DNA of 40,854 nucleotides from Verrucomicrobiales bacterium (lineage in GTDB: Bacteria; Verrucomicrobiota; Verrucomicrobiia; Verrucomicrobiales; DEV007): contig JARGOZ010000050.1 of assembly GCA_029213025.1 (NCBI GenBank), forward strand, positions 1 to 40,854. The letters are read 5' to 3'. Below are positions 1-40,854 of the stretch, piece by piece. Numbering within the stretch: position 1 is the stretch's first letter; every line of letters begins with the position of its first letter. The notes beneath the pieces are model-generated. The model made no database searches. It worked only from the letters and a program-made list of their open reading frames with translations, and was not told where the DNA came from. The position numbers and the translations under genes were made by a program.

Positions 1-1
1 A

Positions 2-436
2 ACGGAGGTGAAAGTTCCCGAACTGGTCGATGCGATCGTGGATATCACTGAGACGGGTTCGTCGCTACGGGCCAACAAACTGCGTATCGTGGATGTGCTT
101 ATGGAGAGTTATCCGCAATTTGTGTCGAAACACGAATCGTGGGCTGATGACTGGAAGCGCGAGAAAATGGAAAATATCGCAGTTCTTCTCAAAGGTGCGC
201 TCACCGCCCGCGATATGGTGGGACTTAAAATGAACATTGAGGAAAAGAATTTGCAATCCCTGCTGGAATGCATACCGTCCCTCCGCAATCCTACTGTGTC
301 ACAATTGGCTCAGGACGGCTGGGTTGCTGTGGAGACCATCTCAAATGAGCGCCAGGTCAGGGAATTAATACCGGAACTTCGCAAGCGCGGGGCCGAAGGG
401 ATTATCGAATTTCCCCTGAACAAGGTAATCGATTGA
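2..436 (+). CDS. hisG: ATP phosphoribosyltransferase, long form, C-terminal part (5' end outside window)
   Basis: This is the end of HisG, which condenses ATP with PRPP in the first step of histidine biosynthesis. The reading frame is open from the window edge, so the gene starts upstream. The first residues ([20 protein letters not shown]) match the end of the catalytic domain, where the family has a 'TG-S/T-LRAN' phosphate-binding segment. The remaining roughly 90 residues match the HisG_C regulatory domain, including 'KREKIENIA'-like and 'LRNPTVS' stretches and the ending '[14 protein letters not shown]'. That domain marks the long, histidine-feedback-inhibited form that does not need HisZ. 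Identification is secure; no other his gene lies downstream, so it is not within an obvious his operon on this side. Confidence 0.95.
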
Positions 437-479
437 GGTTTTTTCGTCTGCAAATTGAAACAATTAAGTACGATTCTTT

Positions 480-584
480 ATGGGATCTCTAAAAAAACGT
501 AGAAAAACTAAGATTAACAAGCATAAGCGTCGCAAACGCATGAAGGCTAACCGCCACAAGAAGCGTTTGCGTTACAAGAGCTAG
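480..584 (+). CDS. 34-residue COX24/AURKAIP1-like basic ribosomal-type protein
   Basis: A complete 34-codon frame runs from ATG at 480 to TAG at 582-584. The product begins MGSLKKRRKTKINKHKRRKR and continues with MKANRHKKRLRYKS, so more than half of its residues are Lys or Arg. This agrees with the bacterial 'AURKAIP1/COX24 domain' mini-proteins, whose hallmark is the KKRRKKI-KHKRKK-RH-KK pattern. Their mitochondrial relative is the small-subunit ribosomal protein mS38, so a role as a small ribosome-bound protein is inferred, not shown. It sits 43 bp after hisG and 15 bp before the TPR gene. I see no strong Shine-Dalgarno sequence. It is easily missed because of its length, but the motif match is specific. 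Confidence 0.88.
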   Translation: MGSLKKRRKTKINKHKRRKRMKANRHKKRLRYKS

Positions 585-599
585 TGAATAAAGTTCTGC

Positions 600-2477
600 A
601 TGGATAGAACGCAAAGTATTCGACTGATTTTATTTCGTGATTGTCGTAGCGTTCTTCTGTGTCGGGCTTTGACAGCTGGTAAGTGTTCACTTATTGCTGC
701 ACTGATTTTTGCACTCCTCCAGTTCCCTGCTAACTCAATAGCAGAGGATCTGGAGGATTTTGCGCAAATATATGTAGACCAGTATTTTGCTCCGCCTCCG
801 AATGCCGGTCTGTCGATGGCTGCGGAGAATAAAGCGGAAGCGCTGGCCCACTACACAGTGGGGCGGATGCAGGAGAACCGGGAAAAGACAGATGAGGCGA
901 TTGCCTCCTATCTGAAGGTTCTCGAGCTGCAGCCCAATCAATTAATGCTGGCTCGCAAATGCGCGCTTTTGCTGGCATCGAGGGCCGGCAAGCAGGCCCG
1001 GGCCAGGGAGTTGCTGGAATCCACCCTGGAAAGAAATCCCGGTTTGGCTCTTCCGTATATCATGCTTTCGGAATTTCTTTCCACGTATCATTCCAATAAT
1101 CAGGATAACAAAGATCGCGCCCTGGCTTTGGCAAAAGAGGCTGTGGATTTGTTCCCGAAAGATCCCATGACTTACGAGCATCTCGGTAAGCTCTATCTTT
1201 TCGGGAAAAGAAAAGACGACGCCAAAGACTTGCTCAAAGGCGCGCTGAGTGTGGAAAATTCGAATCCTGATTTCTGGATTCGGCTCGGCAAGATGGCCAC
1301 CCGGATCTGGCCTCCCCGGTTTGGCGTCGAAGACAGCGACAAAGATCTCGCCATTCTCAACGAATTTTATTCCCGGGCGACAGCTAACGCGGGAAGCAAC
1401 GATTCCGTCAGCGAGAGATCTGCGGACTTTTACATGGCGACTCAGCAGTTTGATGAGGCGCAGAAGATCTACGAATCGCTGGTGAAACGAAACACTGACC
1501 GGCTCGATCTTCGCAAAAAGCTGGCCCGGGTGTACAAAGAAAAAGGCGATCTGGAAGGATATACCAGGACTTTACTGGGTATTGTCGAGATCAATCCGGG
1601 CGATGTTTTGACTCATCGGCAAATTGCAGCGGCCTATCGTGAGCAGGGGGATATCCCGAATTCGGTAAAACACGAGAGGTTGGCACTGAAAATCGGGAAG
1701 GGATCATCGAAAGATTATTTGAAAGTGGCCCGCGCCATGGTTGCAGAAAATCTTCACGAAGAAGCGGTTCAGTTTATCAAAGAAGCGGCCTATCTTTTTC
1801 CCGAAAGTCCGGAGTTTCCCTGGTTGTTGACTTTCTCCCTGCGGCGGCTCGAAAAATACAAAGAAGCCGCCAAGTATTTTGAAATTTGCGAAAAGATCGC
1901 GAAGAAACACCGTCCGGAATTACTCGATGAACAATTCTATTTCGGTTATGCCACCAGTGTGGAAAGGGACGGGGATTTTGACCGGGCCGCCAAGCTGTTT
2001 AAGAAAACCATCGAGTTGCTCGGAAAACAAAATCCGGAGAAGGAGGATAAAGTTTTCACCGCACAGGTGTACAACTACCTCGGTTACATGTGGCTGGAAA
2101 ACGACATGAATGTCGATGAGGCAGGTGAACTGATTAAGACAGCCATCGATCTCGATCCGGATTCCGCCGCGATTACTGACAGTCTGGGGTGGTTCTACTA
2201 CAAAAAAGGCCGTTACGAAGAGGCCAAAAAAGAATTGCTGCGGTCGGAGGTTCTGCTCGAAGAGGAGGGTGGGGAACCGGACGCTGTGATTTTGGATCAC
2301 ATCGCGCAGACGTTTTATGCGCTGGGCGAAAAAGAGAAGGCGATAGATTACATGAAAAGGGCTGTTAAGATGGAGCCCGATAAAAAAGAATACGGAGAGC
2401 GGTTGGCTCAGTATCAGGGCGGCAGTGTTCCCGCTGTATCGCCTGTCGAACCGGCGGGAGCAAAGCCCGGTGCATAG
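600..2477 (+). CDS. Secreted or periplasmic TPR-repeat protein
   Basis: The 625-residue product has a basic N-terminus, a hydrophobic stretch at about residues 27-48 (LIAALIFALLQFPANSIA) that looks like a signal peptide, and then TPR helices to the end. Typical TPR positions are visible, for example 'ALAHYTVGRMQENREKTDEAIASYLKVLELQPN' near residue 84 and 'DSLGWFYYKKGRYEEAKKELLR' near 527. TPR solenoids bind other proteins, so this is probably an envelope scaffold or assembly factor; the partner cannot be told from sequence. The last third is closely similar to the following gene. The ATG at 600 is used because it gives the full signal region. It is probably cotranscribed with the preceding small basic protein. 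Confidence 0.85.
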   Translation: MDRTQSIRLILFRDCRSVLLCRALTAGKCSLIAALIFALLQFPANSIAEDLEDFAQIYVDQYFAPPPNAGLSMAAENKAEALAHYTVGRMQENREKTDEAIASYLKVLELQPNQLMLARKCALLLASRAGKQARARELLESTLERNPGLALPYIMLSEFLSTYHSNNQDNKDRALALAKEAVDLFPKDPMTYEHLGKLYLFGKRKDDAKDLLKGALSVENSNPDFWIRLGKMATRIWPPRFGVEDSDKDLAILNEFYSRATANAGSNDSVSERSADFYMATQQFDEAQKIYESLVKRNTDRLDLRKKLARVYKEKGDLEGYTRTLLGIVEINPGDVLTHRQIAAAYREQGDIPNSVKHERLALKIGKGSSKDYLKVARAMVAENLHEEAVQFIKEAAYLFPESPEFPWLLTFSLRRLEKYKEAAKYFEICEKIAKKHRPELLDEQFYFGYATSVERDGDFDRAAKLFKKTIELLGKQNPEKEDKVFTAQVYNYLGYMWLENDMNVDEAGELIKTAIDLDPDSAAITDSLGWFYYKKGRYEEAKKELLRSEVLLEEEGGEPDAVILDHIAQTFYALGEKEKAIDYMKRAVKMEPDKKEYGERLAQYQGGSVPAVSPVEPAGAKPGA

Positions 2478-2488
2478 AGACTCCGCAC

Positions 2489-2512
2489 CTGATCCCGTAT
2501 TATGGGATTCAG
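2489..2512 (+). other. Small imperfect hairpin in intergenic gap
   Basis: CTGATCCC and GGGATTCAG can pair around a 7-nt loop, with one bulged T, just after the first TPR gene. No T-run follows, so it is not a standard intrinsic terminator. It could slow 3' decay of the upstream transcript. The rest of 2478-2597 is A/T-rich and shows no clear promoter. Confidence 0.25.
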
Positions 2513-2597
2513 TGGAATACCGTATCAGATAGCGATTATAATAAAAAAAATTGGGAATTGAGTTTAGTCCGGAGACCAGACCACCTGAAAATCAATT

Positions 2598-3548
2598 ATG
2601 ACAAGGAACCTACTTCGATTGCTGACCTGCACTTTTATCCTCGCAGCGACCGCTGTCTTCGCTCAGGAAGCCGTGGATCGAAAAGAGGAAATTGCTGAAC
2701 TGAAGGCGAAACTGGATAAAAAAGAGACGGAAAAAGATGACCGTCACCTGATCGAGAAACAAATCGCGAGGAGTTATCTGGCGCTGGAGGATTTCGATAA
2801 TGCGATCATTCATCTGCAGAATTCAATCAATCTTCAGGAGAAACCTGCCGTCCAGGAATATATGGCGCTGGGAAGATTGTTGATTCAGACAGAAAAACTG
2901 GACGATGCCACAGGTTTGCTGGAAGCCGGACAGAAATTATACCCCGACTCTATGGATATCGCTTTTCTGTTAACCTTCCCGCTCCGGTATCAGGAAAAAT
3001 GGCAGGAAGCAGTCAAGCAATACGAAAGCATCGAAGCGCTGGCGGAAACTCAGACGCCAACCGGGTTGAACCATGAGATCTATTTCCAATACGGTGCTGC
3101 GGTCGAACGGACCGGGGATATCGATAAAGCGGCGCAGCTGTTTCAGAAAGCTCTGGAGCGTATTCCTGACGGGAGTGAGCAAAGCGAATTCCGGGCGACC
3201 GTGCTGAATTATCTTGGTTACATGTGGGTCGAGAATAACAAAAATATTGATGTCGCCGGAGAGCTGATCAAAAAAGCGGCGAAACTGGATCCTGAATCCG
3301 GGGCGATCGCAGACAGTCTCGGTTGGTATTACTTCAAAAAAGAGCGCTACATCGAAGCCATGAACGAACTGGTCCGGGCCGAGGCAATGATGGAAGACCG
3401 CGATCACACCGTGATGGACCATATCGCACAAACTTTCTATAAAATCGGCAATAAAAAAGAGGCGGTTACCTATATGGAAAAAGCCATCGAGCTGGAGCCG
3501 GGGAATCAGGAATACAAAAAGCGGCTCAAGGAATATTCGCAAAAGTAA
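2598..3548 (+). CDS. Secreted TPR protein, paralogue of the preceding gene
   Basis: This 316-residue protein has a clear signal peptide (LLRLLTCTFILAATAVFAQ, cleavage probably after FAQ at about residue 23). A charged coiled-coil-like stretch (EIAELKAKLDKKETEKD) follows, then TPRs. From about residue 115 onward it parallels the C-terminal third of the upstream protein: both have 'YLGYMW-EN', 'GELIK', 'DSLGW-Y-KK-RY-EA', 'DHIAQTFY' and 'YM' blocks in the same order. The pair therefore arose by duplication with loss, or growth, of the N-terminal half. Its job is presumably related protein-protein scaffolding in the envelope. The 120-bp gap before it could hold its own promoter. Confidence 0.85.
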   Translation: MTRNLLRLLTCTFILAATAVFAQEAVDRKEEIAELKAKLDKKETEKDDRHLIEKQIARSYLALEDFDNAIIHLQNSINLQEKPAVQEYMALGRLLIQTEKLDDATGLLEAGQKLYPDSMDIAFLLTFPLRYQEKWQEAVKQYESIEALAETQTPTGLNHEIYFQYGAAVERTGDIDKAAQLFQKALERIPDGSEQSEFRATVLNYLGYMWVENNKNIDVAGELIKKAAKLDPESGAIADSLGWYYFKKERYIEAMNELVRAEAMMEDRDHTVMDHIAQTFYKIGNKKEAVTYMEKAIELEPGNQEYKKRLKEYSQK

Positions 3549-3590
3549 TCAACGCTGGACCAGTCGGCAATTTCCAGGTTGTCTACTTCA

Positions 3591-4412
3591 ATGAGCGGAT
3601 CAACCAACCCGAAACGCCCCCGTAAACTGCGCCGCAGTTTTGTACCCGGATTGGCTCTCGGGCTTGGGGCTTATCTCCGCGTTATCCCTACGCTGTTCCG
3701 CTACAAGTTGTGGCCTGCTCAGTTTGTCCCCGCTCTGCTCAGCCTTCTCATCAGCGTGGGCATGATCACTGCCTTCTGGTTTACCTCGAACGGGCTGACC
3801 AACTGGATCGACGAGCAGATTCAGATTCCCTGGGAATGGATGGACGAAACGATAAATTCCTTCAGCTTCATCATCTCTCTGTCGCTCATGATTTTGTGTT
3901 TTCTGCTTGTTCACAAGCATATCATACTGGTGGTTCTGGCACCTTTTCTGGGCAAGCTGGCCGAGTTAACCTACCGGGCAGTGATGAATGACAACAGCAC
4001 ATCTCCTCTAACTGTTCCTCAATCCATCTCCCGGGGCATGCGGATTAATATGGCGAACATCACAAAAGAGCTGTTTATCAATTTTCTCTTTTTGTGCTGT
4101 AACGTTGTCCCCGGAATCGGGCAGGTGTTGGCTTCGGTAGGTGTGTTTTTGAATCAGTCGAGATTTATGGGCTTCGGGTTGATGGATTTTCCTCTGGAAC
4201 ACAAAGGATTGACCGTGAAAGAAAGCCTCAGGTTCGTGAGGTATCGTACCGGCTGCTCAACCGGGGTGGGGGCGGGTTACATCGTGCTCATGCTGATCCC
4301 TCTGCTCGGCTGGATGTTTGCTCCCACTTTCGGAACCATAGCCGGAACTCTCGTGGCTATCCACGAGCTGGAGGTTGAGGAGAAGCACCGCCTTGAGACG
4401 CAGGCAACCTGA
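3591..4412 (+). CDS. EI24/CysZ-like multi-pass inner-membrane protein
   Basis: The product (273 residues from the ATG at 3591) has a basic N-terminus and about four to six hydrophobic segments, around residues 40-65, 85-115, 155-180 and 225-260. The sequence 'GLALGLGAYLRVIPTLFRYKLWPAQFVPALLS' and the later 'NFLFLCCNVVPGIGQVLAS' followed by 'FPLEHKGLTVKESLRFVR' fit the EI24 domain family, which includes the sulfate permease CysZ. Transport of sulfate is one possibility; many family members are uncharacterised. An in-frame TTG at 3579 would add four residues, but the ATG is preferred. It ends six bases before a convergent gene. Confidence 0.75.
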   Translation: MSGSTNPKRPRKLRRSFVPGLALGLGAYLRVIPTLFRYKLWPAQFVPALLSLLISVGMITAFWFTSNGLTNWIDEQIQIPWEWMDETINSFSFIISLSLMILCFLLVHKHIILVVLAPFLGKLAELTYRAVMNDNSTSPLTVPQSISRGMRINMANITKELFINFLFLCCNVVPGIGQVLASVGVFLNQSRFMGFGLMDFPLEHKGLTVKESLRFVRYRTGCSTGVGAGYIVLMLIPLLGWMFAPTFGTIAGTLVAIHELEVEEKHRLETQAT

Positions 4413-4417
4413 GCCTG

Positions 4418-4774
4418 CTACTTCTCCGAAACCATCCCGAACGGCAGTTTGACCCGGAACTTTTGTCCCTCCATGAATCGTCCCTGCTCGACGTTATCAA
4501 AAAATTTCTCCAGTCCGCTGGATACCTGACAGTCCCTCCCGTCAATCCGGCATCTGCAGGGACCGGTCCGACCCTGTCGTGAAACCCGGACAGAGTGTTT
4601 GCCATCAAGCTTTCTGTTGAGCGCCAGGGCTGCGGCGTTCTTCGTCGTCACGTCGCACATTCCCGAGTCGAAATAGTAAATCATTCGATTCAGATCGTCT
4701 CCCGTGATTTCACAGTCGATTTCGATATAAGAGGCAGATTGATCCAGCGTGGCGTCATTACAGATTTTGGTCAT
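4418..4774 (-). CDS. Hypothetical protein with cysteine-rich centre
   Basis: I do not recognise this protein. The frame extends back to a GTG at 4906, overlapping the zinc-ribbon gene, but the first ATG is at 4774 and gives a 118-residue product. Its central region holds 'GPCRCRIDGRDC', preceded by other cysteines, and the end reads 'FMEGQKFRVKLPFGMVSEK', which resembles the tail of a small all-beta domain. No signal peptide or membrane segment is evident from the ATG start. It is the last gene of the minus-strand run 4418-7087 and may be cotranscribed with it. A spurious frame is possible, although no competing gene exists on the other strand. Confidence 0.5.
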   Translation of the reverse strand: MTKICNDATLDQSASYIEIDCEITGDDLNRMIYYFDSGMCDVTTKNAAALALNRKLDGKHSVRVSRQGRTGPCRCRIDGRDCQVSSGLEKFFDNVEQGRFMEGQKFRVKLPFGMVSEK

Positions 4775-4878
4775 TTGATAGATGTTGGTTGGTGTTGATG
4801 AAGAGGGGATTTCTGCAGAGGTGTTAGACCGCAAAACTTCCCGGGCGTTGAAGAGAAAATGAACTTTTCTTAACAACG

Positions 4879-5097
4879 CTATTTTTTCTCTCTGTCTTTC
4901 AACCACTGACGAAAATCGAACGAATCGGAGGCTGTTCCGGAATCGTTTTCGTCGACAACCAGGTCCCAGCGATCATTGCATCCCCGGCAGCGATAAGCCA
5001 CATAATCACCAATCTGCCAGCCTTCTTCCGGCGGGTAGGTAATGAGGTGAGCATCCTGCCCACAGTCCACACAGGTGATTTTTTCGGGGACTTCCAT
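4879..5097 (-). CDS. Small zinc-ribbon protein
   Basis: The 72-residue protein has two CxxC knuckles, CVDC at residues 9-12 and CRGC at 37-40, separated by 24 residues, the spacing expected for one structural zinc. The C-terminus is charged (QWLKDREKK). Its ATG overlaps the stop codon of the upstream phosphoesterase as TAATG, so translation is probably coupled. The ribbon resembles generic zinc-ribbon adaptors that bind nucleic acid or protein; no specific function can be named. Confidence 0.75.
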   Translation of the reverse strand: MEVPEKITCVDCGQDAHLITYPPEEGWQIGDYVAYRCRGCNDRWDLVVDENDSGTASDSFDFRQWLKDREKK

Positions 5098-5600
5098 TAA
5101 CTGTTAATCTGCCACTCGATATGCGAGAACGAATTATCGACAGTATCCCAGACTCCAAAAGAAGGGGCGCCCAGTCGTCCCATAATTTCGCCGGGATTTG
5201 CCCAAAGGCAGTCTTCGAAATTGTGTATATATTTCAAATGATCGTGTCCGGAAAAAACCGCATCGTAAGCGCCGCTTTGGGCCAGTCTTTTACCGATTTC
5301 CGGATAGTGTTGTAAAGCCACCTTACGGCCTTCGACGGTTAATTCTGCGAGCGGCGCGTGCAATGTGACATGATCAAATTTCGACGCGACTTTACTCAGC
5401 AGAAACTGGTCGCCGTCGTTGTTGCCAAACACTGCATCGATAGAGCCTTCAAAACCCTCCCCGAGAGCATCGAGGCTAAACGGCGCGCAGAAGTCTCCCA
5501 GGAAAAACAGACGTTCCGCTTTGGTTTCCTGAACCCATTTCAAAGCCCAGGCAAGGTGGTCAAGATTATCGTGAATGTCGCTGAGTACGGCTACTTTCAT
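5097..5600 (-). CDS. YfcE/MJ0936-type metallophosphoesterase
   Basis: This 167-residue protein carries the metal-binding motifs of the calcineurin-like small phosphodiesterases: D8-x-H10 (SDIH), G35-D36, GNND at 59-62, H98, and GHDH at 118-121. Family members such as MJ0936 and YfcE hydrolyse phosphodiester model substrates with two divalent metals in the cytoplasm; physiological substrates are mostly unknown. Length is normal for the family. H98 is followed by Tyr where Gly is common, a minor departure. It is coupled to the zinc-ribbon gene by a one-base stop-start overlap and lies 8 bp after fluC. Confidence 0.88.
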   Translation of the reverse strand: MKVAVLSDIHDNLDHLAWALKWVQETKAERLFFLGDFCAPFSLDALGEGFEGSIDAVFGNNDGDQFLLSKVASKFDHVTLHAPLAELTVEGRKVALQHYPEIGKRLAQSGAYDAVFSGHDHLKYIHNFEDCLWANPGEIMGRLGAPSFGVWDTVDNSFSHIEWQINS

Positions 5601-5608
5601 AAGTGTTT

Positions 5609-5989
5609 TTACCGGTTGGGAAGAGTTGCGAGAACATATCCTCCCCAGACCCCTGCCAAACCCAGAAAAATACTAAGCCCAATGTTGAGCAGCGCCATTC
5701 CAAATTGACCGTTTTTTAGTAATTCGAGATTGATCCAGCTGAAAGTGGAAAATGTGGTGAAACTCCCCAGAAAACCGGTGAAGCAGAACAGTGGAACAAC
5801 TCCACTCATCCACTCCCGCGTTTCGCCCAGACCGAACAGAATTCCGAAAAGGAAACACCCGAGGATATTGGCGGTGAAAATCCCCAGCGGAAATGTGGTG
5901 CTCATGCCCCGTTCTATCCACGAGGCCAGTGCCCAACGGCACACGGCCCCCAGTGAACCTCCGAGCGCGATGAACAGGATTCCTTTCAT
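5609..5989 (-). CDS. fluC: Fluoride ion channel FluC/CrcB
   Basis: The 126-residue protein has four membrane segments and the FluC signatures GGSLGAVCRW near residue 10 and GFLGSFTTFSTF near residue 71, which line the fluoride pathway. FluC works as a dual-topology homodimer that lets cytoplasmic fluoride leave, so one gene suffices. It follows the aminopeptidase stop codon with no gap (TAG directly followed by ATG), so it is in the same transcript. A fluoride riboswitch cannot lie immediately upstream, because that DNA is coding; I see none elsewhere in the operon leader. Confidence 0.93.
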   Translation of the reverse strand: MKGILFIALGGSLGAVCRWALASWIERGMSTTFPLGIFTANILGCFLFGILFGLGETREWMSGVVPLFCFTGFLGSFTTFSTFSWINLELLKNGQFGMALLNIGLSIFLGLAGVWGGYVLATLPNR

Positions 5990-7087
5990 CTAATAGTTGA
6001 GGGATTTTAAATCTTTGGGCACGAACTGGCCGTTTTTACGAATCAACTTGCCGTCGAAACGGATCTCTCCGCCGCCGTATTCGGGTCGCTGAATATTGAC
6101 CAAATCCCAGTGCACTGCGCTTCGGTTGGAATTGTCAGCCACTTCATAGGCCTGACCCGGTGTAAAGTGGAAGCTTCCGGCGATCTTCTCATCGAACAAA
6201 ATGTCACGCATCGGTTCCATTACTTCCGGATTGAAGCCGATAGCAAATTCGCCGATGTAGCGCGCCCCTTCATCGGTATCGAGAATTTGATTGATCGCTT
6301 TGGTGTTGTTCGCTGTCGCCTTGATGATCTTGCCGTCTTTGAATTCCAGGTAGACATTGTCGAACGAAGTTCCCTGGTAAATTGACGGTGCATTGTAGGT
6401 GATGTGTCCCTGCACGGAATCTTTGACAGGGGCGGTAAAACATTCCCCGTCAGGGATATTAAAATTCCCACCACAGGCCATGCCGGGAATTCCCTTGATA
6501 CTGAATTTCAAATCCGTGCCTTTGCCGGTGATGTGAACTTCCTCTGCTTCAGTCATGCGTTTTTCCAGCGCTGCCATGCCTTCGCTCAGTTTGCTGTAAT
6601 CGAGCAGACAAACCCGGAAATAAAAATCCTCGAAAGCCTCGGTCGACATGCCGGCACTCTGCGCCATCGCCGGTGTCGGCCAGCGCAGCACGCACCAGCG
6701 GGTGTTATTAACCCGTTCGTTCATCAGGGGGCGGGTTTTTTCGGCAACCAGCTTCCTTTTAGCCGGGGGGACATCGGCGAATTCATTGGTGTTCATTCCG
6801 CCGCGCACAGCAATGTAGCAATCCAGCTTTTTCATCTGATAAATTCCGACATCAGCGATTGTTTTGAACTGCTTGGCGGTGGCGCCCATCTGCAATTCCC
6901 GGCTCAGGGTGAGATTATGCACATTGACGTAGGGAGTACCACCTGCGGCCCTGACTTCGCGGATCAGCGAAACGCCCACTTCCGGGGGGGCGTCAAAAAG
7001 TTCAATCAGGACGCTTTCGCCCTTTTTCACTGCTGTGGAATAACCTACCAGTTGCTTTGAAAGTTCGTCGATACGAGGATCATGCAT
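5990..7087 (-). CDS. M29-family metallo-aminopeptidase (AmpS/PepS-like)
   Basis: The ATG at 7087 gives a 365-residue cytoplasmic protein; the longer frame back to 7120 adds 11 residues with no family match. The C-terminal half shows all metal and active-site blocks of peptidase family M29: Glu in IPDGE (about residue 215), Glu in GEFAIGFNP, His in GSFHF, Tyr in GQAYE, and His plus Asp in HWDLV. M29 enzymes are dimeric, often cobalt- or zinc-dependent, and remove N-terminal residues from short peptides. It heads the minus-strand operon and is divergent from the RfaE2-PurN gene, with a 65-bp intergenic region that should contain both promoters. Confidence 0.9.
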   Translation of the reverse strand: MHDPRIDELSKQLVGYSTAVKKGESVLIELFDAPPEVGVSLIREVRAAGGTPYVNVHNLTLSRELQMGATAKQFKTIADVGIYQMKKLDCYIAVRGGMNTNEFADVPPAKRKLVAEKTRPLMNERVNNTRWCVLRWPTPAMAQSAGMSTEAFEDFYFRVCLLDYSKLSEGMAALEKRMTEAEEVHITGKGTDLKFSIKGIPGMACGGNFNIPDGECFTAPVKDSVQGHITYNAPSIYQGTSFDNVYLEFKDGKIIKATANNTKAINQILDTDEGARYIGEFAIGFNPEVMEPMRDILFDEKIAGSFHFTPGQAYEVADNSNRSAVHWDLVNIQRPEYGGGEIRFDGKLIRKNGQFVPKDLKSLNY

Positions 7088-7152
7088 GACGCTACCGTAA
7101 TTGATTTCCGAATTGTGCAAACCGGAAAGTCCCGGTTAGATTCAAATCCAGA

Positions 7153-8220
7153 ATGGCAGAAAATTACATCTCAACACGCGAGGAAATCGCCCGGTGGCGG
7201 GCGGAACTTGATTCGCAGGGTAAAAAGCTCGTTCTCACAAACGGATGCTTCGATTTATTGCATGCCGGGCATGTGCGCTACTTGAAAGAGGCCCGTGAGC
7301 TGGGCGATGCACTGGTTGTGGCGATAAATTCCGATGCCTCGGTCACGGAATTAAAAGGGCCCAACCGGCCGGTCTATCCGGAAGCGGACCGCGCGGAAAT
7401 CCTCTGTGCCCTCGAGTGTGTCGACCGGGTAGTGGTGTTTGGCGAAAAACGCGCCACCAAAACGATAGAAATTATCCGGCCCCATATTTATACCAAAGGC
7501 GGGGACTATACGGCCGACAATTTGATTGATGAGGAAAAAGCACTCATGGATCAATTGCAGATAGAAATCCGGATTTTATCGTTGGTTCCGGGGCGTTCGA
7601 CCAGTGCAACTTTGGCGAAATCCCGCGATGACTCCGGTAAACCCCGGATCGGTATACTGGGATCCGGGAAGGGTTCAAACTCCCGGGCCATTATCGAAAC
7701 TGTACAGTCGGGGGAGATCGATGCCGAAATTGGAGTCGTGATTTCAGATGTCAAAGACTCCGGTGTTCTTCAGTTTGCGAAACAAGCCGGTGTGCCGACA
7801 ATCTATATCGAACCCGGAACGGAAAAGAAGGGCAGCCTGTCTGATGCGGCATGTAAAGAAATTAACGATAAACTCAAATCCGCGCGTGTGGATTTGGTCG
7901 CACTGTGCGGATTTCTTCGAATTTTGCGCGAACCGGTTCTGACCGGTTTTGAAGGCAAAATTATCAATATACACCCTTCGCTGCTACCACTGTTTCCCGG
8001 ACGAAATGCGTGGCAGCAGGCTCTCGATGCCGGTGTGACCGAAACGGGTTGTACGATCCATTATGTGGATGCGGGGATTGATACCGGAAAGATTATTCGG
8101 CAGGGAAAAGTTCCCGTTTTACCCGGCGATGACAAAAAGTCGCTGCAACACAGGGTCAACGAACTGGAACTGAAGCTTTACCCGCAGGTTATCGCGGAAG
8201 TACTCAGCGAAAAATCATAG
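7153..8220 (+). CDS. Fused RfaE2-type nucleotidyltransferase and phosphoribosylglycinamide formyltransferase (PurN)
   Basis: One uninterrupted 355-residue chain has two enzyme domains. Residues about 1-150 are a HxGH nucleotidyltransferase (LTNGCFDLLHAGHVRYL near 28-44) closest to RfaE2/HldE C-terminal domains, which attach AMP to heptose-1-phosphate for LPS core synthesis. Residues about 163-355 are PurN, which formylates GAR with 10-formyl-THF in purine synthesis: 'GILGSGKGSN', 'NIHPSLLPLFPG' with catalytic Asn and His, and 'GCTIHYVDAGIDTGKII' with the catalytic Asp. The hinge is the short segment LAKSRDDSGKP. There is no stop or frameshift between the parts. The gene ends six bases inside the convergent radical SAM gene. 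Confidence 0.88.
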   Translation: MAENYISTREEIARWRAELDSQGKKLVLTNGCFDLLHAGHVRYLKEARELGDALVVAINSDASVTELKGPNRPVYPEADRAEILCALECVDRVVVFGEKRATKTIEIIRPHIYTKGGDYTADNLIDEEKALMDQLQIEIRILSLVPGRSTSATLAKSRDDSGKPRIGILGSGKGSNSRAIIETVQSGEIDAEIGVVISDVKDSGVLQFAKQAGVPTIYIEPGTEKKGSLSDAACKEINDKLKSARVDLVALCGFLRILREPVLTGFEGKIINIHPSLLPLFPGRNAWQQALDAGVTETGCTIHYVDAGIDTGKIIRQGKVPVLPGDDKKSLQHRVNELELKLYPQVIAEVLSEKS

Positions 8221-9087
8221 ACGACCGGATACCGGAATGCGTTCCAGAATGCCGTCTCCGTAGATTCTGTCGAGTTCAAGATTCTCTAAATTGACATAGC
8301 CGATGTGACAACCGCAGCTTTGGTTTGGGCAGTTTCTCTTTTGCAGCCTGTCAAGAAATTCGGCGCCATCGCGATAGATATTTCCAAAAGGTTTTTCGTC
8401 AATAAAGTGACAACGGCGGGTGTCGCCCGCTCCGTCGACAGTGAAAGAACTGTATCCGGCCCGGCATGGTTTGCCGATGCTTGGGTGGTAGGTGGTATTA
8501 GTTCGGAAATGCGGGTCGATCGCCTCGAACCGGCGGATGTCGGTCTCACTGTAGTAGTTCGGATCGCGTTTGTAGGCATTGATCCAAAGATAGGTTGATG
8601 CCCGCAGTTCGTTTCGCATCCGGCGAATTTCCTCCTCTGCTTCCAGGAATCCAACTACACCAACACTATAGCGAGCTTTCATATCGTCCAGTGCGCGGCA
8701 ACGGGAAAGAAAGGTATCGAATGAAACCTGGGTGGGGTGATAGGTGGTCCAGAGTGCAGCCGTGTTCAGATTGCATTCAGACATGAAATCGACTTGAGCA
8801 CTTAAATTCGTCTGGATCGCGACGCGGTACACATTCGGTAGATGGCTGAGTTTCCGGATCGCTTCGCGGTATGAACGGTGAATCAACGCCTCTCCCCAGG
8901 GGGTAAATAACACACCGATTTGCCGGTCCTTTTGATTGGCTACCCAATCGACAAATTTACCGAGTTTTGCTGCATCGTCTTCCAATTCCGACCTCGAATT
9001 TTTCGTCTTCGCGAACGGGCAGTATTCGCAGCCGTAATTGCAGCTCGAGAGCGGGCCCCGGTAGATGATGTTCCAGCGATTTTGCAT
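8215..9087 (-). CDS. STM4011-family radical SAM protein
   Basis: The 290-residue product (ATG at 9087; the frame upstream begins with a TTG inside a repeat) starts with 'IIYRGPLSSCNYGCEYCPF', giving the radical SAM cluster C16-x3-C20-x2-C23. C-terminal cysteines in 'GKPCRAG', 'RRCHF' and 'NCPNQSCGCHIGY' look like a second iron-sulfur site of the SPASM/twitch sort. The start and overall pattern match NCBI's STM4011 family, which I recall as occurring beside STM4012 and STM4013 homologues. The reaction is unknown; an auxiliary cluster often goes with peptide or protein modification. It is the last gene of a minus-strand operon and is separated from STM4012 by a repeat-filled 64-bp gap. Confidence 0.85.
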   Translation of the reverse strand: MQNRWNIIYRGPLSSCNYGCEYCPFAKTKNSRSELEDDAAKLGKFVDWVANQKDRQIGVLFTPWGEALIHRSYREAIRKLSHLPNVYRVAIQTNLSAQVDFMSECNLNTAALWTTYHPTQVSFDTFLSRCRALDDMKARYSVGVVGFLEAEEEIRRMRNELRASTYLWINAYKRDPNYYSETDIRRFEAIDPHFRTNTTYHPSIGKPCRAGYSSFTVDGAGDTRRCHFIDEKPFGNIYRDGAEFLDRLQKRNCPNQSCGCHIGYVNLENLELDRIYGDGILERIPVSGRL

Positions 9088-9090
9088 CGT

Positions 9091-9150
9091 ATTCAACAGG
9101 GTACAGTGGGCGATTCAACAGGGTACAGTCGCCGATCTAACAGGGTTGGG
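9091..9150 (+). repeat. 22-bp-period repeat array, locus A (two full units and one partial)
   Basis: Two consecutive 22-bp units (9091-9112 and 9113-9134) both contain ATTCAACAGGGTACAGT and differ only at two nearby bases after it. A third, decayed unit begins at 9135 (ATCTAACAGGG). The array fills the gap between the STM4012 and STM4011 genes. The same core occurs at 14117-14147, 24894-24950 and 39793-39849. Confidence 0.85.
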
Positions 9151-9151
9151 T

Positions 9152-10477
9152 TCATACCGGTTGATAGTTTTCCATTTTTGAGGTGACAGAGGCGGAGAAA
9201 AGCCATGGTCCAATTGTGTCGGATCTTTCGAAACCGGAGTCGTTGAGAACCAGCGAGTTTTTCGACAGGCGGGCGAGATCGAATTGCAAAAGATCGTTCA
9301 GCTCGGGAAAATCGCTCATAGCGTCGGTTCGGAAATACTTGCGGTAGTCCGCCAGGGATAAGCCGTCGATTCGCAGCAAAGATTTCATCAGGTAGCGACG
9401 CTTTCTTTCCTGTTCGGAAAGGTGACATCCATATACCGCATGACTGTGTTCATCCAGAGTTCGGCAACTGTAATCGGCGATGATTTCATTGATGCCGTTT
9501 CTTCCTACAGCGTATTCGGTGCAATAGTGTAGTCCGGTAGTATATGATCTCGCGCCTGCGCCGATGCCCACCATGCCGTCTTCCTGGCAGCAGTATACAG
9601 GGCCTCCGGTAATTGCTGAATCCTGTTTCCGGAACAGACGCATAGAAATCTGTTCATATCCATTCTCGCGGAGCAAATCCCGCCCGGTCCGGAACAGATC
9701 AATTCGATGGTCTGCCGCAGTGCGTCCGGTTTTTTCCAGGCCTGTTAATGGACGAACATACAGGGGATAGAGATAGATTTCTTCCGGTTCGTAGCGTAGC
9801 GCTTCGTTTATGGAATTCTTCCACGTCGATGTAGTTTGTATATCGGCTCCGTAAATTAAATCGATATTCATGACTTCGACGCCCGAGTGACGAATCGTTT
9901 CCAGTGCCTGGTGCACCTGCGGTAGTTTTTGAGGCCGGCCGAACGCTTTTGTTTCCTGTTCAAGAAAACTTTGAACGCCAATGCTGAAGCGGGTAATTCC
10001 TTGTCCCACCAAAAACTTGAGTTTTTCTTCAGTCACAGTTGCGGGCGATAACTCAAAGGAGAACGGCATAACTTGCGGAGCGTACCCGGGAAGCTTGTCC
10101 AGTGACTGGAACAGCGTCTCCAGTTCTGATAAAGTCAGGAAACTGGGCGTTCCACCTCCCACCGCGCCTCTGGTGAACCGGGCGCCGGAGGTAAGGTAAT
10201 TTCCCGCGGCCTCGATTTGAGTATCTACGGCAGCGAGATAGCGACTTACTATATCTTCTCCCGGATTGGTTGTAGTAAAAAGGTTGCAGAACCCGCAACG
10301 CATCTCGCAAAACGGGAGGTGAAGATAGAGGTATAGACTGCTCTGATCCTCGGAGTCCCAGATTTGTCGTAGCGGGATTGGCTGGTCAAAGTGGCGATAA
10401 GCCGTTTTGTGTGGATACGCGTAGGCATATCCCTGGTAGGGTTGATCTTTTAGCCTCTCCTGTAGGGTTTGTGCCAT
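9152..10477 (-). CDS. STM4012-family radical SAM protein (HemW-like)
   Basis: This 441-residue enzyme has the radical SAM motif C57-x3-C61-x2-C64 in 'LHLPFCEMRCGFCNLF', then 'GGGTPSFLTLSELE', 'FELSPATVTEEKL', 'ITRFSIGVQSFLEQE' and 'NIDLIYG', the layout of HemN/HemW-type proteins. HemW itself is a heme-handling protein; this branch keeps the fold but belongs to the STM4012 family that clusters with STM4011 and STM4013. Its product is unknown. The ATG at 10477 follows directly on the stop codon of the sulfatase-like gene, so the two are in one transcript. Similarity to coproporphyrinogen oxidase means automatic pipelines may call it hemN or hemW; the gene neighbourhood argues against that. Confidence 0.87.
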   Translation of the reverse strand: MAQTLQERLKDQPYQGYAYAYPHKTAYRHFDQPIPLRQIWDSEDQSSLYLYLHLPFCEMRCGFCNLFTTTNPGEDIVSRYLAAVDTQIEAAGNYLTSGARFTRGAVGGGTPSFLTLSELETLFQSLDKLPGYAPQVMPFSFELSPATVTEEKLKFLVGQGITRFSIGVQSFLEQETKAFGRPQKLPQVHQALETIRHSGVEVMNIDLIYGADIQTTSTWKNSINEALRYEPEEIYLYPLYVRPLTGLEKTGRTAADHRIDLFRTGRDLLRENGYEQISMRLFRKQDSAITGGPVYCCQEDGMVGIGAGARSYTTGLHYCTEYAVGRNGINEIIADYSCRTLDEHSHAVYGCHLSEQERKRRYLMKSLLRIDGLSLADYRKYFRTDAMSDFPELNDLLQFDLARLSKNSLVLNDSGFERSDTIGPWLFSASVTSKMENYQPV

Positions 10478-11275
10478 TTAGGTATATTTTGGTAGCAGGG
10501 TTTCCATATAGGGCACAGTGTAGACCGCTTCATGACCGATTCGGTGTCCGGTGAAGCCTTCTTCTCCGTATAAGGTTCCGTGATCGGAACACGCAATCAC
10601 AAAAGTATCGCTGCGGGATTGGAAGATATCGAAAAGGGCGGGAATGCACGAATCCACATAACGCAGAGCGGCCGCATGGCTTTTTAGATCATCGTTAGTT
10701 TTGCCTTCGATATAGCAACAGTTGGGTTGGTGAATGGCACTGATGTTCAGGTAAAAGAATATCCGTTTTTCTTCGGCTACGGATGCAAAACATTTGCGGG
10801 TGACAGAGATTTGATTTCCCGTTGATTCCGGATCGGTGACACCGGTTGCCTGAGACCAGTGAGATTCGTCAAAAAAATTGGGCAGGACACAACTAAGCGC
10901 AGTCTGCTTGTTAAAAAAGCCCACGCCACCGACACAGATGGAATGATATCCTTCGTTCCGTAATCCGCTTATAATGTCCGGTTCAGGGAAAGATTTCGTG
11001 TTTGATCCGGCCGTCTCGCTTCCGGTAAACTGTGACGCGAAAAGCCGCTCCTGACTCTTTGCCGGCTGCGCCGGTGTCGGGAGGAATCCGGCAAAAAACG
11101 CGTGGTGAGCCGCGTAGGTAAAACTACCCGGGCTGTGCCGTTTCTCCCAACCGGCGGGAAATATTTTTGCCAGATTCGGAGTTCTGCCGGCTTCGAATTC
11201 TTCGGTCGCGACGTCGTAGCGAAGTGTATCGAAAACAAGGAATGCAATGTCGGCATGTCCTACGATTTTATTCAT
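10478..11275 (-). CDS. STM4013/SEN3800-family alkaline-phosphatase-fold hydrolase
   Basis: From the ATG at 11275 this is a 265-residue protein of the sulfatase/alkaline phosphatase superfamily. The N-terminus has 'AFLVFDTLRYDVA' with a metal-site Asp, then 'TPNLAKIFP'. The end has 'ACSDHGTLYGEEG' and 'GHRIGHEAVYTVPYMETLLP', supplying the other metal ligands. It lacks the C/S-x-P-x-R formylglycine sequence of true sulfatases; the corresponding stretch reads 'SPGSFTYAAHHAFFAGF', so a Ser or Thr nucleophile is likely. There is no signal peptide, so it should be cytoplasmic. The start is fixed by an ATGA overlap with the upstream HAD gene; a longer frame to 11374 is less likely. Confidence 0.85.
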   Translation of the reverse strand: MNKIVGHADIAFLVFDTLRYDVATEEFEAGRTPNLAKIFPAGWEKRHSPGSFTYAAHHAFFAGFLPTPAQPAKSQERLFASQFTGSETAGSNTKSFPEPDIISGLRNEGYHSICVGGVGFFNKQTALSCVLPNFFDESHWSQATGVTDPESTGNQISVTRKCFASVAEEKRIFFYLNISAIHQPNCCYIEGKTNDDLKSHAAALRYVDSCIPALFDIFQSRSDTFVIACSDHGTLYGEEGFTGHRIGHEAVYTVPYMETLLPKYT

Positions 11276-11898
11276 ATTATACCCGGACATATTTTCTCCA
11301 ATTCTACTGGTGTACGGATTAGTATATCGGCTTCCTGTGGTGCGTTTACCGGTGCTTCCGGCGTTATCCAGCACGTTTGGAAACCGGCTGTATGGGCTCC
11401 CTGAATATCGTTGGCAAAATGATCACCTACATAGAGAATCTCGTCGGGGCGGGATTGTAAAGTTTCGGCGAGTCTTTGGAAGGCGCGTCGATCAGGTTTC
11501 GCGCAACCGATTTCCTCTGATATGACAATGGCGTCCGCCTGGAACACTTTGTCGAGTCCGGTTTGTTTCAGTTTAGCTCTTTGAAGCGTTGAATTGCCAT
11601 TGGTTAAAATCGCCCTGGGAACGGTAATGCGCGTCAGGAAATTGTTTGTAGGGCGATCGGGTACGAAAAAAGAGGGGAATTCCCGGCAAAATTTCTGCCA
11701 CAGTGTTTCCGCATCAGAGCTGCCATCGGATAAATACTGAAAGAGTTCTTCACGTGAGCCATGGCCTTGGTCGTCAATCTGCAATGCCTCATTGTGGTTC
11801 GCGAGTGGGAACCAACGCGTTAGCAGACGGAGGAAAGCAGCATCTCTGTCGATGAGGGTGTTATCGAGGTCAAAAGCGATGGCAGAAAACGGTAGCAT
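11272..11898 (-). CDS. HAD-superfamily phosphatase within the STM401x-like cassette
   Basis: The 208-residue protein shows the four HAD motifs: FDLDNT with nucleophile D10 and acid D12, 'AILTNGN' (motif II), 'GCAKPDRRAF' (motif III Lys) and 'YVGDHFANDIQGA' (motif IV). A helical cap lies between motifs I and II, as in subfamily IA phosphatases such as phosphoglycolate phosphatase or YjjG. It is the first gene of the minus-strand operon and overlaps the next start by ATGA. Related clusters, as I recall them, contain an ATP-grasp-like STM4014 instead; none is seen here, so this gene may fill a local role. The substrate cannot be told. Confidence 0.85.
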   Translation of the reverse strand: MLPFSAIAFDLDNTLIDRDAAFLRLLTRWFPLANHNEALQIDDQGHGSREELFQYLSDGSSDAETLWQKFCREFPSFFVPDRPTNNFLTRITVPRAILTNGNSTLQRAKLKQTGLDKVFQADAIVISEEIGCAKPDRRAFQRLAETLQSRPDEILYVGDHFANDIQGAHTAGFQTCWITPEAPVNAPQEADILIRTPVELEKICPGII

Positions 11899-11975
11899 TT
11901 CAAAATTGTCGGAAGATTCGCTTTGTCTTGGACGGGATATTCTGATATTTGAAATCGTCTTGAAATTAAAAAGTT
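11899..11975. promoter_or_regulatory. Divergent intergenic region of the STM401x-like cassette
   Basis: This 77-bp, A/T-rich gap separates the HAD gene (minus) from the STM4015-like gene (plus) and must hold both promoters or a shared regulatory site. On the plus strand TTGTCT at about 11925 is followed after 17 bases by TATTTG, a weak sigma70-like pair. I see no convincing inverted repeat. Confidence 0.35.
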
Positions 11976-12896
11976 ATGATTCCTGAAAAGCTCACCACCT
12001 GGCTCGGATATCCTGTCGAATCGTGGATACCTTCGCAAGACCCGCCGGATTACGCGAATAAAATTTATCGCCTGGGATATGACTGGAATCACGAGGTTCC
12101 CCTTCGGGATTCGATGACGGCATTTTTCGCAGGGGACGGCGTGGAGGAGTCTCCGGGGTTGATACTTGGAGCGCCTGATGAATCCGCTGACACGTTTGGC
12201 GACGAAGTCGACTTTCTGGTTCAACACAAAGCCAAATTGCCGAAGCTCAGGGCGCTGTTTCTGGGGGAAATGGATCAGGAAGAGTCGGAAATTTCGTGGA
12301 TCGAAAACGGCGCGATGACTCCGGTGATTGAAAGTTTCCCCGGCCTGGAAGAGCTTCGCATTCGGGGCGGAATGGGGCTGACCTGGGAGCCGTGCCGCCA
12401 TATCTGTCTCAAAAAACTGGTAATCGAAACGGGAGGGATCGGCACCGATGTTCTTCAGGGAATTCTCGGTTCGATCATGCCGGAGCTTGAGCATCTCGAA
12501 ATTTGGCTGGGAACGGAAGGCTACGGTTGGGAGGGTAGTGAGGCCGACGTGAAACCGTTTCTCTATAACAACCCGTTTCCGAAATTGAAATATTTGGGCT
12601 TAAAAAACTGCGACCACGAAGACGAGATAGCAAAGCTTGCGGCGGATGCCCCGGTGCTCGATCACCTTGAAGTCCTCGACCTCTCTGGCGGTGCCCTGAA
12701 AGACGAGGGCGGCGCGGCTCTGTTGGCCAGTGAAAAAGTAAAGAAATTGAATTTTCTCGATCTCCATCACCATTTCATGAGTGATGAGATGATGGAGAAA
12801 TTTGATGCCAGTGGCATGCATGTCGATTTGAGCGATCAGGAGGAAGCTGACGAATACGGCGACGAAACCTACTACTACGTGGCGGTAGGAGAATAA
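11976..12896 (+). CDS. STM4015-family leucine-rich-repeat protein
   Basis: This 306-residue cytoplasmic protein agrees block by block with the STM4015 family as I know it: 'LRALFLGEMDQEESEISWI', 'FPGLEELRIRGG', 'LEHLEIWLGTEGYG', 'FPKLKYLGLKN', 'LEVLDLSGGALKDEGAALL'-like and 'LDLHHHFMSDEMM'. These form short irregular LRRs. The tail is acidic and aromatic, 'EADEYGDETYYYVAVGE', and the final VAVGE-type end is conserved in members I remember. STM4015 has no known function; in this context it could be the scaffold or substrate for the two radical SAM enzymes. It is transcribed away from them, with the esterase 10 bp downstream. Confidence 0.88.
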   Translation: MIPEKLTTWLGYPVESWIPSQDPPDYANKIYRLGYDWNHEVPLRDSMTAFFAGDGVEESPGLILGAPDESADTFGDEVDFLVQHKAKLPKLRALFLGEMDQEESEISWIENGAMTPVIESFPGLEELRIRGGMGLTWEPCRHICLKKLVIETGGIGTDVLQGILGSIMPELEHLEIWLGTEGYGWEGSEADVKPFLYNNPFPKLKYLGLKNCDHEDEIAKLAADAPVLDHLEVLDLSGGALKDEGGAALLASEKVKKLNFLDLHHHFMSDEMMEKFDASGMHVDLSDQEEADEYGDETYYYVAVGE

Positions 12897-12906
12897 AAAT
12901 TAACCA

Positions 12907-14109
12907 ATGAAAACTGTACTGTTAATCTCTATTGTATCCTTTTCTTTCGCCTTCGGCCAGAATAAGAAGTGGTCTCCTCCTCCCGTTACCGACGTGGAGA
13001 AAGCGATAATCGAAAATCCTGCGCAAGCGGCGAAATTGATACGATCCAGCTTCGGCTCCGGCACTTTGGTCAAGGGCAAACACTGGGTGGAGAACACCCG
13101 GATCCTCTGGATGGTTGAATCGGAACAACCGGTTTCGATCTACACGAAAGACGGCAGTTTACTCACCGCGTTAAAAAAGCTTGATGACAAAGGCCTCCAG
13201 GCGGCGGTGATGAACCCGGGCAACCAGGTGATCGTCGATTTTGTGGCCAAGGCAGAATCCGGGAAGGAGTTCAACAAGGCAACGATCAAAATCGAAAACT
13301 ATAGTTATCCTCCCGAATCCTTCTATAAAGAAGGTGTGCCGAAAGGGGCGATCACCAGGCATAGCTTCAACGATTCGAAGATATACCCTGATACCAACCG
13401 CGAACTGGAAGTATATATACCGGCGCAATACAAAAAAGGCAGTGCCGCTTCTTTACTGGTTTTTCAGGATGGTCTCCGTCATGCGGAGGTCGCCTCCAGT
13501 GGCGGGCTTCGTGCTCCGGTGGTAATGGATAACTTAATCGCTGCCGGAGACATGCCGGTAACCATCGGGATCTTTGTGAATCCGGGATCGTTGAAAACCC
13601 AAAAGGGCGGTAAACCGCGAAATCGAAGCGTCGAATATGATTCCCTGGGTGACACCTATGTGAATTTCCTGCTCGATGAAATCATCCCTTTTGTTAAGGA
13701 AAAGCATGGCGTTTCGTTCGTCGATGATCCGGCCCACCGGGCGATTGCCGGTGGATCAAGCGGCTGCGCCTGCGCGTGGACCGCTGCCTGGGAAAGGCCG
13801 GACAAATTTGGCAAAGTTCTGGGCTGGGTCGGAACGTTTGTCGATATACGGGGCGCGAATGCCTATCCGTCTTTGGTAAGGAAAACCGAAAGAAAACCGA
13901 TTCGTGCCGCTCTCCTCGGGGAAAAGCAGGATATCGACAATCAGTTCGGGAACTGGCCGCTTGCCAACCGGCAAATGGAGACGGCCCTCCGCTTCCAGAA
14001 CTACGATTACCGCTACTGGTGGGGTAATGGCTTCCACGGCAGCAGACACGCGGCCGTGATGTTGCCGGCGATGATGCGCTGGTTGTGGAGCGATGTAACT
14101 GCAGAATGA
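12907..14109 (+). CDS. Secreted esterase, alpha/beta-hydrolase (Fes/IroE-like)
   Basis: The 400-residue protein starts with a short signal peptide (MKTVLLISIVSFSFAFGQ). About 130 residues of beta-rich N-terminal domain follow, then a putative esterase domain. The nucleophile motif is GGSSG with Ser284 (AIAGGSSGCACAWTAAWE), and a C-terminal 'GFHGSRHAA' gives the probable catalytic His. 'ELEVYIPAQYKK' and 'LLVFQDG' are typical of the esterase D/enterochelin esterase group. Such enzymes cleave feruloyl, siderophore or carbohydrate esters outside the cytoplasm. It follows the STM4015-like gene by 10 bp, so the two are probably cotranscribed, although one product is exported and the other is not. 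Confidence 0.82.
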   Translation: MKTVLLISIVSFSFAFGQNKKWSPPPVTDVEKAIIENPAQAAKLIRSSFGSGTLVKGKHWVENTRILWMVESEQPVSIYTKDGSLLTALKKLDDKGLQAAVMNPGNQVIVDFVAKAESGKEFNKATIKIENYSYPPESFYKEGVPKGAITRHSFNDSKIYPDTNRELEVYIPAQYKKGSAASLLVFQDGLRHAEVASSGGLRAPVVMDNLIAAGDMPVTIGIFVNPGSLKTQKGGKPRNRSVEYDSLGDTYVNFLLDEIIPFVKEKHGVSFVDDPAHRAIAGGSSGCACAWTAAWERPDKFGKVLGWVGTFVDIRGANAYPSLVRKTERKPIRAALLGEKQDIDNQFGNWPLANRQMETALRFQNYDYRYWWGNGFHGSRHAAVMLPAMMRWLWSDVTAE

Positions 14110-14112
14110 TCG

Positions 14113-14152
14113 ATTAAACAGGGTACAGTTTCGGATTGTACCCTGTTGAGTC
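14113..14152 (+). repeat. AACAGGGTACA repeat, locus B, as an inverted pair
   Basis: AACAGGGTACA (14117-14127) and its exact complement TGTACCCTGTT (14137-14147) flank a 9-bp loop, followed by GAGTC as in locus D. The pair lies between two convergent genes and could act as a bidirectional hairpin terminator, although no T-run follows on the plus strand. A decayed third unit may start at about 14155. Confidence 0.8.
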
Positions 14153-14161
14153 GCGTTCTGT

Positions 14162-14713
14162 TCAGGATTTGCGCTTGTTTACGGGTTCTGCCGGGAAGAG
14201 GTCGAGAAAGGCTTCTCCACAGCCGTGAATGACAATTCGATCCGATTTCGGACTCGAAAAGGTCCAGATTGGGAAGATGGCTCTCAGGACCAGTCCGGAC
14301 AGCAGCGTAATCACCCCGAGGATCGTAACGATCAAACCGGTGACATATCCGGTGGGAACGAGAAGGGCCCCGAGAATGATCATAGAGTGTGCTGAAGTCA
14401 GTCGGTCGTGAAACCTCTCTACCTCCTTTTTGCTGAGGCCGATGATGGCCGTGTCGGTCGCTTTGAACCAGGTTCCGGGGTTGAGAGGGTTGCGGACGGC
14501 TGTTTTGATGTGGGATCCCACAGGATTGCCGGTTTTCAGGCAGATGTGAGAAGCGATTTGTGCTCCGTTTTCCAATACAAGTGTTTTTGCATTGCGATAA
14601 GTCATGGGCTGCTTTGCAGGTGCCGCAAAAGGGATCGTCTCCCCTTCGTGGTATGGATGCATGTGAGCCACTGGGTCAGACTGTTTCTGACGACTTGGTG
14701 TATCGATTTTCAT
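14162..14713 (-). CDS. Hypothetical membrane protein
   Basis: I do not recognise a named family. From the ATG at 14713 the product is 183 residues; a GTG at 14734 would add seven. Residues about 45-95 form a soluble part with 'ICLKTGNPVGSHIKTAVRNPLNPGTWF', reminiscent of small domains that hold a Cys next to an LKTG turn. Residues about 108-150 contain two adjacent hydrophobic helices (MIILGALLVPTGYVTGLIVTILGVITLLSGLVLRAIF). The end is soluble and reads 'DRIVIHGCGEAFLDLFP'. The topology suggests both termini face the cytoplasm. An inverted repeat lies just upstream. Confidence 0.6.
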   Translation of the reverse strand: MKIDTPSRQKQSDPVAHMHPYHEGETIPFAAPAKQPMTYRNAKTLVLENGAQIASHICLKTGNPVGSHIKTAVRNPLNPGTWFKATDTAIIGLSKKEVERFHDRLTSAHSMIILGALLVPTGYVTGLIVTILGVITLLSGLVLRAIFPIWTFSSPKSDRIVIHGCGEAFLDLFPAEPVNKRKS

Positions 14714-14735
14714 TTGGCTTGTTGGTGGATTCACT

Positions 14736-14762
14736 CAACGACACAAGTTGTGTTCTTCGTTG
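14736..14762. promoter_or_regulatory. Perfect dyad upstream of membrane-protein gene
   Basis: CAACG is followed by the palindrome ACACAAGTTGTGT (14741-14753) and, four bases later, CGTTG. The symmetry is strong and lies 23 bp before the likely start codon of the minus-strand gene. It could be an operator or a leader hairpin. The rest of 14735-14857 shows nothing else that I can support. Confidence 0.35.
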
Positions 14763-14857
14763 GATCAATGCACCTGGATTTCGTTGAATAAAAATTCACA
14801 TTTCGGAGGTTTTAGAAAAGCATCGAATGTGCCATGAATGACCGGTGATTTCAGAAT

Positions 14858-15613
14858 TCAACGACGCAATTTTGTCCTTATTGCCGCTTTGCCTATTTCC
14901 CAGCCGACCCGCGCAGACCGGGCCATGGATACCCCGCTCACTTTTTGCTGCCCCGCCAGGCGCGGCCGTTCAATCACTTCGCGGGTATCGATTTTTTCCC
15001 CGTGTTTGGCGGCAAGGAGTTGAGCCTCAATTGTCCAGCCCCAGACCATCTCCCGTAATTGCATTTTTTGAAACAGATCTCTCTCAATTAATCGAAGTGG
15101 TCCGAGATCGTGGAAAAACTGACCTCCGAGAGCCCGGCACACGAGTCCCAAGATCAGATTCGGCAGAGCCCGGCCGAATTCATCCAGCCAGTTTTTCAGG
15201 TCAAATCTTCGGATGCCGATAATGAAATTCGCTTCCCCGAGCTCAAATGCCTGGATCAAAGCGGGCAAATCCCGGGGATCATTGGCCCCGTCCCCGGCGA
15301 AAAACAGGTAGGCAGTCGGCGGGAATTCCGCTTCCACGGCTTTGATGGCTGCCATACAGCCCCATCCGTAGCCGGATTCGCTGGTTTCCCCGAAAACAAT
15401 GCCTTTGGCGATACAAATTTCCCGGCTTCGATCCTCGCAGGCATTTAATCCGACCGAAATTTTTGAGTGAGCAGGCAGGAACTTTTGAAGTTCATCGAGT
15501 GTGGCCCCAAGGACTTCCTCCTCATTTTGGACCGGAATGATGATGGCGTAGCGTAGTTCGTTCAAAAAAATCGCACTTTCGGGCACATTACCGTGCAAAG
15601 AAAGCTTGCACAC
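14858..15613 (-). CDS. Family 2 glycosyltransferase
   Basis: The 251-residue protein has a GT-A fold start 'YAIIIPVQNEEEVLGATLDEL' near residue 22, a donor-site stretch 'SESGYGWGCMAAIKAVE', and the DxD-like 'FFAGDGANDPRDLPALI' near residue 105. It is close to DPM1/polyprenyl-phosphate sugar transferases, although no C-terminal membrane helices are present. No ATG lies near the start of the conserved region, so a GTG at 15613 is taken; a GTG at 15586 is also possible. It probably helps build a lipid-linked or surface glycan. The region upstream is shared with the divergent tRNA-Leu gene. Confidence 0.8.
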   Translation of the reverse strand: MCKLSLHGNVPESAIFLNELRYAIIIPVQNEEEVLGATLDELQKFLPAHSKISVGLNACEDRSREICIAKGIVFGETSESGYGWGCMAAIKAVEAEFPPTAYLFFAGDGANDPRDLPALIQAFELGEANFIIGIRRFDLKNWLDEFGRALPNLILGLVCRALGGQFFHDLGPLRLIERDLFQKMQLREMVWGWTIEAQLLAAKHGEKIDTREVIERPRLAGQQKVSGVSMARSARVGWEIGKAAIRTKLRR

Positions 15614-15673
15614 GAGGTATTTTGAATTACAAATTCTGCCTTCCGCTCCGAAACTTTTTTGGAGTTCTTTTTT

Positions 15674-15755
15674 GCTCGGGTGGCGGAATTGGTAGACGCG
15701 CAGGATTAAGGATCCTGTGGAGCGATCCGTGCGGGTTCGATTCCCGCCTCGAGCA
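15674..15755 (+). tRNA. tRNA-Leu, anticodon AAG
   Basis: The cloverleaf is complete: acceptor GCTCGGG with CTCGAGC, a D-arm in TGGCGGAATTGGTAGACGC, anticodon stem CAGGA/TCCTG, a 13-nt class II variable arm with GGA/TCC pairing, T-arm GCGGG-TTCGATT-CCCGC and discriminator A. The seven-base loop is TTAAGGA, which puts AAG at positions 34-36, followed by G37. CCA is not encoded. It precedes purU. Confidence 0.93.
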
Positions 15756-15828
15756 CTTCTTTTTGGATGGGGCAGGCAAAGATCTAAGTCCTCGTTTGTG
15801 TTATTTAAATTTTCGTTTTCTTTTGATC

Positions 15829-16704
15829 ATGGCAAGCAGGCCCACACCCGAACGTTCCACTGCAATTCTTCTCATCTCCTGCCCGGATCAACCGGGTATC
15901 GTGGCTGCAATCTCCAACTTTCTGTTCGAAAACTCGGGCAACATCTTCGATGTCGATCAGCACGTTGATCCGGATGAAAATGCATTTTTTATGCGGATTG
16001 AGTGGGGCGTTGAGGATTTTGGCATCGAGCGCGAACGGATCAGCGCTGCGTTTACTCCCCTCGCTGAAAAATTCGGCATGGACTGGGAACTGCATTTTTC
16101 CGATGTGCTGCCCCGGGTGGCAATTTTTGTCACCAGAGACAATCACTGCTTGTACGACTTGCTGTCGCGCTACGAAAGCGGCGAACTGCTCATGGAAATC
16201 CCGCTGGTGATCAGCAATCGCGAGGATCTTCGCAATGCCGTCGAGCGATTTGATATTCCTTTTCACCACATTCCCATCACCAAAGAGAACAAGGCCGGGC
16301 AGGAGAAGAAGGAAATCGCCCTGCTTCGCGACAATAACTGTGAAATGGCGATTCTCGCCCGCTACATGCAGATTTTGAGCAGTCAGATGTGTCAGGCCTT
16401 TCCTCACAAAATCATCAATATCCATCACTCCTTCCTGCCGGCCTTTCCCGGAGCCCGTCCCTATCACTCGGCTTTCAAACGCGGGGTGAAAATCGTCGGG
16501 GCGACCAGTCACTATGTTACCGAAGATCTGGATGAGGGTCCGATCATCGCCCAGGGCGTGACTCAGGTTTCCCATCGCGATTCGGTGAAAGCCTTTATCC
16601 GCAAAGGGCGCGATTTGGAGCAGACTGTGCTGAGCCGGGCGGTCTGGCTGCATATCAACCGGAGAACGCTCGTGTTTGGCAATCGCACCGTTGTTTTCGG
16701 ATAA
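15829..16704 (+). CDS. purU: Formyltetrahydrofolate deformylase
   Basis: PurU hydrolyses 10-formyl-THF to THF and formate, balancing one-carbon pools. The ATG at 15829 gives 291 residues; the open frame further upstream runs through the tRNA gene and is not real. An N-terminal ACT domain (residues about 10-85, 'ILLISCPDQPGIVAAISNFLF') precedes the formyltransferase fold. Visible active-site elements are 'NIHHSFLPAFPGARPYHSAF' with Asn and His, and 'DLDEGPIIAQ' with Asp. Length is typical. It is followed by hisS after 19 bp and may be cotranscribed with hisS and dcd. Confidence 0.94.
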   Translation: MASRPTPERSTAILLISCPDQPGIVAAISNFLFENSGNIFDVDQHVDPDENAFFMRIEWGVEDFGIERERISAAFTPLAEKFGMDWELHFSDVLPRVAIFVTRDNHCLYDLLSRYESGELLMEIPLVISNREDLRNAVERFDIPFHHIPITKENKAGQEKKEIALLRDNNCEMAILARYMQILSSQMCQAFPHKIINIHHSFLPAFPGARPYHSAFKRGVKIVGATSHYVTEDLDEGPIIAQGVTQVSHRDSVKAFIRKGRDLEQTVLSRAVWLHINRRTLVFGNRTVVFG

Positions 16705-16723
16705 TTCCGTACTACTTTCCGCC

Positions 16724-17980
16724 ATGTCCAAGGGCTTCCAGACCTTAAAAGGCTTTCGCGATTTCTATCCCGACGAGTGCGACGCCAGAAACTACGTATT
16801 TAACGTGTGGCGCAACGTCGCCAAGCGGTACGGCTTCGTCGAGTACGAGGGACCCATTCTTGAACCTACCGATCTTTACAAAAAAAAGAGCGGCGATGAA
16901 ATCGTCACCCAACTCTTTTGTTTCGAAGACAAAGGTGGTCGCGATGTCTCGATGCGCCCCGAGTTGACTCCCACCCTGGCCAGAATGGCAGCAGCCCGTC
17001 AGCGGGATTTTAAAAAGCCGCTTCGCTGGTTTTCAATCGGCCAGTTTTTCCGCTACGAAAAGCACCAGAAAGGGCGGGGCAGAGAGTTTTACCAGTTTAA
17101 TTGCGATATTCTCGGCGAAGAAAGCGTCGCGGCGGATGCTGAGCTGGCTGCTATCTCGATCGATATCATGCGGGAACTCGGTTTCACCGCCGATGATTTC
17201 CGTCTGCGAGTCAGCGACCGGAAAGCGTGGACTGATTTTGCGGAAAAGAAAGGAGTCGGTGAAGAGCAGATTCCGGAGTTTCTGCAGATCATCGATAAGA
17301 AGGAGCGTACCAAACCGGAGGATTTCGAAAAAGCTCTGGCTACGTTTCAGGTGACACCTTCCGACATCGAGCAATTTATCCAAAGCGGTTCGGACGCTTC
17401 GGAAACGCTGCAGACTATCGTGGCGGACTTAACGGCCCGCGGACTCGGAGAATTTCTCGAAGTCGATCTACGAATTGTTCGTGGTCTGGCCTACTACACC
17501 GGAGCGGTTTTTGAAATTTTCGACATCGGCAAAGGCATGCGCGCTGTCGCCGGTGGCGGTCGTTATGATCAGTTGCTGAAATTGGTTGGCGGCGTTGATA
17601 TGGCGGCCTGCGGGTTTGCGATGGGGGACATGGTGATCACTGACCTGGTCCGTGAATCCGAAAAACCCAATCAACTGCTCGAAGCCGGTATTTCCGCATC
17701 GCAGAGCATCGATGTGTTTGTCATTGTGGCCGACGAAGACCGCCGCAACGATGCCGTAAATGTGGTGCAGCGCCTGCGGGATGCTAATTTTCGCACGGCA
17801 TACGCCATGACCCCGGCGAAGATGGGTAAGCAGTTTCAAAGTGCCGAGCAAATGGGCGCAGCGAATGCGGTTATTGTGGGAACGGAATTCCCTCAGGTCA
17901 GTCTGAAAAATCTGGCTGAACGAACCGAAGTATCCTGCTCTGCCGATGAGTTGATCGCCGAACTCCAGTCCCGAAAATAA
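16724..17980 (+). CDS. hisS: Histidyl-tRNA synthetase
   Basis: The 418-residue class II enzyme charges tRNA-His. The ATG at 16724 (MSKGFQTLKGFRDFYPDE) is chosen because family similarity begins there; the longer frame overlaps purU. Motif 2 is 'FSIGQFFRYEKHQKGRGREFYQFN', the histidine-specific block is 'RGLAYYTGAVFEIFD', and motif 3 is in 'AVAGGGRYDQL'. The C-terminal anticodon-binding domain begins near residue 325 with 'DVFVIVADEDRRNDAVNVVQRLR'. It is separated by only three bases from dcd. Confidence 0.95.
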   Translation: MSKGFQTLKGFRDFYPDECDARNYVFNVWRNVAKRYGFVEYEGPILEPTDLYKKKSGDEIVTQLFCFEDKGGRDVSMRPELTPTLARMAAARQRDFKKPLRWFSIGQFFRYEKHQKGRGREFYQFNCDILGEESVAADAELAAISIDIMRELGFTADDFRLRVSDRKAWTDFAEKKGVGEEQIPEFLQIIDKKERTKPEDFEKALATFQVTPSDIEQFIQSGSDASETLQTIVADLTARGLGEFLEVDLRIVRGLAYYTGAVFEIFDIGKGMRAVAGGGRYDQLLKLVGGVDMAACGFAMGDMVITDLVRESEKPNQLLEAGISASQSIDVFVIVADEDRRNDAVNVVQRLRDANFRTAYAMTPAKMGKQFQSAEQMGAANAVIVGTEFPQVSLKNLAERTEVSCSADELIAELQSRK

Positions 17981-17983
17981 ATT

Positions 17984-18520
17984 ATGATTCTTTCCGACGC
18001 CGAAATCCTGAAGTCCATCGAATGTGGGCAAATCGTCCTTGAGCCCTACGACCGTAACTGTCTCGGGACAAACAGCTACGACGTTCATCTCAGCAAACAT
18101 CTGGCGACCTACAAAAACCGGGTGCTTGATGCCAAAGAACACAACGAGATCGAGCATTTCGAAATCCCGGAAGAGGGATTTGTTCTCGAGCCGCAGATTA
18201 ATTACCTGGGTTCGACCATCGAATACACCGAAACCCATCACACCGTTCCTTTTCTGGAGGGCAAATCCAGCGTCGGTCGACTCGGGATTGACATCCATGC
18301 AACAGCCGGCAAAGGCGACGTCGGATTTTCCAACTACTGGACTCTCGAAATTTCGGTGAAACAGCCGGTCCGCGTTTACGAAGGCATGCCGATTGGGCAA
18401 CTCATCTATTTCCGCGTCGAAGGCGAGATTCTTACTCCCTACAGCGAAAAAGCATCTGCGAAATACAACCACCGCAGCTCTCTCCCGGTGGAATCAATGA
18501 TGTGGCGCAACAAGTTCTGA
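17984..18520 (+). CDS. dcd: dCTP deaminase
   Basis: This 178-residue enzyme converts dCTP to dUTP, supplying dTMP synthesis. The core signature 'LEGKSSVGRLGIDIHATAGKGDVGF' and the catalytic-Glu strand 'WTLEISVKQPVRV' are present, as is 'GMPIGQLIYF'. The C-terminal tail 'YNHRSSLPVESMMWRNKF' closes over the nucleotide in this family. Whether it also has dUTPase activity, as in some archaeal and mycobacterial forms, cannot be decided. Its last 27 bases overlap the end of a convergent membrane-protein gene. Confidence 0.92.
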   Translation: MILSDAEILKSIECGQIVLEPYDRNCLGTNSYDVHLSKHLATYKNRVLDAKEHNEIEHFEIPEEGFVLEPQINYLGSTIEYTETHHTVPFLEGKSSVGRLGIDIHATAGKGDVGFSNYWTLEISVKQPVRVYEGMPIGQLIYFRVEGEILTPYSEKASAKYNHRSSLPVESMMWRNKF

Positions 18521-19609
18521 TTTCAGCGCAGCTTTCTGTAGGGCAAATCGACTTAAAAGCAGGCTTATGGCCGCGCCCGAACCGCACCCGATAGCGAGGC
18601 AGGCAATCACTCCCGGAATTTGGTAGAGAAGTTTGGCCGGCTCAGTAATCGTTGCGATCAAAGCCCCGCTGATTCCTCCGATTAGAAAAACCGGAGTGGA
18701 GCAAACCGGGTCCCAGTACCGGATTTTCAAAGGCACGGTGCGCAGGTACAGCATAGCGGCAAAAGTCGTCACCACGGCGGCGAGGATCGCCTGATGGGAT
18801 GCGTATTCATTACAAGCCTGAGTCGCCGTAAGAGTTGCCATGATTGCGAGCAGCGGCGGTGCGTAGCTAATACGGTCCATATCGTTTCGGCCGAACAGAC
18901 CGAAGAAAAAGAAATTGCAGAACAGGATGGTGAAACTTGCCGAAATAAGCGTCAGCGTTTTGGAAAGCACCCAGCTGGAACCGGTGAGAGTAGTGGCATT
19001 GAGAACCAGAAACACCATCGTGAAACCTATTCCCCGGCTCACCAGGAAGCGGTGCTTCATACCGGGCAGAATATTAATTCCCTTCAGACTGTGCTTTCTC
19101 TCTTCCGGAAGAGCCTGCGCCGGCACAAGCAGGCGAATGCCGAGAACAAATGCCGCCGGTAACGACCAGTTCAAAAGCGCGCCAGCGAAGTCATAGAGAC
19201 CGGTTTGTGCTGCTTCCAACCGACCGAAGAGCGGATAAATGATAAACGTGAAGCAAAACAGGGCCGCCCATTTAAACCAGAAACGCAGACGTAGCTCCCA
19301 TATTCCCGCCGCGACGATCAAGCTCGCTCCCACGCTCAATAGTCCCGGCCTCAGCAGGTCATTGAGAATCCCGATCCGGTTTGCCGATCCGAACATCGAT
19401 TTTGCCGTTTCGAAAAGTTCTTTTCCTGAATCTGGATCAATCAAATCCACCCCGAAAAACAGATACCCGGCTGCGGCAAACAGAAACACCGCGAAATTCC
19501 GCGCCAACACCAGCCAGAGCGAACCGGTTTCGCCTTTGGTCCGCGCCCGTTCAAAAAACGTCAGGCCCAGAAACAGGAAGATAAAGATGTAGGGTCCGAG
19601 ACGATCCAT
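18494..19609 (-). CDS. Divergent ammonium-transporter-like membrane protein lacking pore histidines
   Basis: The 371-residue protein has about ten hydrophobic segments, arranged like Amt/Rh proteins. Several blocks align by position: 'FAGALLNWSLPAAF' corresponds to the AmtB stretch around the first pore His, 'LLAIMATLTATQACNEYASHQAILAAVVTTFAAM' to the AmtB 'VAITPACGFVSPWGA' region, and 'WDPVCSTPVFLIGGISGALIA' to the block with the second pore His. Both pore histidines appear to be replaced (Asn or Trp, and Phe or Leu). It is therefore probably not a normal ammonia channel. The gene lies 24 bp after the TPR gene and seems to form a two-gene unit with it. The family call is mine and moderate. 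Confidence 0.55.
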   Translation of the reverse strand: MDRLGPYIFIFLFLGLTFFERARTKGETGSLWLVLARNFAVFLFAAAGYLFFGVDLIDPDSGKELFETAKSMFGSANRIGILNDLLRPGLLSVGASLIVAAGIWELRLRFWFKWAALFCFTFIIYPLFGRLEAAQTGLYDFAGALLNWSLPAAFVLGIRLLVPAQALPEERKHSLKGINILPGMKHRFLVSRGIGFTMVFLVLNATTLTGSSWVLSKTLTLISASFTILFCNFFFFGLFGRNDMDRISYAPPLLAIMATLTATQACNEYASHQAILAAVVTTFAAMLYLRTVPLKIRYWDPVCSTPVFLIGGISGALIATITEPAKLLYQIPGVIACLAIGCGSGAAISLLLSRFALQKAALKSELVAPHH

Positions 19610-19633
19610 AGCGGGAGAATCAAGACAACAGAA

Positions 19634-20716
19634 TCAGTCGATTTCCCCTTCTTTCAAACTCTCCCGTGCATCTTCCAGATGAAATTTGAGCGGGATAGCG
19701 AGCAGGGCCAAAAGCAGCACGCCGATCGCAATAAACATCGTCCGGTTCCTCGTGATGCTGCCGACAAAGCTGTCACTGGTTTGGACGTCATAAAATGTAA
19801 ATCGCTTTTGCATCAATTCGTAGGCTGGGCCGGATCTTGTGGCGTGGTATTTCAGTGCCAGCGCGTTCAATTCTCCGGCATCTTCGAGATTATAGAGGTG
19901 GGCTACGATACTGGACAGATCAAAAAGTAGCCGGGAAACAATCGGATCGGTCGGTTTTACAAACTGGACCCGCTCTTTGAGCTGGTAACGCAGCGCTTTA
20001 AAGACCCTCTGCAACTCCGCCTCGTCGTTCGCGAGTTGCCGGGGGATCTCCGGCTTACCTTTCCGACCGAAATCGTAACCGCTTACGGAATTGTTCTCCA
20101 GCCAGTCGGGATCAGTTTCCATTGCTATTTTTGATTCCAGAATCCTGATATGCAGCCACTCCGTTCCCTCATGGGAATCTTTGTGAAGCCCGACGGCCGT
20201 TTTGATCCACTCCAGTGCTCTTTGATTGTTACCGGCCAGTTCATACGCCGTCCCCAGATTGGAAGCGATAGGATATTCATCCGGGTGATCTTTGATCAAT
20301 GCTTCAAACAGCTGCAGAGCCTCCGCTGTCTTGCCGTTGTGCATCAATGCGACTCCGTAATCTGACTGATCTTTGAAATCCCCGGACTTTTCAAATTTCG
20401 CAAGCAAACGCGGTTCATCCTTTTGCCATTTTCGATCCAGATACTGGTGATATTCCGATGTCCAATCCACAAAATTTACCGGGAACTCCGCAATATCGTA
20501 GCCAATCGCCCCGTCGAGCCGGGATTTTTCCGGACGGTAATGGTACGTATTGGAGCAGGCCAGAACGCTGGAAACGGAATCAAAACCAACCGCGGGAAGA
20601 CAGGTGAGAGCCATGGCAATTGGGACGAGCCGTTGAACTCGGAATCGACATCCGGACAAATTTTCCGTTCGAAAAGCAGAGGAATTGTCTGCGCCGGCCG
20701 CCGTATTTTGACTCAT
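19634..20716 (-). CDS. TPR protein with N-terminal signal and C-terminal membrane anchor
   Basis: The ATG at 20716 gives 360 residues; an upstream in-frame ATG would add 31 residues of low complexity. A hydrophobic segment near residues 30-52 (VPIAMALTCLPAVGFDSVSSVLAC) is a probable signal or anchor, and its final Cys raises the possibility of a lipoprotein. TPR-like helices occupy about residues 105-180 ('YGVALMHNGKTAEALQLFEALIKDHP', 'SNLGTAYELAGNNQRALEWIKTA'). A single membrane helix near 320-340 (TMFIAIGVLLLALLAIPLKF) is followed by a short acidic tail. I cannot name the family. Its partner is probably the Amt-like protein encoded next. Confidence 0.75.
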   Translation of the reverse strand: MSQNTAAGADNSSAFRTENLSGCRFRVQRLVPIAMALTCLPAVGFDSVSSVLACSNTYHYRPEKSRLDGAIGYDIAEFPVNFVDWTSEYHQYLDRKWQKDEPRLLAKFEKSGDFKDQSDYGVALMHNGKTAEALQLFEALIKDHPDEYPIASNLGTAYELAGNNQRALEWIKTAVGLHKDSHEGTEWLHIRILESKIAMETDPDWLENNSVSGYDFGRKGKPEIPRQLANDEAELQRVFKALRYQLKERVQFVKPTDPIVSRLLFDLSSIVAHLYNLEDAGELNALALKYHATRSGPAYELMQKRFTFYDVQTSDSFVGSITRNRTMFIAIGVLLLALLAIPLKFHLEDARESLKEGEID

Positions 20717-20824
20717 GATGAAATAACATCGAAGAAAACCAGGATTCCGCAAAATTTCCGGTTGTTTTTCTTCAATCCGTGAGTAAATACTGCGGTTCGC
20801 CGCATTCAATGCGACGGGAGGTTT

Positions 20825-20897
<73 letters not shown>

Positions 20898-21085
20898 CCT
20901 TCTCCTTCCGGTAAGCAAGACGCCCCGGTGAGTTTCGTTTCAGCAACTCAAATCGGATTCCCTAACAATCCGCCGCACTCCCTGAAGAGTATCTTGTGTC
21001 GAGAGCGTGGGAGGGCAGTTATTCGACTTCAGCAACCAGGGGCGGGTCGTTTTCGTGTATAGTTCTTTTTACGATCGGACAAAGC

Positions 21086-21643
21086 ATGAAAAAATACGAA
21101 GTGGAAGTGAAATATCGAGTCGCGGATTTTGAGAGACTGGAAACTAGACTATCAGAACTCGGTGCGGTTCCGCTGCCGGAAAATTATCAATGCGACACCT
21201 ACTTTCAGCATCCCGCCCGGAATTTCGCTGAAACCGATGAAGCTCTGCGGATTCGCCAATCGACAGACGGCCTTTTTGTCACTTGCAAAGGTCCAAAGAT
21301 CGATGCTGAAACCAAAACCCGGCACGAGATTGAATTTTCGATCGGCGAATCCGATGCCGACAAAACCCAATTCGCCGAATTGTTAGACGCCCTCGATTTT
21401 GCTGTCGTTGCCGATGTAGAGAAAAGGCGTCGCGAATTCAAACTGATGCGGGATGGTCAACTATATAAAATCGCATTAGATACCGTTAATAAAGCTGGCT
21501 GCTTCGTTGAACTGGAAACCGAATGTACCGGCAGTGAATTGGCAGCCGGGCAGGAGGCAATAAAACATCTGGCTGAACAACTTAATCTTACCGACAGCAT
21601 TCGAACCAGTTATCTGGAAATGATTCTCAATCCCGACGTATAG
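21086..21643 (+). CDS. CYTH-domain protein (CyaB/ThTPase-like)
   Basis: The ATG at 21086 gives a 185-residue protein that opens with 'MKKYEVEVKYRV', the ExExK triphosphate-binding motif that defines the CYTH tunnel fold. Further tunnel residues occur in 'DEALRIRQ', 'FVTCKGP', 'TRHEIEF' and 'FVELETE'. Members bind triphosphate compounds and a divalent metal; known activities include class IV adenylate cyclase (CyaB) and thiamine triphosphatase. The arrangement '-ETDEALRIRQ- ... -TYF-' is closest to CyaB-type proteins, but the activity cannot be assigned. The open frame upstream of this ATG has no family match. Confidence 0.88.
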   Translation: MKKYEVEVKYRVADFERLETRLSELGAVPLPENYQCDTYFQHPARNFAETDEALRIRQSTDGLFVTCKGPKIDAETKTRHEIEFSIGESDADKTQFAELLDALDFAVVADVEKRRREFKLMRDGQLYKIALDTVNKAGCFVELETECTGSELAAGQEAIKHLAEQLNLTDSIRTSYLEMILNPDV

Positions 21644-21979
21644 GTGGCATCCCCGGAAGTTCGTATGGCTTTTGGTTCTGTCTGGAAGCCGCACTAATGC
21701 CTGAACTGGAGTCATATGTCAAATCGGCTGCGTTTGGCATCATTCGCGGTTGTACAGGACCTTCGCGAATCAGGAATCAGGTAGGTCGAGATTGTGCGAA
21801 ACGCGATGACCAATCAATGGCCAGGGGAACAGGGTGTTTCCCCAGCCGGAGGCTCATTGGAACAAATCATAACTGACGGAAGCGCCCGGTGCGGACCTGT
21901 ATACCGGGTGGTGTGGGGAGAGCGGGTTCAATCCCTGTTCAAACACCGTTTCTACCCGGTTTTTGCTATTCCGAATCGG
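21644..21979. other. 336-bp noncoding stretch between CYTH gene and small membrane-protein gene
   Basis: No protein I can support is encoded here. Positions 21644-21830 show nothing definite. From 21827 on, the plus strand is rich in pairing: GGGGAA/TTCCCC at 21825-21844 and the larger fold annotated separately at 21833-21965. Confidence 0.6.
21833..21965 (+). ncRNA. Candidate structured RNA ending in a terminator-like hairpin
   Basis: ACCGGGT (21903-21909) pairs with ACCCGGT (21954-21960). Directly inside, GGTGT (21910-21914) pairs with ACACC (21943-21947). Within that loop, GCGGG-TTCAATC-CCTGT forms a tRNA T-arm-like hairpin. Five T residues start at 21960. Two alternative pairings compete: CCCGGT (21885-21890) with ACCGGG, and GGTGTTT (21833-21839) with AAACACC (21941-21947). 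I could not match it to tmRNA, 6S, SRP, RNase P or a tRNA-Sec. It may be a small RNA or just the terminator of the CYTH transcript. Confidence 0.35.
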
Positions 21980-22321
21980 TCAAATAGCCAAACAGATTTG
22001 ATAGAAAAGACTGACGGCTCCAGCTCCAGTCCATAATACTCCAGAGAGAATAATCGCTCCGGTTGAATGAAAGCGCGTGATCAAAAGCGGAAGAAAGGCG
22101 ATGGAGCCTCCTGCAAATGGAATCCAATAGATCCATTCGTGAAATAGATGATAGTTGGTGAAAAAGTGAGAAATCGGACCACCGAGAACGACTCCGTAAA
22201 ATGTGAGATACGCAGTATAAAGCTCAGCTCCCTCAAGAGGTGGTGATGGTAGCCCCTTCATAGTCACCGCAGACATCAACAATGCGATCACAAGCCAAGA
22301 TACCCACGCAAGAATTCTCAT
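21980..22321 (-). CDS. Small hypothetical membrane protein
   Basis: The 113-residue product (ATG at 22321; an in-frame TTG lies two codons upstream) is mostly hydrophobic, with about three to four membrane helices at residues 4-22, 40-58, 66-84 and 90-112. The loop 'HFFTNYHLFHEWIYW' is rich in His and aromatic residues. I recognise no family. It begins 10 bp after the sulfatase stop and is probably cotranscribed with it. Confidence 0.6.
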   Translation of the reverse strand: MRILAWVSWLVIALLMSAVTMKGLPSPPLEGAELYTAYLTFYGVVLGGPISHFFTNYHLFHEWIYWIPFAGGSIAFLPLLITRFHSTGAIILSGVLWTGAGAVSLFYQICLAI

Positions 22322-22331
22322 TTTCAACTAT

Positions 22332-23813
22332 TTACCTGTTTCCGCCGAGGATCTGTTCCAGTTGGCTGCGTAGCCCGCTGAGGGTTTCTTTTACTTCGTC
22401 TTCGTTCGCTCTGGATACGGCGAGGTTCTCGAACTCATCAGGATCGGTGTGGTGATCGTAGAGTTCTTCGCTGCCGTCGCTATAGCGAATGTAACGGTGG
22501 CGCTCGGTGCGGAGCGCGTGGTGGTCACAAAAGGTGGTCAGTGCGGCGTGAGGCCAGGGGGCGGTAGGATTGTTCAGTAGCGGGCGCAGGGAGTGACCTT
22601 CGAGGTGGTGTGGTGCCGGGATCCCTGCGAGGTCAGCGACGGTGGGGTAGACTGAAAGCAATTCCACCGGGTGATTGCAGATTTTTCCTTTCGGAATGCC
22701 CGGGCCCGCTACGATGAACGGCACCCGCGTCGTTTGTTCCCAGAGAGCCGCTTTGCCCCAGTGTTCTTTTTCACCCAGATTCCAACCGTGATCGGAACAC
22801 AGAATTATGTAGGTGTTATGGTGAAAAGCACTTTTCCCGAGGGCATCGAGCACACGCCCTGCTTCTGCGTCCATCGAGGAGGTTGAGGCGAGGTAGGCCT
22901 GCTGAATATCTTTCGCTTTGCCATGTTTGGTAATCCAACCATGGTTCCACAATCCGGGAGCTTCGATTTCCGCTTCGGTTCGACGGTGGCCGCGCTTGCC
23001 GAAGTAGACAAGATCGTCACGATCGTTGGCCGGTGCGTCGGGGAGTGTGATGTCGGCGCGCGGGTGGAGATCGAACCACTTTTTCTGCGCGTAAAGCGGA
23101 GTGTGCGGACGGTAGAATCCGCAGGCTACGAGGAAGGGGCTGTCGTGTTGGTCCTGCAGCACGTTGATGGTTCGGTCGGCGATGGTGAAGTCGTGGCTGG
23201 CGAGGGGATAGTGTTCCGATTTCGGCAGGACTCCCCAATCGGTGAGGTGGTCACCCATTTTGAAATTGAGGTGATCTCTGATTTTGAGAATCGGGCCGTA
23301 GTTGTAGCTGTTCCAATGTTGAAACTCGGGATACTCCAGGCTGTTGGTCCACCTGGATCCAGGCTGTGCCGTTTTCTTCGCGTGAATCGTTTTGCCAAAG
23401 CCGAAAGTGGCGTAGCCCTGTTTCTCCATCGCCAATGGCAGCGTTGTCACGGTTTCGAATCCCGCCACTTCCCGAAACCAGCCGAAGCGGTTTGAAGTGA
23501 TACCCGTTGTCGCAGGGCGAAGTCCGGTGAACAGGCTCGTGCGCGAGGGATTGCAGACCGGCGAATTGCAGTGTGCATTGGTAAAGAGAACTCCCTGCGT
23601 GGCGAGCCGGTCGATATGCGGAGTTGAGGCATTGGGATGACCGCCGAGGGCGCCCACGTAGTCGTTGAGATCGTCAATCAGGATGAGGAGAAAATTCGGC
23701 GGGTCTGATTCCTGTGCGAATACGCTGACGGAATGGACGGCTGTGAATACACACAGAAGTAGTGTCATGTACCGGTTGCCGAAGATTTGTCTTTTTACCT
23801 TTTCAGTGATCAT
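22332..23813 (-). CDS. Type I sulfatase (iduronate-2-sulfatase-like), exported
   Basis: The ATG at 23813 gives 493 residues; another ATG at 23768 would leave the signal peptide (LLLCVFTAVHSVSVFAQ) at the extreme N-terminus and is equally plausible. The metal site begins 'NFLLILIDDLND'. The formylglycine motif CNPSR sits near residue 87, so Cys is to be oxidised by an anaerobic or FGE-type maturase elsewhere in the genome. 'YRPHTPLYAQKKW', 'CSDHGWNLGEKEHWGK' and 'YDHHTDPDEFENLA' are standard for the iduronate-2-sulfatase/choline-sulfatase branch. It would remove sulfate from algal or animal glycans in the periplasm or outside the cell. It is divergent from the sigma-factor operon. Confidence 0.92.
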   Translation of the reverse strand: MITEKVKRQIFGNRYMTLLLCVFTAVHSVSVFAQESDPPNFLLILIDDLNDYVGALGGHPNASTPHIDRLATQGVLFTNAHCNSPVCNPSRTSLFTGLRPATTGITSNRFGWFREVAGFETVTTLPLAMEKQGYATFGFGKTIHAKKTAQPGSRWTNSLEYPEFQHWNSYNYGPILKIRDHLNFKMGDHLTDWGVLPKSEHYPLASHDFTIADRTINVLQDQHDSPFLVACGFYRPHTPLYAQKKWFDLHPRADITLPDAPANDRDDLVYFGKRGHRRTEAEIEAPGLWNHGWITKHGKAKDIQQAYLASTSSMDAEAGRVLDALGKSAFHHNTYIILCSDHGWNLGEKEHWGKAALWEQTTRVPFIVAGPGIPKGKICNHPVELLSVYPTVADLAGIPAPHHLEGHSLRPLLNNPTAPWPHAALTTFCDHHALRTERHRYIRYSDGSEELYDHHTDPDEFENLAVSRANEDEVKETLSGLRSQLEQILGGNR

Positions 23814-23954
23814 CACCGAAGAATCGTTTGGAATTCGTTTTTTCAAGAATCTTTTCTATCATCGATCGATTTTCGCTGCCGAAAGTCTCATCAACCGGGA
23901 AGGCGAAAAAACTTGATAAGAATCTAAACTCATCGGCAGTCCCTTTGTAGCGAC

Positions 23955-24494
23955 ATGTCATCCGAAGCGACCTCATCTGATTTTCATGAACCTTTTGTCC
24001 GTGCTCTCACGAGGCACGAAAGGGTCATCCGCGCCTACATTCGCGGGGCCGGGATCACCCGTCCGGAGGATGTCGATGAAATCATGCAGGAGGTTTCACT
24101 GGTGGCCTGGCGGAAATTTGACCAATTGGATAACGCGGATGAATTTCCGGTTTGGGCCTGCGTCATTGCCCGCTACGAAATCCTGATGTTCCGGCGAAGG
24201 CATGCCCGGGATCGATTGGTGTTCAGCGAAAAAGTTTATGAGCTGCTGGCTGAACAGTCGCTGGAGGAAGTTTCCTCGAGTATGAAGGAAAAGCGGCTCA
24301 ATCAATTACAGCAATGCGTGGAAAATTTACCACCTGCGAGTCGTGAGTTGGTAACGGCAGCGTATCAGCCGGGATCGACGATAGACAAATTGGCGTCGCA
24401 ACTCGGGAAGAAGACTAACACTGTTTATCAACAACTCTGGCGTATCCGGCGTGCGCTGGAGCAGTGCGTTGAAGAGAGGCTGGAGGCCGAGTAA
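23955..24494 (+). CDS. ECF-type RNA polymerase sigma factor, PVC-specific group
   Basis: The 179-residue protein has only regions 2 and 4. Region 2 includes 'RPEDVDEIMQEVSLVAWRKFDQL' (core binding and -10 recognition) and 'PVWACVIARYEILMFRRRHARD'. Region 4 is the helix-turn-helix 'STIDKLASQLGKKTNTVYQQLWRIRRALEQCV' near residues 141-171. The pattern fits the Rhodopirellula/Verrucomicrobium family of ECF factors. Such factors are usually held at the membrane by a protein encoded next to them, here the gene at 24711. The downstream DUF1592 and DUF1552 genes are likely under the same control. Confidence 0.92.
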   Translation: MSSEATSSDFHEPFVRALTRHERVIRAYIRGAGITRPEDVDEIMQEVSLVAWRKFDQLDNADEFPVWACVIARYEILMFRRRHARDRLVFSEKVYELLAEQSLEEVSSSMKEKRLNQLQQCVENLPPASRELVTAAYQPGSTIDKLASQLGKKTNTVYQQLWRIRRALEQCVEERLEAE

Positions 24495-24599
24495 GGGTTA
24501 TTTTGCCGGTTAACAATTGTAAATGAATAGTAAGAAGAAAGGATCGAGACGAAAGTTGCTTGTGCATTCTTTACCAACAAAAGATTGGCAAAAACATTG

Positions 24600-24670
24600 T
24601 TGGGCAAAATCATCACCTATTCATTGCGGTAGTTGTATAAAAGCTCAATGCATCGGCCATGATTTTGCTA
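24600..24670. repeat. Palindromic element copy 1 (sigma / anti-sigma gap)
   Basis: The left arm reads GGGCAAAATCATCACCTATT and continues CATTGCGGTA; the right arm ends CAATGCATCGGCCATGATTTTGC. The arms pair imperfectly along about 25 bases around a short A/T-rich loop. An extra half-core, ATTGGCAAAAACATTG, lies just before it. Copies 2 and 3 share both arms. Confidence 0.82.
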
Positions 24671-24679
24671 ATCAATCAA

Positions 24680-24696
24680 CTGGAGCCAACCTCCAG
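24680..24696 (+). promoter_or_regulatory. Small hairpin in leader of anti-sigma gene
   Basis: CTGGAG and CTCCAG pair perfectly around a five-base loop (CCAAC), followed by TTTA, 14 bases before the ATG at 24711. A TATAAT hexamer (24705-24710) touches that ATG and is too close to be its promoter. The hairpin may attenuate translation or transcription between sigma and anti-sigma genes. Confidence 0.35.
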
Positions 24697-24710
24697 TTTA
24701 CCTATATAAT

Positions 24711-25715
24711 ATGAAAAGAAGTGATCTACAGCTTATTGAGGATTACCTCGATGGTACCATTTCTCCCCGGGATTTGGAGGTTTTGAATGAACTGCTCGAA
24801 AGCGATGCTACTGCACGCGAACGTTTCCTCTCCCTGGCAACGATGGACGAGGGTTTGCAGGATCTCGCTGTTACTCCCTCTATTGTCACCGACTGTACAG
24901 GGTACAATGGTGGAGTGTACCCTGTACGATCCGGGAGTGTACAGGGTACAGTTGGCGGAACGCGTGCCCTTTTATCGCGGCCAATCGTAGCGGCGGCAGC
25001 CGGTCTGATACTCGGTGTGTTTTTTACATCAGCGATCTGGGCCGCCACCGAAACCGGTAGGCAAAAAATCCTCACTTTATTTCACGACAGCTTTGAATTT
25101 GGATCCCCGCCTGTCCCTGTCGGCGGACCGGTAAACCCGGATGCGTGGGGTGGCGACTATGTAGAGATTTCCGGAGCGACTTCCGGTATTGAGCCCATCC
25201 ATGGCGAGCGCATGCTGCGTTTTTTGCGGGCTGACTATGAGGGCAAGGAAGATGCAGTCGGCTATATGAGCGATATCTACCGGGTGATCGATTTGAAAAA
25301 GTATAGTTCCCGGTTTGCGGACGGCAATTCAGTTGTTGCGGTAGAAGCTGATTTCGGGTCGGTCCCGCTCGATGACGCTGATCGCTTTTTTGCCAACCTT
25401 TCCGTTTATGCTCTGGCGCAGGTACCGACAAACACCCAATCGTGGCAGGTATTGATTGGAACTCCCCGTCGGATGGAGGAGGTGGCACTGGCATCAGCAC
25501 GTCGCAGCCGGGGGCTGGAAGGGTCACCCGGAATGTCGTGGCAGAAGTTGAGTTTGGAAATGCGCCTGCCACAGGAAACCAACTATTTACTGATTGGATT
25601 GCACACAGGCGACCGACTGGCTGCCGGGGAGAGCGGTTCTGAAACCCCGCCAGCAGTCCAGTTTGAAGGGCAGTTTGTGGACGATGTCAAAGTGAAGCTG
25701 CGGCGGGGGATTTGA
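24711..25715 (+). CDS. Membrane anti-sigma factor (FecR-like organisation) carrying an in-frame repeat insertion
   Basis: The 334-residue protein has a helical cytoplasmic N-terminus (residues 1-55, 'LQLIEDYLDGTISPRDLEVLNELLESDATARERFLSLATMDEGL') typical of anti-sigma proteins paired with PVC ECF factors. A single membrane helix follows near residues 93-112. The extracytoplasmic part (about 120-334) is beta-rich and has a 'FEFGSPPVPVGGPVNPDAWGG' opening that resembles carbohydrate-binding-like sensor domains rather than classic FecR. Residues about 60-83 are encoded by three 22-bp repeat units (24894-24950), forming a Gly-rich linker. It follows the sigma gene by 216 bp, which contain a palindromic element. 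Confidence 0.8.
   Translation: MKRSDLQLIEDYLDGTISPRDLEVLNELLESDATARERFLSLATMDEGLQDLAVTPSIVTDCTGYNGGVYPVRSGSVQGTVGGTRALLSRPIVAAAAGLILGVFFTSAIWAATETGRQKILTLFHDSFEFGSPPVPVGGPVNPDAWGGDYVEISGATSGIEPIHGERMLRFLRADYEGKEDAVGYMSDIYRVIDLKKYSSRFADGNSVVAVEADFGSVPLDDADRFFANLSVYALAQVPTNTQSWQVLIGTPRRMEEVALASARRSRGLEGSPGMSWQKLSLEMRLPQETNYLLIGLHTGDRLAAGESGSETPPAVQFEGQFVDDVKVKLRRGI
24894..24950 (+). repeat. 22-bp-period repeat, locus C, inside the anti-sigma coding region
   Basis: Three cores begin exactly 22 bp apart and alternate in orientation: TGTACAGGGTACA (24894-24906), TGTACCCTGTACG (24916-24928) and TGTACAGGGTACA (24938-24950). Three units equal 66 bp or 22 codons, so the reading frame is preserved. 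They encode a linker containing CTGYNGGVYPVRSGSVQGTV. Confidence 0.87.
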
Positions 25716-25778
25716 GTTTTTCGAATCGTCGGGCTGTGACCAAAGTTTCGTCGCGTTGGCTGGCTCGGCTGGATGAAA

Positions 25779-25852
25779 TTTGGCAAAATCATTACCGGTG
25801 CATGGCAAACTTTTGATAATATTGCTGTGAATGAGTAATGATTTTGCCGAAA
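25779..25852. repeat. Palindromic element copy 2 (anti-sigma / DUF1592 gap), opposite orientation
   Basis: The element begins TTTGGCAAAATCATTACC and ends GTAATGATTTTGCCGAAA. The perfect terminal pairing GGCAAAATCATTAC/GTAATGATTTTGCC is the longest of the three copies. The arm containing ACCGGTGCAT is on the left here but on the right in copies 1 and 3, so this copy is inverted. The remainder of the gap 25716-25937 shows no feature I can support. Confidence 0.85.
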
Positions 25853-25937
25853 ATCCACACAACCCCGGCCCTTTCCTTTTTTCAATTATTTCATAAGATT
25901 TCCGCAGCTCCGGCAGTCACTGGCCGGAACTATCGTC

Positions 25938-28658
25938 ATGATCCGCAATTTTTCTGTCATCATTTTCTGTCTGACTCTCAGCTCACAACTCCGGGCCGGG
26001 ACAGCTGAAGTCACCATGCCTGGCGAGCACCGCGCTCTGCTGAAAACTCACTGTTATCAGTGCCACAACGCCGACAAACAAAAGGGTCGCGTCCGTCTCG
26101 ATGACCTGCCTTTAACCATCGCCAACGTTGAAACCGCCGAACGCTGGCAGAAAATCCTCAATGCACTGAACGCCGGCGAAATGCCGCCGGAGGATGAAGA
26201 TCCGTTGCCGAATGATGCCAAAACTGAATTTCTTGACGATCTTTCCAATCTCATGGTGGCCGCACGTGATCGACTGAGCGATCAGGGCAGCTCCGGCACG
26301 CTTCGGCGACTAAATCGACGTGAATACCAAAACACACTGCGCGAGTTGCTGGGCGTGGAGATCGCGGTCGGCGAACTGCCCGCCGACACCGGTTCCGGAA
26401 ATTACGACACGGTGGGCTCCAATCTTTTTATGTCTGCCAACCAGTTCGAGCAATACCTTGCCCTGGGACGGCAGGCACTGGACAAGGCCTTCGAACGCGA
26501 ACTGATGGCTGACGAAGAAAGATACTGGCGCTACGAAACGGAGGAAATTTCAGAGAAAGTCGCGAAACATGTGAAATGGCAGGTCGATGCGAAGGATCGG
26601 GCGGAACGCTGGGTCGCCGCGGTGGAAGAAGCCGCCGCTCGACCGGAAAATGCGGAGATCGTGGCGAAGCTTCGCGAGCAGGTGAACAATCACGAAGAAA
26701 AATTCCGCCGACTGTGGGCGCAGATCCCGGGAGCCCCTTCACCTGAATCCTTTGGTTTCGAAACGGTGGAAAACAATGCCGACAAAGCTCACGCTGCGCG
26801 CCGTTCCTACTGGCTGCCCTATCATCAATATTATCTTCAGCAACCCCACATCGACAAGGGGATGTATCTGGCACTCCAGTCGGAACATCCATCGATCCTG
26901 GAAAACGGAGCCATTACGTTTCTGGTTGGCTGGAGTGCGAAAACCGGTGGCAAATGGCCTGCAGGTAATTATGTCATTCGCGTTCGTGCCGCTCTTACGG
27001 GGGATGGGACTCCGGAGCGCAGATTCCTCGAATTCGGCGTCAATCCGCGCGGCAGCCAGGCATTAAGCGTCCACGAAGTCACGGGTACCATGGATGAACC
27101 GCAGGTCATCGAAATACCATTCTATTTTAGCGACACAAACGCGGAGCGCGCCGATCGCAGTCTATACATTCGCGAAAAAGGCACTCACGACCACTACCTG
27201 ATCACCCGTCTCATCGCGAAGGAAGGGGCGAAGCAGATGGAGATTGGATTGGGACGGCCCTATGCCATGTGGGTTGACTGGGCGGAGATCGAACGAATAC
27301 CGGATACTGATCGCCAAACGCCGCCGGGACTTACCATGCTCGATCCGTTGCCGCTGGATGAAAAGACCAAAAAATCCATGCCTTCGGTTGAAGAAGTTCG
27401 AGTTGCTTTGGAACGATTTTCTAAAGAAGCATTTCGGGGCCGCGATCCTGGCGAAAAATATATCGACGGTCTGATTGGAATCTATGAAACCCGTCTCGAA
27501 AGAGGTGATCATTTTGTCTCAGCGTTGAAGGACAGTTTGGCCATTGCGCTTTCGTCACCCATGTTTCTCTATTTAACTGAGCCATCGCCCGATCAGAAAA
27601 CCCGCCCGTTAACTGATATAGAATTGGCAACGCGACTGTCTTATTTCCTGCACGGATCGCAGCCGGACCCGAAACTCAGACGGTTGGCAGAAGCAGGAAA
27701 ACTTTCCAGGCCTGATGTGCTTTCTGCACAGGCCAGCCGCCTTTTGGATGATCCCCGTTCGCGAAGGTTTTCCGACTCATTTACCTATCAATGGCTGGGG
27801 CTCGACCGGCTCGATTTCTTTCAGGTGGATTTGCAGAAACATCGCCGTTTTGACAACGGTACCAAGATCGCCGCACGAGAGGAAATTTACCAAACCGTGA
27901 ACTATCTGCTTCATAACAACCTGAGTGTGGTCAATCTGCTGCAATCCGACTTTGTCTTCATCAACGCAGTTCTTGCCGAATACTACGGAATCCCCGGAGT
28001 GACCGGAGATCAGTTTCGACGTGTGCCGCTGCCCGCCAAGTCGCCCCGCGGAGGATTACTTGGCATGGCCGCTGTCAGTCTGATGGGAGGCAATGGCGAA
28101 GAAACCAGTCCGGTCGAACGGGGAGCCTGGGTATTGCGCAAACTTCTCAATGACCCGCCACCTCCCGCCCCGGCGAACATCCCTCAGTTGGCGCGATTGG
28201 CCGGGCAGGTATTGACAACCCGGGAGCGTCTCAGTGCCCATCAGGAAGAAGCGCAATGCGCCAGCTGTCATCGCCGCATTGATCCAATCGGCATGGGCCT
28301 GGAGAACTTCGACGCGGTCGGTGCCTGGCGCACCGAGAATACCTATGTAGTAACCGATGATAATGGTAAACCCGTCGCCGGTAAAGAGAAGACCTGGACC
28401 ATTGATCCGTCCGGTCAGCTACACAACGGTCCCGCCTTTGATGACTACTTCGAGCTCCGCGACATCATCGCGGCGAAGCAGGACGACTTTGCTCGCGGTA
28501 TTACCGAAGGCCTGCTGGAATATGCCCTCGGTCGCCCCGTCGGTTTCCGCGACGAAACGCTGGTCGATTCGGTGGTCGAACAGGCCAAACAAAATGATTA
28601 TGCATTTCGTGCGTTTCTTGATGCGATTGTGACCAGTAAAGAATTTAGAAGCCGATGA
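25938..28658 (+). CDS. Planctomycete-type cytochrome c / DUF1587-DUF1592-DUF1588-DUF1585 protein
   Basis: The 906-residue exported protein has a signal peptide (MIRNFSVIIFCLTLSSQLRAG) and then a heme c motif CYQCH at residues 39-43 in 'LKTHCYQCHNADKQKGRVRLDDL', typical of the PSCyt1-like module. DUF1587 follows ('LRRLNRREYQNTLRELLG' near 123). A long middle region is next, then DUF1592 ('RPLTDIELATRLSYFLHGSQPDP'), DUF1588 ('GLLGMAAVSLMGGNGEETSPVERGAWVLRKLLNDPPPPAPANIPQL'-type, with CASCH near 773) and a C-terminal DUF1585. These proteins are abundant in PVC bacteria and occur with DUF1552 partners, as here; an oxidative role in polymer breakdown is suspected but unproven. Confidence 0.9.
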   Translation: MIRNFSVIIFCLTLSSQLRAGTAEVTMPGEHRALLKTHCYQCHNADKQKGRVRLDDLPLTIANVETAERWQKILNALNAGEMPPEDEDPLPNDAKTEFLDDLSNLMVAARDRLSDQGSSGTLRRLNRREYQNTLRELLGVEIAVGELPADTGSGNYDTVGSNLFMSANQFEQYLALGRQALDKAFERELMADEERYWRYETEEISEKVAKHVKWQVDAKDRAERWVAAVEEAAARPENAEIVAKLREQVNNHEEKFRRLWAQIPGAPSPESFGFETVENNADKAHAARRSYWLPYHQYYLQQPHIDKGMYLALQSEHPSILENGAITFLVGWSAKTGGKWPAGNYVIRVRAALTGDGTPERRFLEFGVNPRGSQALSVHEVTGTMDEPQVIEIPFYFSDTNAERADRSLYIREKGTHDHYLITRLIAKEGAKQMEIGLGRPYAMWVDWAEIERIPDTDRQTPPGLTMLDPLPLDEKTKKSMPSVEEVRVALERFSKEAFRGRDPGEKYIDGLIGIYETRLERGDHFVSALKDSLAIALSSPMFLYLTEPSPDQKTRPLTDIELATRLSYFLHGSQPDPKLRRLAEAGKLSRPDVLSAQASRLLDDPRSRRFSDSFTYQWLGLDRLDFFQVDLQKHRRFDNGTKIAAREEIYQTVNYLLHNNLSVVNLLQSDFVFINAVLAEYYGIPGVTGDQFRRVPLPAKSPRGGLLGMAAVSLMGGNGEETSPVERGAWVLRKLLNDPPPPAPANIPQLARLAGQVLTTRERLSAHQEEAQCASCHRRIDPIGMGLENFDAVGAWRTENTYVVTDDNGKPVAGKEKTWTIDPSGQLHNGPAFDDYFELRDIIAAKQDDFARGITEGLLEYALGRPVGFRDETLVDSVVEQAKQNDYAFRAFLDAIVTSKEFRSR

Positions 28659-28663
28659 AACAA

Positions 28664-28748
28664 ATTGGCAAAATCATCACTCATGCATTGCGGTAATTTT
28701 TTTGGACTCAATGCACCGGTAATGATTTTGCCCCCAAATGATTTTGCC
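28664..28748. repeat. Palindromic element copy 3 (DUF1592 / DUF1552 gap) plus extra half-core
   Basis: The full element spans 28664-28733: left arm TTGGCAAAATCATCACTCAT then GCATTGCGGTAA, and right arm GACTCAATGCACCGGTAATG then ATTTTGCC. A further right half-core (AAATGATTTTGCC) lies at 28736-28748. Orientation agrees with copy 1. The element begins five bases after the DUF1592 stop codon. Confidence 0.85.
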
Positions 28749-28766
28749 TGAAATACCCAACAACCT

Positions 28767-30059
28767 ATGAAAAACAGACGCCACTTTCTCAAATCCAGTA
28801 CCGCATGCATTGCGTTGCCCTTTCTCGAGTCCCTGGGGTTTCGTCGATTTGCTTCGGCTAATCCTACGCCGGTAACTCCACCCAAACGTCTGGCCTTTTT
28901 GGGCTTTGGTTGGGGCGTTACCGACGAAAGCTGGTGTCCCGATATCAATACTCCCGGTGCGGACTACGTGCTTCCCGAAGGCCTGAAACCGCTGCAGAAG
29001 CACAAGTCCGATTTTTCCGTCGTTCAGGGAATGTGGAACCAGTTTTCGGTGGAAGGGCATGCGGGCAGTACCTGGTGGTTGTCCGGTGCTAACAAGTTTG
29101 GTCAACCTGGCCAAAGTATGCACAATTCTATATCAGCTGACCAGGTAGCAGCTGAACAGTTGGGTATGCATACGCGATTTGCATCGCTGCAATTAAACTG
29201 TAGCAAAAGTGCCGAAGCATCCGGTCACGGTCCCGGGCTGTCCATGGCATGGGATCGAAACGGTAAGCCTGTCGCGGGATTGAATGATCCGGTTCAAGTT
29301 TATCATCAGCTGTTCTCGAAAGATGATGTGCCACTCGAAGAACAGCAGTCACGTCTCGCTGAAAAGCGCAGTGTTCTCGATACGGTAATGGAAAACGCGC
29401 AATCCCTCCGGCGCGGGCTCGGCCAGGATGATACCGAAAAGCTGGAGGAGTATTTCCAAAGCATTCGCGACATCGAAACCCGGCTGAGTAAAGAAGAACA
29501 ATGGATCGGTGTAGCGAGGCCGGAAGCTCCTGTTATCGAGCCGCGCAAGGGCATCACCGGCAAAGAAGAAGTGCGATTGATGTATGATCTGCTGATTGCC
29601 GCATTCCAAACCGACAGCACCCGCGTCATTACCTATCGGCAACCGGGAGGCCATGGATTTCTCGAGAGCCTTGGGGCCAAAGTTCATCCGCATGATATGA
29701 GTCACTATCATTCCACTCGCGGCGAGAAACTGGCAGCCTCTCAAAAACGGGATCTGACCAACAGCACACTACTTGCCGGCCTTCTCGATCGCCTGAAGGC
29801 AACGAAAGAGGCTGATGGTAGCAGTTTGTTTGATAACATCGCTTTGGCTTACGGCAGTAACATTCGTACCGGACACGAATTGACCAATTGTCCAACGCTC
29901 ATCACCGGCGGAGGTGCAGGTATCAAACTGGGCGAAAATATAGTCGTGTCCAAAGATACCCCGCTATGTAATTCCTGGCTGACGATGCTTCACGGAGTCG
30001 GGGTAAAAGTCGAGCGCCACGGTGACAGCACAGGGATTTTGAAGCAGATTCTGGTGTAG
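28767..30059 (+). CDS. DUF1552 domain protein, Tat-type signal
   Basis: The 430-residue protein starts 'MKNRRHFLKSSTACIALPFL', an RRxFLK twin-arginine-like signal, so it is exported folded and probably with a cofactor. 'PKRLAFLGFGWGVTDESWCPD', 'FSVVQGMWNQFSVEGHAGSTWWLSGANKF', 'SADQVAAEQLG', 'LSMAWDRNGKPV' and 'LMYDLLIAAFQTDSTRVITYR' are the usual DUF1552 landmarks. The family is always found next to DUF1592-type proteins in PVC bacteria and belongs to the DUF1501-like alkaline phosphatase superfamily. The biochemical function is unknown. It shares the sigma-factor operon. Confidence 0.9.
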   Translation: MKNRRHFLKSSTACIALPFLESLGFRRFASANPTPVTPPKRLAFLGFGWGVTDESWCPDINTPGADYVLPEGLKPLQKHKSDFSVVQGMWNQFSVEGHAGSTWWLSGANKFGQPGQSMHNSISADQVAAEQLGMHTRFASLQLNCSKSAEASGHGPGLSMAWDRNGKPVAGLNDPVQVYHQLFSKDDVPLEEQQSRLAEKRSVLDTVMENAQSLRRGLGQDDTEKLEEYFQSIRDIETRLSKEEQWIGVARPEAPVIEPRKGITGKEEVRLMYDLLIAAFQTDSTRVITYRQPGGHGFLESLGAKVHPHDMSHYHSTRGEKLAASQKRDLTNSTLLAGLLDRLKATKEADGSSLFDNIALAYGSNIRTGHELTNCPTLITGGGAGIKLGENIVVSKDTPLCNSWLTMLHGVGVKVERHGDSTGILKQILV

Positions 30060-30082
30060 AAGTTATCGATCCGGGAAAGTAG

Positions 30083-30625
30083 ATGAGAATCCTGGGATTC
30101 ATGTGTTTTGCAGTGGCAATTTTGTGCCCGGTTGGTTCAGGAGTAAGAGCGGACGAAGCTTATATTCCAACTATAGCGGCGGATTGTTTTATTTTTGAAT
30201 CGCGTTCCGAAAAAGTGTTGGCGGAGGCTAAACGCCTGCTGATCGGGAAAATAAAGGACTTGAAGTTTTCCGGGACGGAAGCGCCACTCTACATTCCCGA
30301 TGATCATGGTGGCAAGAAAGCAAAAACGGCTGGTAAATGGTTCCGTCTGACCAAAGGGCCGGATGCGGAATCCCACCTTTCGCTGGCCCGTGATGGTCAT
30401 CAAATTCATGTTAAGCTCTGGATCGCAGTATCGAACAAAATCAATACAGACAGGATTAAAAAGGCGAAGGCTGAATTGGGGTTAATCGAATCCGGATTTG
30501 AGCTTATCGGGTTTATGGAGGAAATCCCGGAGGCCAATGAAGCAGCCGAACAAAAGGTGCGTGAAATCGGGCATAATCTCATGGTCACCCGGCGAATGAT
30601 ATCTCACCGGATTTCTCAGCAATAG
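30083..30625 (+). CDS. Secreted hypothetical protein
   Basis: The 180-residue product has a signal peptide (MRILGFMCFAVAILCPVGSGVRA, cleavage near residue 23). The mature part is a mixed alpha/beta domain with many Lys and Glu residues and no cysteines that could form disulfides apart from one early Cys. I do not recognise a family. It begins 23 bp after the DUF1552 gene and is probably the last gene of that operon, so it may be an accessory subunit of the DUF1592/DUF1552 system. The following gap (30626-30790) shows only a small CAGAC/GTCTG dyad. Confidence 0.65.
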   Translation: MRILGFMCFAVAILCPVGSGVRADEAYIPTIAADCFIFESRSEKVLAEAKRLLIGKIKDLKFSGTEAPLYIPDDHGGKKAKTAGKWFRLTKGPDAESHLSLARDGHQIHVKLWIAVSNKINTDRIKKAKAELGLIESGFELIGFMEEIPEANEAAEQKVREIGHNLMVTRRMISHRISQQ

Positions 30626-30790
30626 ATTTCGCTGAAATTGCCCGGGAATCGTTACGCAGACTATAGTTCTGTCTGATTCAGACTGACTCGAAACATGAAA
30701 TGGTAGAGATATTGAGCTGGCAAATTTAGAAAGAGTTGTGATATTCAATTTTACCAGACGCACCTGTCTGTTTAACCGGATTGATTTAGT

Positions 30791-31939
30791 TTGAGCGATT
30801 CTATTATCTCTAAATACCCGTCGATCGAGTTCCTTCGTGAACGTGCGCGTCGACGCATGCCGCAGTTTGCTTTCGAGTATCTCGAAGGAGGCTGTAATTC
30901 AGAAATCAATCTTCGGCGAAATACCGAAGAGATCCGCGAGATCCAATTGCGACCGAGGTACTTGCGGGATTTTGCGGGGTCGGATTTGCGAACAGAACTT
31001 TTCGGCAAAACTTACGATGCTCCGTTCGGGGTTTCCCCGATTGGCTTGCAGGGCCTCATGTGGCCGGGGGCTACCGAAATTCTCGCCCGGGCTGCCCATG
31101 ATCACAACATACCTTTCATCCTGAGTACTGTAGCGACGGCCAGTATCGAAACCGTCGCGGAAATTACCGAGGGAAATGCCTGGTTTCAACTCTATCATCC
31201 GACCGAAGTTGAATTGCGAGACAAACTGCTGGATCGGGCGTCTGAAGCGGGAATGCCGGTTTTGGTGATTCTGGCTGATACACCCACTTTTGCCTGGCGT
31301 CCCAAAGAGATCCGGAACGGTCTGTCGATCCCGCCGCAAATGTCGCTCCGCAATGTGATCCAGATGACGACGCACCCGAGCTGGTCGTTTGGCCAGTTGA
31401 TGGCTGGCGCACCCGAATTTAAAACTATGAAGCCCTATATTCCCAAAGGGCTCAACATGAAGCACCTCGGCCTGTTTATGAATAAGACATTTTCGGGGCG
31501 ACTGAATCCCGAAAAGATCAAAGCGATCCGGGACCGGTGGAAAGGAAAGCTTGTCGTCAAAGGTGTCGTGCATGAAGAAGACGCGGAGATCGCCCTTAAT
31601 CTCGGCGTCGACGGGATGATTGTGTCCAACCATGGCGGTCGTCAGCTTGATGCCGGCCAATCGACGATCCAGCCTCTTACCGCGCTTGCAAAAGAGTTCG
31701 GTGACCGCACAACAATTATGATCGACAGTGGATTGCGGGCCGGACCGGACGTGGCCTGTGCTCTTGCAAGCGGAGCGAAGTTTGCTTTTATGGGACGCTC
31801 CTTTATGTATGGCGTCGGGGCGTTGGGCAGGAGCGGGGGAGACCACACCATTTCCATGCTGAAGCGCCAGTTGCAGCAGGTTATGGAACAGGTCGGCTGC
31901 GAAAAAGTAGCCGATTTGCCGAAGCATCTGGCTTCTTAG
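30791..31939 (+). CDS. FMN-dependent alpha-hydroxy-acid oxidase/dehydrogenase
   Basis: The 382-residue cytoplasmic or membrane-associated flavoprotein oxidises an L-2-hydroxy acid such as lactate or glycolate to the keto acid. Family landmarks are 'PQFAFEYLEGGCNSE' at the N-terminus, 'PFGVSPIGLQGLMWPGATEILARAA', 'LSTVATASIE' and 'VSNHGGRQLD', which contains the catalytic His. 'DSGLRAGPDVACALASGAKFAFMGRSFMYG' is the FMN phosphate site. Translation must start at a non-ATG codon; the TTG at 30791 is used because similarity begins within about ten residues, and a TAG immediately precedes it. It could be lactate dehydrogenase LldD-like or an (S)-2-hydroxy-acid oxidase; substrate is open. Confidence 0.87.
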   Translation: MSDSIISKYPSIEFLRERARRRMPQFAFEYLEGGCNSEINLRRNTEEIREIQLRPRYLRDFAGSDLRTELFGKTYDAPFGVSPIGLQGLMWPGATEILARAAHDHNIPFILSTVATASIETVAEITEGNAWFQLYHPTEVELRDKLLDRASEAGMPVLVILADTPTFAWRPKEIRNGLSIPPQMSLRNVIQMTTHPSWSFGQLMAGAPEFKTMKPYIPKGLNMKHLGLFMNKTFSGRLNPEKIKAIRDRWKGKLVVKGVVHEEDAEIALNLGVDGMIVSNHGGRQLDAGQSTIQPLTALAKEFGDRTTIMIDSGLRAGPDVACALASGAKFAFMGRSFMYGVGALGRSGGDHTISMLKRQLQQVMEQVGCEKVADLPKHLAS

Positions 31940-31961
31940 AAATTGCTCACCGGGCGAGGCC

Positions 31962-32771
31962 TCACTCAGCTGGATTTTTTGCTGTTTCCCAGGCGACATC
32001 CATTTCTTCGAGGGTTGCTTTCTCGAGACTGTTTCCTGAATCAACGAGGGCTTTCTCGATCTTTTGGAAGCGATCGACAAACTTTCGATTCGCCGCATCG
32101 AGCAACAGTTCCGCGTCGTTGCCGGTTTTCCTTGCCATATTCACTACGGCAAAGAGAAGGTCTCCGATTTCTTCTGCGATATGCTCATCGTCTGCTGATT
32201 TGAGCGCGTCCTCAACCTCTTCGAGTTCCTCCCTGATTTTAGCCACTACCGGTTCGATATCCGGCCAGTCAAAACCAACTTTTGCGACCTTTTTCTGGAT
32301 TTTCTGGGCTGCCATCAGAGCCGGGATTCCATCGTTGGCCTGGTTGAGAAACGGCTTTTCTTCGGGGGATTTGTCTCCTTTTTCCGCTGCTTTAATCTTT
32401 TCCCACTGGCTGATCACAGCGTCAGGATTGTCGGCATCGGAATCGCCGAAGACATGAGGATGACGGCGGATCAGTTTTTCGGAAATGGCATTGGCGATGT
32501 CGTCGAAAGTAAAGCCGCCTGATTCGGAGGCAACTTCGGCATGGAATATCGGCTGCAGAAGAATATCACCGAGTTCGTCCACCAGTTCATCCGGGTTCCC
32601 ACCTTGAATGGCGGCGGCTACCTCGTAGGCTTCCTCGATCAGATGGGGGGCAAGTGATTCGTGGGTCTGTTCCGCGTCCCACGGGCAACCACCCGGTGCC
32701 CGGAGGATGTGCATGATTGCGCGGAGACGATCTATGGGCGGCTGGTCTGAAGTCGGGACAGGATGTGGCAT
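31962..32771 (-). CDS. mazG: Nucleoside triphosphate pyrophosphohydrolase MazG
   Basis: MazG hydrolyses NTPs to NMPs, removing aberrant nucleotides and affecting ppGpp levels. The 269-residue frame from the ATG at 32771 starts 'PPIDRLRAIMHILRAPGGCPWDAEQTHESLAPHLIEEAYE', the usual beginning of the family, and has two all-alpha NTP-PPase repeats. Metal-binding acidic clusters are visible in 'EEAYEV' / 'DELGDILLQ' and again in 'EELEEVEDAL' / 'EEIGDLLFAVVN'. The longer frame begins with a TTG inside the glutathione-peroxidase end. It is downstream of that gene in the minus-strand operon. Confidence 0.93.
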   Translation of the reverse strand: MPHPVPTSDQPPIDRLRAIMHILRAPGGCPWDAEQTHESLAPHLIEEAYEVAAAIQGGNPDELVDELGDILLQPIFHAEVASESGGFTFDDIANAISEKLIRRHPHVFGDSDADNPDAVISQWEKIKAAEKGDKSPEEKPFLNQANDGIPALMAAQKIQKKVAKVGFDWPDIEPVVAKIREELEEVEDALKSADDEHIAEEIGDLLFAVVNMARKTGNDAELLLDAANRKFVDRFQKIEKALVDSGNSLEKATLEEMDVAWETAKNPAE

Positions 32772-32804
32772 GGCGGAAAATCCCGCAATTTCCCGATTCG
32801 ACAA

Positions 32805-33368
32805 TCAAATTTCCCCGAGCACTTTCTCGACAGCCGCAACGAATTCGCGGTCGTAAGGTCCGGTGCTGGTGGGGAACCGCCTCCTGAGTTTTCCGTCTTT
32901 GCCGATCAAAAATTTCTCAAAGTTCCAGCCGATGTCACCTGTCATATCGGGATTCTTAGCGGTGGTGAGATATTTGAACAGTGCGCTTTTATCTGCCCCT
33001 TTTACCGAGCCTTTGGCAAACATGGGAAAGGTGACGTTGTATTTTTCAGAACAAAACGCCTTAATTTCCCCGTTGGTTCCCGGTTCCTGACCGCCGAATT
33101 CGTTGGTGGGGAAGCCCATGACAACAAGGCCTTTGTCGGCAAAGAATTCGCTGAGTGCCTGAAGACCTTCGTATTGGGAAGTAGCGCCACATTGCGAAGC
33201 CACATTCACGATCAGGATTGCCTTTCCTTCAAATTGAGCAAAATCGACTTCATTTCCGTCGATTCCCGTGGCTTTGAATTTGTATATCGAAGTGGGAGTT
33301 TCCCCGGCTAATAAAAACATACCGCTGCATAAGACGCAGAGAATTCCCAACCATTGAACTTTTTTCAT
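32805..33368 (-). CDS. Exported glutathione-peroxidase-family protein
   Basis: The 187-residue protein has a signal peptide (WLGILCVLCSGMFLLAGE) and the GPx motifs 'VNVASQCGATSQYEGL' with peroxidatic Cys60, 'GFPTNEFGGQEPG' and 'GWNFEKFLIGKDG'. Family enzymes reduce hydroperoxides, usually with thioredoxin or glutathione; the Cys form normally uses thioredoxin. The usual 'CGFTPQY' reads 'CGATSQY', a small departure. Export to the periplasm is less common than a cytoplasmic location. It lies eight bases after the SDR gene and belongs to the same transcript as mazG. Confidence 0.9.
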   Translation of the reverse strand: MKKVQWLGILCVLCSGMFLLAGETPTSIYKFKATGIDGNEVDFAQFEGKAILIVNVASQCGATSQYEGLQALSEFFADKGLVVMGFPTNEFGGQEPGTNGEIKAFCSEKYNVTFPMFAKGSVKGADKSALFKYLTTAKNPDMTGDIGWNFEKFLIGKDGKLRRRFPTSTGPYDREFVAAVEKVLGEI

Positions 33369-33375
33369 TTTATTT

Positions 33376-34149
33376 TTATCGAATGTTCATGTAGCCGCCG
33401 TCGAGCGGGAAGGCCTGGCCGGTGATAAAGCCGGAGTCATCGCAACAAAGATAGAGAGCCATTTCTGCGACCTCGTTTGGTAGCGCCATTCGACCGATGG
33501 GTTGGGCGGCGGAGAGTTTTTCGAACATTTCCTCTTTGTTGTCCGGATAATTTTTCTCCAGATACCCATCGACAAAAGGTGTGTGGACTCTGGCGGGGCA
33601 GATACAGTTGCAGCGGATCCCGTCTTTGATGTAGTCGGCCGCAACGGAGAAAGTCATCGTATGAACCGCCCCTTTGCTTGTTGAATAGGCAAAACGGTCC
33701 GGCAATCCGGCGATAGCAGCGACGCTGGACATATTCAGAATGACGCCGCTTTTCTTCGCCAGCATTTTCGGAATCGCGGTGTGGAGGCAGTGATACACTC
33801 CTTTGATATTTACATTGATAATTCGGTCAAAATCCTCCGGGCTGGTTGTTTCAACGGTTCCAATGTGGGCGATTCCCGCGTTGTTGACGAGGATATCGAT
33901 ACTGCCGAACCGGCTTTCCGCTCCGTTCACCGCCTCTTTGACGGAGTCGAAGTCAGCTACGTTGCAGGGGAAAAAAGCAGCGGATTCGCCGCGTCCATTG
34001 ATTTCCGATTCAGTGGATTTTCCGGCCGTCTCGTCCAGATCAAAAATGGCGACATTCGCACCGGCGGCGGCGAAAGTTTCCGAGATGGCTCTACCGATAC
34101 CGGAGCCTCCTCCTGTGATGATCGCGGTTTTTCCTGTTAGTTTAGACAT
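33376..34149 (-). CDS. Short-chain dehydrogenase/reductase
   Basis: From the ATG at 34149 the product is 257 residues, the normal SDR length; the longer frame runs into the upstream gene boundary. The cofactor motif is TGGGSGIG at residues 12-19, then NNAG, the catalytic Ser in 'NMSSVAAIAG', YxxxK in 'AYSTSKGAV', and 'CPARVHTPFVDGYL' after the active site. An Asp at the end of strand 2 ('AIFDLDETAG') indicates NAD preference. The 'PARVHTPF' stretch resembles 2-keto-3-deoxy-L-fuconate dehydrogenases, which would fit sugar catabolism, but substrate assignment is tentative. Confidence 0.87.
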   Translation of the reverse strand: MSKLTGKTAIITGGGSGIGRAISETFAAAGANVAIFDLDETAGKSTESEINGRGESAAFFPCNVADFDSVKEAVNGAESRFGSIDILVNNAGIAHIGTVETTSPEDFDRIINVNIKGVYHCLHTAIPKMLAKKSGVILNMSSVAAIAGLPDRFAYSTSKGAVHTMTFSVAADYIKDGIRCNCICPARVHTPFVDGYLEKNYPDNKEEMFEKLSAAQPIGRMALPNEVAEMALYLCCDDSGFITGQAFPLDGGYMNIR

Positions 34150-34180
34150 GTCCGGAAGATGGAGGAGGCAATCCCGGGAA

Positions 34181-35692
34181 TCAATGAAAATGACGATAGA
34201 CCGACTCACTTATCCAAGTGAGCAAAAAGATTCCCCACGACAGAACCTGGGTGGCGAAGAACGGCCCCCACAGGACATTGGCCAGAGGAATGTTTCCAGG
34301 GGAATGAAAATCCAGGTAGTTCAGGGGCAGCAGCAGGCTGAATACCACCCACGAGATACGAGGCTGAAATGGAACGAAAGCCAAAACCCAGCAGTAATAC
34401 CACGGGAAAGCGGTGGGACTGAGCAGAAACAGAGCGGCGACAGCGATGAAGCATTTTTCGCAGAGGTCACGCTTCCCGAACAATGCGATCCACAAAACAC
34501 AAGCAGTCAGAAGCAGGCCGGCGAATTTTTTTGCGGGAGCGAATGAATCGCTGGTCAACAGATTCAGAAATCGTTCAAGCAACGCAAACAAGCCCGGACT
34601 GTATTGCCAATGTTCCTGGTAGGTCGCGAGTCCCCGGAAAACCTCAGTCACTCCGGCATCGTCCCAAAGGAAGTAGGGATAAAATCCAGAGATCAGGACG
34701 GCAAAAAATGTGCCCGTGCCAATCCAAATGGAGGGCGACTTCAAAACACGGAACGTTCGCTTCTCCTGCAGATGCAGGAGAATGACCGGGAGAAGCAGTA
34801 TAGCGAAGTATTTGGTGAGCGTCCCTATGGCGAGAGCTGCAGCGATAAGAACCAATTTTTTCCAATGCCTGATAGGCAGAAGCGCCAGCCAGACGGCCAG
34901 CAGCATAAAAAATATGGCTGCGGAATCGTAGTGGGCCGAATTCGAAAATTCTTTGATTACAAGGGGATTCCATGCGTAAAGGATCGCGCCGGACTGGGGG
35001 TGCTGAAGCTTGCCGAGAATCAGAATAATCAAAGCAACTGCGCCCAGATCAAAGAGGATGAAAATGGCTTTCATCCCGATAATCGAATCGCCGAAGCAGG
35101 AAGCGCTAAACTGGAAGATCCATTGGGCTGCCGGTGGATAAATCGTGGTAACTGCCTGGTGACTGATCCTCGCAAACATTGCGGGATTTTCCTCCCGCAG
35201 GGCCCGCATCTTCTCCAAAACCTGCTGTTCCTGCTCGCTGAAGTTGCGCCCCCGCCATGTCACCCCGGTTGTCTCATCGTCGAATTCGGTATCGATTTCA
35301 TTTTCGTAGAGGTAGAGAGCACCCGGTTCGAGGAGGTAGGGATTAATCTTGTTTTTGGCCATTTTTCCGTCCCACAAATAACGGTAAAAATCACTCTCGT
35401 GAATCGGTTCCCCTGCGGCTGCAATCAGCCTGATCGCTACAGCAAAGAGAACAATCGTAGAAACTGAAATTTTCATGGAGCGGCGATGAGCCCAAAGAAA
35501 AGTAGCGATGAGAGCTATTCCTGTTGCCCCCTGGACGGCCACATAGGCCCAGGTGGGCATCAAATTATTGGCGGTCTCATAGGCAAAACCCTCCGACCAA
35601 CGCCCATGGCTCAACAGCGTGAGGAAAACCCATCCCGCGACTTGAATCAGTCCGCAGGCGAGAATGACGGGATGGATCGGGCGATAAGACAT
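34181..35692 (-). CDS. Multi-pass GT-C-like mannosyltransferase-type membrane protein
   Basis: The 503-residue protein has about 11-13 membrane helices. A long first periplasmic loop begins 'GEPIHESDFYRYLWDGKMAKNKINPYLLEP'; its Asp is placed like the catalytic D of GT-C enzymes that use polyprenyl-phosphate sugars. Later blocks 'WNPLVIKEFSNSAHYDSAAIFFMLLAVWLA' and 'SPTAFPWYYCWVLAFVP' fit the DUF2029/GT87 or MptB-like groups. It would add sugars to a lipid-linked glycan or surface polymer. It heads the minus-strand run that continues into the SDR gene after 31 bp and is divergent from the vWA gene, with a 65-bp promoter region between them. Confidence 0.75.
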   Translation of the reverse strand: MSYRPIHPVILACGLIQVAGWVFLTLLSHGRWSEGFAYETANNLMPTWAYVAVQGATGIALIATFLWAHRRSMKISVSTIVLFAVAIRLIAAAGEPIHESDFYRYLWDGKMAKNKINPYLLEPGALYLYENEIDTEFDDETTGVTWRGRNFSEQEQQVLEKMRALREENPAMFARISHQAVTTIYPPAAQWIFQFSASCFGDSIIGMKAIFILFDLGAVALIILILGKLQHPQSGAILYAWNPLVIKEFSNSAHYDSAAIFFMLLAVWLALLPIRHWKKLVLIAAALAIGTLTKYFAILLLPVILLHLQEKRTFRVLKSPSIWIGTGTFFAVLISGFYPYFLWDDAGVTEVFRGLATYQEHWQYSPGLFALLERFLNLLTSDSFAPAKKFAGLLLTACVLWIALFGKRDLCEKCFIAVAALFLLSPTAFPWYYCWVLAFVPFQPRISWVVFSLLLPLNYLDFHSPGNIPLANVLWGPFFATQVLSWGIFLLTWISESVYRHFH

Positions 35693-35757
35693 GAAAGTGG
35701 AAAACCATAAGATAAAACTTTCCCGGTGCTTTCATTCTCTTAAGATAAACCACATTG

Positions 35758-38457
35758 ATGCCGGTTACTTTTGGAGCTCCCCAGTTTTTTATTCTGATTC
35801 CACTGCTTGTGGTACTGGCGTGGTATTTCCGGGGGCTGGAACTCTGGAAACCACTGAGAGTGGTGATTTTAGTTCTGATAGTGCTGCTGCTTGCGGATCC
35901 TTCGGTTATGCGAAAGCAACCCGGGATGGATCTTTGGGTGCTCATTGACCGGTCCCTTTCCGCGCGGGATGTGGTGGACCGGGATGCCGAGGAATGGAAA
36001 AGCCTGCTTGAGCGTTCCCGACCCGGACGACATGATCAGATTCATTTGGTCGATTACGCCGATGAGGTTGTCGCCAAACCCGGCAGCGAAACCGCTATCT
36101 ATCCGGGCAACCGGAGCCTGACGAGGACCGGTCTGGCGATTCAGGATGTGCTCGCCCGCGTTGACAAAGATCGCCACAGTCGCCTGCTCCTTTTCAGTGA
36201 TGGCTACAGTACGGAACCATTGACGGGGATAGCGGAAAAGTTGGTGTCCATGGAGGTGCCTCTTGATTTCAGGCAATTGAGGGCGGAGCAGGTGATCGAT
36301 TTCCGACTCGCCGAATTTGATCTTCCCGGCCGGGTGCAGATCGGAGAGCCCTATATTTTGGAATTTACCATCGCAGGAAATGCCGCTGCCGAGGTTCCGC
36401 TGGAGATCTATCGCGGGGAAAACAAGTTGATCGAAACAAAAGTCAAGGTCGAGGGGGGAGTGGGACGAATCCGCCTCACTGATCGAATCGTGAAACCCGG
36501 TGCGCACCGCTATCAAGCGAGAATCAGTCCGGATGAAGATGCCTTTGAAGGGAACAACACTTTTGAAAAATGGATCGAAATTGTCGCCGGCCCGCGAATC
36601 CTGCTGATCACCAATTACAATTCCGATCCAATGGTTCCAATTCTCCGTTCCCAGGGGTTCGATGTCGAAGTGATCACAGATTCGCTTTCTCTTTCTCCGG
36701 GAATGTTGACCGGTGCCCGCTCGGTTATCCTGAACAATGTACCGGCCTATGAGATTCCCAATGACTTCCTCGCTGCGCTCGACTTTTTTGTCAGGGAGCA
36801 GGGCGGCGGATTCCTGATGGCGGGAGGCAAATACAGTTTCGGCTCCGGGGGGTATTTCGAGTCGGCGGTGGATTCTCTGCTGCCAGTTTCAATGGAGCTG
36901 AAAAGTGAACACCGCAAGCTGGCTGTCGCCATGGCTATTGTAATGGACCGGTCCGGATCAATGGCGATGACCACAAAAAGCGGCAACACCAAAATTCAGC
37001 TCGCCAACGAAGGGTCCGCCAGAGCGGTCGAGCTTCTCGGCGGCAGTGATGCGGTAACCGTGTTTGCCGTCGACAGTCAGGCGCATGAAATCGCCCCGTT
37101 ATTGAATGTCGGAGCTTTCCGGGACGAGCTGATTTCCCGGATTCGCAGCATCGAATCCATGGGCGGCGGAATTTTTGTCTACACGGGATTGAAGGAAGCG
37201 TGGGAATCCCTGAAAAAGTCAGAACTCGGTCAACGCCATGTGATTCTCTTTTCCGATGCGGCCGATTCCGAAGAACCGGGAAACTACAAAAGCCTGATCG
37301 CCGAAATGCGAAAAGAAAAAGCCACGATCAGCGTCATCGGGTTGGGGACCCGTAGCGATCCCGATGCTGCTTTTCTCGAAGATATTGCGAAGCGGGGCGG
37401 CGGCAGGATGTTTTTCACCACGGTTCCCGGTGATTTGCCGAATATCTTTGCTCAGGAAACAGTGACTGTGGCCCGCTCCACCTTTATTGACAGTGCCGTT
37501 GCCACCCAGGCCACCGGCAACTGGTATGAAGTCTCGAACAAGGATATGCCGTGGTTGAATGAAGTCGATGGCTACAATCTCAGTTACATTCGTGATGAGG
37601 ATCAAGCCGCGCTGATCACCACCGATGAGTATAAAGCTCCGCTTGTCGCTTTCGGCCGGCGTGGAATTGGGCGAAGTGCTGCGGTATCTTTTCCTCTCGG
37701 AGGGAACTTTTCGACCAAAAGCCGGGAATGGGAAAAAGCCGGTGATTTTATGCAGACGCTGAACCGCTGGCTGATGGGGGAAGAAATTCCGCCCGGGATT
37801 GGTTTACGCCACGAAATCAAAGGAACGGAGTTATCGATCGACCTGCTTTTCAGTGCGGAGGAATGGAAGGACAAATTTGCGCTGAATCCGCCAAAATTGA
37901 AACTCAGTCGCGGCGTCGATACCCCGGTAACAAGTGAACTTACCTGGGAAAGGATCGCGCCTGGGCGCTTTTCGGTAAAGACAGATCTCCGGGAAGGCGA
38001 GTTGATTCGCGGCGCTGTTCAGGCCGGGAGGTCGGCGATTCCTTTCGGTCCGGTGATTGTCGGTTCCAGCCGGGAGTGGGCTTTCGACGCCGAACGAGTC
38101 GATGAAATGAGGGAAACATCCGCTACCTCCGGTGGTCGTGAATTAGTTGATCTGGCGGATGCCTGGCTGAAACCGGAGGGCCGCGAAATGTCGACGATTC
38201 GTGCCTGGCTTTTAGTCCCTCTGCTGGGCTTTTTCCTTCTCGAGGCTCTCATGACCCGGACGGGATGGAAACGGCCGGTGTGGCAAAGATCCGAAAAAGT
38301 GGTGCGCCCGAAAGTCCCACGGCCGGTGAAAGTCAAAGCGGAAAAGAAACAGCCGATCGTGGAAGAAAAAGAGCCGGAAGAGAAGTTGGAACCCACGGCC
38401 GAAGAGGATGTGGTGAAACGTCAAAGCCGGTTCGAGCGGGCAAAGAAGAAGCGGTAA
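35758..38457 (+). CDS. Large membrane protein with two vWA domains and a GATase-like domain
   Basis: The ATG at 35758 gives 899 residues (a TTG one codon earlier is also open). Two N-terminal membrane helices (about 8-25 and 31-49) are followed by a first vWA domain with MIDAS 'DRSLS' near residue 62. A beta-sandwich region comes next, then a class I glutamine-amidotransferase-like domain near 285-375 ('GPRILLITNYNSDPMVPILRSQGFDVEVI'). A second vWA domain has 'DRSGSMAM' near 396. A C-terminal helix lies near 818-838, with a long Lys/Glu-rich cytoplasmic tail. Related to BatA-like and PVC 'vWA/GATase' proteins; it may assemble or sense envelope proteins in a metal-dependent way. Confidence 0.85.
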   Translation: MPVTFGAPQFFILIPLLVVLAWYFRGLELWKPLRVVILVLIVLLLADPSVMRKQPGMDLWVLIDRSLSARDVVDRDAEEWKSLLERSRPGRHDQIHLVDYADEVVAKPGSETAIYPGNRSLTRTGLAIQDVLARVDKDRHSRLLLFSDGYSTEPLTGIAEKLVSMEVPLDFRQLRAEQVIDFRLAEFDLPGRVQIGEPYILEFTIAGNAAAEVPLEIYRGENKLIETKVKVEGGVGRIRLTDRIVKPGAHRYQARISPDEDAFEGNNTFEKWIEIVAGPRILLITNYNSDPMVPILRSQGFDVEVITDSLSLSPGMLTGARSVILNNVPAYEIPNDFLAALDFFVREQGGGFLMAGGKYSFGSGGYFESAVDSLLPVSMELKSEHRKLAVAMAIVMDRSGSMAMTTKSGNTKIQLANEGSARAVELLGGSDAVTVFAVDSQAHEIAPLLNVGAFRDELISRIRSIESMGGGIFVYTGLKEAWESLKKSELGQRHVILFSDAADSEEPGNYKSLIAEMRKEKATISVIGLGTRSDPDAAFLEDIAKRGGGRMFFTTVPGDLPNIFAQETVTVARSTFIDSAVATQATGNWYEVSNKDMPWLNEVDGYNLSYIRDEDQAALITTDEYKAPLVAFGRRGIGRSAAVSFPLGGNFSTKSREWEKAGDFMQTLNRWLMGEEIPPGIGLRHEIKGTELSIDLLFSAEEWKDKFALNPPKLKLSRGVDTPVTSELTWERIAPGRFSVKTDLREGELIRGAVQAGRSAIPFGPVIVGSSREWAFDAERVDEMRETSATSGGRELVDLADAWLKPEGREMSTIRAWLLVPLLGFFLLEALMTRTGWKRPVWQRSEKVVRPKVPRPVKVKAEKKQPIVEEKEPEEKLEPTAEEDVVKRQSRFERAKKKR

Positions 38458-38463
38458 TTCGGT

Positions 38464-39756
38464 TCAATTACGCAGCGAGAAAGTAAAGACAGCGTAAGCC
38501 GTTGCCTCCATTTCTTCGAATCGCATTCTCCGGTTGCGGGAAAATTCGCCCCACGGTTCGGTGAAGATGATTTCCTGCCGTTCAACGTTGATGCCGGTGA
38601 TTACCGAAGCATGAGAGGGGCTGCCTTTGGCATCGCGGCGAGGATACTCACTTAGCGTCTCCGAATCCGGAGGGTCGATCTGTAAGCCAGGATTTTGCAG
38701 AAACGCCTGTTGGAATTGGTTGTGCGCCTGTTCGCGTTCTTTGGAAACTCTCCGCCAAACAACCAGAGGGATGCCGTCTTCAATCGATTTTCGAGCTTTG
38801 GAAGGGGAAAACTTAGGCGAAACCCGGACCTTCATCCCGATTTCGTCTCCGATGCCCCGGTATAGATCAAGAATCTGGCTTCCTTTAGCGCTGCCGGTAT
38901 TTTTAAATTCAGCTCCAGCAGCCAGTGTTTCCGGGTGAACGCGCAGCCCGAGGTAGTGCCCGGCCATCGCCAGAGAGTGAATGCCGCAAAACGGCGTGTT
39001 TCCCTGGGTGAACATGGGAATGTCATTAATTACCTTGTCTCCATTTTCTTCGGCGCTGACTTTGGCGGCGAAATACTCTTCCTTCTCCCGCTCGGATAGT
39101 TCGGAGAGATGCAACGCATAAAACCGGTTGGGCACGCTGCCTTCCCGTAGAATGTGAATCGATACGGAATGCCCGGGGCGGGTCACGAGCCGGATGATGA
39201 AGTCCTCCCATTGATATTGGGTGAACACGGTTCGGAGTTCATCGCTGCGACCGATCGTGCCCTGAATTCCCCGGCCGCATCCCCGGTCGAGGCGATCGCG
39301 AAGTTCGCGCGAAAAGTTGCGGTACAGCTTTGAGAACTCGGCTCTTTTTTCCGCACCACGGGCTCTGTCTTCCCTGTTCTGTTCGCCGCCAAACTGGTAG
39401 CCGAAAAACAGACCCGCATCGAGAAAGTGAATCGCCAATTCATCCGTTTTTTCGTCCCTGCTTTGGTAGGAATAAACCGACATGGGAACGGCACCGAAGA
39501 GCGTGGGATTGGCACTCATTTTACGAATCGATTGACCTTCCAGCGCGGCCTGATTTACCCAGGGCCCGGGGAAAACGCCATTTTCCCAATTTTCTGGGGC
39601 GAAAAACTCCACGGTAAGATCTCTGCCGAAAACGGGCTGCGCGGGGATGACAGGTCCGAAGAAAGTGCCGTTGCCGAAAAAGGAGTTCGGAATCGCGTGG
39701 AGGAAAGCGGGGGAAATCAGGAAGAGAAAGAGAAAGCGTAAAGAATTGCCCACCAT
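38464..39756 (-). CDS. Secreted C39-like papain-fold cysteine peptidase
   Basis: The 430-residue protein has a signal peptide (LRFLFLFLISPAFLHA). Residues about 25-240 form an unrecognised N-terminal region with 'GDLTVEFFAPENWENG'-like beta strands and many charges. The C-terminal part is papain-like: 'DIPMFTQGNTPFCGIHSLAMAGHYLG' with the catalytic Cys near residue 257, 'GIPLVVW', 'GSPSHASVITGIN' with the catalytic His, and 'IIFTEPWGE'. This matches the peptidase_C39_2 type of protease. Target and role are unknown. It ends six bases after the vWA gene stop, transcribed toward it. Confidence 0.75.
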   Translation of the reverse strand: MVGNSLRFLFLFLISPAFLHAIPNSFFGNGTFFGPVIPAQPVFGRDLTVEFFAPENWENGVFPGPWVNQAALEGQSIRKMSANPTLFGAVPMSVYSYQSRDEKTDELAIHFLDAGLFFGYQFGGEQNREDRARGAEKRAEFSKLYRNFSRELRDRLDRGCGRGIQGTIGRSDELRTVFTQYQWEDFIIRLVTRPGHSVSIHILREGSVPNRFYALHLSELSEREKEEYFAAKVSAEENGDKVINDIPMFTQGNTPFCGIHSLAMAGHYLGLRVHPETLAAGAEFKNTGSAKGSQILDLYRGIGDEIGMKVRVSPKFSPSKARKSIEDGIPLVVWRRVSKEREQAHNQFQQAFLQNPGLQIDPPDSETLSEYPRRDAKGSPSHASVITGINVERQEIIFTEPWGEFSRNRRMRFEEMEATAYAVFTFSLRN

Positions 39757-39792
39757 GGTATCAGGGTAGCCATTTTCCCGGGAATCGCAAAT

Positions 39793-39849
39793 TGTACCCT
39801 GTTAAGTCCGGGACTGTACCCTGTTAAGTCGGCCATTGAACAGGGTACA
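39793..39849 (-). repeat. 22-bp-period repeat, locus D
   Basis: Two direct units TGTACCCTGTTAAGTC start at 39793 and 39815, exactly 22 bp apart. An inverted core AACAGGGTACA lies at 39839-39849. The array fills the gap between the C39-like gene and fxsA and ends three bases before the fxsA stop codon, so it could form a 3' hairpin on the fxsA transcript. Confidence 0.87.
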
Positions 39850-39852
39850 ATG

Positions 39853-40332
39853 CTATTCGCCCGGCTTCTGATCAATCACCTCTGACTCGACGGTGAACAC
39901 ATCATCCGGACCGGCCTGAGTTGATTTTCGGGATATAGGATCCCTCAAATCCTGCCCGACGACCTGCACTTTATCCTTAAGTCGATCAGCCAGATATTTG
40001 CGAACCTTTTCCCGAATCTGAGGCACCAGCAGGGCGAAACCCACTGCATCGGTAAGAAAGCCGGGAGTCAGCAAAACCGCACCGGCGAGAAGGATGAGCA
40101 AACCGTCGATAGCTTCGCGGTGGGGGATACGGCCTTCTGAGACCGCTTTTTGGTAGCTGGTCAGCGTTTTGAATCCCTGCGCTTTGGTCAGCCAGGCACC
40201 AAGAAATCCCGTGCCTATGATAATCGCAATGGTGTAGGGGAGGCTGATAACACTCGCCAGGCTGTAGAAGATGAAGAACTCTACCAGCGGTATCAGTGTG
40301 AAAATTAAGACCAGTTTTCGGAACAAACCCAT
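39853..40332 (-). CDS. fxsA: FxsA-family membrane protein
   Basis: The 159-residue protein has the FxsA pattern: membrane helices near residues 5-27, 30-50 and 74-100, with 'PLVEFFIFYSLASVI', 'GTGFLGAWLTKAQGF' and 'GLLILLAGAVLLTPGFLTDAVGFALLVPQIR'. FxsA in E. coli was named for suppressing F-plasmid exclusion of phage T7; its normal function is unclear. A charged tail follows ('LADRLKDKVQVVGQDLRD'). A small upstream gene probably shares its transcript. Confidence 0.9.
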   Translation of the reverse strand: MGLFRKLVLIFTLIPLVEFFIFYSLASVISLPYTIAIIIGTGFLGAWLTKAQGFKTLTSYQKAVSEGRIPHREAIDGLLILLAGAVLLTPGFLTDAVGFALLVPQIREKVRKYLADRLKDKVQVVGQDLRDPISRKSTQAGPDDVFTVESEVIDQKPGE

Positions 40333-40342
40333 TTGATAAAAT

Positions 40343-40534
40343 TTACGTCTGCGGGCCGATCAGAGAATTACGACGAGCTGATCTGTAAGCGTGAAAAACC
40401 TTTTTGATCCCGTCGCGGATTCGCTTGAACTCCTTCAGTAGTTGTTGCCCTGACTCTACAGCATCTGCCGGGTCTGCGAAAGGCCAATGATAACGATGCC
40501 GGGGGTTGTTGGATTTTTGTGTCATCGGGTCCAT
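40343..40534 (-). CDS. Small hypothetical protein
   Basis: A 63-residue frame from ATG at 40534 (second ATG at 40525) ends 10 bp before fxsA. The product is basic and helical, with 'DPADAVESGQQLLKEFKRIRDGIKKVFHAYRSARR'. No family is recognised. It has the spacing of a true operon member, and no gene opposes it. Confidence 0.5.
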   Translation of the reverse strand: MDPMTQKSNNPRHRYHWPFADPADAVESGQQLLKEFKRIRDGIKKVFHAYRSARRNSLIGPQT

Positions 40535-40591
40535 AGGAATTCCCGCTGTAGAGTTTGGTAAATTATGGTTTGTTGTGCATCACATTAGATC

Positions 40592-40854
40592 ATGGTCGAA
40601 CCAACTGAAATACGAAAATCCGCCGCCGGTTTGACGCTGGGCGACTGGGAGAACTTACTCAAATCGGAAGGGCATCCCGGTTTTCGTGCGAAGCAGATCG
40701 TGGAATGGATTTTCGAAAAGCGGGTAAGCGATTTTTCTCAAATGACGAATCTCAGTCAGGCTCTCCGGGACTGGTTGGAGGCCCGGTTTTTTCTCAACGA
40801 ACTGGAAACGGTGTCGGTGACCGGATCGAGGGATACGACCCGGAAGTTTCTGTT
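40592..40854 (+). CDS. rlmN: 23S rRNA (adenine2503-C2)-methyltransferase RlmN, N-terminal part (3' end outside window)
   Basis: The first 87 codons are present. They match the RlmN N-terminal accessory domain: 'GFRAKQIVEWIFEKRVSDFSQMTNLSQALRDWL' followed by 'SRDTTRKFL', where the radical SAM domain starts. RlmN methylates A2503 of 23S rRNA and A37 of some tRNAs. The CxxxCxxC radical SAM motif lies beyond the window. It is divergent from fxsA's partner gene, with a 57-bp promoter gap. Confidence 0.95.
   Translation, partial: MVEPTEIRKSAAGLTLGDWENLLKSEGHPGFRAKQIVEWIFEKRVSDFSQMTNLSQALRDWLEARFFLNELETVSVTGSRDTTRKFL

Follow-up and report, generated by a model that had tools for sequence, protein, structure and literature searches.

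Palindromic elements in three gene junctions of a Verrucomicrobiales operon, probable members of a repeat family linked to long GxxExxY/PDDEXK_3 nucleases

The window, by which we mean the whole stretch of DNA analyzed here, comprises 40,854 nucleotides on one contig (C261) of a Verrucomicrobiales bacterium whose genome assembly (G000; 7.88 Mb in 338 contigs) is ~95% complete. An operon of interest lies on its forward strand and includes genes for an ECF-type sigma factor (23955..24494; Sigma70_r2 and Sigma70_r4_2), a putative anti-sigma protein (24711..25715), a DUF1592/PSD-type protein (25938..28658; PF07631, PF07627, PF07624, PF07626, PF07637 and PF07635) and a DUF1552 (HXXSHH) protein (28767..30059; PF07586). 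The putative anti-sigma protein had no Pfam match and is named from its operon position; it has orthologs in relatives. The gaps between the four genes measure 216, 222 and 108 nt, and each holds an imperfect palindrome of ~66 bp. Copy 1 (core 24603-24669) and copy 3 (core 28667-28732) are in the forward orientation, and copy 2 (25782..25848) is in the reverse orientation; the first-pass annotation had placed the three cores to within 3 nt. It had also described an element in every gap of the operon, which is correct for the three junctions it named but not for the next gap, the 23 nt between the DUF1552 gene and the ORF at 30083, where no element was found.

The terminal inverted repeats of the copies are at least 11 bp in length. 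Those of copies 2 and 3 are the perfect pair GGCAAAATCAT/ATGATTTTGCC first reported for all three elements (11-bp ends in copy 2), but the right end of copy 1, ATGATTTTGCT, has one mismatch. An additional half-site was observed 16 bp outside copy 1 (GGCAAAAACAT, 24587-24597) and another 16 bp outside copy 3 (ATGATTTTGCC, 28738-28748), extending these elements to 24587..24669 and 28667..28748, respectively. The half-sites are therefore doubled at a spacing of 15-16 bp in copy 1 (24587/24603) and copy 3 (28722/28738), and single in copy 2. Across the window there were 33 half-site matches with up to 2 mismatches, versus 19 ± 4 in shuffled sequence. Folded as RNA, all three copies form hairpins that beat shuffles (copy 1, -20.5 kcal/mol, z -2.9; copy 2, -30.6 kcal/mol, z -6.8; copy 3, z -4.6). 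After removal of the half-sites, copies 1 and 3 still show a clear relationship in direct orientation (0/1000 shuffles reached the score), and a weaker one links the reverse complement of copy 2, treated in the same way, to copy 3 (1/1000) and to copy 1 (4/1000). The three copies thus share a common descent, with the middle one inverted, as had been proposed. Searches with Rfam covariance models returned two sub-threshold microRNA chance matches to the elements and nothing else.

The earlier observation that the element occurs nowhere else in the window proved true of the genome as well, within the ~95% that is assembled. A blastn search with 85 nt of copy 3 recovered the three window copies and nothing more, and the paired half-site pattern was present only at copies 2 and 3. 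A further 22 lone GGCAAAATCAT 11-mers in the genome had no partner arm, and most of these appeared to be coding sequence. The genome-wide palindrome search that had been recommended as a check accordingly returned a single cluster, and three elements within 4.2 kb have a probability of ~1e-6 under random placement, which is excluded. A second palindrome family, TGTACCCTGT..ACAGGGTACA, often with TCCGGGAC between the arms, is scattered in the same genome (68 half-site matches in 367 kb of its sequence). It occurs in the window at 14117-14147, 24916-24950 and 39791-39851, and one copy is inside the putative anti-sigma coding sequence.

Placement of this kind, with one copy at each of three junctions and a stable RNA hairpin in each, is improbable by chance and is what might be seen if the elements were cis-regulatory or RNA-processing hairpins specific to this operon and selected to set the stoichiometry of the sigma factor, anti-sigma and two DUF proteins. 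The genome has 33 DUF1552 matches in all, about 30 of them besides that of the window, and none of the 30 paralog regions had the palindrome. Orthologous operons in relatives, located via the putative anti-sigma protein, also had no palindrome, either in the closest relatives (59 to 47% identity) or in more distant ones. The distances from the elements to stop and start codons vary between copies, no intrinsic terminator (a GC stem followed by a T run) was found at any of the three elements, and, as described below, the family occurs elsewhere in unrelated operons (hisD-hisC, peptidases). For these reasons we do not uphold the suggestion that the elements are retained to control mRNA processing or stoichiometry in this operon type, and we consider operon-specific regulation an unlikely explanation of their presence. 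Given the strength of the RNA hairpins, it is possible that the elements have some effect on the mRNA. The gaps in the orthologous operons range from an overlap to 29 nt. As these gaps are both compact and free of palindromes, the elements in the window must have entered the operon in this lineage. Consistent with this, the paired pattern was exclusive to the window's own genome among 387 genomes of the order. Elsewhere in this genome, beside one DUF1552 paralog (L085), CGTTCCTGGTTC..GAAGAACCAGGAACG inverted repeats were observed at the 5' end of each of two consecutive ORFs (9896-10000 and 11194-11292), a further example of repeats amplified at neighboring gene starts.

When 84,980 species were scanned, each represented by one genome, 29 matching stretches were found, a few of which were chance matches in coding sequence. 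The remainder were mainly from PVC bacteria, including Verrucomicrobia, Pontiellaceae, Pelagicoccus, Lentisphaerae and a MAG labelled Methylacidiphilum, and most had doubled half-sites, GGCAAAATCAT-N4/5-GGCAAAATCAT, facing inverted copies. Six genomes had between 84 (a Pelagicoccus MAG) and 5 such doublets (31, 10, 9 and 8 in the others), compared with 1, that of copy 3, in the window's own genome; a reversed-pattern control gave 0 in every genome. In Pelagicoccus, the sequence separating half-sites varies, yet the linkers of the two arms are often complementary, and some copies at different loci have near-identical interiors over their whole length, which indicates that units have been copied. 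The Pelagicoccus elements are also clustered relative to random placement, both within 1.5 kb (p 0.0065) and within 4.5 kb (p 0.004). In general the half-sites are better conserved than the interiors, and with half-sites masked the likeness of the window interiors to outside copies was not beyond shuffles, although it was suggestive for G389. No match to the element was found in phages, plasmids or viral contigs. The best reading of these sequence comparisons is that the window palindromes and the outside doublets likely represent one dispersed family with an ~11-bp half-site as its building block.

In Pelagicoccus, one pair of doublets brackets a gene for a 267-aa GxxExxY/PDDEXK_3 protein between hisD and hisC, and four more genomes have such a doublet-bracketed gene. 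We call this protein the long form (~265 aa), and a profile built from seven such proteins identified it in 29/387 genomes of the phylum, with 1-3 genes per genome. It was present in 5/6 genomes with at least five doublets, a rough comparison with the phylum sample because the six genomes are from another collection. A Lentisphaerae genome (G391) also has doublets, but no long form was recognized in it. When genes from the 387-genome scan were combined with those at further loci, 31 had usable flanks, and strong flanking inverted repeats were found at 30 of these (0/100 shuffles), almost all consisting of two tandem half-sites at 15-16 bp. The terminal repeats at gene-bearing copies are 27-33 bp. 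The 30 include a weak match, L311, whose repeat is of a different kind; the remaining gene (L328) had no flanking repeat that beat shuffles in the stretch examined. At 17/23 loci where both neighbors could be seen, the long-form gene is co-directional between genes of the same strand. At one locus (L334, G041:C7) a complete doubled-half-site hairpin, rather than a single arm, is present on each side of the gene, and at another (L325, G642:C179 20932-21116) half-sites form a tandem array with a 16-bp period beside the gene. Strong repeats were less frequent at short or truncated forms of the gene (6/26) and were mostly of another type. Several short or truncated GxxExxY genes (L284, L285, L286, L305, L347 and L349) are flanked by a different inverted tandem repeat (e.g., CCACGAAGGCACGAAGGACACAAAG, GCCGCGGATTGGCGCGGATGAAACGCGGATG), which suggests that additional dispersed repeats may be linked to the PDDEXK_3 family at large.

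The half-sites at long-form genes differ widely in sequence. The ends at four loci (L293, L294, L295 and L308) are GGCAAAATCAT, identical to the half-site of the window, and others include CAAAATCAT, CAGAATCAT, CAGGACGAT, GTAAAAAGAT and CAAACGAAT. This variation tracks the protein, as genes with more similar proteins have more similar repeats (Mantel r 0.48, 0/2000 permutations). Dispersed doublets follow the gene in the same way. In genomes whose gene bears CAGAATCAT ends there were 11 (G576), 15 (G642), 4 (G730) and 3 (G426) CAGAATCAT doublets, with some counts including the gene's own ends, versus 0 in three genomes (G387, G390 and G392) whose gene has CAAAATCAT ends; this search was one-way, for CAGAATCAT only. 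The dispersed CAGAATCAT doublets often have the linker of the gene itself, GGAAG in G576 and TTTACG in G730. There were zero doublets in 200-kb samples, which are too small for a full count, from four genomes with other repeat types (G041, G594, G418 and G414), so copy number is probably often low.

The long-form protein matches PF13366 (E 1e-18), and its AlphaFold model (pLDDT 91, pTM 0.83) has two successive helix-helix-strand-strand-strand-helix-strand-strand units. The best structural match to the N-domain is the Cas4-like protein SSO0001 (4ic1; Z 9.2, rmsd 4.1, 104 aligned). Of the candidate catalytic residues, D79, K91 and Q103 are present in 28/28 sequences and E89 and Y107 in 27/28. 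With this predicted core fold and its D, ExK and QxxxY residues, the protein can be placed in the PD-(D/E)XK nuclease superfamily. The C-domain has no ExK residues in the sequences aligned, and the N and C halves align with each other over 96 columns (hhalign P 1.6e-4; the reversed control gave nothing). Modelled alone, the C-domain (pLDDT 82) resembles restriction-endonuclease-like folds at Z 5-6, a match that is unconvincing by itself. Judged from these models, the long form consists of a catalytic domain of the Cas4/RecB type joined to a second, degenerate copy of that domain, and such a fused pseudo-dimer would be an attractive match for a reader of doubled half-sites. Sequence searches found no solved structure of the long form, and neither PADLOC nor PHROGs gave a match for it.

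The identity of this gene bears on several other explanations of the palindromes. Because they are short, palindromic, intergenic and dispersed, and because the window's own genome has 12 Y1_Tnp matches, they could be classical REP/BIME elements moved by a RAYT (Y1 HUH) transposase. However, the flanks of these 12 genes and of about 30 other Y1 (PF01797) genes did not have the GGCAAAATCAT palindrome and held other, mostly GTAG-type, repeats; the copies seen end in GGCAAAATCAT/ATGATTTTGCC or close variants and have no GTAG/CGTC foot; and the gene that does match is a PD-(D/E)XK protein. The Y1-gene flanks and the missing foot contradict an association with a RAYT, and we regard this origin as highly improbable. 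An ordinary REP/RAYT system coexists in the genome, where we noted GTAG-type REP palindromes GTAGATCAAGTTGCC.. (L082 47-122) and GTAGAACAGGTTGCC.. (L190 1316-1392), the latter beside a Y1 match. The first-pass annotation had advised looking for a transposase with matching terminal repeats. A cognate gene with such ends does exist in other genomes, but it encodes a GxxExxY nuclease of the PD-(D/E)XK type and not a classical transposase.

The elements might also be miniatures of a standard DDE insertion sequence, with the PD-(D/E)XK gene as a passenger, as they are dispersed, have terminal inverted repeats of 27-33 bp and in some cases have copied interiors. In the loci examined, no gene for a DDE transposase had these doubled ends, and no gene other than the long PDDEXK_3 was seen between such repeats (30/31 long-form loci). 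Its protein also co-varies with the repeat sequence. Further, there was no sign of target-site duplication: at 28 gene-bearing copies, direct repeats in the flanks averaged 2.07 bp, compared with 2.11 bp in shuffled pairs. A DDE parent is therefore very doubtful in our opinion. We give similarly little weight to the proposal that the repeats are immobile binding sites of the nuclease (e.g., for autoregulation or self-protection). The greater conservation of half-sites than of interiors and the co-variation with the protein would be expected of such sites, but near-identical whole units occur at different loci of one genome, the insertions are lineage-specific, and the window has three copies that are related to one another and share an operon, with no gene for the protein, all of which points to copying.

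That gene is absent from the rest of the window's own assembly too, as there were 0 matches to PF13366 and 0 to the long-form profile in the ~95% available. The enzyme gene may have been lost, may never have been present or may be located in the ~5% that is missing. A cognate enzyme gene is not required for REP-like families to persist, and its absence here consequently weakens the mechanism proposed for the window, not the sequence relationship.

We hypothesize that the palindromes of the window belong to a nuclease-linked family with a lifestyle similar to that of REP/RAYT, in which a PD-(D/E)XK fused dimer is the cognate enzyme, and that they are orphan, non-autonomous copies that multiplied locally in a single operon; we consider this explanation probable. 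That the enzyme mobilizes the repeats is suggested by their association, their co-variation and the likeness to REP/RAYT. The fused-dimer nuclease would recognize its own doubled half-sites and nick or cut the hairpin-forming repeats, and host repair or replication would then copy short hairpin units to new places. Host functions would be needed for the copying step because a PD-(D/E)XK enzyme alone joins no strands. New copies would be placed preferentially nearby, at junctions of co-transcribed genes. In the window, one element may have entered the operon and been copied to neighboring junctions, once in inverted orientation, and with the enzyme gene now absent an orphan cluster would have been left. 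Local copying fits the clustering seen in Pelagicoccus as well as the relatedness of the three window copies in their interiors. Two suggestions made at first pass, that the elements were amplified locally and that they are MITE-like, are supported by the shared descent of the copies, their absence from orthologous operons and the dispersal of the family in other genomes.

A broader proposal seems to us evenly balanced: PVC and related bacteria would have a class of mobile palindromic elements not described before, with the long GxxExxY/PDDEXK_3 proteins as its enzymes. Such an enzyme would be a pseudo-dimer with one active and one dead domain; it would read the doubled half-sites and disperse short hairpins to the junctions of operons, leaving no target-site duplication. 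The wider GxxExxY family, whose short forms often have other tandem inverted repeats at their flanks, may do likewise for additional repeat families. We found no paper in the open-access literature tying GxxExxY or PF13366 to palindromic repeats. If true, the proposal would provide a function for GxxExxY proteins, a family with almost no open-access literature, and would mean that the lifestyle of REP/RAYT evolved a second time, around an unrelated nuclease. It would also explain many anonymous palindromic repeats of PVC genomes, and as repeat and protein co-vary, it offers a testable nuclease-target code. The window illustrates the repeated expansion of gaps within one operon.

These elements have parallels in several known systems. 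REP/RAYT systems have an HUH-Y1 enzyme and 20-40 bp stem-loop repeats with a GTAG or CGTC tetranucleotide at the foot (PMC3733652, PMC6006769), and TnpA-REP cleaves and rejoins REP sequences (PMC6006769). Like REP/REPIN-RAYT "REPtrons", the family described here has short intergenic hairpins dispersed in the genome, one or few cognate nuclease genes that are flanked by the same repeats and appear stable rather than amplified, and no target-site duplication. It differs in that its putative enzyme is a PD-(D/E)XK fused dimer rather than HUH-Y1 and its repeats are doubled 11-bp half-sites at 15-16 bp; it falls outside REP/RAYT, because neither a Y1 association nor a GTAG/CGTC foot was found. With regard to REP/BIME dispersal, the window's own genome has only three clustered copies, and the family is dispersed elsewhere, as with the 84 doublets in Pelagicoccus. 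TIRYTs are tyrosine transposases with long terminal inverted repeats (PMC3733652), and they are similar in that long inverted repeats enclose a nuclease gene and also occur as repeat families of moderate abundance, but the nuclease fold and repeat architecture are different. The elements resemble MITEs in being short, non-coding and non-autonomous, with terminal inverted repeats and some shared interiors. They are not standard MITEs, as no target-site duplication or DDE parent was seen, and their interiors are mostly divergent. Within the GxxExxY family (TIGR04256; PDDEXK_3, PF13366), doubled half-sites are absent from the ~130-aa forms, which often have a repeat of a different kind. The long form shares the family domain, with its invariant or near-invariant D, ExK and QxxxY residues, and is distinguished by a second, catalytically degenerate copy of that domain.
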